Positions 1 through 64,000 of a stretch of DNA of 64,000 nucleotides are shown here, piece by piece. Below the pieces are notes generated by a model, which saw only the letters and a program-made list of their open reading frames with translations, did no database searches and was not told the DNA's origin. A program made the translations under genes and the position numbers. Within the stretch, counting starts at the first letter, position 1; the number at the start of each line of letters is the position of its first letter. The stretch comes from Rhyzopertha dominica (lineage: Eukaryota > Arthropoda > Insecta > Coleoptera > Bostrichidae): contig QCXZ01000137.1 of NCBI GenBank assembly GCA_025024175.1, forward strand, positions 74,152,680 through 74,216,679. Reading direction: 5' to 3'.

Positions 1-125
1 GAGTAGAAGTGTAGAAAAGGATTGGGGATCAATACACTCTCCTGGTTGTGACCCAGTAGCAGCTTTTGGGGGAATGTTTAACCCCGCGCTACGACGCGAG
101 AAAACTACTTACCTTTTTAAATATA

Positions 126-1955
126 CAGGGTGTTCACGCTGAGAGTCTACAATAGCTAACTTTTTTATTTTAAATCGTAGAATAAATGGGAAAATTCTTG
201 ATTTTTCGAGAAGGATTTGATAGTGTTTACAAAAAAACAATTGAACATCATCTGTCAAAGATATTGACTGCCAGTTTGTTATTTTAAAAAGGGCGTCGAA
301 TTAAACAAAAAAAGTGCTAAGGTACCACTACCCTACAGTCATCTGTTTTTGAGATATTTCATGTAATATTATTTGTGTTCACGAAACGGTCTACAATGGC
401 TAACTATTATATTTGAAATCGTGAAATTTTCAGCTGTTCTTTTTTTAAACCCATCAAATTTTTCTCGAATAAATAAAGAAACTTTCCCATTTATACCACT
501 ATGCTACGATTTCAAATAAAAAAGTTTGCTGTTGGTATCCTAATATTTTTTTGTTTAATCTGATGTGGTAAATCGAATGCGCTATAAAAAGAGAGGTCGT
601 TCTATTTGAAATAACAAACTTGTAGTCAATATCTTTGACAGATGAAGTTTAATTGTTTTTTGTAAACACCGTCAAATTTTTCTCGAAAAATCAAGAAACT
701 TTCCCAACTAAACCATTAATGCTACGACTTCAAATAAAAAAGTTAGCTATTGTAGACTGTTTTGTGAATACAAATCATATTACCTGAAGTATCTCAAAAA
801 CAAATGACTGTAGGGTAGTGGTACCTTAGTACTTTTACTTCCACATCCAACGGATGGGTATTGTATCGCAAAAAAAATTTTCAAAAATTTTTATTTGCTC
901 ATTGGCTTTAAAATGGTCGAAAACGCAAAAAAACAAAATTTGAGCAAAAACAAATTTCTTGTCTGTTAGTCTGTGTGTCTGTGTGTCTGTGGTATTGTTT
1001 GTGGACACCATAACTTTCGAAAGACTTAATATATGAACTTGAAATTTGGCAGACGTATAAATCTCACCTACCCAAAGCGACCTATTGTTTGTGGGGTAAA
1101 TAGGGTATCAGGAAGGGGGCAACATTGGGGGGTAACCACCCTTTTTGCAAATTTTTATTTTTTTATTTTTTTTGTTTTAGTATGTGATTAGTAGTATAAC
1201 TGCGAGTTTTATTCGTTCTTATAAATTTTCGGTGCAGCAAACTGTTTAGAAGACATTAGCAAAAAAGCGTCACTTGAAGAAAACGGTTTTTCCTAAATAT
1301 CTCCGAATATNTTTAATGTATTCAAAAAATTAAAATACAATCAGATAGGAAATAAAATTTCTCACAAAAAGTGTCTTAGAAAATTTATTCAAAATTTTGA
1401 CAATTTCGAAATATTTCCAAAAAACCTATTTTGGACCCTGCTCGTACGATTTTTTTTAAATTTTGGTATTATATAGAAAATCAAATTTCTGATCAGAAAG
1501 CACTCTTGTAATTTTTTTGTTAAGTTAATAATTTTCGAGTTATTTGGAAAAAACGATTTTAAAATTTATATATTTTTGCCAATATCAGGAGGTCTGTTCG
1601 TATTAGAAAAAATGTATAGAGATGAAAAATGCTCAAAACCTGATTACTAAACGTGTAGTATAAGAAATAAAAACGTAAATGTCATTTTGACAATTGGATG
1701 TGGAAGTATTGATTCAATTTGCAGCGGTTTTTTGTTTAATTCGACGCCCTCATTCGAGTGCGCCATAAGAATGATAGGTATCATTCTATTTAAAATAATA
1801 AACTGGTAGTCAATATCTTTGACAGATGGTGTTCAATTGTTTTTTTTGTAAACACCATCAAATTCTTCTCGAAAAATCAAGAAATTTCCCATTTAAACCA
1901 CAACGTTTTCAAATAAAAAAGTTAGCTATTGTAGACTGTTAGCGTGAACACCCTG
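126..1955. mobile_element. TA-flanked DNA transposon with long inverted repeats and internal palindrome
   Basis: It begins cagggtgttcacgct at 126 and ends with the inverse, ...agcgtgaacaccctg, at 1955; both ends abut TA, as for Tc1/mariner-type insertions. The terminal inverted repeats extend about 200 nt (shared blocks include gtctacaatagctaac, gatttttcgagaag and gtcaaagatattgact). A second inverted copy at about 560-845 folds back on 126-420. No transposase is seen, so it is non-autonomous. Confidence 0.75.
837..1707. mobile_element. nested insertion with 14-bp inverted ends
   Basis: acttccacatccaa at 837-850 and its exact inverse at 1694-1707 bracket about 870 nt that interrupts the larger element. 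It has internal (gtctgt)n-like sequence near 965-990 and no coding capacity that I recognise. Confidence 0.5.
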
Positions 1956-2431
1956 TAAACATCCGTCCGTAACATGCAAACGTATCTCAGCACATGCAGA
2001 TTAAACAAGTGTTGTTTAAATAAAATAAAGCAATTTTAAAACATATTACATAATATTTTGAAATGCAGGTATTTTGATTGCCAGAAGGTTTTTTAATGCC
2101 ATCAGTTGTGCAGTTAAAAGGCTAGCAATGTGGAACTGCTGAATGACGTAAAAAAAACATAATGCACACAAACGGAGGCTACAGCAGAAAAACAGAAGAC
2201 GTCAACTTTTCGAAAAAAAATCGGTGTTCATCTCCACCTATAGTGTATTATTAATTTATTAAATGAGATATAGGTATCCAGAGAACATGCAATTAAGGTA
2301 TTAGTATACAGGCATAAAATATCTGCGAGTTCCCTGTAAAGGAGTACCTAAAAATAATAAGTTAAAGTCGTCTGCAGGGATGTGTTGAATAGATATATAT
2401 CACTTTGTTGTAATTTTTACCATTATAATAC

Positions 2432-2553
2432 AAAATTACGTCTATGCCGTGTCGCCTGCGTCAATACGAACTGTGGACAGCTGTTTCGGTTTATAAAGCC
2501 TCTTCAGTACGGCTATTGTCCCAACGCAAGCGACATGGCATAGACGTAATTTT
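2432..2553. repeat. imperfect hairpin, 29-nt arms
   Basis: Arms 2432-2460 and 2525-2553 are inverted repeats with two mismatches (core ttacgtctatgcc and its inverse) around a 64-nt loop. It is probably a small foldback element. Confidence 0.6.
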
Positions 2554-4794
2554 GTTATTATTATGCTTGAGAACTGCACTCCTTGCAGAATCGTCGTTGG
2601 GACCTCTATTTGTTTTTAAACGCCTACAGCAAAGTGGGCTACCGTTCAGATTAGTTCTCTTCGCAGACGAGTGGATAATATTATTAAATTGCCACTAGAT
2701 GGCATGGTGTTATCCACATTCTAATTCTCGCATACATATCGCCTACCTTGGCGTATTTAAGGGCAGCCTAAAAATCCCGCGTTATGTTATTTTTGTTATT
2801 ATCCTCTGTTGGACATTTGCATGCAAAATTATGATACATATCTTAACATGACACAAAATTTGCAACATATTTTATATTAACTTTGAGTTTGAATATTTGA
2901 GCTAATGGCCCCGCAATGTTGTTGGACATAGTTTTACGTATTCTATTTTTTAAACATCTATTAGTTTTAAAAAGTACAAAATTGTTAAGTTTTATTATTT
3001 AATGTTATTTGTCGTGATGCAAGGGTAATGTAATTATGTGTATTAAATTTGACGCTTTGAATAACTGTCAATTATTTCTTCCAATTCTAACTATGTACGT
3101 ATGCTCTAAGGAAAAATTAATTACAAATGTGCTATAAAGGCATGTATGACGTAGAAGTCGCGCATTAAATAGAATAGANAACATACAAAGCCAGTACTAT
3201 TATGCAATCTAACAAATATTTATTTAACTGAAAAAGGAGATATGTTAAAGCTGTTAAAGGAGACGTGTCGCTACCACAATATGGCAGGAACAAACTGCAC
3301 ACCATAGTACCTATATCTTAAAAAGGCATTCGCTGCAGTAGTTCCTAGGAATAGAAAGAGGCGTATGATAAATTTAATCATAACATTGATTTCGGTACAA
3401 ATTTTCGTAAGCACTCCGATACCTCATACAGATTGAATAATTAATTTAAGATATAGTCGGGTATAGGTAAAATAATCTTCAGACTTATTTCATTATTTCT
3501 TTCACTGACGCTCTGGTTGTTTACTTCGTAGCTGGTATTGCGTGCGTGTAGTTGATTTATGGGGGTAGCCCTTGAATAAAATGCACGGCTATTACTTAGT
3601 TTAGATATCGTTAGATAAAGCAAAATGTCCCACTGCGCAAACTGCAGTATTTCCTTTTTATGGTTATGCCTTTTCGTGATCAAAAACTTTCATCCATTAC
3701 AACACAAATGGGAAGCATTGGGCATCCATAAATAGTTACGAACTATGCAAAAATGACGCTTGCCAATTTTATATTACCTATATTAAGTTTTTGTAACCAT
3801 AAGTTCGACATATCAAATGTTCTAAACTCTTGAATGGCTTTTTATTACAGCTATTGAACTTGTTCCACAACTTATGTTTTAAAAGTCCAAAATTTGACCA
3901 TAAACTGTCAGATAAACAAACTAATAGTAAAGGTAACGCCGGAAAGACCACTAAGATGATGTTTCATTGAGGGTGCAGATTGAGCAACTTGTTGCAAATG
4001 GGCTGCCTAACAATAAATATTGCGTGGCATTACACAGCCACAGAAAATCATGGCGCATTGATTCTTAGGGAAAAAGTGATTTAACAGGTTTGTCGTTCTG
4101 ATTTCTCTATCGGTTCTCTAATATCATTTTGTTGTTTAATAGCCACCATGGCAAATTACATTTCCTTTATTTAAGTAAATATTTGCTTCTCAGTTTCTTC
4201 TTACAACTTAAAGTTGTACAGTTCGTAAACAATAAAAATACTGTATGCATCTCTATTAGTAAATCCATTCTGAAAGTATTCGCAATAAAACTAAATCCGC
4301 GAATAAAAATTAACCAAATAACCAGACTTTACGAGCCGTTACACACTAAAGAGACGTTTATGATGCATGTGTTATGTTGACCGTATAATTTCTGCATCAG
4401 CACGAGCTAAAATAATTTTAAAGCCGGTAACCAGAAATCGAAATTCCTGGAGGGAATGTTTCGCGTTCTGAATGATTTATGATTCGAGCTTTCATTTGCA
4501 GCGCTTATAGCTGAGCAACGAAAAGGAAAGGGGAAGAAAAATTAGCCCACTTTAAATTCATCGGATGCATTTAACAGCACCTATTATTAATTAAGGGCTG
4601 CTGTATTATAATAAAATTACGTAAAGTACTCGTAAGGGGGCAAGAATTGAAAATATTTACACACTTTTCAGATAAATAAAATAAGAGCTAATAGTAGTTT
4701 TATTCTAATTGAACTATAATGGAAAATCCTAACCACCTAGCCATAGGTAAGTTACACATCATTTAAACAAAACTATATAAGAAACATAACTTAT

Positions 4795-5772
4795 TCATTC
4801 TCGATGACTCCATTTCTTCGAATTTGATCGATCCCCTTTTTTGTGTCCGTCGCGAGCCGCTGTACAAGGTTTCTGTCCATTTGTGGAAGGCATAACTTGA
4901 TCCGATTGGCGAGTTGATGGGTATTTTCGGCTGTCCAAGCATTTGCATAAACACGGCTTTTCAGAAATGACCAGAAGTCTCGATGGATCTCGCTTCCAGA
5001 ACATTTGCCGGACGAATTCGATGATTTGGTCTCGCAAATAATTGACGACGATGCTGGCGTTGTGTGAACTCGCTTTATCCGGCCAAAACACATAATTATC
5101 GTCATAGTTAGCTTGAATATAGGGAATGAGCCTCTTTTTGATGCATTCCTCGAGATAAACTTCTCTATCGATGGCGAAATTCGACTCCTTGATGAAAGGT
5201 TTCTGATTTCCTTAGGACCAATCGCGAGCCACACCAAAACCTTCTTTTTCTTTACAAACTTGATGTTAGAAGGTGTATTCAAGATGTTTGAGGAACAAAA
5301 GTTCATGCTGTCATGTATTGAAGACTTGGAGAGAGTGAAACACGACTCATCATCGAGGATCCAAGATCGATTCGAAAACTTCCGATAAAGTCGACCACAC
5401 AAAGTCTTCACTTCTGTTCTTAATCTTTTATTTCGATCGGGGATAGCCTTATTGTGACAATTAACCTCTTCAAATCCTTGTTAATACCCTTTGAGCTACA
5501 TATTTGAACTGTTTTGCCGCTTGTCGTTGGCAAATTCCTTCCTGGTGGTCGAATTTTTGATGAAGAGAGGCCAACTTACGTGGTGTGAAGATTTTTGGGG
5601 TCGATCCGGATCCAGATTTGCGAGAAGCAGACAAACTGTTTTGGAAACGTCTTAGAATGCGATAAATAGTCGTTTTAGGAACACCTTGCTCCATAAAATG
5701 CGGTGCTATGACGGATTTTCCGGATTCCATGTTGTACACANGACTTCGAAGGAGGTCTTGCTGGAAAGGCAT
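4795..5772 (-). pseudogene. decayed Tc1/mariner-superfamily transposase
   Basis: On the minus strand a helix-turn-helix N-terminal part (5772-5470: EQGVPKTTIYRILRRFQNSL and KSGSGSTPK) is followed after a frameshift by the DDE domain (5411-4795). The latter shows ILDDESCFTLS around the first Asp, WPDKASSHNA across a frame change, and a C-terminal RVYANAW...IRRNGVIEN block. Stops and frame changes make it inactive. I could not find its terminal repeats. Confidence 0.8.
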
Positions 5773-6049
5773 TTCTAAAATTAATTTTATAATTACGTTA
5801 ATTAAGNTTATATGTCATTAGAAAGAGAAAGAAAGTGGCTTTAAAATGGTATATCAAGTTTGACACAGAACGCCAATTTACTGGTCATCGCGCGCAAATT
5901 TGTCAGTGCCATTTTTAAGTTTACACTCTTTATATTCATTTCTTTGAATAGAGATGCTTTCAAGCGCATTCATTCCGTGTTGTTCGAAATTTGTTTAACT
6001 AGTTTCAAGTGTTTATAAGTTATGATGTGAAATGTGTCAAGCAACGTTT

Positions 6050-6560
6050 GAAACCTGAAATGAGCTAAATGCTTTTTAAATCTAACTTCTATTGAACAAG
6101 TGTACTGCCCAATATATTTACGATATTACAACTACTACATTGTGTTCGATAAATGTCTGCTTTGTCTTTTTCATTTATCTTATGTTTCGGATTTTCTACA
6201 AGATTTTTAATAGTATTATTGGCTAATATATCTGAGCTTTTTCAAAGCTAGATTTCGATAAAAGAGCATTGACTAATCTTTACTAAGAAGTTCAAAGCCG
6301 AAAGCTTATGTTAATAGGAATATTGCTACTCATTGATTTTAAACTTACTTGTATTTTTTTTTTTCATACACATCAAGCTCTATTTCGTTGTTGCATGCTC
6401 TTTTTGACACCAATACAGCTAAAACTAGAAGACATCCTAGTTCTTTTTTCATTGTAAAATTAACCCTTGCGAAACAAGAATTTAAGTTTGCCAAAAATTT
6501 ATCAGTATTATATTTTGTGGTATCCAAGACGGCAAAATCATCATCGACGTAGCACAACCA
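6050..6560 (-). pseudogene. Penelope-like retroelement remnant: RT end plus GIY-YIG nuclease
   Basis: Minus strand: an RT palm fragment with YVDDDFAVLD and LNSCFARVNFTMKKE, VLVSKR... and NNEIELDVY (6557-6345), then about 200 nt later a cysteine-rich IYRTQCSSCNIV segment and, one frame over, GQYTCSIEVRFKKHLAHF (about 6165-6050). The order RT then GIY-YIG-type endonuclease is diagnostic of Penelope-like elements (family knowledge). Frameshifts and a missing N-terminal half show it is dead. Confidence 0.7.
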
Positions 6561-8239
6561 TACGCGAGAGAAATACTGTTAATCTATCCACACATTTCAA
6601 GAAGTCGCTCATTACTAAAGATGGCAACTTATCTGTCGAAATTCGTATTTAGCCTTTCTAATTAATTGTGGTTAGGGTTAGGGATACTTTTGATATAGCA
6701 TTCTATGCGAATCTTATATTTTGGATAATGATTTGGCACTTGTTTAACCTTTTACTGTGATTGACAATTGAAAATTAAAAAAAAATATTCCTATCTGAAC
6801 AATTTTATTTTATCTATTAACTCCTGTATTATTCCATTACAGTATATTCCTTGTTTATCTCTCTAGGTGGTATTACCATTATTCAGGTATCTGGGTTAGC
6901 ATTACGATTTCATAAAGAAATATTACCTTGAAATATGAACGAAGTCGATGAACGTAGGGAAGGGTGATCCTCCATGGTTAATAAGTTTTGATGATGTTAT
7001 TTCGAGGGATAGCAGATCAGTAATTCAGAACCTACAAACAGAAAAATAATATCCACAGAAATCCTGCTGCAGTTAGCTAGGTATAAATTGAAAATATGTT
7101 TGTCGATTACTACCAGCATTGTCCATTTGAACAAAATGGTTTGTATCGAGAGAAAAATGTAATAATTTAAAAACTCTACTTCTTCATACTAGAATAAATA
7201 TTCCTCGTTCTTGTTAATATACTAGTGATAAGCTGTCAGCTTTGCACATTCTTACAAACCCTAGTAAATCAAATCAGCTAAGCTTATTTAACTTGCACCA
7301 GTAATATTTATCGATTTGCATTCCTCGTTCTGACGACGAAGGTCTTCTTGAATTACTTCAATTTTACGCCGTTCGGGTTTCCTTGTTGTAACATTTATTG
7401 AATCCACTTGTAATTTTAGTATGCGGCAAAGTATGGGCAGTGAAAAGCGGAGCTTTTTCAGCTAAAGCCTATATTTCGAGCACAATAATTACCTCTTCAT
7501 CAGGGCTCTGTATTCAAGTGAAATAACATTTATTTCCAGTACGAAATATGAAGTAACACCCATGATTTTCATTTTTAAAGCATGCATTTTTATAATCAAA
7601 ATAATTATTAACATACTACTTTTTTGGACAGCTTTACTATGTAGCGACATCAAATGACAATTTAATCGATTGTCCACGGTTCTTGTATTGTTGGGAACGC
7701 TAGCTAGTTTTGTTGGATAAACGAATAAATGCTTAGACAAATAGCTTCTTCTCTGTGACTTTAGTTTCTTTTTATAACCACTGATTACCGGATTGGTAAC
7801 CTCTGATCTTACCTAAGCACTACACGCAAGGTTAGTCAAAAGAATGGAATAACCTGTTTATTTTATAACTATGAACTTTCACGCAAAATATCCTTAACAA
7901 AAGTTTTTTAGCTAATTATTTTCCTTTTCTTAGTCCACTTTATGTTTTTGTATGTCAAGCGATTTGTATTGCTCTTTTTATTCTTGAAAGAACCTGTTGT
8001 ATATTTTATATGGTTTCACAACAAAATTTTTGGTAAAATTGTTTTTTTTTGTTTTAAATACATGACCAAAAGCGTTATCAAAACAGATTCTGGGAGTTGT
8101 TTTTATCCGTTTGATGATAATTGTTATACACATAGGTAAAGTGACCTCTAGTTTTTCCCTTTTTTCGTGTCAGCTCGAAGTACATTTCAATAATAAAGAT
8201 TACTCTAATAACAACAGTTTCATTTCACGAGTGATTTGC

Positions 8240-8910
8240 AAACACGGTGAAATTCGGTGAAACTGAAATAATTGAAATCCTACTGATGGTTGACTATGGA
8301 GATCGACAACGCTGACACCAAGAACTTTCTGATTATATAATAAAGTTCATCCGGAGAGTAATCCTATTGTCCAATTGACACAATTTGCTTAGGACAATAA
8401 TAATAGTGGAATACTAAAAAAGAACAAATACTAACGTGACAAAGTGTACCTACCTTCTCTATGAGCTAAATGAAGACGATCATGACAAAAGAATGCAGTT
8501 TTTGCGATGATCGTGGACATAATCCAAATGTTCCTAATAATATTTTTCTGATGAAGCTCGTTTTGCTTAAATGGATAACTGGCGCTACTGAATTAATTAA
8601 AAACCTTACTCGATGATGAAACAGTATACACATTATCCTCAAAAACTAAATTTGTGGGCTAGTATTATTGGACAACATATTATAGGTCCATGCGTCGTAA
8701 ATGGAAATGTTACGGCTGTACCTACTGCGTGCTAATATTATACCTGACACCGTACATTTATTTTCTGATGAAGATCGACAAGAAATACCAAACCGCAATG
8801 TCTGGTCTCACATCTCGGTAACATCTTCCCAGATCGAATGCCCTGCTGAACCACCTGATTTAACTCCATTTGATTTTTACCTACGGGGTCATTTAAAAAG
8901 TCTGGTATGA
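8240..8910 (+). pseudogene. decayed transposase, DUF4817/DDE type
   Basis: Plus strand, several frames: GETEIIEILLMVDYGDRQR and NKVHPESNPIVQLT (helix-turn-helix, about 8255-8385), then LWASIIGQHIIGPCVVNGNV (about 8655-8715), and a terminal PPDLTPFDFYLRGHLKS (8860-8905). These match in order the arthropod Tc1/mariner-like transposases that also left the element at 13962. Multiple stops. Confidence 0.7.
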
Positions 8911-11900
8911 AAAGAAAAAAAGCCTGTTATTCTGTACTTTCGACTAACCCTGAACAATAGGTTTTGTTATGTTCAGTTATTAGCGTTCCAAAGTGAATGC
9001 GAATGTTACAAGGTAGCAATGCACATTATGGACATAAAATTATAATAGTGTGTCGTATTTCATTGATATAAAGGATTTTTAGTTTGTCCACATTTTTTTC
9101 GATTTAATTTTTTGAACAAATTTATTTTCAATACTTTTTTCGTAATATTTAATTTTTAATTATATTATCCCCAATTTTAAAATTCTTCAAACATCTAAAG
9201 ATTTTTAACTAGTTAGCCATTGCNTANTATGATTTGTACAAACAAACAAAAATGTGNCCAAATTATTATTCCCATCATATATTTTTAATGGAAGGCGAAC
9301 AAATGCAATTATGTGGGGGACAGGCGCTGAAAAACGATGAGCAAACGAAAAAAATGAGGTTCCGCTATCAAGATTGCAAATTCCACAAAATCGTGTCAAA
9401 AATACGCAACAAACTGATTTGGCCAATTTCAGGGCGATTAAAGCTGTTTTTCTGCTTCTTTTATTACGTTGCAATATCCGAGATAAACAAACAACCATCG
9501 CGTGGAGTGTAGTGCTTCCTTATCGAAGTTGCCAAATGTGCTTGTTAAATTAAAAAATGGAGTCTTGCCAACAAAGGCTGAGAGTATACCTTCGGTTCGT
9601 AGCGTAAAACATGTCGCGCTCAAACCGGGACTACAACGAGCATCCGTTTCTGATAGTAGATTTTTACTATTTCGCTTTGCAATGAGCAAATTTCCAGACA
9701 ATACACAAAAAGTGTTTGGCTTCCTTTGTCCTTAGTAAACTTGGCACTTGAAAATTTCATATATGTCATCGATTAACAAAGTATGACCGTGAGACTGTCA
9801 CCAAACTTTTTCGACAGTTCAAAAATAATTTCGCCTCAGATGTGTTCTAAATTCCAGGCTTTCGTCCGTCGTCAGTCAAGTCATCTATGCTTGCGTGGGT
9901 ATTTGTATATACCTGAACAAATTAGGCCAAAGAAAGGGTTTCGGACCTTTTATTTCATCAACAAAGTTCTGAGATATTTAGCAGGTTACATAAAGAACTC
10001 GATTTGAAACTAATTCAGATAAACATGAAATTGAATATTTGCACTCATATTAATACCCTTGAACTAAAAGAAAAATCTAGAAACAAGACATTTCAAAACG
10101 AGTCGTCGATTAGAGTTGCCAAAAGAAAGAATGGAAAAAGTAAAGCGTTATACAGAAAAGAGCACTAGTTAGTACATCGCCGTATTTACATATGAGAAGT
10201 AATGTTTGCCATTTCTTTAGAAGCAGCTTGACAGGCGCTGTAATATATTTCATTAAGTATTTGTCGAATCTTACAATCACACTACGATGAATGAAGTACA
10301 CATGGCGTAATGACGATAATTATAATAAACACCGATGTATTATGCATGTCATTCTGGCGCCAACAAATATTGTGTATTACAAACAAACTCATTCATTTCA
10401 TAACGAATATAATTGCCTTGGTCTGTAGCAAATAATTAACAGTTTTACACAAGACACCTTATTCATTCAAAGCGCTAGCTTCATTAATAAACCTGTAAAT
10501 GTGTTCAATATAATAGTTCGGCGAGACGCTTCATATGAGAAGAACGTCTAAATTCTTCTCTTTCTCTACTTGCCTAAGAACTTGGATAATAAGGGGATGT
10601 GTTCGACAGAGGAATGCCTATAATATGATGCAATCAGTTCATCTAAATGAATGATGAATTAATAATTGTTGATTACATCACTTTTCCATTCAGTCTGNTC
10701 TGGAAAAATATTATTTAGTATTTCATTGACATTATCAGAAATTAAAATTTTGGTAAAAAGTTTCGCAAAGAGTAACTCTTGCTAACTTTTTATTGTTGCT
10801 TTTCTGACAAAGGTGATTTAAGCCTGATGACATCTATTGATTATTCAGTCGCCATTATTATCTATTAACGCAGTCTGGTCTGCCACCTTATTAAGCAAAC
10901 GCGCAAGCCTTTAAAGTTACTCACTGCTAAATTAATGAATTCATTAAGGTGTGACATGCACCACGGATGATTCTGTTTTAAAGTTTAATACGCGCGCATG
11001 TATCGTGTGATTCAACAACTATACAATGCTTGCCAAATATTCTTTGTACCACCTAGTACCACATATTCTAAATGTATATTGTCTAAGAGTATCTGAAAGA
11101 TCCTCCACACCACTCCATTGAGTTTATTCACCATTTAGGAATTATCATTTATTATATTATATACAAATATCCACTGCAGGTTTTACGTTAAACCCTTAGG
11201 ACGATTTATTCAGTTTATATTAGAATGTGCAACCATACTTGAGAAACAATGATTTTTTAATAGCTATAAGCTAGGTCTTTGCATTCAGACTCTTGACATA
11301 TGATTTTTCTAGTGCCTTTTGGGGCATTTTCTGTTATCACACAATTATGGTATTATCGTATTTTTAAATAAAGAAAAACAAACAAGCTCTCATTTTAAAC
11401 ACAGCCTTTAAGGTCTTTGGATCTGATAATCAACATATTGCACTCAGAATCAACTCTTTAATTTATTTTCTTTGCAAACACTTCCTAAAGTTGGCATATT
11501 TGTACAACATTCCAAAAACAGGTACTTGTAAAATTTTTAATCTTTTTGGTACTTGCGGAGCAATAAAAAACATATTTGCATTTTCATGTTAAGAAAAGAT
11601 GTTCAATAAGATTCTTTGTCTATGTACTTTCTGTTTTAGCAGCCTATTTTCGAAAATACACGATACTCGTATCATTCAGTAAAGTTTATCTTCTACTCGT
11701 AGATAAAAATGAGGGACTCGTTTTTTCAGTTTTTGTCGTTTGAAATTGAGGGTTGTTTATGGTTTGTTACACACAGTGCTTTGATGCTCGATCTATTCTA
11801 GTCGTAAAACTTGTGCTTTCTTTTAACTAAGTAATCATAATGAGTGGAAAATGGAACATACTAAATAAACATCTTGAATTTGCTGTTGTTTTATTTGACT

Positions 11901-12500
11901 GGATTTATCTAGTATAAAGATTAAATTTTGAATTTCTAATTACTTTAAGCTGCTCTCTATAGGAAAAAAATAGATTGCTAAGTGCAGTCTTTGCTGCATT
12001 AAGTTTATACACAATATAATGACCGAATGCGGACTTTTCAAGTGGATAATTATTAATTAAGATATTACATTTGCCGACCCACTTGTTTCAGATATATAAA
12101 TAAATAGCGATAAAATCACCTGACAAGAAAAATAGTTTTCGAGCGCTGAAAAACTTAATATTTATCAAAGCCTGCTAAATTTTTGGCAAACACCGGTATC
12201 AGTTTAGCTAGTCAACAACGTAAATAATAAACAAATCAACACTCCACATGTATGTCTTGGCTCATAGCAATGCTTGATTGCATGCGAATCAGCAAGTAAC
12301 GATCAGCGTTATTAATATCAAGCAGTTTTACGCACCAATAAATTCTCTGGTGCAAAAGTATTCCGTCACGCACATAATCGGTATATGCAAATCAGACGGT
12401 CATGACTTGATAATCAATATTTCTGTTCGATCTTACATTTTCGAAATATTTATCGAGTGTTTTTGTGCATCCCCGATATTAATTGTTTGTATTGTTTCAG

Positions 12501-12562
12501 GTTGTGTTGGTGTTTATACTAAGCATTGCCTCCCTCATAATTTACTTCATCGATGCCTCAAA
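12501..12562 (+). CDS. slo: slo exon: S1 segment
   Basis: 62 nt between tttcag and gtaagt, entering in phase 0. It encodes [20 protein letters not shown], the hydrophobic S1 helix of the voltage-sensor domain, and leaves two bases (aa) of the next codon. It is the first slo exon visible here. The sequence downstream is in phase with the S1-S2 exon at 13175. Confidence 0.93.
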
Positions 12563-15500
12563 GTAAGTATATACTTGAGCTGTGAGGCTTTGTACATGAA
12601 TTATATAAAATTCTAGAATTTTGAAATAACGATATAGGAGTAAATGCAAATAATACTAGGGTTTTTACTGACTAAAGTCTAGAATCTGTTGTGAATGGAA
12701 TAAATCCAATCAAATCGTTTTAGAAGCAAAGCCCTTCATGTGTTGTTAGATGATGGGATTCATCATATTTCCATTTTCTAAACAGAAAAAATAATTGTAA
12801 GATGACATCTAGAGGTAGTTAGTTAAGAGCGTCTTTAGGTTTCCTGATATAACGTCATTAGACTTTTATCTGTGGATTATGTAAAATTAAGAGACCAAAT
12901 ATCATAGAAAACTTGAAGAAGAGAATTTTTCAGAAAATTTGAGTTATCGATTGTATATGCCCTGCATTGCAAGCGCGCAGTATGTGAATATTGTAGATTT
13001 GTAAAGTTCAAATGAAATAAATAGTAAAGCTACTAAGCTAATATTGAATATGATAGCTAAGTAAATTGCAGTTTCCAAATGAATTATGTGGTATATTGAT
13101 CATAACTTGGGATGCAAAATGATGGCTATTTAAAGATCAGGCTATGATATCTAACTATAGGGCTTTCTTTTTAGTGACGGTGTGGAGCGTTGCCAAAGTT
13201 GGAGCAACAACATCACGCAACAGATAGACCTTGCCTTCAATATATTTTTTATGGTCTATTTTTTTATACGAGTAAGTGATCGAACTAGTGAATGCGAAAT
13301 TTTTTCTTGCTAATACTCTGGTTTTCTGTTTCAGTTTATAGCAGCTAGCGATAAGTTGTGGTTCATGCTAGAAATGTACTCATTCGTAGATTACTTCACA
13401 ATTCCCCCGTCCTTCGTGTCCATATATTTGGATCGCACGTGGATAGGTAAGTGATTAAAAAAAACTTTTTGCAATTGCAACAGTGTTTTTCAATAAGACC
13501 ACGTTGATTTAAAACTATGTCGTTGTTATTATTTAACAAGAATTTAAAATGTTTAATTTTTGAGGTCGATTATTAATGTTTTATTTTTTAATTCTTCTTT
13601 TTGCTCTTGCATAACATTGTACATTATATTGTTTATGCTCTTGTTCGTTCCATACGCTTTCTTTTTTTCGGGGAAATATATTGTAATAATTTTTATTTGT
13701 GCAAGAGAATATTAAGGATGTAGATTTGTTTGTGTTTTTTTTATTAATTAAGTATGTTTTGTAAAACTTCTTCTCATAGGTAAACTAGTTGGATCGAAGC
13801 AGCTATTAGTTGATATCCCGCCAGTATAAATAAAGGTTCAAAATTCTCGAGTGACATTCGCAATAATGGCACAGGAAGTAAAAATGAACTTTGTTTATGT
13901 TTTAGCAAGTAGATTTTATCACGAGGGACCAAATATGTAGTATTATAGTGGAATACCTATACAGGGTAGTTACAAAGTATGGAACCAGCAGAATATTTCA
14001 GGTTCTGTTCGACCGATTTTTCTGAAATTGTGCATGGGCCTATGGGTANTTAAAATGCATTTTCTCGAATTGTTTCAACTCCNTGTCAGCTCTCGTTTCC
14101 GAGATATGAATTTTTTAAATAAAAAGNGGGGTCAAAAGGCACATCATTGAAAAGAATATATTTCCTGATTTCAAATATGTATCACACTTGTACAATTATT
14201 GCTTCTGGGTTAAGAAAAGTGTAAATACAATAATTCAACCTGACAAAACTACGAAAAGAATGAAAANNATTTTCTTTATCGNTAAANTGGACAAAAAGGC
14301 AGGTATACCATTTTNTCTTAACTGGTGATAATNTTCGTCCAGTTTGATCAATTTATTGCGAATCAGGTACCTCAAAAGTAAAAAAGAAAAACATGATTCC
14401 GTGAAAAATGTACTTTTTCAGATTTANATTACAGAAGATGCTCAAAATNTTCCNCATTTACTTCCTGACAGAAATGNAGCCTTGAGTAAAAGCCTTCTAA
14501 TGTTCTTTGTAGCATATTTGGAGTTATGTTCTGAATTTCTGTTCTGATTCGTCCTTTTAAATCTTCTGCATTATGTGGCCGATCAGCATAAATACGATCC
14601 TTCAGATACCTCTACAGGAAAAAATCAAGCGGCGTCAGGTCAGGGGAACGTGCTGGGCATTCTATCGCTCCGCAACCAGCAATCCATCTGTCTGGAAATA
14701 TCGCATTCAAATATCCTCGAACGGTGACTGCAAAATGGGGCGGTGTACCATCTTGCTGAAACCATATCTCTTCAGAAGGACGCGTAGTATTTTCACCATT
14801 AGGGAACAGGCAAATAAGTTCTGATATAATGTGTTCGCGCAAGGGCTGTACATACTTGACCGCATTCAAACTTCCATCGATGAAAAAGGCCCAATAATGT
14901 GCTCACCGATAATACCACACCAGACGTCCTGGTTTTTGACGATGCAATGTTTTAATAACTGTTGATCTAGCAATTGTTTCACGATCTTCATGAATTGCAT
15001 TGTAGAGTGCAACTACTTCCTAATAACTTTACCTTCTATCTCATAGCCAATCATCAAAATTTCGATGCGATCATGTTCAACAGTTAACCGAGGCAGTGCG
15101 GTTGCAAATAACAAAGTGAATTAAAATTATCACCAGTCACGAGGAAAATACAGACATCTGGAGTTTTTGTTCTTACTTAGCGATAACGAATATAGTTTTT
15201 ATTCCGAAGTTTTTTTGCAAGACTCAAGTTTGTTATCACACTTTATTCAACTCAGAAGCAATAAATTGTACAAGTGTGATACATTTTTGAAAAAAAAATA
15301 TGTACCTTTGGCCTAAAAAAACCCAACTTGCACTTATATCTCGGAAACGAGAACTGACACCGATTTAAAAAGAAAAACAGAAAATGCATTTTACTTACCC
15401 ATAGGCACATAGTTCCATAGTTTGTAGCGACCCTGTATAAAGAAATATGTCATTTATTCGTGTTTGTTACAGGTCTTCGTTTCTTACGTGCATTGCGCCT

Positions 15501-18500
15501 GATGACTGTACCAGACATTCTTCAGTACCTGAACATACTGAAGACTTCCAGTTCAATTCGTCTTGCTCAGTTAGTATCAATATTTATATCCGTATGGCTT
15601 ACAGCTGCTGGGATCATCCATTTAGTAAGATCATTTACTTTTCTTCGTTAGGCATGTTCTGATACTTGATATTCAACTTTCCAGCTGGAGAACTCCGGCG
15701 ATCCACTAGACTTCAATAATCCTCATCCATTGCCGTATTGGACGTGTGTGTATTTTTTAATTGTGACTATGTCTACTGTGGGTTACGGGGATGTGTATTG
15801 TCATACAGTTTTGGGAAGGACGTTTCTAGTGTTTTTTCTGTTAGTTGGCTTGGTAAGTGAACTTCCATTTTATTATACTTTCTCTCTCTATTTGTATTAA
15901 ACTTCCAACTCTGCTAATACTCTGTGCATATAAAATCCAATGCAGCCATGTCGCATTGTAGCTTCAGGCTTTGTCTTTCCACAACATCGGCTGCTCTTGT
16001 TTAAATTTGCAATATAAACAATATTTAGCTATTAATGCTTATTATAAAATCAGTAAATATAATACATAGTGGCCATTTGTTAGTTAACTTGAATTTGATT
16101 AATTGTACCATTTTAAAGTATAAGCATAAAGTAATGTCTTTCTCAATTCATACAAGCTTTCATTGATAAAAAAACCTAAATGTAAATTAATGTACTCTTA
16201 GCATATTCAATTTTGCCATTAATATAACTTACAAAAGCTATAAATCACATTTTCTGATGTTAAATGCAGATTGATTTAAAAGAAGCCTTTTAATATTTCT
16301 GATTCGGTCTAATTTCTTCGTGCATTTAATAGTATTAATAATACAGGGTGTCAGAAAAGCTTATCATGCCGTCTTCAACTGGTATGGATAAAATACATAA
16401 AAAATTAGTTTTATTTGCTACCACAGTAAAGTTAAGATCTTTTAGTTGTCAATTCCTAGAGAGGCAGCTTTAAGTATTAAGATATAGTGATGGTAGTTAC
16501 TAAGATAACGAAATATTACGAATTTTCAGTTTCAAATAAGCATAAAGAGACCTGGCTTTTATTTTAACCTGAAAATTTGTAATATGTCTAGATCTAACAA
16601 TCAATTCTACAATGCGTAGCTGCCCTTTAATTAAAATTCTTTCTTATGATAGTTGTCAGAACTTTTTCAACTACATCCTTTTGATAGTGGTTGGTGACGG
16701 CATAATAATAGTTTTCTGTGGAGCATGAGTTCTGGAACACCCTGTATATAAAATGGATTATTGGTAATGTGCGTAGNTTAACATGTGACAGTTGAGTTCA
16801 AAAGAAAGTGATTAAGCTTGATAATGCCTTATCCAAAGTAAGAAGTCCATTTTTTATACCTATCTTGTATCAGGGCATACTAGCTAGTCCACTTTATTAG
16901 TTATCTAAATTTTTTGCCCATGCAATTATGATATTTTCATAACAATATGTTTAAACTATGCTTGATCAACGTTATACTAGTTAACCAGAAAACTCAGGTG
17001 GTACTTTTTTATTAAAGTACATATGATTAATGCCATTTAAAAAAACAAATTTGGAATTAGCAGTGCTATTGAATTACTTTTGTTGCAACAGCTTTACAAA
17101 TAAATTTCCAAAATATACCGTACTATGATCCGTACTATGTTAAATATCTTAAATAATTCACGGTTGTATTTTGATATAATAGGACACATCCAAAAAATCT
17201 TATGCATGCACATTCATATTTCGTTATATGTATGTGTATATATTGAACAAAGTGTATTACACAAATAAAAGGGAAATTAAATGTTGTTTTTGTAGGAACT
17301 AAAACTAAATCAATATTAATTTTTTATTCGAACCAGAACAAAAAAAATAGTTTGAAGCCCTGACTACAACATAAAACAAAAATGAATTTTTAACTAATAA
17401 TAACTTTTTACTCAAAATTGAATATAGTAATAATGATCAATTATGAAGTGGAATAGCTGGTGTTGTTGCTTTGGTATAAAATGGGCATAATAATCAGGTT
17501 TCCTGCATTAAAAAATGGTTGGTGTACAAATTTCTCTCTAAATGATTGTTGGATTCGGTTATCGATTTGAGGTTTGATGTAACCAGTTCATCAATGTACC
17601 GTTCTTTTGACTCATTCCTAATGAAAAAAGGCAGTTAATTTCTTTTAAATAATTAAGAAACACAAATGTGTTAATTGAAATATGAAAATAAGTCACCTGC
17701 ATTTTTCATCACAAGAACGACTTTGTACAAAATTAATGTTTTTATTTTCATTTCTGAAATTCTAATTAAATGTTTCGTTTCGATTTGTGTTCAAATTCCC
17801 TACCATAGATCCTCCACCATTACCAACCCTTATACCCACACCTTTCATGGAATCTTCGCATTGTACGTATGTGTTATAACCGTTGTGTAAACTTGTGCCC
17901 TTTATTGTCACCACTACACAGCATGCTTGGTTGGTAATGTGGCATGTAGCTGTGTTTGCTCCTTCTGTGCTTATTGACTTGTTCCCTTTGCTACTTTCAC
18001 TTTACAATGTTAACTTGTGCCTATAGTTATACAGTAAATTCTATAAAATGGCAATAGACTAATAATTTGATTTCTGAGGGCACTTGACAAAAGCTGTAAA
18101 TAGGCTTATTTATAATACTTATCAAAACTGCATGTTTTCGTGTTTTTGCATTTTGTTTAAAAAGAGTTAGTATTAATAGCACTTTACTTTTTATTTTCTT
18201 GCTGCAAAAAGATACCTGAAATAAACACACTGTGCTCAAAAAAATAGTATACAGGGCAGTCCCAAAGGAAACTAGTCATCGTCAGTACAGTCAACATTTG
18301 AAAAAAAACTTTTACAAACAGTTTGACAAAGTCAAAAACATATAAACAAGTAAACTTGACCACGAAGTGATAAGCAATCTATATACCAGCAACACAAACT
18401 AAATATTAGTTTAGATCAAATAAATAATTTAGAATAGGTCAATTGAAATTACAAAAATCGTTCAGAATACTAATAATTTTGTACATTTTTTAAATTTCCA

Positions 18501-21500
18501 AATAATTTAATTTTGATGATTTACTGCACAAATGTAATGAATTTGTTGTTACAATATTTTGTAATTTTATACTTTTCTAATTGTTTTAAATGTTATTTTC
18601 CTCTAGTTAAAAAATATCTTTCCGTTTATCCAGCATAAACTGGATTGCAATCATTGCATGAAAAACTATAAATGCCTCAATTATTTAAAACTGAAATTTG
18701 GTCTTTATTACGGACAAAGCGGGAACACACTACCTAAGGCAGAAAAAGCAATATTTATTCCATGAGAAGAAAATAATTTAGATAGGGTAACTGAGAGTTG
18801 ACCAGCAAACTTAAGAGGACACCAAACCTTAGCTTTTCCGTCAAAATAAGTGGTACAGAAAAAAAATTGTCAATTACATAAATAGGGTTCTTCTATTAAA
18901 TAATTTGGAAGATTGTTATTGAAAGCAATTTGGAGAATTACACCCAATTCTTTTTGACAGTGGTACTTTAAAAAGTCGGTTAAAAAGTGAATGAAAAACG
19001 GCCATTTTGTGTAAAGAAAAATAAGAAATAACATTGTTTGTACAAATGGATTTTGTAAAAATTTGGAAAGAAAGGATAGAAGAAAATACATTACGTAAAA
19101 TTAATAATTCTAAAAAGGAAATTTGATTGTTAATTTCTATTTCATAAATGAGATTTATAAAAGTAGGAAAATTATTTCAGATCAAAAGAATTGCTTGTAA
19201 AAAGACACAAAACGTCATCTACATAACGGTACCACCATATAATGTGAGAATAAAAGAAAAGTGTTTTTGAAAATACCTCTTTCTAAATCCTTCATAAAAA
19301 GTTCAGCTAAAAATGGACTAAGATAAGAATCCATAGCTAAACGACTTTTGTTATTATTGAAACAATAAAATTTGATTTAACACAAATTACAATTTTGATT
19401 AAGGTACTTAAAATTTTAAACACTGTTTTGGAGGAATGAAAGGAAATAGATTGTTTACATCAAAAGAAACAAAGAAACAATCTTTAGGGATTTTATAAAA
19501 TCATTAGCGAACATGTTTTTGACTTTGTCAAACTGTAAAATTTCTTTATTTCAAATGTTGATTATACTTTAAAATTTAAAGAATAAAGTAAATTTCACTT
19601 CAAGCATAATTTTCTTAAAGAAGAATTAATTATTAACAATTCCACTTAGAGAAGTATGGATCAGTTTTCAATTTTTTATTAATCTCCTTTCTCAAATGAG
19701 CCATTCCATTACACACCCTGCTAGGATGCTCAGCTTTGGCCTAGCAACCATTTTTAATAGATAAAAGGTCTTATATTTACCTAGTTATTCCATTTTGAAG
19801 CACAAACAGTGTTGAATAAATTAAAATCTGTTATAACTGATGAAAGCCAACACATATGTCAAAAACATGCACAAGTGGTACATACTTTGCACCAGGTAAC
19901 CATGGAATTCATGACGGAAAAAGATGCAGAGGACCTTCAACTTGAAAAGAAAAAATCATAGAAATTGAAAAGATCATAGATCCATCCAAAAATTTGCATA
20001 GCAAATTGATCTTCCAACTTCTTAGTTAAACTCCTATGAATGGTGCAATGCGAAATCTTAGGAATCAAAATGCAGAGATCATTGAGAGTGATATTTGATT
20101 TTAAGAGTTCCAGATCTTTTTGACATTTGTACATACATTTCCTAACTAGTGATGGATTTAGATCAGTTCCATGCATTTTGCACTTAAATCCAAATTATTG
20201 TGAGGCCTGCTACTGCCACTCGTATAAAACTGAGGAAGCAAAAAATTCAACTATGCAAACAACTTACTTGCCAATGGCAGTGATGTGGAGATCTACTTTT
20301 GGGATTGTCCTCATACTACAATCAGAAATCACCTGCCTTTAAAAAAAGTAAAACAGTAATGCAGTATTTGTCAATGTGTAGCCCATTAAAAGTAAATTAT
20401 AACGCACTGCTTCCTAGAAAAGTTATTGTGATGTTATGTATCAATAGAATGAATGACACCTGTTTATATTCAGTAGCACGAACCACCTTTGTTTGCAGGC
20501 AATATTTGCTAGTAGCATTCCAGAGATCATAGATCTAGTAGGCACTAGATCCAAATACTGTGGCGAGTACAAGCGAGAACATGGAAAGAGGTACTTAATT
20601 TAATACCTTGAAGGAAATGTGGTTAGCATAGCTGTAATCTTTGCAACAGTATGGTATTGGATTTTATCCTCTAGGACTGTTGCGATGCTAAGTTATGCTA
20701 CCAAGTTTCCTATTTTCTAATTAATTATAGTGAGTCGAATACTAAAAGAATTGTACTTGTACAGCCGACGATAATGCACGTTTAGTCCATACACACATAC
20801 ACTGTATATAAAATTAGTCAAAACACAGCCAAGCCCCGCACACCAGGAAGCATCCATTTAATTTAGGATTTAATAACACAGCCTGCTCTTACCTTAAAGC
20901 ACTAACTTTGTAGATAACAGTCTGATAGTTTTTTGCATATGAAAACAGCTGTGGACTCTGTTTTTTGCTTGTCTTTTAATTGAGTGTTCGGTTTAAATAC
21001 ATCTAACATCAGGCATAAGTTCATTTGCATTCCCCCCTTTATCCCCTAGTATAAAAGTTTGTGCACCTTAATGATCAGTTTGTGAATGAAAGGTATAGTT
21101 ATTGATGAAAAATGAATTATTAGGATCAAAACAAGGAAACTTACTGACAGTGCAATACAAGAATATGATGTCACCTAGATATTTTACCTTTTTTTCGTAA
21201 TAATTTAATTATTTGGGATTTTAAGACAATTCTCTTGAAGCTAATAATTTCCATACTTTATATCATTTCTTATATTTTAGCTGACTTACATAGGTACCCC
21301 TAACTGGATTCAAACATTGAAAATATTCTTTAACGCCTTTGAACTCGTTTATGAAATGTCATTATGTATTATTATTTTTTTGAGAAAGGTGTGGATTTGT
21401 TGATTTTGCATAAAAGTCATTTTGCCTTCCTATTGTTGTAGGTTAATGACAATCCTAATAACACTTTGTTGAACAATTAGATTCATTCAGTTTCAGTTCA

Positions 21501-24500
21501 GGCTAGGTCTAGTGCAGACAGCACAGCATAGAACTGATTTTGTCTTTATACCAAAGGCTTGGTATGATGTAAGTAGAAATTTAGATGGCAATGCCATCTG
21601 TCAGCATTACACTGACATGATGACAAAGCCACCTAGCTGCCAAAACGGGTACCACTTCCTTTTCGAAACATAAATTTTGAGCTATTTCATAGTATCTAGG
21701 TATTTCTAACAGTCACATAGTGAATTACAAAGTATTGTTCCTTAAGTCACTTTACCCTTCTTGAAATTGTAGACGCTGCTTACTATTAACTAATATGTGA
21801 TTCGAATTGAATATACTATAAAAGCTAAGGAAGCTGAAGCAGAAAAAAAAGTTTCACCAAACCTGCTGAGTTAAAGAGCTTATCGGCTATTTCCCAGTTG
21901 GTCGATCTCCTGTTACTTTCCTGTTGATTTCAATCACATTTGAAATGTTTTCTTCTGCGTAAGAAATTGAGACATTGTCTTCAGTTGATTCAATACGTTT
22001 TCATGATTGCTCAAATATTGGGTGTTAAGGTAGAGTCTTCCAAAGCTATATTTAATATTTTATGGGTTCCTTTAGGACTTTTTCCAAGTTTGGTGTCTTA
22101 AAATTTAAATGAAAACTGTGGCTACATTCACCGTATTAATTGATCAAACCTCGTATACGGAGTATCAACATAGAAATTTATTATAATATCGTTGATTGAC
22201 GTATTCTTGTCAATCAACGATAATATGAATAACTCATCAAATAACGTTTTATTTTAAGAAATTAAATTATATTAAAGTATATAATTAATTTAGCTACAAA
22301 TAGTACCTTGCATTTGCCTGTTGTGGATGTACAGTCAGTTGTAAAAATTTTGCAGCACCAATCTTTATTTTATTAATTACTTATATTTAGCCGTATATCT
22401 GTAGATTGTGTTATTCTATTTGTTATTATATTCTTATTAGCCATTATATTGCCTACTCCATTATCTTGAAGGTGCATGATTATGTAACTGATTGTATATA
22501 GAACGGAAATTATTTTAAAAGCATGAATTGTTATAATGAAATTGAAAGGAAACCTGTGCCAATCTTTGGTAGTCAGCTTTCTTAAGAAAATGTATTTTTG
22601 TTTGGTGACACATTACCTATTACAGATACAAGGTGTGCCACTTAACTTTTTCAATATGACGATCTCTGAAGTAGTAATAGATACAAATTCGGTTAAAAGG
22701 TACAAAAGTTATCTTGCATAATAAGAATGAGAAGACAGCTTTCTTGAAAATTGGGAAATAATGTATAGATTTTAAGATATTGCGAAACGTGGGAAAATTA
22801 TGTTCTTTCTCTTTTTGGAATAAGTTTCATATTTAAAAAAAATATTTTTAGTTATAATATTTTTAATTTTGACCAGAATTTAGAATTTCAAAATATATAA
22901 TGACCCCTAAAATACAGTAGGGTTTTCATAAGAAAAAAGTTCGTTGTGTAGAACAAAGCTTTACATGAAAACAATGAAGTAATTCTCTTTTATTTTATAC
23001 CTTTAATAGTGTTTCCAAATTCCAAACTAATTTGAGAAAACGAAAGTTATCACAAGAAAATATTCCATTTTTTCAGTTTTTGCAATACGCTCCCTCCTCG
23101 TTAGTATGCTGGGCAACCTTTTCCCATTTAACCAAATTTTTATTTCTTGCTATTTCTGACATCCCTTTAGTGAACCAGGTTAAGTAAATCACCCCATATA
23201 CAGTAACATTATTCATCTGTATTGAATAAGTTTAATTACAAAAATGAAGTTTTCAAGCTCTGTATTCTTGTATTGCCCTGTATAATTATTATGATTGATA
23301 GACTAGTAAACTGCTAATTCATGTACCTTTGTAAGTGAATATAATTGACCTATACGACATACATGTTCTTTGAAAGCTAATGTATTCATATACAACCCAA
23401 AAGATGCATTTTTAATAACGATTTTGTTTATTAAAACCTTTAATGATTTTCTGTATTAATAAAAACATCAGTTTCGTTTTACTTTTACACACTATTCGAG
23501 TATGCCTGATCATTATTTCATGAAATATTATTGAATGTGTTGAATTAGTTGTGTAAAAGAGTAGAGTAGTTTAAAACGGGTCCGAAGAGGAGCCTGACGG
23601 GGTGTGTGGGTTGGTAGGCCGTGTTTGCCAGCTGGATTCCCGAGATCACTGAACTAGCAGCCAATCGTTCCAAGTATGGCGGGAAGTACAGCAAAGACGT
23701 GCGACGCAGGTATAAAACCAAGGCTGCTACACATTTTGTTACCTAACCACATTTTTTGGAATGATGCTGTTATTTGTTTCCTTCTAATTTTATTTGTAGC
23801 ACTTGGGTTATGCTTTGCGCTATACGGTAACAAATAGCAAAACAAAAATGTTACCCCCTTGTTCATGGCCTCCCCTAATAACAAGTAGTAATTGTGCAGA
23901 TCTCGTCAGAGGGAGATATTATCAGACCTGTCGAACTTTACACAGAAAAGGCATTAACCTACATTAAATGGATTTCTAGCGGTTTTTTGCTTATATGTTT
24001 TGGACCTGTACTGGTAGTATAAATCCAGATTTGCAACCTGCTGAGAACCCTTTGATAAGTTAGTAGTCATCGAAAAACAGCGATTTTTTCCACACTTGTT
24101 TTGTTTTTCATCAATATTCCTAAACTGTGCGTTTTTGGGTAAAAATATACTTTCCCTTTTTAAATATATTAAATAAAATGAGATCAAATTCATTTTTGTA
24201 AGTCAAACAGTTTTAAAAAAGTGCAAATTTTAAGTTTTTGCCATATTTTAAATTGAATACAGGTGAAACGACCTATCCCACATTAAAAGTTGTCAGAATT
24301 GAATCTAGAGATAATTTATCAAGCTTTCATTTAAGCTCAGGTAGCTGACGATAGCTCTAGTAGTCTCTTTGGGAATGGCAAAAAACGAAAAGAACATGTT
24401 TTTTTGGCTAAAAGTTGGGTGACATTGTTCTTTGTACCAACGAAGAGGTTTCTAATTGAAGTTTCAGCGTTAACAGAAAAATTGTCTTGATAAAGAATAT

Positions 24501-27500
24501 AAAACTAAACATTCGGAAAAGTTTCGGCCCACTCTGTTGCTTACGAACGTTTTTTACCTATGTGGAGAGGACTTTATCCAAGCCAAGGTTATCATTGAAT
24601 CTGGCCATATTCCTATTTTTGAAAATTCATTTGTTCCACTGTGTGTTTCGCACAAGATAAATTAAATATGCCAGAAGAACAGCTGCACACAGCTCCAACT
24701 GGGAAGCAATATTCGCTTTAATGGTACCACCTCAGATTGGGCAATTATCAAGAAACATTTCACAGTTTGATCTGCTTTCTTCACTCTAAAGTATACCACA
24801 GATGCATCACAGAAACCACGAGGTTCTATTACATCTTGACTGTCTACTTGAATATGACGAGGTATTTTCAAAGTTTTCAGACGAATTGGTTGTTCCCCAT
24901 ATTCATTCCATGACATTAAAACATCCATGGGAGGCATATCATACCCTGACTCCAAAGCTTCTGAATTAAACATTTTGCAAATAAGGGTTAAAGCGTCAAA
25001 AATCCAACAGGCAACTTCTGAAAGTATATTCCGTTTGATACAATCTCTATCCAACGGTTGTACATGGAATGTAAAAGAATCATTCATCGGGTACAATTGG
25101 AAGCCAAGGACACTAATAGCTCAAATATCCGAAAACTTTAAAGGCTGTTGATGCTCCAAGGAAATGGTGGCCAATACATCTGCGGCATTACTTGACCACT
25201 TTCGAAGCATGAACCCTGCTTCTGTTAGCAACGACACTAATTCATTTTTGAGTAAGATGGCATTGTCTGCCGAATCAGCACCACAAACAATATCATCAAC
25301 ATAGACACAAGCACGTAGCACTTCACATGCAAGAGGGTGCTTTTCCGCCTAAATTGTCGCCAATTCTTGTAATGTTCGAATAGCCAAAATTGGGGAGGAA
25401 GAAACAGTATGCAAACAAAATTCTTGAACAGGTTCACTAGCTGTAAATCGTTACAATACACTGATAATTCCGATGATGAGTTTTTATCTATACATTTGTT
25501 TAATGTATGAAGTCATTGCTACCACATGTCGTCTAAATTGTAAAAGTATAGCAACAATAACTGAGTGGAGTTTATGACCAACTAATAAAATGTCATTTAG
25601 CGAACGAGAATTGCTGGTTTTGGCGCCAGCATCAAGAATAATATGATAACGTGTTGTACTACTATCTGATTTGACCACACAATGATGTGGTATATAGAAA
25701 TGTGGAGAATTTTGATCCATCAGCACTTCTAAAGGAGTCATGTGACCATTATCCAAATAATTCTGAAAAATCTCACTGTATTCTGGTATAAAGCAGGATT
25801 TTTAAGAAGACGTTGCTCTAATGAGAGAACCTATGCGATGCACAACTATATGAATTCCGTAAAACTGGAGGAGGGTTTTTTATAAAAGGTAACTGAACAA
25901 CAAATCGACCATTTTCATTTCTATTGACAGTCTTTTTATAATGTTGTTCTGCAATTCTCCAGTGAAAAATGTGGATTCCTCTGGAACGCTTTCTAATTCC
26001 CTAACCCGAGCTACAATCAAATTCAACAGATGTTCCATGGTTTGTAGAAAATTAACACTTGGTGTGGATTTATTGCTGGAGTAAAATCTCATGATCGTCC
26101 AATCAAAAAATTTACTCAGAGCTACTGGCTCAAGACTACTACCAAATCTTTTCTCATTTTTCAACAAATAAGGAAAATGTTTTGCACCCCAGTAATAGGT
26201 CAATACTTCTCGGGGAACCTGGGTGTCGATCAGATAATTCTAAATCCTTAAGAAGCGTGAAACTGTCTCAAAACACTGGTGGGGATGACAATGGTGAACA
26301 AATCGAATTCACTTCCACGGTATTCAATTGAAACTTGACTGAGGAATCAAAACGTGAGTAGATTTCTAAGTTTGTGCTTCCTTGATGAGTAACAGTACTC
26401 ATATGGAATTTATGCCATTAAAGGGAACCTTTTGAGGAGTATGAGACAGACCGAGACGATGTAAACATGGCTTGCTTGTAAGATTAAGTTCAGAGCCAAC
26501 CATCTCGAGTAATCACAATTTCCATGCGTAGTAACACGTTACCAAACTTAGACATATAAGTGGAAGTCGTCAGAGTATTCACAGGACAATCAATGTCTTT
26601 AGAAGATGTAGGAGGCGTATAATCCACATTATTCGTAGCTGTTGCTTGAAATGCAACAAGCTGTGGTGCTTCTGTTTACAAGTGAAACAAACAGGAGTAG
26701 AAGAAAATGCGTGTACATGATAAGAATTACCTAAACAATTTAAACAAAGTCGCTTTTCACGAACAATGGCATATCTATCTTTCGGTGTTTTACCCTTAAA
26801 ATGCTCGCATGAACCAATGAAATATCTCCTTGACAAACGTCACAAATATTGCGTGACTGCACTACAAAAGACTGTTGATGGTTTTGAAATTATCGAATTA
26901 ATACGAATATACGACGTTTCCAGCGCTGGACAATAATCATTCAGAAACTTTTGTTTGGTTTCTAATTTGGGAAAATCTTCTGTGGCAAACTCTAATTCAA
27001 ATTGAACTGAATGATCTACCTTTTGCAACAACCAATGAAAAAGTCCCACAAGTCAATACCGTGGTGTTGCTTTAATGCAGTAACGTTTTGTATAAAAATA
27101 TTCAATGTTTCTATGTGCTTTCAAAGACGCACCAGTCAGACGCTGGAGGAGCGTTAACTAATGCATTCTAATATATTGAAAACAATGTACGTTCATGTTG
27201 ATTTTTATCCTTTAACTTATGTGATGCCATCAAATAATTTTCTGCTATAAGTGGTAAATGTTTTACCAGACTCAATATGGTTCACCTGATAAACTAAAAA
27301 TCAAATATTGAAACTTTTCAGTTATAGTGAATAAGGGTGTTTTAAGAAGACCAATCTTCTTTTCGTCAACTACCTGTTGACTAGATATCATTCTATAAGG
27401 ACTTTTAATGTGGGACAGGTATTCTACTCGAAACAGGACAAAACAATATTGAAACAATACTCTATCTTTGAAGAGCTCTGCCTCAGTTATTATTTGACTT

Positions 27501-30500
27501 ACGAAAATGGTTTTGATCTCATTTTGTAGAAAATCTAATATCTTAAAGAGGGAAATAATATTTTTTTTTAAACTGCATAGTTTAGGAGAACCAATTCAAG
27601 TATAAAATATTTCGACCACCACTAAGTTAGCGCAAGGTTCTTAGGGTTGTAAATTTCAACTGATGCTGTTAGTGCAGGTCCAAAATACATAAGCAAAAAC
27701 CGCTAGTAATCCATTTAGTGTAGCTTTCATGTAAAGTTTGACTGGTCTATATAAAATTAGAACCTTTTGAATATATTTGAAATACACAGATCTTTCTCTC
27801 TTGATGAAATCTGGCTCCATGATACAGGATGTGAAAAATTTGCAACTGAGTACTAATTCTTTTTGTGGGTAATATTTTTGATGGTTCTAGCAAGTCACTA
27901 TATATACTAGTTAATTTATTGGGCATGTTGAATGCCACTAAGACATTCTGTATACCTATTTGTTCTATTAAACCAATTCACTCCTGTTGTCCCTTTCCTG
28001 CAATTTTTGGTTAACACCTACTGCTGTTTCTTACCTTTTAACAGTCTTACTGGTTGTTACGTTATGAAAATGAACAACAGAGCATACAGAATGAGATAAC
28101 TTGAGTGAAAAGCCTGATTAGAATAGATGGCCTATTAGAAAGTTAGTTAGCACCCATATAGAGCCTGCACAGCCTGCTATAGCCACGCACTGACGGGTAT
28201 CATGTGCAGGATGTTTGAAGAAACTCAAGACTCGCTAGATACTGAAAAGAAAACATTTGTACATCCTCTTAAGGCTCCTCTAATTGGACTCACATCAAAC
28301 AGTGTGTTCCAAATTGCTAAATTGCAACACACTGTTGACAAGGATTGTTTTATAGTAACTAGATTATCCCGACGTTCCTTTTGATACTCCCACCCCATAC
28401 CCATCCATATTTGCTTAGAATTGCCATTTGATTTGTGTACGTCAATTTCCCTCACTTGTGTCTCATGTTTTATGAAGTGTTTTGTGAACTATGACTACAT
28501 TTATTTTTTGCCTCTGTTCTGTCAATGATTGCGAATGTTATCTTATTTGTATGGCTGGCGTCTAGGCGATATTTGCCAGTTGTATCCCCGAGATTATTGA
28601 CTTGATCGGAACTAGACCAAAGTATGGTGGCACACTGAAGAACGAAAGAGGCAGAAGGTGAGAATTATTCTAGTAATAATGTTTCATTTTCTTTTATATT
28701 ACATATGTCAAGTTTTGATGTTCAATAGATGAATAAAAAAGAAGAGGGTTAGAGAGAAAGTTAAAAAAGCTTCTAAATGTATCTTTGTTTAATTGACTGC
28801 ACGCTTGTACCTCTTAATTTTTCTTCGCAAAACCTACAAGTTATATGTTGCATCGATGTTAAAAACCCACATCTCTTCCACCTATCCTGTGATTGTAGGT
28901 GTTGTATAATCCTGGACCTGTTAGAGGTTTCTATAAGCATTCTTTTCTGCATAATGACATAAGACTTTCCTCCACCATGTCCAGGGGCCATATTTATCTG
29001 TGTTAGCGAGTGAAAATGCATGGTGCCACTTGATTTACTTGTGCGTGGCCAGGCTGTGTGCTCAGGCGCTCACCTTTGTATATATACTTAGAAAATAGAG
29101 CGTAGTCCATTAACAACTAGTTTTCAGGAATGCAGCCTACCAGCAAACTTGACCAAAATTTCTACGAACCTGTGAAGAAAGTATTTGAGTCAAGGATGTT
29201 GATCTAAAGTATTAAATAAAATTGTGGTTTTTCTGCAGTTCAAGCATGATTTCATGCACATATTTTTTTATTCAGATTTGACTTATAAATTCGCATGTAA
29301 GGTTCGTCTGTTAGCTAACAGGACTATATCTGCAGTAATAGGAACTTTCAGATTGTAAAGCCTCCTGATTGTTAATTTTTTTGTGATCTAGGCACATCGT
29401 GGTTTGCGGACACATCACATACGAGTCAGTCTCTCATTTTCTAAAGGATTTTCTTCACGAAGATAGAGAAGATGTGGATGTGGAAGTCGTTTTTTTACAC
29501 AGGTTAGTCCAAATATTATTTTATAATTGTAATTCTTTCTAAAACTTTTATCCATAACAGTGTTATACAATAAAACCTCTCAATAAAGGGTACATTTAGT
29601 ATTACGTGGACATGACTGCCATTGAAAGGGATGCATTAAATTAAAGCATTTAATAACATAAAATTCATTAATTTTACAAATAAATGTACAATTTTCAAAA
29701 TGAAATCATATTTTTAAATTTTATTTTCCAGCTTTCTAGTTGAGAAATATTTGTTGTAACTTATTATTAAAAAACACAACAGTAGGCTACAGTGAACTTC
29801 GACAAGTCGAACTTCGTTGGCAATAAACTGTAAATTGCGTGAAACTCTTACTCAACATTTGGTGTTAGCTTCATTAAGTTGAAGTCTGTATTTATATATA
29901 TCTTTAATCTTTCGTATCATAATTATCTATTTTATATCATTTGCAATTTGAGACATTTTTGCACATCTATGTTGAACATAACCAAATATGCAATTTCAAG
30001 TATTAGCTAGCTACCTTTTTATGCAAAAACAGATGTTAATTTTACTATGTGCAGTGTTTTTTGTGCAAAAAGTGACATAAACAGTATGTAGCATGTCTGC
30101 CTCTGAACCCTGGGGGTATAATAGGGTTGTTCAGAATATGTAAGTGTTGGTTTTTTAAACGTTATTATGGTAGAAATATGCCTACATATCCATCACTGCA
30201 CAAAAAACCCTAAAATTTTGAGTAACATTTAAATAAATTAAGTGCAAAGTTTGTTCTAAAGAGAGAGGCTAGAAAACGATACCCTGTGATGAGGCTAGTG
30301 CATGATGTACGAAACCTTGAGTATAAAACTTACAATTTTCAATAAAATCGGATTAAATTTGCCCTTGTCGTTGCATTTAATAAGTTGGAAAGCAACTGTT
30401 ACATCTTTTAATATCGTATAAATAGATAATTTTGTTTCTACATATCACGGCGTCTGCTTGGCGTGCAAACTTTATAATAGAACAATTTAAAATCTATTTC

Positions 30501-33500
30501 AAAATAGCGCCAGTAGGTTTCTATAACTAATATCGTACATCTGGCACAAATAAAATTTTGTGAATTTTATGAACAAGTCCAATGTCAAAGTAATAAACTG
30601 GTTAATTGTTGCAAAAAGACAGGGCCAATTGCTGCTAATATTATGTCGTTATATCTTTAAAAACATTTATGTTTATATGTGTATCTACATATTGTATGTA
30701 TTTTACTTAGTATCTTGAAATCTTGATAACTTGAACTTTTTTGCTGGTTGAAGCCTTACTGTACTGTAGATGCTCTTATGTTCTTCACTGTAACGTAATG
30801 CTGTGCAACCCGACAAAATTTTTCATATCACCTGCTGGAAGTTCTAGTTCAAACGTCTACAAAATTTATGCAGTTTCAAATTTTTTGATTGATTAAAGAC
30901 GTAGGTAATTGTTGTTTCCAGCTTTGCAAATCTAATTCAACAACAGTTCTTTTTTCTGTTAAGTTTACTAGATACTAAAAACAGACAATCCCTGTAAAAT
31001 TTAACACCGAAACCACAAACTGGATAAAGCAATAAAAATTGAGTGAATTTAAGACTGATAGTTAAAGGAACTGGGGATTAGTTGCATCAGAATAAAATAA
31101 TAAGAATATAAAATATATTTTGTTTAATATTTTTAAGTCATTTGGAGATATTTTGGCTAAATTTTTCAGATCGTTTTTTTTTTTGGGCTGAGAAGTGTAA
31201 ATTTGTTCACAGATATATAGTATTTACTTATTGTAGAGGGCACGACAATCGGAACAAATTTAAACCATGAAAACTTGTTTTTACATACAGGTAGTCATCA
31301 ATTTAAAATTGGATATGAAATTTTATTAAATTAACGAGAAGATTCATACATATTAAGAAAGATATAAAATGTATTCTTAACTTTCATCATTGCCCAACCA
31401 ATATCTGGTTCAAGGATTTCCCATTTGTAATAAATCACCCTATATAATACCATAGATAAATTAAGAAAGATACCCAACCAATGTACACGATAATTTGTTA
31501 GCTTTTAGATCTTGATTGTAGAGGGCCACAGTAGTTGGTTCTTAACTTCACTTAAAATATTCATCACGTCGTTAACTAGTTCTTGCTCTTCTAATTTGTC
31601 CGTGAGTGGAAAGGAATAAGAAACGAAAATTACCCTCTCCTTAAGTAGCGCAGGTTGTCGTTACAAGCTAACACTGACATACGTACAGCAGATCTACTTG
31701 ATGTGAGTCAGAGAGAGATGGGTAGTTAAAAATGTGCTGCGCTAGATTGGGGCGTGGTGTGGTATTACCACGGCCCAAGTGGGTGCCGACTGCCCTGTGT
31801 TGCCAGTTTCAGCACAAAAGGCTGAATCTAGCACTTTTTGAAATTTTGCAACTTTTGGTAATAATTAAGCACCATTTCAAGTTTTTCGTTCATAATAATA
31901 TGTTTATATAGTGCGGCCAAAAACAGCACACCTTTCAGTAACCATGCAACTAATAATGTTATCGTATATAGGTACAGCGCCGTTTTGAACACTACCTTAC
32001 TCCTAAAACGTTTACTTTCTCCTAGCTCGAAAACGCATTGGTTTATCGAAAAAATAAGTGAAATAAAAGTTTAAGATGTCAGCTACTTTGGTGTATAAAA
32101 ATTTGAAAAGAATCGCGTCATTTGTCGAATAAGATTTTTTTTTGTCTGGCAATGCCGAATTTCACAGCGGCAACCGGCAAGAGTAGGAATGCGAGTAAGG
32201 TCCAGAATAACTGTACAGCTGCGCGATATACGACCTGCTACAGCGAACGCATAAAGTCGGACATAGTTCATTTTAGAGGCGTCATTATAATCAGCGCGTT
32301 TGTCATAATAAGCAAAGTTTATTTTGTACCAAAATCCTGAAATTCCAAGCGCTGATTAAAATAAAAACTGTTTATGCCGCTGCACATTTTTAAATTGAAA
32401 TGAATTTAATTTTTGACTCTAGCTCACTATCCGAACTACTATCACTTTTATTGTGTATTGTTATAAATAGATCTGTAATTCATGCAACAAACATGCATTA
32501 ATTTTCAATATATATAAAAACAGAGCTTACAGCTTAAAAGATTTAGTTACCTAGGTCTACATAAATATACATTAGCAAAACGACAATAATTGCAAGAGGG
32601 AACGAATAATCACAGAAACTATTTGCAATTAAATATCAATTCTGTGTGCATAAAGTCGAGTACCTTTTGGGCTATTTTGAACCATACTCGCATGTCCACG
32701 GACGCCGCTGTGAAATTCGACATTGCTACACAAAAATATTATGCCACAAACTATGTATTATATTGCGAATTTGCACACACCAATAAACCAACGTGTTTTT
32801 GTGCTGGAAGAAACTAAACGACGAATTAGGTAGTGTTTAAAGCGAACGAAATTCATTAAGGCGCTCTATAAGAAAGCATAGTGACGGCGTTATTAGAAAT
32901 TTAAAAAAATTATATTTGCCATTTAAGCAGCAGCGTAGTATCTTAATATAATAAAGGTGAGGTACCAAAGATATTAAAAAAAAAACAAACAAACATTTTT
33001 ACTTATTTTGGAAATTCACCCCCCACAACCCTCTGCACAGCGCGCTTTCTTCACGACTAAGACAGTTGTTTTCCTTTTTCGATGAGGAATTATTTGAAGG
33101 CAGTCGTAGCTTTTAGCAACAAACTGCAATGGAAAATCATTTCTGGAAAGCTTGTTATACCTGGCAAGGTCTACTATTAGGCAAGCGGGTGTGTCAAGTT
33201 GGCCCCGCCCGATCAAATTTTTACAATTACAATATGGGGATGAATTGTGCTAGTTTTGTGCTGAATTGTGCTGCTATTAAAAAGTTTTGTGCAGCAACCC
33301 TTATACGCTTAATTAAATAATCATTTGGCGGGGCCAGCTTGACGGTCAGCCCCGCTTTTTTTGGGAATATTCAAAATCTAATTATGGCAATGAATTGTGC
33401 TCGTTTTGTGCTGAAATGTGCCGGTGTCAGGGAGTTTTGTGCAGCAACCCTTATATTTAATTTTTTAAAAACACCGGCGGGCGGGGCCAACTTGACGGTC

Positions 33501-36500
33501 AGCCCCGCTTTTTTTGGGAATACTCAAAATCTAATTACGGCAATGAATTGTGCTCGTTTTGTGCTGAAATGTGCCGGTGTCAGGGAGTTTTGTGCAGCAA
33601 CCCTTATATTTAATTTTTTAAAAACACCGGCGGGCGGGGCCAACTTGACGGTCAGCCCCGCTTTTTTTGGGAATATTCAAAATCTAATTACGGCAATGAA
33701 TTGTGCTCGTTTGGTGCTGAAATGTGCCGGTGTCAGGGAGTTTTGTGCAGCAACCCTTATATTTAATTTTTTTAAAACACCGGCGGGCGGGGCCAACTTG
33801 ACGGTCAGCCCCGCTTTTTTTGGGAATATTCAAAATCTAATTACGGCAATGAATTGTGCTCGTTTTGTGCTGAAATGTGCCGGTGTCAGGGAGTTTTGTG
33901 CAGCAACCCTTATATTTAATTTTCTAAAAACACCGGCTGGCGGGGCCAACTTGACGGTCAGCCCCGCTTTTTTTGGGAATATTCAAAATCTAATTACGGC
34001 AATGAATTGTGCTCATTTTGTGCTGAAATGTGCCGGTGTCAGGGAGTTTTGTGCAGCAACCCTTATATTTAATTTTTTTTAAACACCGGCGGGCGGGGCC
34101 AACTTGACGGTCAGCCCCGCTTTTTTTGGGAATATTCAAAATCTAATTACGGCAATGAATTGTGCTCGTTTTGTGCTGAAATGTGCCGGTGTCAGGGAGT
34201 TTTGTGCAGCAACCCTTATATTTAATTTTTTAAAAACACCGGCGGGCGGGGCCAACTTGACGGTCAGCCCCGCTTTTTTTGGGAATATTCAAAATCTAAT
34301 TACGGCAATGAATTGTGCTCGTTTTGTGCTGAAATGTGCCGGTGTCAGGGAGTTTTGTGCAGCAACCCTTATATTTAATTTTTTAAAAACACCGGCGGGC
34401 GGGGCCAACTTGACGGTCAGCCCCGCTTTTTTTGGGAATATTCAAAATCTAATTACGGCAATGAATTGTGCTAGTTTTGTGCTGAAATGTGCCGGTGTCA
34501 GGGAGTTTTGTGCAGCAACCCTTATATTTAATTTTTTAAAAACACCGGCGGGCGGGGCCAGCTTGACGGTCAGCCCCGTTTTTTTTTTGTAATATTCAAA
34601 ATTAATTACGGCAATGAATTGTGCTCTTTTTGTGCTGAAATGTGCCGGTGTCAGGAGGTTTTGCATTTAATATGTAAAAATGTTTATAACCTGCAACAAG
34701 AGATAATAGCGCACATCAACTCCCACGAGAAATCAACACCATGTGTAAATTGTTCAAGCCCTACTATTCGTGAGAATCGGTTGCACACAAAAATCATCCT
34801 TATTGAAATTCTTGACACATCATTGAATATACCTGAATTACAGTTAAAAAGTATACCAAGACAGGTAGCCGTTGAAAACCAAATTTATGTATTAAGAGGA
34901 ACTATACCTTACTTTGGCTCCTATACGAATGAATCATCATTTTCTTCAGTTGGCCATTTCAAAGCTTACTGTTGTCGCTTCAATGGGAAGTGGGAAGAGT
35001 GCGACGAATTGCATACCAAAAAAATGGATCTGAATGAAGCCACACTCGTATAGCCGCACCTAATTGTATATACTATTTAAATTATTAAGGGCTGTTATAG
35101 TTTTTTTGTTAATTCTTAAATGTATTTTTATACCTAATTTGTCTATCTGTAAATAAGCTTACGTTTCTACTGTAAATATCTTTTATGTTATTGCAATTAG
35201 TATATCCACGTTTATTTTCTACTCGTTGTTAAATTTACAAATTTTATTGTCCAGTTTAAAAACTTATAAATACAAAAAAATTTGCAATAAAATAATATGC
35301 CTAAAACCATGCATTATTCTCAAACCTTTGTTTGTTAACCGTAAAAGCACCTACAATTTTTTTAAATTCGACTCAGCATATTACCAGCAAAGCAATAACG
35401 CTCATCCTAAATTTATATTACACAAACACACGGTAAGTAGAAATACAGAACTGCATCTATTTTATCTCCCACTACTTCTATCAGCTTTATCCTGTAAAGC
35501 TGTAATTTTGTAAATAGCAATCTATTAATAATAATTAAACCACATCGATTTGCAATATTTCAGAAAAACGAAACAAGGCTGATCGTCATCTCGAATCCGC
35601 CCGTCAATGTTTAAAAAAACAAATATAAGGGTTGCTGACGTCGGCACAATTTAGTACAAAACAAACACAATTCATTGCCGTAATTAGATTTTATATATTC
35701 CAAAAAGAAGCGGGGCTGACCGTCAAGTTGGCCCCGTATGCCGATGTTTTTAAAAATTAAATGTAAGGGTTGCTGCACAAAACTCCCTGACACCGGCACA
35801 TTTCAGCACAAAACGAGCACAATTCATTGCCGCAATTAGATTTTCAATTTTCCCGAAAAAAGCGGGGCTGACCGTCAAGCTGGCCCCGCCCGCCGATGTT
35901 TTTAAAAAATTAAATATAAGGGTTGCTGCACAAAACTCCCTGTCACCGGCACTTTTCAGCACAAAACGAGCACAATTCATTGCCGCAATTAGATTTTGAA
36001 TATTCCCAAAAAAAGCGGGGCTGACCGTCAAGTTGGCCCCGCCCGCCGATGTTTTAAAAAAATTAAATATAAGGGTTGCTGCACAAAACTCGCTGACACC
36101 GGCACATTTCAGCACAAAACGAGCACAATTCATTGCCGTAATTAGATTTTGAATATTGCAAAAAAAAGCGGGGCTGACCGTCAAGCTGGCCCCGCCAAAT
36201 GATTGTTTAATTAAACGTATAAGGGTTGCTGCACAAAACTTTTTAATAGCAGCACAATTCAGCACAAAACTAGCACAATTCATCCCCATATAGCAATTGT
36301 AAAAATTTGATCGGGCGGGGCCAACTTGACATACCCTAGGCAAGCAACTATATAGAGTCGTATCATTCGGGCTAATTACTAGAAGCAGTAGGTATAGCAC
36401 CTTAACAAATGTTTTTAAAGGTACCAACAAAATCTCTGATTAAAATATTGACGCGGGTCGACATTAGTATACTTTTGTTCTTGACTGTTTAAAAAAAGAT

Positions 36501-37877
36501 AGTGAAAAGATAGTATATTACTGCTCGATAATAAAGAAAGATTTTTAACACAATATTGATGTGCTTTATAAAAGTAAAAGAGTTAGCAGTATTTGCGATA
36601 ATGGTAGCTATTTTCTATTAATAGTAAAATATCAGTATAATCAGACAGATTACCAGATTTGCAACACCATACTGTAGCGGAAGTAGAAATCGCCGTTATT
36701 AATAAAATATGTGCCAATATAAGGTGTAAAATGGATAAAATACCATCTGTATTTTAAGTGACAGGAACTTAGATATAAAAGGCTCCAAGAAACACATACC
36801 AGATGTATTGTACTGGATAATTGGTTTGCTTGCATTTAATGAGGGGACTGCTGAAGATCCTGTAGCTATAACGAGCATTTGTCAAGATGGCCTAAACTCG
36901 TAACACTCGGAATTTTTGTACATTAAGAATCTAGATCTAAAATATTGGTTGAAACATTACATTCTTGAGGACATTCCGTTTCATATAAAGATGTCTTAAG
37001 ACTCAGGAATACCACAGCTCAAGAACAAATTTCGATAAGTAAATTGTGCAATTTTGTAAAAAGATTAATTTATTTTATCATGATTTGCGTGCAGAGTTGT
37101 ATAATAAAACGTTTAATGAACTACATGCGTAGTTATTAGTTTAATTTTTCTTTCATAGGCTAGTGAGGATTTTTAATATACTTTCGAACGTGTTTGTCAA
37201 TATGAAAACTTAAATAGGATTAATTAGACAGATTTCCTAATTATTGTATTTTGATCTATCGCGTCCTTCCCTGAGCTGCACTAGTGGACAAAGGACGGAG
37301 CTACGGAAATAGTAGAGATGGACGATGCGGCCACGCGAACACGGCAGTAATCGCGTCTCCCAGAAAAATGTAATCTTTTACATTTAATTTTATACTACCT
37401 TTATCGGTAAATCAAAAAATATGAATTTGCCACGAATGGCACCTAAAAGGACACGGCTAACTTTTAATAAGAATATATTTTTTGAGTTAGGCCTTAGTTT
37501 TCGCGATAATGCTAGGTAAACTGAAAATTAGGGAATTTTGAATTAATTGTAGACGGCGCTGAAACCGAAAAACTGACCTTTTATTATTTTTCGGCCGTAA
37601 GAGGCAATGTATTTTGCAAGTCAAAAATTTATTTAAAAATATTCGGCGCAGAAAATGTTTCAAGTTAAATACCCATAGAAAGTATACATTTCGTTTTTTA
37701 ACAATGCACCGTTAGTTACTTTTTTAACGATATTGACTTTCGGCTCGGTCTAATTTTAATAATTCTGGATTTATAACTATCAATATATTAGCTTACATCT
37801 GTGTAAGTTTTAGCTTGTAATCCCAAGTCCCCCACATAAGTCAAAACGTTGTCTGAATAATTATTGTCTGAATAATA

Positions 37878-37952
<75 letters not shown>

Positions 37953-40900
37953 ACAACGGTCAAAATATGTCCGATCGGGCACTCTACTATTGACCCTTCG
38001 CTACATAAAATATTATTTTGTTAATAAGCATTACGGGTGTTGCAGTCAGCTGCTGTAGAAGCGCAGTGGTGGGATTGTGACTACCGCCCACATTCCGTTC
38101 GCATGCTGTCTGGGCGGGAGGGACATACAGTACAAAACATTTGGGATACAATATCGCGCGCTTTGGACATTCTTTCGCCCTCTTGAGTGAAGATCATTCA
38201 CTACGGTTCTGTGGCAATGCGGTGCATTTACATTGGGTATCTTTCTTTATTTATCTATGATAATACAGAGCTGACCATTATATATAAATGACTATTTACA
38301 AAGGTTTCTGTTTTACTGCATCAAAATGTGTAAAGCAATTTATCATAATTGTTTCAATTGTACATAAACATCAATGACATTTTATACCAAAGAGTGAAAA
38401 GTAGACTATTTATGTAACAATAATTGTGTGTAGTTTAGGAGGATACTAAAACTACTTGCAAAATGAAATTTTGTTGTGTGAAAATTTTTTTAGAAAGGAG
38501 CCTGACTTGGAGTTGGAAGGCCTTCTGAAACGCCACTATACAACTGTGGAGTTTTTTCAGGGAACCATGATGAATGCAGTTGACCTTGAAAGAGTCAAGG
38601 TACCAGGATTTTCTCGAGAATCTTACATATTGGATCGTGTGTTACATAACTGCTTTTAATGATTGCAGCATTTCATGTCATTTGCAAAATTTTTGCACTG
38701 CATATCCGTTATGTATGACCCCCTAGTGTAAAGATATTGCAGATGATAATGCAGAATAGTGGATTAGCCACATTTCAAATGCCTTTTGCTGCATGGTATT
38801 TTTCTGATCCTTTGAAAAGCCACAACTTTTGTACAAAATAATCTCATCGGGGCCCCACAACACCTTGTCACATATGCAATGGTAACTGTTACGATGTGCA
38901 GGAAACCCCCTGACCTTGAACTGGAAGGTCTATTCAAGAGACATTTTACAACGGTTGAGTTCTTCCAAGGTACCATCATGAACCCTATAGATCTACAAAG
39001 GGTCAAGGTAAATGTATCACCTTTTAGTTTCTCTTTTATTGAGTGTATATTTTTAGAAATGTACTCCTTTTTTATTTGATGATTCTATTTATTTTGTATA
39101 GAGTAAAATGTTTTCAGCTGAATAGCATCATTAATTATTATTAATTATTGTAGAATAGAATAGTCTTGCACTTTCACCCTAAGTTAGCAGTTTTGTTAGA
39201 AGTTACAAAATATGATAAAGTTGAAGACATTTTCTCTATATTGCAATTTCAATGTGTTATTTTTTAACAACAAATGAGTTTGTAACGTCATTATTATAAT
39301 AATAACTGCATCGAAGATAACCCAGTCTTAAATAGGTAAGCAAGTACCTAAGTAAATACACACTTCCCACCCCTAAATTATTGAATATTGAAGACATTAG
39401 TGTTTAAGTTAGTCACTGAAATAAATTATTATGCCGGGTCTATTTCTACAGAAAAACATGGTAAGTGTGTGCCAAATATTAACTCATACATTTGCGCCTT
39501 TTTTAGCGAAGGAGTCATTTTTTTTCAAATACTTTTTGCCTTATAATATTTAAGGAGGCATATTTATGCATGCTGAAGTTCTTTACCATTTCACACGTCC
39601 CAATACAAAGCACAATAGTTAGCTACCAATGAGTCTTGCAGGTATTATTGCAGTGTTAATTGTTTACAGTATACTAACGTGATTGAGAGTTCTGTGTTTG
39701 CAGTAGAGTTTCTAACTGATAGAGTTTGCATGTGTGCATAATTTAAATAAACGATAGTTTAGTACGTAGATTAAATTTTGCAATGTACTCAAAGAATTAT
39801 AATTATAAATTAAAAAATCTCCAATGCCATCAAATTTGAAGACTGAATAAAAACATATTCTTTTTAATCATAAAACATATGTTTTAATATTGGTAGTTAA
39901 AGTTTTTATTCCGGCGAATGGCTTTTTCAAGTTAGACAAAAACATATGTTAGTTTGTTTATTGAGAGAGCTAAGTTTTTTGTCTTTCTACAGGTACATGA
40001 AGCAGATGCTTGCCTGGTACTAGCCAACAAGTATTGTCAAGATCCCGATGCCGAAGATGCCGCCAACATCATGAGAGTCATATCGATTAAGAATTACAGT
40101 GATGACATCAGAGTTATCATCCAGTTAATGCAATACCATAATAAAGTAAATTCCTCTAAAGGTCAGAGACTGAAGGCTAACGGTGAACAATTTCAGGCGT
40201 ACCTACTGAACATTCCATCGTGGGATTGGAAACAAGGAGATGATGTCATATGTCTGGCAGAATTGAAGCTGGGTTTTATCGCACAATCTTGCCTGGCACC
40301 TGGCTTTTCCACCATGATGGCAAACTTATTTGCTATGAGATCCTTTAAGACGGTAATACTTCTTTGTATTTGTGGTAAATTTGTATCGTACTCAACAGCA
40401 GAGTTAATCTGATTAAATTGAAATGCAAATTTATTGTTGTATAAAAATGGTTGCAGTCACCAGATATGCAAGTGTGGACCAATGACTATTTACGTGGTAC
40501 GGGGATGGAGATGTATACTGAAACTTTGAGCCCCTCATTTATAGGCATGCCATTTGCTCAGGCCACAGAGTAAGTTGGCTTGAGACAATGATTGAAGAAA
40601 AAACATTACGCACTCCCAAAAATGTAGTTCGAGCAAACTAGCTATTTTGCTTGATAAAAAAATTCAGGATACTGTGTCATTTCAGTCTTTAAAGAAAAGA
40701 ATTGATGCTGATCATAAATAAACAGATTGACTTCTCTTTCAAAAGTATAAAAATTTCATTTACTTAATACTGAGATTATTGCAGCTTAACTCTGTAAATT
40801 ATTTTTTTGTTAAATAATTTATTAATATCCTGTTTTGCATACTTCTGTAAAAATAATTGATTTTAACATATTTGAAGATAAATTTTGGTGTCACAAATAA

Positions 40901-43900
40901 ATGTGTTAATGATAACTACAGGTGAAGTATCTGTGTCAAGCGACAGTTTAAAACAGGAATATAAATGTGTAAGTCTTGGAGATAATAAGTGGATTTCTAC
41001 TTTTGTACACTAGAATACATAAAAAGTACTAGTTTTATTGTGGATTACAAAAAGCTATTTATACTTTACAAAAAAGACAGAATATTTTTCATTAAGCATT
41101 CCTGGTCTGTTATGTAGTCGATTTTCAAAGATTTTGTGTTTTTTTGGTCATTAAATTCTTTTTTTTACCCAGTAACCCAAATATTTTTTATACTGGTGTA
41201 ATTGAAATTTATTCCTATGACAATATTTTGCTATGTAACGTATTCCAGTGAAAGTAAGTGTAAAAGAATGTTGTTCTTGAAGATAGTGTAATGCTTATTT
41301 TGACAATTTGGTGAATTGATTGAGAATGCGCCACCCTTTGCATTTCAACATGCATACTCTTTTAAAAGTTAAATTGGTTTTAATCTAGAAATAAAATTTT
41401 GTTAGCCCACAGTTATATAGTCACTTTACCTACATCCTAATATAATTTAAAAAATATCAGTATACATTTAATTACGTGCAAATAAATATACCATGTTATT
41501 TTAATAAGTCAAATTATTCATTATTGAAAGCATTGAAATTGAAACTCTCTTATTAAAAAAAAACTTTTTTAGTGAATCTAGAATGTATGATACAGCAATT
41601 GCAAAGTTCATCATTTCATCAAGGAATGAAAACTACATAATATACCTATCTACCTGTTTTTACTTTCAGAAATGTTAGTCTTTTTCCAGCACACTGCAAA
41701 TTCAAAATTTCCAAAAAAACCTCAAAAATGTGGTTGAAACCATTCAAAATAGAACACATAGCAATAAAGAGATCTTTTACAAAAATTCCATTTAAAAATA
41801 CATAGTTTGGTAATGCACAGAAAAAATTAAATACCCTGTGTTATGTGAAATAATTGTGTAGAGTAGAGAGCTCGATTTGGTGTAATTTTATTTAAAATAT
41901 TTTTTAAAAATATTTATTAACTGAACTGTCTTTGGTGACTCCTTTATATATACTTCACAATAATCATTGCTGCCTCAAACATTTAATTCATTTCAGTAGT
42001 TCTTCTCTGTAGTCATCCTAGAATCTGATTGTTGTGAGTAGACAGATAATTAATAATTATTTAAAAAAATACAATTAAAAAAGGACCCCCAAAAGGAAGG
42101 TATACTCCATCACTTTAAAGGTGGTAACAGTAAGGGGTTTTTAATTTTGTTAAAAATAGACCTAATCAAAATCCATTAGTGCAAAACAAAATGAATGGTA
42201 GAAACTTGAAAATGGTGTGACATGCTCTAATTGAAAACAATATAATAATATGTTAATTGGAGACAAATTCCAGTAGGGGTACGTTTTACCCTCTGTTAGT
42301 ACTACAATAGCCTTTGTAGAGCAGATAGTTCTGCCAGTTTTTTTTTCTAAAATGAGATGGTTCTATTAACCTTCCCTTAAGTTAATCATTTGTAAGAAAA
42401 TTATACTTAAAATAGATATTATATCATGATCACTAACAAAGTTTTTTTATCTAATCGATTTAATATTGTAATAAGCTTAATTATCTTTAAACTAGAGTGG
42501 TTTAAGTACATCTGAGATAAGAAATGACCCAAATTCTCCTTAGAAAAACAGTATTTCTGATGGTTTAGTTTTTTTGTAACTCATAACAGGAGCTCAGCTT
42601 TAAGAAAAATAGCTTGGACATGGAGGTATTCTCTCCAAAATAGAATCCTTTTTAACTTAAAAGATAATTAGAATTGAACTTCAAGGTGTGGTTAAACGTT
42701 TACGGCTCTAGGAAGCTATCAAATCACACATTATATCATCTTAAAGATAAAATTTAAAGGTGATGAAATAATTTTCTACAGACAGAAGTATCCAATTTTT
42801 TTCATCTGTCTTGCTTTATCTTACTGCATTATTGTCATAAGGTAGCAAGCATAGAAATCACTTATTACTTTCAGGATTTCTGCATTAAAAAGCAATCCAG
42901 TTTGCATCGAACTACTTTTAAATGAGAAATATATCTTTTAAGAGTGCATTAAAAGACTACTTTTACAAAGCACATCTTGTGTTTGTGAAGCTTTGTCTTC
43001 TAGATTTCTGTTATTTTTACACCATCAGCTGAACCAGAAATAAAGTACCTACCTATGATATGCTACTTGCCAATGGTCATGCAAGCTTCTGTGTATTTTA
43101 TCTGCTGTTGATGTTGTACATCTACTTTTATTCATTTCCTTTTAATCTGTCATCTAATGGGGATGGACGAAATGGTAGCATTTGTTAGTTTCCTTTTTTT
43201 ACAAGATGCCCTACGTTTAAGCAGCAGTATACGTGTGATTTCAGTCTCCCGATACACAAGTCTGGCAGAACGATTACCTGCAAGGCACGGGATGCGAGAT
43301 GTACACTGAAACTCTGTCCCCCTCGTTCACGGGCATGACATTCCCACAGGCCAGCGAGTAAGCTTATATTACACGCAACACATTTGATATACCAATTAAC
43401 AGTGTTAACAGTCATGAGTATTTGTCATCACAGTAGATTATGTGTAGTACACAATGTCTCGGAATCTCTCTCATTATCATGACAGTAGAGTGTTGTATAT
43501 AAAATATTTTGTCCATATTTTAAAACATGATGGTTGAGCATAAATAGTTTTACCCACCATATAGTATTAGACATGGCATTTTTGGCAAACTGCAATGAAC
43601 ACTTAACTGAATGCATAATATATGAAAATAGAAGTTGCTGAAATACTTTTATTCCCAAAAGAGCATCACGAAAAATGTGGTAAACTATTCTATCCCTTTT
43701 TATTTTGCTTTAGAAATTGAAAGAAATTATCTTATTGAAATTATATTAAACATGGAAACCATACTAAAAAGAACTTGAATTTCAAAATGTATGTCAATGC
43801 TCTGCAGTCTACTGCAGAAGTGCACTCTGCACAGCATAGAACTGGTTTTGCCTATATACCAAAGCAATGGTATTGTGTAAGTAAGAATTTAGATGGCAAT

Positions 43901-46900
43901 GCCATCTGTCAGCATTACACTGACATGATGACCCATTAAGGCAGCTAGGTGGCCTTGTCATCAAGTCAGTTTAATGCTGACAGATGGCATTGCTATCTAA
44001 ATTTTTACTTAAAGCATGATAAAAGTTGGTACAATAAATCCATTAAATATTTTCGTAATTATTAAATAAGATAAACAAATTAAATTAAAAATAACAGGCA
44101 ATTTTACATAAAATTTGAATAGGATAAAACATTAGTAAGATGTATGTAAGTAGTTGTGCAGAGTTATGCTGACTACCATGACGTCTTCTTCGGTATTTTT
44201 TGAAAAAATTTAAAAACGTTCAGTTTGAACTATTAACATGGCAATATCAAATGAAAGGAAACTTAATTTGGTCAAAATGCATATTAATTGATGTATGAAT
44301 AAAAAACTTGAACGTGTTGCAGTTATGTTAACTGTTATAAATTTTTTGAGTGGCATCTCGGTTAAAAATTAAGGCTTCATTTGCCCTACCAGCAAATGTT
44401 ACTTTATTAGTAGCATTATAATTGAAAACGTACATGCTACATAAATTTAAAACAACCCTTTACTAAGAGTTACCTCAAAAAGATCCCCCAAATTTCTGAT
44501 GCAAAACATTCAAGCCACCATCTTTGTTGTGACACTACATATTACATAGGAGCTAATATAGTTATACGCTTTAAATACCAAATCTAACGGATTAAAATTT
44601 AAACTATCATTTTTTAGACTGTTTTTGGCAAATTCATCATTTTTCGGGTCCATCCATAACAAAAAAAACAATTTTGGTGTTTTAAAGCAATTATCATAAG
44701 TCGCTTTAAAAAAATTTGTATAATTCATGCTTATGCAAATTTCCAAAATATATACGGGAGCTGTTTTTTTTTTCAACTTCCGATGTGTTATAGAAAGATG
44801 ACCCATTTAGGTACATAAATAAAGTAATTTATTTTTAAAAGCTGAGCAGTCTTACTCATATCTCTACAAAATCGCTAAAACCATTGAAGCAACAACAAAG
44901 GAGTTTTATTATGAAACATTATGTTATCTGCAACCAGCAATTTGTGAGCAGAATAAACCAAGAGGTATGCTTTTCATTCTGCATTATTTAAAACAATTCA
45001 AGTGTGAGGTTTTTGAACATCTACCATATAGTTCATACTTGGCACCAGTAATTTTTATATCTTTCGAGAATTAAATACATTTTTGGCTAGACAATGCTTC
45101 GTCACCAAGGAAGGGTTCCAGTATGCTGTCAAAATGTACTTGACCCAGTTGATGGAACAGTTCCCTGAAGAGGGCATCTAAAGCCAGTTTTGGCGATTTT
45201 ATAGAAAAATTACTAAAACTACTCAACTTCTAATAATATAATTATTATTTTTCCATGTAAAGGGATCTTATATATAAACCACTGGAGGCTGGAAAAGAAA
45301 CTGGATGCTTATTTCGCAACACTAAATATGCAAAATATTTGCTTCTGATACACAGAGAATTAAGTCAATACTTTCTCAAAGACAGCCATTACTAAAACTT
45401 TTCTCCGAGTATGAGCACCAGTTTTTTCTTTTTCTTTTAGTTGATGTATACAGAAAATACACCCTAGTCCCATATTGCTAAATAACTTTTTATTTTAATC
45501 TAAACTACATATATTAATACTTAGACAGAGTTGGCTCATAAATTTTCATAAGTTTACTGTTTGTGCTTTACCATTAATAAAACTAAATTGACAATTTTCG
45601 TATATAGGGCCTTGCATATAATATACAGTAGAACACATTAGGTTTCTTATGTATGTGTTTGCGTGTAAAACTTTAGATTAGAACAGTTATTAGAAAAACA
45701 ACATGTCTCATTTTGGGGGATAGAGCCTACAATTAAAAAATTTTCTTTAGCTTTTACAAAAATTATCCTCATTCATTTATTCATCTCAATGCATGAAATT
45801 TTTGCATCCAGGCAGTATTACCCATTGACAGATTACTAGCATTATTAAGCTTTGCAATGCATGTCTAACGCTGCAGCTTATTAAAGGATGTAGTAGACCA
45901 AACTTACCTACTTTCGTAAGTCAGCTTTTTGACAATTACTGTCCAAATTATATTTCATTCACAACTCTATTTTGCACAAAGCATTTTCTATGCTTTTCTT
46001 CACAAAAGGCTGATTTATAAAACTTGTATTCTTGTTTTTTAAGGGTAGTTAAGCTTACTTTTTGACAACTGTTTCTTCTCTGGTAGGTTGTGCTTTACGA
46101 AACTCAAGCTTCTCCTGCTTGCAATTGAAATAAAAGGAAATGAGAGTTCCGACTCAAAAATTTCAATCAACCCAAAAGGTGCCAAAATTGTGGCAAATAC
46201 TCAGGGATTTTTTATAGCTCAGTCAGCAGACGAAGTTAAAAGGTAAGATATGTCATGTCAGGATTATTATGCATATTTCTTTAAATTAACTGAAGAATTC
46301 TGTACTTGATTGTTGTACTCTAATTACAGATGTATATCAATTTTAACTTCAATTTTTAGGGCATGGTTCTACTGCAAGGCATGTCACGACGAAATAAAGG
46401 ACGAGACACTGATCAAGAAGTGCAAATGCAAAAACTGTGAGTGATCATTCTTTATCTTTTATTACCATAAGTAATTTTGAGTCTCTCTAATACTTCTCTT
46501 CCCCTCATGTAAAAATACATGAATTGCTCTTCATCAGGTTCAAACTATTTGTTATTTACCTAATAAATTTTGTTTCTTTTTTGTTTAGTTAGTCGTAAAT
46601 AACTTTCTATTAACCCTGTATTTGAGCCATGTTTAAAATAAATACCTATGTTTGTGGCGGCTTATTTTAGTGGCAGTTCAGCAACGTAACTGGTCCCATG
46701 ATCTAGGTAATTTGATCTCTAATCGACTATAGATCTGTCTAGATCCTGCTTGATGGATCAGCTCGTTTCCATACTTTGTTATGGTTTTGTTTTGCTACAA
46801 CCATTTTGTTATTGTGCATTTACAGTTTACACACATTCCAATATATTCACTTTTTCTCACTTAGCCTTGCTACCCAGTATGTGTAGATTAATGGAAACGA

Positions 46901-49900
46901 ATTAAATTTTGTAGAATTAATTGAAATTAATTAATTTTGCGTGATGAAACTATGCCTGAAAATAAGGGAATGCCCTTTTACACATACTTTGTTCCCTTGC
47001 ACAATTTTTATTGCATGGTTAGGTCAATATTATGTCCCATACAAAAGACTTGTAAGTATGAAATGGAGTGATAAAAAAAGACTAGAGCTTGATTTTACAC
47101 CCTGGGCTTTCCATCCTTCACAGCATCCACATTTTACTTCCAGCTTGATATATATTTATATAGTTTACTACCTATTAACTCCACGTTTGACTCTGTCTTT
47201 TCTTCTGCGGAACATGCTCCATAAAGTGTGTGTATATGACTGACCTATCTAAACAAACTGTATATATTTTTTGTTTTTGGTCTTTGGCTTTTTTTCCAGA
47301 TGTTGGAATGATCATGATGCAGACAGGCATGGTGAAACAAGGGCTTAATTCCACCTGCCATAATTACTTGGAGGGTAGGCCAACCCTTCTCTGTGTCATG
47401 CTTTTTGCTAGCCATTATCCTTGTTGCGCTTACCATTTTAAAATGCTTTAATTAAATAATTACAGCCTAAAAATACCTAACTTGTATTTTAAATGTAAGT
47501 AGTTCTTTCGAAGGTACAGAAGATACAGCTAACTACAAATATATTTTTTTGCATTTTGAAATACAGTTTATTATAAACACTCAAAAACTTTAAAGATCAT
47601 TCTCAAGTTTCATGCTGAGTTCGATGTTTTGTAAGCTAATGCTTATTTTTCACACCGTTCAAGGCATGTACACAAGCTTTTCTTTAACAAAGGTGCTAGT
47701 ATCAAACCAAAAAGTAAGTTTTCATTTTCATATTACTTACATAATTAAAAAAATTTGATTTTTATAAGCTACCTAACATGCATTTAGCATAAAGTACAAG
47801 GAATGAAACATAAGTGATAGAACACCTAAAGATGGGTACATTATTTCTTATGACCTATAACTTTTGTTGGATGAAAAGTGTTCTTCGACTAAAAGATCTT
47901 CATTGTTTTGATTTTAAACAGCTTGTGTTGACTCTGAAATTTTATGAGCTATCTCAATTTAATTTAAAAAAATGTTTTGTGTTGTCCTATTTTGAACTGC
48001 TTGAAAGCAAGGACACCTATGAGATCAGTTATAGAAATTTTTTCTATATCCAATTCATTCTGGACTCCTGATCATGTTATGTCTGTAGTCATACAAGTAT
48101 GCTATGGAATAGAAACTAATAAAAGACTGCTAGTTTTACAAATAGGACATCCAATATAAGGAAGTTCTACAGGATATGGTAGNACCATTTAAGAAAAAGT
48201 AATTTACAAAAANATGGAATATAAAATTAGTTNTATAGCGCTTAATTTATAAGATATTGTAGAATGAATTTAACTAGGCATAGTGCACAATAGTTAGGTC
48301 TTGCGGAAAGAAAAACTGTCAACCCAATAAAAATTTGTTTAAATAAAAACTGTAAAGAAGTTAAAGGGCTACTATTAACATAAATGATTTTACCATAGTG
48401 TTGTTGAGAAAGATATAAAACAAAAAACTTTTTCAACCCTCATTTTTTTCCAATAAATAAATCATAACTGACTGAATGAGCAAAACTTAAACAATAATTT
48501 AATATAGCTATTCTGTAGAGGACTTTTTCCTTCAAAAAGGATCCTGACCATTTTTCCAGTAAAATGTAAAACACGGTTGTAAAAATAAAAAAACAATTAC
48601 ACTACTAAATTCAAGATAGCGGAAAATCTGATAGGTGATTCCCCTCTAGTGAATTACAATATTATTTTATTGGAATATAGTACAGTTAGCTTCACGGATA
48701 ATAAGACACAGCCCTAACCAGGCCGTGTCATTATCCACGAAGCCGACTATACATATGGAAGACGAAGCTTAAAGATATATAGATTCAAAGTTCATGAGAA
48801 ATATTGTACTTATTTTTGAGTGTACTTTCTACTAATAAACATAACAATTCAATTTTATAAACTCTGAATTGTCATATTCCTATGTGACAAAAGTTGTAGA
48901 CATTGTAATTGTTACTGAATATCTGTTTATTCACAACAAGATGTGTAATATATATCAATCAAATATATCACAAACCAGAAGCTTCAAATGTATTGCTAAT
49001 AAACTTAGGATCACAAATTGCTACCCATTTAAAGCTTATTTTATTTAAAAAGACATATTTGTCTGGATATAACAATAGTGTGTATTTGCTATTCTTCTCC
49101 TAACTAGACTTTGCATTTCACTTTTTATGAAATGTTCCACTGTATGACCACCTGTATCCTACCGCTGCCCAGGGTTGTCTGTAATGGTAAAATCTAGCTA
49201 GAACTGCTGCAATCTATAGATACTAAATGCCAATACAAAAAAGGAAACTTAACAAAGACATTAAGTTCTTTTTGCTATTGAATAGGCTAGGAATTAGAAA
49301 GATTGCTACCTGTAGTTGACTAACACTTTGAATTTTTGTCTGGTTCGCTATACAGTGGCAACATTCAGGAAAGGTGTCAGGGCCATACAGATGGTCGGGC
49401 GTGCAAGTATGTATAACTGTCATTTATACCAAATTCACACACATTCCTAAACTGATACATAACGCACATGTACATATTTAAATATACATTTGTGGTCCTG
49501 TATACAAATATTTAATATACTACTGATCTGACGGTTTTTATTAATACATGTGCAGTTAGCTTTGCTCATTAATGTTTGTGTGCAGTTCTTACAATGAAAC
49601 ATAACAATAACTAATTAGTTATAACAGAAAACACATTTATTAATAAAAACACCTAAATGTTGTAATCATGTCTTCTATATAAATTGGCGTATTCGTCTCG
49701 ATGTCGTAGATTTTTCAAACTTTGTAATACTATACTTTTTCACCAAATGCAGTAAACTACTGTCGTAAATTACATTGAGACAGCTTGATTTGTTGTCGTT
49801 AGTTTGGTGTAAGTGGACATAGCAGTGTCTTTGATATTGTTTTAGTAGTAATTGTGTTTATAGAACACTTAATTGAACACAGATTTTTATTATTGTTTCT

Positions 49901-52900
49901 TACAAATGTAAACAACCAATTCATATATTCAAAAGTGAATGACCACAATGTTTATTGGTGAAAAATTAGTAGGCAGACCAGAATTAGCTGCAGTTTATCC
50001 AAATTATTGTCCCTATACCATATTTGGATGTTTTGAAAATGAATGCGTAGATGAAATGGGTGTTACAAAACTTTACCTGCTCTTTCTTGGTAACTTGTTT
50101 TGTAGTATTTTCTAAAACTGGCCTGTTTTACATTTGCACTCATTTTTTGATATCCAACATCAGTAAGTTTATCCTTTGAGCAAAACTCATATTCAAATCA
50201 GTCAGGCCTGGAATAAATACTTTCAATTTGCCCTCTTTCTATAATAAATTAATAGTCTGTTTTTGTCTTCAANCAAATATCATTAATTACTAGCATCACT
50301 AGTCTACTTTCTACATGTACTACGCATTTTGTGCTTTAATAAAGCATAAATGTGCTTTGAAACACATACACACAGTTCAGAATGCCACCATTATTAGTAT
50401 TTTACGTTAACCGACAGGCGAGGACTTCACTAATCCATACTCAAGTAAGTCATAGATGAAAACTTGCCAGGCTGTGGACCGACATGACTTTGGAACTAAA
50501 AATACATTGTTAATTATACAATACCTTAAGTACTTTCGTAGCAAACATTCCCAATTTCAGTTCTCTTTTTTTCATAGGTTGTGGTGTATGCGCATGTATA
50601 CTGCCAGCATGAAACGTGGCTGCATTAAACGCTTTGGTATTGTGTGCATATTGGAAGCATTTTCTATAACACATAAAATAGTGCTATGATATTTCAATTC
50701 TAAGTGCTTGATATATATAAATGAAAACAAATATATCATGCAGAGGAAACATTAGTAACTGTGCAAATATATTTTTGTGACAGTTAGTTTGTTTCCTTTG
50801 GATGAAAATTGTATATAATGTAGTGGAAATTCAAAATCATTTAAATGATGGTGATGAATTTAGGTAGATAGTCAGAAAGTTTGGATAGTTTAGGTGTAGC
50901 TTAAATGTTAAATTAGGTGAAATGTAGAAGTGTGCGAGACTGGTTTGTGGTTACAGATGACCATCACCCTCCCCCCACCTTCACTCCACCAGAGTTGCCA
51001 AAGAAGGTTCACGTCAGAGGTATAAATCCAATAAACCCACTAGCTTATACCACTTCATTCTCCACAATTCATCCATTTTGAAAACATGCTACATTGCCGT
51101 TTTATCCTATTATCTCATTACAAAATCCTCAAACTGTTCTACTTTCATAAGTAAAGTCATCTTATGTAGATTCACTACACACAACTAACTAGGCCAACAT
51201 TTCTAAACAGCAGCAAGTACAAAATTAAACTGTAGATATCCGTTTTGGTTTTCAATTTATACTGTAAGTTCATCTGTGCTGTTGGTTAACCCAGATGACT
51301 GCAGGCATACTGAAAAAAATTAAAATATCAATACTAGTTAAAAAAAAATATGGTAGGTCATTATGTGTTTTTACGGCATACCTTGTTAAAGTTTTACTAC
51401 CACTCACAAAAAGACGACACTTTAAAAGTACCTTCAGCTTTCCATGTGTATCTGGAGGTGGTAGTTTTTTTCAAAAGATAAAAATTTCTATTAAACTGGG
51501 TTACTACTTTCTGCGTCATTTGCTGATCACATGAGCATATGAAATTATTAATTTGAATCACCAATAGTGCTAAGTACAGCAGAAAGCATTGGACATTGAA
51601 CAGTATATTGATGGAAACTTTATTTGTTCAGAGTTTAAAAATGATAGCTGAGTTCTTTAATTATTAAAATATATATTTATCTCATTTGTTACAGAGAGGC
51701 TACAATATTTGCAACAAATTGTGTTTGCTCATTGTTTTTATATATGTATATATTAAATAAAATGGCAAAAATAAACTATATCCGAAAACCCATTATTCCC
51801 ATTTCACACAAACAATTCATTCTTGTACATAGTTTTTGTAGATAACATAGTTATTCTAACAGGCTTAGATTAGGCATCTATTGTTGTAAATGTATTATTC
51901 ACTCAACGTGTTACATTTAATATCAAGTTATAAATGATAAAACATTCATTTTGTCATTCTCTTTGCAGGTGACATGAATCGAATACATGACGATTTACAC
52001 TGTAAGTGCAATGTTAATTCATGGAGGATTGTTTATTTGAGTTAACCATTTCTAGCAGCACATCGAAACCAGAACCACAGAAATAATACAGCTCCACCTG
52101 TAAGTATGGCAAATTCTACAAAACAAGTTGGTAAAGTGAAACCCAATGTTAATCGGAATGCAAATGAGAATGTAGTATCACCTGGATTTAATTCTCGGTA
52201 AGTTACATCATTTTCAGCGTAGTCAATATCTAAAACTGAAGGTTTATTTTAAATGCTGGGATTAATCACAAAGAGTAATTCAGTTTAATTAATAGTAGCA
52301 ATACTTAATATAGAGAATTTTAAATAAATTGCCAACACATTATTTATTGTTAACATTAATGTGTATTGGATTGTGATGTGCTATTTGGCAATGTGCTGTT
52401 TTCAGAACGCCGGAGCAGGACACAACAAGTTATGCCGGCTATCATCTTGCCTATGAAGTCAAAAAACTCATGTACGCTTAAGCTGATACTTACACTTTTC
52501 ACCTCTATCTGTCGCTGCTTGCATTGCTTGTTTAGTGTAAAGAACTAGGAAAATAGGTGGAGTAAGAAATGCTCCTGTTTGGTGTTTTTGAATAAGTAAT
52601 AGGTTTGCACCCTGCATCTTGTGAATAATCACTATTCCCTACACAGTAGCGGATCCACGGGAGGGGGAGGAGGTCATTATGGAACATTTTTTTTTAACTC
52701 AAAAATTCATTCTATTCAAATATAGACCAGGCAGTAGAGACTTTTTAGTGAAAATATTTGCAGCAAATATAATTTATCTAGTAATTTGTTTATATAAAAA
52801 AATGGGAAAATTAATTCCATAGGGAAAAGAGCTTTTAAAATATTTAAGTACATTAAACTGAAATATTATTAACAATTTTGATCCTTATGGAATAAGGGAT

Positions 52901-55900
52901 ATAAAACCCATAGTTTTTGAAATATAGACCACGTTTTCAATTTTTTAAATTATAAAGTTTACTGCTGCCGAAATATTTTCTTTAAATTTAAGTGTTTTCA
53001 TATTTTTATTATTATTAAATAGTTACAGTTATACCCAAAAATTTGCTAAAATATATCTAGAGACTTTTTTGTTGCAAATTTTATATGGATTACCATTTTT
53101 AATTAGAGCCATATTTACTGAAAAATGTGAAATTTGCTTATTTAAATTGTTTAAAAAACATGTTCTTAACAAAAATTTTTCTACTTCTTATTTTCCTATT
53201 AACGATGCAGATTCCAAAAAGATGTTCCTTTTTCATCAGCATATTTTCGTCTGACGCCTGGCCTAACATTATTTTTTTTATACTCAAAATATAAGATAAA
53301 CCTGGAGATGTTTCAAAAGTTTATCACAGTCTTTACAATCATTTTAAATGTTTGAGACTCGGTAGAACATTTAAAAAAGTTAGATTTTTTTAATAAACCT
53401 TATTTTAACATTACTAAGATTATTTTAGGAATGTCTGATTTATGAATATTGTTATGAGACAACTTTTTTGGCAGTGCTTCATAAAAGAAGTGATACTGTC
53501 TGGATCCGCACCTGTGCCAACATTAATAAATAAATCCAGATTTTGTGTGTTTATTGAAAGTTATGTGCATAGCTGTAATCCCCTTGTGTGTTTTTCGTTA
53601 GAACTCATTAGGAGTCTTTTTCTGATCGGTCTAAATAGCATTAACTCTTCTTTAGCAATATCATACTGGGGTATAAGGCAGTTTAGAAGACCATGTAATG
53701 GCAACATAGATCACACTACTGTGTTGTAAAAGTTACCTTATCCCCATTGTTTCAAGGTTTATATTAATATTAATTATAATAGTGAGAGAAATAATTATCT
53801 AAATGATGTGTTTGACTAATATATATACAAAATCCTGGTAATGGAAATTTACAATATATATCTAGCCCTAGATGAATGAATACATTCTTTTCTAATTAAT
53901 TTGGAATATTCTTCATGCTTTATAAATATTTTTGAATAAATATGCTTTATGCAACAGCCTGATAGGGTAAACAAAATGTTTAATTTTTAATTCCTTTTAG
54001 CACTGTATTTTTCACCAGTTTGAGGTGATCTTTTTCACTGCAATAATTTTAAACTACAGAGGAATCATTGCTTCTCTCCAACTACTACATAATTAATATA
54101 TAACATTAAATAAGAACAATTATTTAAACAATGGGAGAGCACTGATACCTCTGATTTGTAAATATGTCATTTTTCTTTGAATGTTTATTGTTAAACCCCT
54201 CTCACCACTAGCTAATATTAATTCTATAAACTGCATGTGTTGCATATGCCAGGTTTTATGTAAGTTTTATCCATAATGATTCCTTGCTGTTGCCATATTC
54301 ATGCAAATACAAAGAATTGTTGCTAGAAATGTAGTGCAACCTAGTAGTGTTTTACTTTTTCGTTAAAACGCACTTTGTTAAAGCGTACAAAGGGCATGTT
54401 TGATTACAGGCCCACGAGTAGAAGTAGTGGGGGTACAAACCAAAATAACAATGGTGTTGCCCTTCCTGTTGGTCTAGCAGACGATCAGGCTAAAGATTTT
54501 GACTTTGAAAAGACTGAAATGAAATATGACAGCACTGGTATGTTCCACTGGGGGCCAGCAAAGAATTTAGAAGATTGTCTATTGGTAAATATTACTATTA
54601 TTATTTAAAAAATTCTTGAAATTATGTACAATGTTTTACAGGATAGAAATCAAGCTGCCATGACAGTTTTAAATGGCCACGTAGTTGTGTGCTTATTTGC
54701 CGATCCCGACTCACCCCTAATAGGATTAAGAAATTTAGTAATGCCCCTTAGAGCAAGCAATTTTCACTATCACGAACTTAAACATGTTGTAATTGTTGGA
54801 TCTGTGGATTACATAAGGAGAGAATGGAAAATGCTTCAAAATTTACCAAAAATTTCGGTTCTAAATGTAAGTAACCATGAGAACTTTGCATGATCTTATA
54901 TAATATATTTAACATTCTTACTCCTAGGGTTCTCCATTGAGCAGAGCGGACTTACGAGCTGTGAATGTCAATTTATGTGATATGTGCTGCATCCTATCAG
55001 CAAAGGTGCCAAGCAATGACGATCCTACTTTAGCCGACAAAGAAGCCATCTTAGCTTCATTAAATATCAAAGCAATGACTTTCGATGACACCATAGGGGT
55101 CTTAAGTCAAGCAAATGGAGAACAAGGTGCAACAACTCCCTTAGGAAGCCCTATAGTTTTACAAAGGAGGGGATCTGTTTATGGAGCAAATGTTCCTATG
55201 ATAACAGGTATTTTTTATTACTAATATACTTGGTCATATTTCTTCAGCTATGTAATATCCCTGACTTGTCAGATTTGGAAGAAAGAAATTTTTTATTGAC
55301 TTTCTTTTAAACTTTTTTGCCATGATTTATATACTTTTAAAAGTATTTAGTGTTTTTGATTGCATATACAGGATGTAAAAGTGAAGCACAGACTAATGGA
55401 CTACTTGCACAAAAAAAAATTATGTGCTTAATTTAATCATTATGGTCATATAATTACGTGTGTATAGTATTTTTGAATTGTCTTTGTTAATACTGTATTT
55501 ATTTTGTGTTAGAATTTGAACCCATCATCTACGCGCCGAAACTATCACGTATCGCTGTGACGTCAGAATTGTACAAATAAACAAGTTAAAGGAAACGACG
55601 CGCGCCCATCTGCTTTTAAGCTCATTGCCACTCGTCAGTCGTTACGCGTTATTCGAGCTTTTATACGTTTGTTTACGTTTTGGAGTGTTTTTTTGTGCAC
55701 ATTTATTTATTTGCAGTCTGATATGGTGTATCGCACGTGCATAGTTCCGAAATGCAAAAGCACCACTATTGCTACTCCAGGGAAAAGCCCTCTTCCATTG
55801 TTTATGTTAAAATAGAACGAGAAACAAAATATACAACGAAATACACGTGCCACACAATACACATACAACTAACAAGTAACAATAACACGACCGCAACCAT

Positions 55901-57661
55901 AACCATTAACCAATAAATAACCCAGTGTTGCCAGCTGTTGAAGATGGTGCTATCAGAAATTTGCCAAAAAATTATCAGATTTTACATAAAATTATTAGAA
56001 ACCGCATATTTCCGCCCGGTAGCAAGTGTAAATAAGTAACAATAACAATTTTGGGATTGGATGAGACTATTATCAGATTGAAAGATATCAAATGAGGAGT
56101 GAAATTATCGTAAATTCCGATAATTATAATCAGACGTCTGGCAGCACTGGAATAACTAATGAAATTTGCCGTTCGCGGGCGTCGAGCATGCGCATAACTG
56201 TCTCTACACCTGTGACGTAGACGAAAATAACACGTGTTTTGTTGTCACTCGAAATTTAAAGGGCCAAGTGCAATTTTTAAATTTTATTTTTTTTGCATTT
56301 GCAATTTTTTGCAAGCGCTAACTTTTGGTTTGCGAAATAAACTTAATAATGACCACTGAATTTTGCCAGATTTATCCAAAAATAAAATTAGTGCAAATAG
56401 CCCATTCTGAATATATCTTGTAATTTCTGAACAATTGAGCAAAAACCATAAAAAGCAGTTTTGCTTATAAACCAGTTAAATTTTTTCATTGACATTATGG
56501 TGTCAGTTGGAGAGGAATTGAGTGCTTTTTCAGAAGCAAAAGACGAAATGTGAATATAGCTTTCTATTTATCAGAAATCAAGCAAAAACCATAAACATTA
56601 CTATTTTTCAAGTTTTTTACTCAAAATATATAAAACTTTATTTTATTTATTTAGCCAAAAACAGTTTTCCACATAGAGTAGCCTTATAGAAAGCTGTTGG
56701 TTTCAATTTGAAAATGTTGAATAATTTTCATTTCAGAGCTTGTCAATGACAGTAACGTGCAGTTTTTGGATCAAGATGATGACGACGATCCAGACACAGA
56801 ATTGTACCTAACACAACCATTTGCCTGTGGTACAGCGTTCGCAGTTAGTGTGTTAGATTCACTGATGTCAACGGTAAGCTTCCCACTCGCCTCCTAACAA
56901 ACATAACCCCTGTACATTTACAGACTTATTTCAACCAAAATGCCTTAACATTAATTCGATCGCTAATCACTGGAGGCGCTACACCAGAGTTAGAGTTAAT
57001 ATTGGCAGAGGGCGCCGGACTCAGAGGAGGTTACAGGTGATTCACATGTAATATCATCAAAATTGTAAAACTCACTGCATTTTTTTAGCACACCTGAAAG
57101 TTTAGCAAACAGAGATAGGTGTAGGGTTGGGCAGATTTCGTTATATGATGGACCACTTGCACAGTTTGGTGAAACCGGCAAGTACGGAGACTTATTTGTG
57201 GCGGCACTTAAGCAATTCGGGATGCTGTGCATTGGTCTATATAGATTTAGGGATACCAGTTCTTCATGTGATGCTAGTAGTAAGCGATATGTAATAACGA
57301 ATCCGCCTGATGACTTTCAGTTGTTGCCCACGGATCAGGTAAATATAAAATTAATTGATACAAATATAATTTTTTAGCTGGAAATTATTCAAAAAATGAA
57401 TGGCTTCTGCACTTTATTATTACATATTATATATTAAATATGTATACATAAGCAGTGTTGCATACTATATGTAATATGTAAAATGTGTGGACTCTATGGA
57501 ACTTGATTTTTTTCTTTAACGAGTGTTGTTTCCATTTTCAGGTGTTTGTATTAATGCAATTTGNCCCAGGTTTAGAATATAAGCAAGTTCGTGGTAAAAG
57601 TGGTACTGGACAAGGTAGCGGCACTGGAGGGGGTGGATCAAATAAAGATGACAACTCCTGA
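12501..57661 (+). CDS. slo: slowpoke BK channel alpha subunit, whole gene span (5' end outside window)
   Basis: Large-conductance potassium channel opened by voltage and intracellular calcium; a tetramer in the plasma membrane of neurons and muscle that repolarises action potentials and limits transmitter release (family knowledge). Joining the exons listed separately, choosing one of each exclusive set and omitting the two cassettes, gives 3171 nt, an uninterrupted frame of 1056 residues plus stop. The order seen is S1, S2-S3, S4 (RFLRALRLM), S5, pore with TVGYGDVY filter, S6, RCK1, linker, RCK2 with the calcium bowl [12 protein letters not shown], and a glycine-rich tail ending KDDNS. Insect Slo is about 1200 residues, so roughly the first 120-140 (S0, S0-S1 loop, start) lie upstream of the window. 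I found no such exon in 1-12500. At least 48 isoforms are possible from the exclusive and cassette exons alone. Confidence 0.97.
12563..13174 (+). other. slo intron after the S1 exon
   Basis: About 610 nt with GT-AG ends. AT-rich; I see no exon, repeat or RNA gene in it. Confidence 0.7.
13175..13271 (+). CDS. slo: slo exon: S1-S2 loop and S2
   Basis: 97 nt between tttttag and gtaagt. With the two carried bases it encodes [20 protein letters not shown] and then the S2 helix, through FMVYFFIR. The loop holds a glycosylation-type NNIT motif. A 63-nt intron separates it from the next exon. Confidence 0.95.
13335..13446 (+). CDS. slo: slo exon: S2 end, S3 and approach to S4
   Basis: 112 nt between gtttcag and gtaagt. 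It encodes [20 protein letters not shown], then the short S3 region [17 protein letters not shown]. It ends one base into the glycine codon that is completed by the next exon. The downstream intron (13447-15472) carries a Tc1/mariner-type element. Confidence 0.96.
13962..15435 (-). mobile_element. Tc1/mariner-like transposon with long terminal inverted repeats
   Basis: It starts cagggtagttacaaagtatggaac and ends with the near-exact inverse; TA flanks both ends (13960-13961, 15436-15437). The inverted repeats run about 250 nt (13962-14215, about 15225-15435), sharing cctatgggta, aaaatgcatttt, ctcgtttccgagatat and acacttgtacaatt. The core encodes, on the minus strand, a broken DDE transposase (14869-14612: [20 protein letters not shown] and [12 protein letters not shown]). 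It lies wholly in the intron between the S3 and S4 exons. Several Ns reduce certainty in the left half. Confidence 0.85.
15473..15624 (+). CDS. slo: slo exon: S4 voltage sensor, S4-S5 linker and S5
   Basis: 152 nt between ttacag and gtaaga. It encodes [20 protein letters not shown] with the S4 arginines, the linker [14 protein letters not shown], and the S5 helix [17 protein letters not shown]. All of this is typical of BK channels. It is followed by a 60-nt intron. Confidence 0.97.
15685..15852 (+). CDS. slo: slo exon: pore helix, selectivity filter and start of S6
   Basis: 168 nt (56 codons, phase 0 both sides). It encodes the turret [19 protein letters not shown], the pore helix [10 protein letters not shown], the potassium filter TVGYGDVY, and the S6 start [16 protein letters not shown]. 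The exon stops within S6, so each of the three downstream alternative exons supplies its own lower S6 and linker. Confidence 0.97.
16344..16744. mobile_element. small TA-flanked inverted-repeat element (MITE)
   Basis: 401 nt from cagggtgtcagaa to ttctggaacaccctg, flanked by TA on both sides, with short imperfect inverted ends (about 15 nt). No coding sequence. Confidence 0.6.
18880..19575 (-). pseudogene. Penelope-like reverse transcriptase remnant
   Basis: Minus strand, broken frames, in order: [37 protein letters not shown] (about 19500-19420), [19 protein letters not shown] (about 19315-19262), and [14 protein letters not shown] (about 19235-19195). These are consecutive RT motifs of Penelope-like elements. 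A short inverted copy of its 5' part lies at 18285-18345. Sequence to about 20180 may belong to it but is less clear. Confidence 0.65.
20499..20590 (+). CDS. slo: slo mutually exclusive exon a (lower S6 / C-linker)
   Basis: 92 nt between tttgcag and gtactt, entering phase 0 and leaving two bases. It encodes [20 protein letters not shown] then [10 protein letters not shown]. It has the same length and phase as the exons at 23618 and 28566, and all three are homologous, so only one can be used per transcript. It governs coupling of the gating ring to the pore. The cysteine after SKY replaces the glycine seen in the other two. Confidence 0.9.
20591..23617 (+). other. slo intron between exclusive exons a and b
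   Basis: It contains a copy of an interspersed repeat at about 21510-21640 (shared with 43815-43935) and a possible small inverted-end element at 22629-23200. Otherwise nothing recognised. Confidence 0.6.
22629..23200. mobile_element. possible inverted-end element (MITE)
   Basis: The left end (ggtgtgccacttaac) and the inverse of the right end (ggtgatttacttaac) share ggtg and acttaac at equal spacing, next to TA-containing flanks. The ends are short and imperfect. Confidence 0.35.
23618..23709 (+). CDS. slo: slo mutually exclusive exon b (lower S6 / C-linker)
   Basis: 92 nt before a gtataa donor. It encodes [20 protein letters not shown] then [10 protein letters not shown]. It is homologous to exons a and c with identical phase. 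Its acceptor is odd: the expected pyrimidine tract is replaced by a G/U-rich run (ggggtgtgtgggttggtag), which suggests regulated recognition. Confidence 0.9.
23926..24375 (+). repeat. left member of inverted repeat flanking the BEL/Pao remnant
   Basis: About 450 nt that reads as a diverged inverse of 27320-27746. Shared blocks include attaaatgg, ctagcggttttt, ttttggacctg, aaatgagatcaaa and cccacattaaaag, in the same order. Confidence 0.7.
24655..27460 (-). pseudogene. decayed BEL/Pao-type LTR retrotransposon
   Basis: Minus strand, reading from the right: a gag CCHC knuckle region (26836-26579: [26 protein letters not shown]); the start of RT (25756-25484: [20 protein letters not shown] then [18 protein letters not shown]); the RT active-site stretch (25321-25121: [18 protein letters not shown]); and RNase H-proximal sequence (25096-24662: [45 protein letters not shown]). 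The order and motifs match BEL/Pao. Stops and frame changes throughout; no direct LTRs found. It sits between slo exclusive exons b and c. Confidence 0.85.
27320..27746 (-). repeat. right member of inverted repeat flanking the BEL/Pao remnant
   Basis: Probably the retroelement's 5' leader in minus orientation. It is the inverse of 23926-24375 with scattered differences and small indels. Confidence 0.65.
27750..28565 (+). other. intron sequence before exclusive exon c
   Basis: No repeat, exon or RNA gene recognised. The last 60 nt are T-rich and end tctag at the exon. Confidence 0.5.
28566..28657 (+). CDS. slo: slo mutually exclusive exon c (lower S6 / C-linker)
   Basis: 92 nt between gcgtctag and gtgaga. 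It encodes [20 protein letters not shown] then [10 protein letters not shown], the version closest to the most familiar fly Slo sequence. It is the proximal member of the exclusive set, 734 nt before the common RCK1 exon. Confidence 0.93.
29392..29502 (+). CDS. slo: slo exon: start of RCK1
   Basis: 111 nt between gatctag and gttagt. It completes the arginine codon left by any of the three exclusive exons and encodes [20 protein letters not shown] then [16 protein letters not shown]. This is the first Rossmann-like strand-helix-strand of the calcium-sensing RCK1 domain. The donor gttagt is followed by a 9-kb intron rich in transposons. Confidence 0.96.
29503..33177 (+). other. left part of the 9-kb RCK1 intron
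   Basis: Mostly featureless AT-rich sequence. An inverted-repeat element is suggested at 31985-32845. A string cccagggttc-like pair (30105-30130) and aaatcaccctatata (31430) resemble isolated transposon ends but do not pair convincingly. Confidence 0.5.
31985..32845. mobile_element. inverted-repeat element, probable MITE
   Basis: 32145-32210 and 32660-32735 are inverted copies (shared core cgaatttcacagcggc and atgcgagta). Weaker inverse similarity continues outward to aacactacctta near 31987 and its inverse near 32830. No coding sequence recognised. Confidence 0.5.
33187..34665 (+). repeat. left terminal array of 153-bp units
   Basis: A diverged outer unit (33187-33338), eight full units starting at 33339, 33492, 33645, 33798, 33951, 34104, 34257 and 34410, and a partial unit from 34563. 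Units differ by only a few substitutions. Because 153 is 3 x 51 and no stop occurs, the array reads as a repeating 51-residue frame (one stop at 34080-34082); this looks like a by-product rather than a protein. Confidence 0.95.
34619..35053 (+). CDS. ORF in the foldback element core; USP-like C-terminal fragment
   Basis: A 144-codon ORF whose first 16 codons lie in the last partial repeat unit. The body contains [31 protein letters not shown], then [20 protein letters not shown]. The pattern of a hydrophobic strand, Y-x-L-x-G, then GH(F/Y)xAY and W-x-x-x-D resembles the C-terminal half, with the catalytic histidine, of ubiquitin-specific-protease-like (C19) domains. The cysteine half is not present here, so this is at best a terminal exon or captured fragment. 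It has a normal stop (tag at 35051-35053). Confidence 0.5.
   Translation: MCSFCAEMCRCQEVLHLICKNVYNLQQEIIAHINSHEKSTPCVNCSSPTIRENRLHTKIILIEILDTSLNIPELQLKSIPRQVAVENQIYVLRGTIPYFGSYTNESSFSSVGHFKAYCCRFNGKWEECDELHTKKMDLNEATLV
35612..36336 (-). repeat. right terminal array of 153-bp units (inverted)
   Basis: Inverse copies of the same unit, with the ccgtcaag landmark at 35720, 35872, 36025 and 36178 (spacings 152, 153, 153), then the diverged outer unit ending at 36336. More diverged than the left array and about half as long. Confidence 0.93.
36346..38493 (+). other. right part of the 9-kb RCK1 intron
   Basis: AT-rich with a (TTA)n microsatellite at about 37870-37950; nothing else I can name. A GC-richer patch at 38040-38230 has no open frame or recognisable motif. 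Confidence 0.5.
37870..37950. repeat. (TTA)n microsatellite inside an inverted pair
   Basis: About 80 nt of TTA/ATT triplets, with one ttg interruption. It is bordered by gttgtctgaataat on the left and the inverse attattcagacaac on the right, so the whole can fold back. Confidence 0.9.
38494..38599 (+). CDS. slo: slo mutually exclusive RCK1 exon, distal copy
   Basis: 106 nt between tttttag and gtacca. It encodes [20 protein letters not shown] then [15 protein letters not shown]. It is homologous to, and of the same length and phase as, the exon 302 nt downstream. 106 is not divisible by 3, so skipping or double inclusion would shift the frame. Confidence 0.93.
38902..39007 (+). CDS. slo: slo mutually exclusive RCK1 exon, proximal copy
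   Basis: 106 nt between gtgcag and gtaaat. It encodes [20 protein letters not shown] then [15 protein letters not shown]. It differs from its partner at about eight positions (EP/PP, L/F, Y/F, M/I, AV/PI, E/Q). The acceptor has a poor pyrimidine tract. Confidence 0.94.
39993..40145 (+). CDS. slo: slo exon: RCK1 core
   Basis: 153 nt, phase 0 both sides. It encodes [51 protein letters not shown]. The acceptor is tttctacag. The donor (aaa/gtaaat) opens a 51-nt intron that is itself open in frame, so the exon can be read straight into the next. Confidence 0.96.
40146..40196 (+). other. 51-nt in-frame, stop-free slo intron (possible exitron)
   Basis: Starts gtaaat, ends tttcag, with ctaac 20 nt before the end as a branch site. 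The length is 3 x 17, and it reads [17 protein letters not shown] in the slo frame. Removal gives the conserved protein; retention would insert 17 polar residues into RCK1. Confidence 0.85.
40197..40352 (+). CDS. slo: slo exon: RCK1 second half
   Basis: 156 nt (52 codons) between tttcag and gtaata. It encodes [52 protein letters not shown]. This is highly conserved BK sequence; splicing of the preceding 51-nt intron restores the family's usual YHNK-AYLL junction. Confidence 0.97.
40457..40569 (+). CDS. slo: slo mutually exclusive exon after RCK1 core, distal copy
   Basis: 113 nt between ttgcag and gtaagt. It encodes [20 protein letters not shown] then [17 protein letters not shown]. It pairs with the homologous exon at 43245 (same length and phase; 113 is not a multiple of 3). 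Confidence 0.93.
40570..43244 (+). other. intron between the two 113-nt exclusive exons
   Basis: About 2.7 kb, AT-rich, with no exon, repeat family or RNA gene recognised. Confidence 0.6.
43245..43357 (+). CDS. slo: slo mutually exclusive exon after RCK1 core, proximal copy
   Basis: 113 nt between atttcag and gtaagc. It encodes [20 protein letters not shown] then [17 protein letters not shown]. It is more GC-rich than the surrounding intron and closest to the common fly version. Confidence 0.94.
43879..44010. repeat. foldback repeat with about 54-nt arms; family member also at 21510-21640
   Basis: The left arm (aagtaagaatttagatggca...) and the right arm 43957-44010 are near-perfect inverses around a 24-nt loop. 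The left arm plus about 70 nt upstream (cacagcatagaactg...ccaaag) recurs at 21520-21640, so this is an interspersed family. Confidence 0.8.
44930..45185 (+). pseudogene. mariner transposase C-terminal remnant
   Basis: Plus strand, shifting frames: [18 protein letters not shown], corresponding to the mariner motif around the last catalytic Asp (HPPYSPDLAPxDY), followed by a stretch matching the usual QRFxxxEEV region in another frame. Several stops. Its left half may extend to about 44870. Confidence 0.65.
46087..46242 (+). CDS. slo: slo exon: end of RCK1
   Basis: 156 nt between ggtag and gtaaga. It encodes [51 protein letters not shown]. It joins either 113-nt exon by completing a glutamate codon. 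Confidence 0.96.
46360..46436 (+). CDS. slo: slo exon: cysteine-rich start of the RCK1-RCK2 linker
   Basis: 77 nt between tttttag and gtgagt. It encodes [20 protein letters not shown] then CKCKN, ending one base into the next codon. This junction is where insect and vertebrate BK channels insert optional exons (the STREX position in vertebrates, family knowledge). Confidence 0.95.
46671..46706 (+). CDS. slo: possible 36-nt cassette exon of slo
   Basis: The stretch sits between tattttag and gtaatt, is 36 nt (divisible by 3), and has the right phase to fit after the 46360 exon. It would read (L)[11 protein letters not shown] and rejoin downstream exons in frame. It begins with tggca, as does the constitutive exon at 49356. 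I do not recognise the peptide, and a chance open 36-mer is possible. Confidence 0.3.
   Translation, partial: WQFSNVTGPMI
47300..47374 (+). CDS. slo: slo 75-nt cassette exon in the RCK1-RCK2 linker
   Basis: 75 nt between a strong tttttttccag acceptor and a gtaggc donor, entering and leaving in phase 1, so it can be included or skipped without shifting the frame. With the carried base it encodes (Y)[19 protein letters not shown] then HNYLE. It lies at the STREX-like insertion site. The composition (methionine-rich, with one Cys) and its exact phase support a real exon; use in transcripts is inferred. Confidence 0.72.
47375..49355 (+). other. intron after the 75-nt cassette
   Basis: About 2 kb. 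It contains the small hairpin at 48684-48748, a few Ns near 48180-48235, and nothing else recognised. Confidence 0.6.
48684..48748. repeat. 65-nt hairpin with TA-type flanks
   Basis: agttagcttcacggataat and the inverse of attatccacgaagccgact form a stem with a few mismatches. It could be the fused ends of a pogo/Tigger-like element. Confidence 0.5.
49356..49406 (+). CDS. slo: slo exon: linker, [16 protein letters not shown]
   Basis: 51 nt between tacag and gtatgt, phase 1 both sides. With the carried base it encodes [17 protein letters not shown], nearly identical to fly Slo. Confidence 0.93.
50418..50444 (+). CDS. slo: slo 27-nt micro-exon in the linker
   Basis: 27 nt between an accgacag acceptor (with an upstream ttaac branch-like motif) and a consensus gtaagt donor. 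It has phase 1 both sides and encodes SEDFTNPYS. Fly Slo carries nine residues (beginning KDDEYS) at exactly this point between MVGRA and the [13 protein letters not shown] block, so length, position and acidic start match. It may be constitutive or optional. Confidence 0.75.
50957..51019 (+). CDS. slo: slo exon: linker, [14 protein letters not shown] block
   Basis: 63 nt between ttacag and gtataa, phase 1 both sides. It encodes (N)[20 protein letters not shown]. The proline-rich block is conserved in insect Slo. Confidence 0.92.
51969..52001 (+). CDS. slo: slo 33-nt micro-exon in the linker
   Basis: 33 nt between ctttgcag and gtaagt, phase 1 both sides. It encodes [11 protein letters not shown], aligning with the GDITRDRED region of fly Slo. 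It is separated by a 54-nt intron from the next exon. Confidence 0.85.
52056..52197 (+). CDS. slo: slo exon: Asn-rich linker, with NAGNAG acceptor
   Basis: 142 nt ending at a gtaagt donor. It encodes (S)[46 protein letters not shown]. The KQVxKVKPxVN core matches fly Slo. The acceptor is tagcag, so splicing three bases downstream (start 52059) would delete one alanine. Confidence 0.88.
52406..52471 (+). CDS. slo: slo 66-nt cassette exon in the linker
   Basis: 66 nt between ttttcag and a non-canonical-looking but valid donor at/gtacgc, phase 2 in and out. It encodes (R)[21 protein letters not shown] and would continue M-PTSRSSG. If the donor is not used, the frame reads MYA then a stop at 52477-52479, so read-through here would truncate the channel before RCK2. 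As an in-frame cassette it adds 22 residues. Confidence 0.75.
52472..54409 (+). other. intron before the RCK2 entry exon
   Basis: About 1.9 kb. It carries the hAT-like element at 52644-53514; the remainder is featureless. Confidence 0.6.
52644..53514. mobile_element. hAT-like element, non-autonomous
   Basis: The left end cagtagcggatcca and the inverse of the right end caggtgcggatcca agree at 12 of 14 positions. The flanking 8-mers tccctaca and tgccaaca agree at 6 of 8. CAGxGGCGGATCCA-type ends and 8-bp duplications are typical of hAT. No intact transposase frame inside. Confidence 0.65.
54410..54584 (+). CDS. slo: slo exon: end of linker, start of RCK2
   Basis: 175 nt between ttacag and gtaaat. 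It encodes [58 protein letters not shown]. The [11 protein letters not shown] motif marks entry into RCK2. The next intron is only 57 nt. Confidence 0.96.
54642..54866 (+). CDS. slo: slo exon: RCK2 first part
   Basis: 225 nt (75 codons, phase 0). It encodes [75 protein letters not shown]. It is nearly identical to fly Slo. It is followed by a 61-nt intron. Confidence 0.97.
54928..55207 (+). CDS. slo: slo exon: RCK2 middle
   Basis: 280 nt between ctcctag and gtattt. It encodes [80 protein letters not shown] and [13 protein letters not shown]. The [10 protein letters not shown] stretch is the least conserved part. Confidence 0.97.
55480..56280 (+). mobile_element. GC-richer insertion with a truncated THAP-like ORF
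   Basis: Within the slo intron 55208-56736. An ATG at 55723 opens a 30-codon frame, [20 protein letters not shown] and a short tail, stopping at 55813-55815. The C-x4-C start resembles a THAP zinc finger, as found in P-type transposases. The block contains tgacgtca (near 55558), gcatgcgca (near 56187) and cacgtg motifs, unlike the surrounding intron. It may be a dead transposon or a captured promoter. Confidence 0.4.
56737..56873 (+). CDS. slo: slo exon: calcium bowl
   Basis: 137 nt between tttcag and gtaagc. It encodes [20 protein letters not shown] then [26 protein letters not shown]. The run of aspartates (DQDDDDDPD) is the high-affinity calcium bowl of RCK2. The following intron is 50 nt. 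Confidence 0.97.
56924..57036 (+). CDS. slo: slo exon: RCK2 after the calcium bowl
   Basis: 113 nt between ttacag and gtgatt. It encodes [20 protein letters not shown] then [17 protein letters not shown]. The following intron is 52 nt. Confidence 0.96.
57089..57338 (+). CDS. slo: slo exon: RCK2 end
   Basis: 250 nt between tttttag and gtaaat. It encodes [84 protein letters not shown]. Confidence 0.96.
57542..57661 (+). CDS. slo: slo last coding exon and stop
   Basis: 120 nt after ttttcag, ending with tga at 57659-57661. It encodes VFVLMQF(x)[11 protein letters not shown] then [20 protein letters not shown]. The N at 57564 makes one codon ambiguous (gnc); aspartate is expected from the family. 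The glycine-rich tail ending KDDNS matches the fly C-terminus. Confidence 0.96.
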   Translation: MFVLMQFXPGLEYKQVRGKSGTGQGSGTGGGGSNKDDNS

Positions 57662-60600
57662 CTGTTGCTTTGTAGCGCCCTTACAGATGGTCCTTACTCC
57701 TACATATAGATCTATTTCTTTTTACCTTCTATTAACTTCTCCATCATTCCAAAACCGTTCCATTTGTTACAAAAAAATTATAATTTATGTTTGAAAACAT
57801 GATTTATGACCTGATGTGCGAAAAATTGTAAGGGCGCTACAAAGTAACAAAAAATTACAAAAACTGATCATCTCAGTTTCTATGAACTTCAATGAAGATT
57901 GAACTGAGAGTATAGTGTTGTGTGACGTGACTTAAGAGCTTTCCTACTTAGGGTGTGCTGTATATAGTGAGTAGAAATACCCAAGAGATTTGAACACAAT
58001 CACTATAATTAACTTCTGTAAATTTAAGAATCTGTGAAATTTAACAATTTTTACCTTTTATTATTAATAGCAGTGGGATATAAATAACTTTTAAAATAAA
58101 ATTTCTACTATCGTNATTTATTTGATATGAAAATGTAATATTTTAAAAATACCTGTTTGAATATACAGGGCCCGCCACCTAAAAANCCCCAGACTAGTAT
58201 TTACTTATTAGTTTTTAGCTACAGGCTTAATACATGTTGAAGGTCTTTATAAACTCTTAAAAAATGGCATAGTAGGTGTCCAAAAAAATTATTTGCAAGT
58301 AATTATATTTTTCAGATAAAGTGGATTTTTGTAAATATTTTTTTTATTTCAATGGATTTCAAATGTTCCATTTTTTACTAAATTTTTAATTAAACACACA
58401 TAAGAATTTGTTATTATGTTTATTCGTTTTTTATTTTTACATATATTAAATTAATTATTAAAAGGTAACAAAATGTTAAAGTTTTTCATTAAGAAGGAGT
58501 AAAAATAAGGCAAACATGGTAATGACATAAATTGAAAACAAAGGTTGGCATCCAACTAAGAAGCAATATATTTATTATACACGGTAAAGTAAAAAAATTT
58601 AAAAAAATAACTTTAATTGTGAAATATCATTATCTGCAAATATATTTTTTGGCGTTTTTAAAGATTTTTGAATGATCTTCAATTATATATTCCTTAGGGT
58701 TGTACCTAGAATAATAATAAATAATTTTGGCTAGTGGAAGTTCAAAATTCTTAATCTCTGTTAATGGCAGAATTTATTTCAGTTTGAAATAAGCAAATAA
58801 CATTTGAAGTGTTTTATACCCTGCTGTTGAGCAATATATGAATGTATAGCTTTTTTTGTCATGCCATCTTTAGATATAGGCTGGAAGCTCATTTTCCTTT
58901 ACCACTTTGTGTGAGATATGCAAATTTCTAGGTTTGTTAAAAATCATAAAATAGATATCGAAAATTGAACATTCAAACACTGCAAATGTAGAGAATGCCC
59001 CCGCATGTGTCTAAAGGACTGAAAGTTATAAGTAATTTAAATTGTGATAATGTAAATATTAAATTAGCCTGTAAAATGTGTTTGATTTTTTACATGAAAT
59101 GGTGTGAATTTGTAAGTTTAGGAGGTAAGCTTTTCATTATTGACTTTATTAATTGGCAATATGAATATAACTTATACACCAAGGAGAATATCACATTGAG
59201 CATGTTTGTTACGTAGATACTTTTTTTATACATAAAATGATCATTTATTGCTTTCATCATTTGGAAAGTTACGTTTCTAGGTACCTACCTATCTACCCCT
59301 TTAACGAGGGAAATTATTATGTTGCCTATTATATTTAAAATCAAAAGGTACATTGAATAATTAAAAAATGTGACATTTTAAGAAATTTAATTAATGGTAC
59401 CTGCACCTTGAAGATATTAAATCAGTAGGCGAAGACAATGATAAAAATAGTTCCAGGAGTAATATTCGTAGCTTTTGGATAATAAACATTTTGGGTGGTT
59501 AAACAAAAAAGGTGCTATAACTGAAGATGTATGTTTACATTAAATGAAAATGCGCTTAGGTTCTAATTTTCTAAATGAGAGCAATAAATGACCTTTACTG
59601 AACGGCCACATAGTTTTGACATGTTCATGCATCTAAAGTATACTTAATGATACATACTTTTATATGGCAAAATTCTGAAAGCAGTTTCATTCCCAAACTA
59701 ATTTAGTGCAGTTGGTAATTATAGAACTGCTTTCAGAAATTTAACGCTTTTGTAGGATATTTTAATACAATTTTGTACTTAATACACAAAGATCCTGCTC
59801 TGGCCGAAAATTCTATTAAAAAAAGCAAGCATTGCGCACTGAAAAATTGAAATATTGTTGATGTTATAAATAATTGTTAAATATGATCCAGTTGTGCATA
59901 GTATAAAATATGTACAAAGATAAAATAAACAAGCTCTATTTGAACATGTTTTTATTCACACCATTATCTAACCCACATATTTCATTAGTCTCGCCAAACT
60001 TTATTTTTGGTAAATAATACCTATAAACAAATTTCAAGTATATCTTGACCATAGCTAAATTATTTCAAAGATTCTGTATTACTATTACTAATTATATTCG
60101 GTAGGTACTAAATAAAAATAAATATATTTTTTAAATATTTTTAAACCCGTTATGTATGGTAATGTTTAAAATTATGCTGACATATACACAAGGTGTACCT
60201 ATATGTTCCGGTTTAACTTCAGGAATGATCGAACCTCACCAATCGTTCTCAAGAAAGTTACAGCTAATTTCATAGTAAGTAACACTGAATGAACTTAATC
60301 TATAATGTTCTTCTTTGTTGCTTGTCATTTGGATGAATTCAGTTGAACTAAATTAAATTAAAAAATAATGAAATGTATCTAATATATAAATAAACTAATG
60401 CTATGCTTGTCTTTCCACCGATATCCAAATTGTTACACACAGCAAACACTGAACCTCACTTCTTGAAATTCTAGGACTAGGATTTTTAGACTAGGATGTG
60501 TAGGTAACTTTGAATTACTCCAAATATCGATAAAATCGAAATTAGGTTCATTTGAAATAGGTTATGGTCTAAAAGTGACAATTTTATTAGAATCAATATT

Positions 60601-61770
60601 AAGCTTATCTTACATAGCCTTTTCTTTTAACCAACTCAACTGTATAAGAACTGTGTATACAGTAATTAAGCATTAATAAGACAACATAAAACTGAGCCCA
60701 CCTCTATTACTATTGCAAACTTTTCGCTAATAAAACCAAATAAAAATTAGTTGCAATTGCAACGCAATAATATTCATATTCGATATGCTTTTGGTAGTCT
60801 TCATATAATATCTACATACATACTTTTAAGAAAATTATTAGTAATAATTTTAATTAGTAAAGAATGATAAGGGAATACTGAAAGCGAATCTAATATCAAA
60901 TAATTTAAATTTAGTTACGAATGAATGTTTTATAACATATGATAATATATGCAGGTATATTAAACAAAGAACTACTTATAAGGTTTTTGCTTGAAATTAC
61001 TGTAGTGTTGTAATGCGATCCATTCAGTTTTCAACTACGGCTATTTTGCTAAAAGGTGGCAACCCTAGCAAGAAAATACGAAAAATTTCATCAAGTACCT
61101 AATTCATTTAATAAACCCTTAATTTGAGCGGTTGCTTTTGAACATTTGAACACAACACTAATAGAATAAGTATTCAAGGTAAGCCTTACCTTCGGACATA
61201 AATTGCGGTGTGCCGTCAGAATAAACGACAGTAGGTATTGAGCCGTATTTAAACCCTAATCAGTGCCGTTAATTGCGTAACTAGTCCTCAGGTATAGAGC
61301 ATCTGTTTAGTCTATATTTAAATGGAAACCTCATACTTATAACCGCATTTTTGTAAGTTTACATGTATGTAATGTTTGTACGCGTATTTCCTCGTATTTG
61401 ATACTCAAGTAGCAGTAATTCGCTATTCCATATTTTTGACAAGATATCAAATTTCCCGCGTTTTTAGAAAGATTTGAATGAAAAAAGCAAATAATAAACT
61501 AGAAAACGAATGATGAAAATAGGTACTAAAGGTGGTGATCTTTGATAAAAGGGTTGCCTTAAGACGATTAATATAATCTGATATAATATACTGTATTTGA
61601 ATGTGACGTATGTCCTTCGTTCATGAGTGATAACGATTGTCCTAATAATGAGAAACGAGAAGCAATGGACAATGTGCAATAATCCGTTCGTTTGTTTTGT
61701 AGTGTTTTTAATGTAAACGGTGTAAACACGTGCCACGTTTCTTAAGTATTCTTGAATTTGAGTGTGTGTC
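57662..61770 (+). other. slo 3' UTR and intergenic space before HIBCH
   Basis: About 4.1 kb, AT-rich, with no convincing gene. It contains the hairpin above, a Pumilio-type tgtaaata at 58330-58337, and many aataaa hexamers (for instance near 59585 and 59927) that could be polyadenylation signals. A tacagggcccgcc string at about 58165 resembles a transposon end, but I find no partner. The HIBCH promoter must lie in the last few hundred bases, where I see no TATA box I would trust. Confidence 0.55.
57663..57849 (+). promoter_or_regulatory. long-range hairpin opening the slo 3' UTR
   Basis: Arms 57663-57685 and 57827-57849 are 23-nt inverted repeats. They are perfectly complementary as RNA except for one G-U pair, and enclose about 140 nt. 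The left arm starts one base after the stop codon. It could be a regulatory stem in the mRNA or the terminal repeats of a small insertion. No protein-coding sense. Confidence 0.6.
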
Positions 61771-61773
61771 ATG
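61771..61773 (+). CDS. HIBCH first coding exon (start codon only)
   Basis: The ATG is followed at once by a gtaaat donor, and a gcttgcag acceptor lies 54 nt downstream. Removing the intron gives MALRLLVLTSNKLTRSQYSS, a basic, serine-rich, amphipathic-looking mitochondrial presequence, whereas read-through gives a start MVNFSNYDNCKLL that looks less like one. The exon is chosen on this basis. The 5' UTR extends upstream to an unknown point. Confidence 0.7.
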
Positions 61774-61827
61774 GTAAATTTTTCCAATTATGACAATTGC
61801 AAATTGCTAACATATTTTTGCTTGCAG
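61774..61827 (+). other. 54-nt stop-free intron of HIBCH
   Basis: gtaaat to ttgcag with a gctaac branch-like motif 19 nt from the end. Open in frame (18 codons). Confidence 0.7.
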
Positions 61828-62839
61828 GCGCTGAGGCTTCTAGTTCTAACCTCAAACAAATTAACCAGATCACAATATTCCTCAAGCAATAAAAATCTTT
61901 ATGCTAGCTTGCGTAAGATGTCCTCGGATCATAATGATGTGTTATTTGAAGATATCGGAAATAAGGGTTTGATAACTTTAAACAGGCCCAGAGCACTCAA
62001 TGCCTTAAACCTGTCAATGATTGAGAAAATCTACCCGGTCCTTAAAGTGTGGGAAAAAGAAAAATTATTGGTCATAGTTAAAGGTGCAGGCGGTAAAGCT
62101 TTTTGTGCTGGTGGGGACGTAAGGGCTGTCACTGAAGCTGGCTTAAAAGGTAATTCCAAAGTAGGACAAGACTTCTTTCGTAAGGAATACATAACGAATG
62201 GCTTAATTGGTTCTTATTCGATACCATATATCGCCTTCATTGATGGCATCGTAATGGGCGGTGGAGTGGGTTTGTCAATTCATGGGAAATATCGAGTGGC
62301 AACAGAAAAGACCTTATTTGCCATGCCAGAAACTCAAATAGGACTCTTCCCTGATGTTGGTGGTTCTTATTTTTTGCCTCGTTTAAGTGGCCGTTTGGGA
62401 TATTTTCTAGCCTTAACGGGGCATCGCTTAAAAGGAGTCGATGTATTGAAGGCAGGCATTGCAACTCACTACTGTGAAAGCAGTAAACTTACTGAACTGG
62501 AAAAGGCACTTCTTGATTCCAGTAAAACAGAGGATATTAAGAATGCACTTAATGAATTCAATACTCCACCTAATGAGGAGTTTTCTTTGTTGCCTTACAT
62601 GGATAAAATCAACAAGTGCTTCGCTCCTGGTAGCGTTGAAGACATTTTGGAAAGACTGGAGAAGGACAGGTCACAGTGGGCATTAGACACATTAAAACTA
62701 TTGAATAGAATGTCCCCTACGAGTTTAAAAATTGCTGTTAGGGAACTGGATCTAGGAAAACAAATGAGTCTTCAGGAATGTCTTCAGATGGAATACAGAT
62801 TGGCTTATAACTGCTTAGCCAACAATGAATTCTTTGAAG
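61828..62839 (+). CDS. HIBCH: 3-hydroxyisobutyryl-CoA hydrolase, main exon (gene incomplete at right edge)
   Basis: Hydrolyses 3-hydroxyisobutyryl-CoA to 3-hydroxyisobutyrate in mitochondrial valine breakdown, protecting against toxic methacrylyl-CoA (family knowledge). The exon encodes about 337 residues of the crotonase fold: GLITLNRPRALNALNLSMI near residue 47, the oxyanion-hole segment GAGGKAFCAGGDVRAVTEAG, then DGIVMGGGVGLSIHGKYRVA and MPETQIGLFPDVGGSYFLPR, where the Glu of PET and the Asp of PDVGG correspond to the catalytic pair. It is intact, with no frameshift. It ends ...NNEFFEG at a gtaaac donor. The human enzyme is about 386 residues, so some 40-50 C-terminal residues are in this and later exons beyond the window. 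Read-through of the donor meets a stop at 62893-62895. Confidence 0.95.
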
Positions 62840-63966
62840 GTAAACAGATACATTTTCTCATCTTGGTTAATTGCTACATATTGCAATGTTTCTAAATTGT
62901 GCTGATGAGTTTCAAAAACAAAGTATTTTGTGGGTAAAATGCTCTACACTTGTCACTAAGAGACCAAGTTTGTGCAAAAATAGTCGTTTTAATTTACTCC
63001 TGTGGAGGGCAGGGAGTATTCTAAGAATAAATTTAAAACAGATTCATTTCTTTCATGTTCATAAGTTGTTTTTATGTTGATAACTATTAGTTAAAAAACT
63101 AGTGGAATTAGAATACTATATGTCTTTCATCATCTAAAATTCATTAAAAAATTGCCAAATCCTTAAAAAGTCAGTCTTGATTATTTGGTCTGCTAAAAAT
63201 ATACCATTTGTTCATTTACTTACTTTATATCTCTTCATACAGTGGAAATTGCTCAGGAGCCAGAAGTAGAAGACCGAAGTTCAAATGTTTTACTCAAAAT
63301 GCAAAACTCTAATGCTAGAATAATGATTTTTGGACATTCAGATGTTCTTAGGAATTCCTTTAAAAGTAATTTGCAAAGGATTGCAAGAAAAAAGTTGTCA
63401 ACATAAACTTTTTATCTACATGTTGATCACAATAGAAACTTACCACTATTCCCAAGGTTTTTTAATTCATTTTGCTGAGATGGATTAGTTTTTATCATAT
63501 GCATACACGTGATTGTTGTGTGTACTTTTACTTATGAATACAATAGCACCACACAAATGCCATGACTGCCCTTTGCTCTTTCATTTGCATTTCTTCCTAT
63601 TTCTAGCTTTATAATGATAAACTCCAGTCGGCTTGATTTTGATTAATATCTTTGTTTTACTTTAAAGAAGTTCATCACCTGTAAATGTCTTGTATTGTGC
63701 CGAGTACATTCAGCCAGAGTCGATTTTTTAAAGTACTCATAAGGCATTACATATCATGTTCAGTATAATTTTTCATAACCTAATATAACCCAAGTCCTGG
63801 TTGGGACTCGAACCCGAGACCTCTTGATTCATAGGCATACATGCTATGCTCTGGACCAGCGAGGCTGGCTATAATCATCTCTTGTACTCAGCTGTCACCT
63901 ATTAAGCGATGTTTTAGTAGTAATGATGCACTCTGTATATATAAACAGTATAAATTTGATTTTTAG
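62840..63966 (+). other. HIBCH intron 2
   Basis: 1127 nt with gtaaac and ttttag ends. It holds a tRNA-like SINE remnant at about 63790-63875 and nothing else I recognise. Confidence 0.8.
63790..63875 (-). repeat. tRNA-derived SINE head or tRNA pseudogene
   Basis: On the minus strand a perfect Pol III B box (ggttcgagtcc) follows an A-box-like stretch around ctggtccagagca. The T arm pairs four of five bases, but the acceptor strands do not pair and no clean anticodon arm forms. So this is not a functional tRNA; a SINE head or tRNA pseudogene fits best. Confidence 0.45.
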
Positions 63967-64000
63967 GGGTTCGGGCTCTGCTGATTGACAAAGATCAAAA
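63967..64000 (+). CDS. HIBCH: HIBCH third exon, cut by the window edge
   Basis: Acceptor gattttag at 63959-63966. The phase fits the previous exon and gives (G)VRALLIDKDQ, matching the family's EGVRAxLIDKDQ motif. The rest lies outside the window. Confidence 0.9.

Follow-up and report, generated by a model that had tools for sequence, protein, structure and literature searches.

Foldbacks, NOF and Mutator elements are established kinds of transposon, and the Foldback (FB) elements of Drosophila combine long inverted arms of tandem repeats with 9-bp target-site duplications and a relationship to Mutator-like elements. Foldbacks are also old puzzles: the purpose of their repetitive arms is open, and Tetris of Drosophila virilis, a foldback with arm repeats of about 220 bp in variable number, 8-10-bp duplications and three structurally complete copies, is described in the available text as having no conserved coding core and no known transposase (PMC4079207). 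In Galileo, the tandem repeats of the long arms hold extra transposase binding sites, and the transposase, which carries a THAP domain, belongs to the P superfamily (PMC3688188). Tm1 of root-knot nematodes is placed in Phantom, for which FLYWCH and MULE domains are named (PMC3169594). Rehavkus, which is known from arthropod and annelid hosts and is used as an outgroup to Mutator-like elements, combines a Mutator-like transposase and a PHD finger with 9-bp duplications, inverted repeats of 26-400 bp and a minisatellite before the 3' repeat (PMC6446971). Domains of the deubiquitinase or SUMO-protease type have been described in Ginger1, VTD-Helitrons and a Trichomonas transposase_11-C19 protein, all of other transposase classes than the one considered below and mostly with other protease families (PMC2836005, PMC9741609). 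Ulp1 is also present in Mutator elements, and for OTU/Ulp1 domains in transposases the Ginger paper suggested a part in repair (PMC2836005); a protective role was put forward in the VTD paper (PMC9741609).

The foldback element studied here occupies positions 33187-36336 of the window (the whole stretch of 64,000 nucleotides from Rhyzopertha dominica that was analysed), is 3,150 bp long and is bounded by GGGTRTGTCAAGTTGG ends (Table 1). A preliminary description of this DNA had claimed a perfect 9-bp duplication, inverted ends and arms of 153-bp units around a unique core of 946 nt. Direct reading confirmed to the base both the inverted ends and the duplication, TAGGCAAGC, which stands directly outside both ends of the element; the architecture of the arms likewise held, with the core length corrected to 947 bp. 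Tandem Repeats Finder reported the 153-bp period on both sides (95% matches on the left, 88% on the right), and the inverted arms pair over 590 nt with 96% complementarity according to the repeat finder. Long inverted tandem-repeat arms around a variable middle, the structural hallmark of foldbacks, were found in the window element and in its family copies; the element thus resembles Drosophila FB in its arms and 9-bp duplications, the unit here being 153 bp long.

Table 1. Features of the foldback element and its flanks (positions are those of the window).
Feature	Position	Strand	Evidence
Left 9-bp target-site duplication, TAGGCAAGC	33178..33186		direct reading
Left outer end, 154 bp, G-type terminus GGGTGTGTCAAGTTGGCCCCGCC	33187..33340	+	direct reading, genome matches
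Left arm, 153-bp tandem units, 9.3 copies	33240..34663	+	Tandem Repeats Finder, repeat finder
Core, 947 bp: 3' end of transposase-USP gene plus downstream sequence	34664..35610	+	core comparisons
Remnant reading frame, 129 codons + stop	34664..35053	+	matches C-terminal USP-fold part
Right arm, inverted 153-bp tandem units, 4.3 copies	35635..36283	-	Tandem Repeats Finder, repeat finder
Right outer end, 154 bp, A-type terminus GGGTATGTCAAGTTGGCCCCGCC, ending at 36336	36183..36336	-	direct reading
Right 9-bp target-site duplication, TAGGCAAGC	36337..36345		direct reading

Searches of the 479-Mb assembly (138 contigs; the window lies within contig C136) with the outer end and the core, as the preliminary description had proposed, recovered a family of copies. 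The counts are neither exact nor complete, since the best candidates were scored and assembly gaps make some places appear twice. With the outer 154 bp, a first look yielded 443 candidates, the best 40 of which were (nearly) full-length and 99-100% identical, plus five additional partial matches at 75-79% identity. The core probe (window 34700-35600) gave 77 candidates, the best 40 of which were 91-100% identical, and one 58-nt fragment besides these. That 24 of the 40 scored outer-end matches, the window's own included, were 100% identical supports recent activity, in line with the fairly recent insertion proposed earlier. We examined 24 copies, namely the window element and those at 23 further places, taken largely from the best-scoring end and core lists. 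Seventeen were free of gaps and had both ends, five contained a 100-N gap, L041 was truncated and L045 was partly retrieved.

Total length varies from 2,686 to 6,666 bp among the 17 gap-free copies, each arm holding between 4 and 23 key-motif units; measured outside the core probe, the arms span 573-3,491 bp, and units are present on both sides. Perfect 9-bp duplications whose sequence differs from site to site flank 13 of them (window included). Two copies (L029, L037) have a duplication with one mismatch, that of L027 has three mismatches resembling a one-base shift, and L034 has none. Because the duplication is replicated across the 17 gap-free copies, a chance origin is excluded; matching outside 9-mers were also present in two gapped copies (L021/L022, L023). 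When the 17 joined flank pairs were compared with the examined loci, no listed match crossed the junction, and all the matches listed came from a single pair, L033, inside a dispersed repeat. Equal total lengths recur at different sites (3,150 bp in the window and L031; 4,071 bp in L026 and L027), as expected if whole arms move together. Comparison of the copies supports the view that the family is young and has probably been active recently. Apparent head-to-tail dimers at five places (L021/L022, L023, L024/L025, L039, L040) each contain a 100-N run; in L024/L025, the right flanks (3.1 kb) of both apparent elements agree at 98.6%, so that a single place was assembled twice there. With flanks compared for L024/L025, we treated the five dimer-like places as assembly breaks and excluded them from the 17.

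Five diagnostic positions distinguish the G-type from the A-type end. The G-type end lies left of the core in 15 of the 17 gap-free copies and the order is reversed in L032 and L038; A-type ends are mixed in L034 and L038, a pattern expected from recombination between arms. Among the 17 copies, pairwise divergence averaged 0.3% for the G-type end, 1.1% for the A-type end and 2.4% for the core, the values for the ends being possibly underestimated because the copies were largely chosen from the best-scoring lists. The units are 95-99% alike within arrays, and within each of them the terminal 17 bp recur as their reverse complement, after which comes a shortened copy in the opposite orientation. 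This inverted terminal motif was found within one mismatch in 324 of 330 units. Across the same 330 units the terminal-motif blocks were no better conserved than the whole unit, and we therefore do not count them as proof of binding; by analogy with Galileo, the 153-bp units may serve as binding sites for the transposase.

L039, together with L046, which adjoins it upstream, holds a longer relative that shares arms and core with the short copies. Left-arm units extend to about base 480 of L046, and an ATG at 1350 opens exon 1 (236 codons, one N), which ends in AGG|GTAAGT; an intron of 1,885 bp then runs to TTCTAG before L039:1443, the start of an open frame of 809 codons (1443-3872). Downstream of this gene lie the core and then inverted units as far as a 100-N gap. 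The element was thus read from left-arm units to the right-arm gap, its outer ends and duplication falling outside the read stretch. Exon 1 has 12 genomic matches, of which nine, spread over six places, are full length and 99-100% identical; three of these places have two full matches each, 6-8 kb apart, which could stem from a single copy that the assembly doubled. A single gene was read completely, with exon 2 read at L039 alone. Its layout supports L039/L046 as a transposase-coding, putative parent of the window element. Two other candidates for an autonomous copy were rejected: in L041 the outer end and four units are followed by sequence without units or core, and in L045 the 5 kb preceding the core are left arm, with about 31 units.

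The window core corresponds to the parent gene from about codon 673 of exon 2 onward, past the codon for the catalytic Cys. It lacks this codon and the DDE region, and the remnant frame retains the His and first Asp positions. In 22 of the 25 matches outside L039 the core match begins at core base 2, and in L039 at base 9; this common start makes a single founding deletion behind the short copies likely. Among 26 core sequences (both of L039 included), the remnant frame reaches its normal end in 12 and is interrupted in 11, either by a stop or by a shift of frame, some one-base shifts possibly being assembly errors, with single Ns scattered through the copies; three were left unscored as the anchor was missing. 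Mean dN and dS were 0.024 and 0.036 between non-autonomous copies (276 pairs, gapped duplicates included) and 0.057 and 0.073 between parent and copies, values that indicate no strong constraint. A search with the remnant fragment alone yielded 12 candidates, of which none reached E 10, and the fragment matched no Pfam family. With its frame broken in many copies, its catalytic Cys codon missing and no strong constraint, the core was rejected as a functional coding unit.

The closest relative of the parent protein is a weevil protein, P0001, with the UniRef name NOF-FB transposable element protein; an affinity to Drosophila NOF is suggested by this name. Weevil and aphid proteins are among the relatives, as fits an insect, and automatic USP or NOF-FB names already exist in databases. 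Fold models were made on relatives in place of the host's own protein. For the modelled catalytic region of one relative, the transposase ISCth4 was the best structural match; its Foldseek TM-score over the whole model was low (0.20 by query). Hermes and retroviral integrases ranked after ISCth4 and P, and we take them to reflect a general RNase-H-type fold. The models place the predicted parent transposase in the DDE type, of the IS256/MULE kind. The L039 protein has no match to Pfam MULE, and across 45 relatives Pfam at E 0.01 recognised MULE weakly in three and UCH in two. The preliminary description had suspected a foldback/Mutator-like family in this insect and had suggested a search for longer relatives encoding a MULE transposase. 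The duplications at many sites, the coding relative that shares arms and core, the name of P0001 and the ISCth4 match all bear out the first point; the search did yield a transposase-coding relative, lacking the Pfam MULE match. Two points go beyond the preliminary description: the core represents a transposase gene's 3' end, and the parent protein has a predicted ubiquitin-protease fold.

Some described elements come close to this family. With Tm1 the family shares foldback-type composite ends, 9-bp duplications, a Mutator-type transposase and non-autonomous derivatives, and it differs from Tm1 in the repeats, which are of about 14 bp there; a ubiquitin protease is not among the features described in the accessible part of that paper (PMC3169594). 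A serious contender, although on balance an unlikely one, is that the element belongs to Rehavkus and not to a NOF clade. Arthropod hosts, 9-bp duplications, a Mutator-like transposase and a minisatellite near an end are points of likeness, and a SCAND3-type zinc finger occurs in 8 of the 45 relatives (in P0004, P0006 and P0011 between the transposase part and the Cys box), which may be set beside the PHD finger of Rehavkus. In contrast to the short inverted repeats and the minisatellite before the 3' repeat described there (PMC6446971), long repetitive arms of about 0.6-3.5 kb stand on both sides here; a USP fold is predicted for the family, and no finger was found in the L039 protein, the comparison being with the published description of Rehavkus.

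For the C-terminal part of the parent protein, the models of relatives predict a ubiquitin-specific-protease (C19) fold, and the putative catalytic residues in L039 are Cys559 (codon at L039:3117), His769 and Asp785/786. Cys is present in 19 of 19 and His in 18 of 19 relatives with letters at both columns; taken singly, the Cys column has Ser in one of 31 relatives with a letter there, and the His column has another residue in three of 21. As judged from this alignment, the Cys-His-Asp catalytic residues of Peptidase C19 are conserved. A search of a viral fold library returned mainly hydrolase matches, with one bracovirus protein ranked first. We regard it as improbable that the USP-like part lacks catalysis and acts as a scaffold, or that it is a passenger domain taken over from a host gene. 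Such a role would suit the Pfam UCH score of the L039 protein (18.7 bits, below the 23.9-bit cut-off) and the relatives in which Cys, His or one Asp is missing, but it accords poorly with the near-invariant Cys and His and with a domain that, being common to relatives 27-46% identical to P0001, must be old and retained.

A foldback of another, P-like superfamily whose arms evolved convergently would recall Galileo, which is alike in its long tandem-repeat arms and differs by its P-superfamily transposase with THAP domain; we consider this very improbable. A satellite in which two oppositely oriented arrays merely mimic a transposon might account for the likeness of the units and for the one truncated arm without core (L041), but the ends and core recur, with 9-bp duplications, at many unrelated sites, and the same arms enclose a coding gene, which leaves it practically no credence.

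We are confident that the window element is a non-autonomous foldback, an internal-deletion derivative of a larger NOF-like Mutator/IS256-type element, and that it is probably moved in trans. The deletion would have retained both arms and the 3' end of the gene. Transposase supplied by longer copies may then recognise the outer ends, and the element would be excised by cut-and-paste and inserted into a target cut with a 9-bp stagger. Unit number could shift when the near-identical 153-bp units recombine or slip against one another, and recombination between the inverted arms could flip the core. The predicted USP part would most likely deubiquitinate the transposase itself or proteins at the break, and in this way aid either the transposase or repair. 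More tentatively, it is possible that an arthropod Mutator/IS256-type lineage carries a transposase-fused deubiquitinase that shields the transposase or edits ubiquitin signals at breaks to steer repair, and that foldback derivatives parasitise this fusion, discarding the enzyme while keeping an expandable array of terminal-like motifs.

Among the matches listed in the open-licence PMC literature (including PMC9741609, PMC6431247, PMC2836005, PMC3688188 and PMC3169594), the available sections contained no description of a NOF/Mutator-type transposase combined with a USP. Such a fusion offers a testable link between cut-and-paste transposition and ubiquitin. In contrast to Tetris, 17 gap-free copies and a coding relative are present here within the same genome, and a young family with variable arms allows arm length, core flipping and mobilisation to be compared copy by copy. 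Rfam gave zero matches at gathering score within the window, and channel and hydratase genes, in keeping with an animal, were among the results of the Pfam search.

An assembly gap of 100 N lies inside 5 of the 24 places at which the foldback family occurs (L021/L022, L023, L024, L040 and L039, the stretch with the longer coding relative), and one flank of 3.1 kb is present twice, at L024 and L025, with 98.6% identity between its two occurrences. These gaps, together with the doubled flank, indicate that the foldback arms break the assembly and thereby give rise to false dimers. One left arm is exceptional in its length: at 278-5273 of L045, it comprises about 31 units ahead of a core.

When the model of P0001, the weevil protein closest to the transposase of the coding relative, was compared with the viral fold library, the top match was O92526, an uncharacterised protein of Bracoviriform inaniti (E 1.6e-10, 613 columns, rmsd 27.6). 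This match between a predicted structure and a viral protein hints that a related transposon gene may reside in a bracovirus.

The foldback element is separated by 3.6 kb from a potassium-channel coding stretch of the slowpoke type. The remnant of a BEL/Pao retrotransposon is also present in the window, and a pair of overlapping minus-strand frames looks, as judged by eye, like a broken mariner/Tc1 transposase.

Other features of the window
Feature	Position	Strand	Evidence or remark
Overlapping frames (n = 2)	4791-5480	-	Resemblance by eye to broken mariner/Tc1 transposase
BEL/Pao retrotransposon remnant	24662-25120	-	Domain match to PF05380 (Pao retrotransposon peptidase) at E 1.1e-09
(ATT)24 microsatellite	37878-37949		1.5 kb off the foldback element
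Calcium-activated potassium channel coding stretch, slowpoke type	39936-40412	+	PF03493, PF22614
Enoyl-CoA-hydratase-type gene	61762-62895	+	ECH_2, E 7.7e-116
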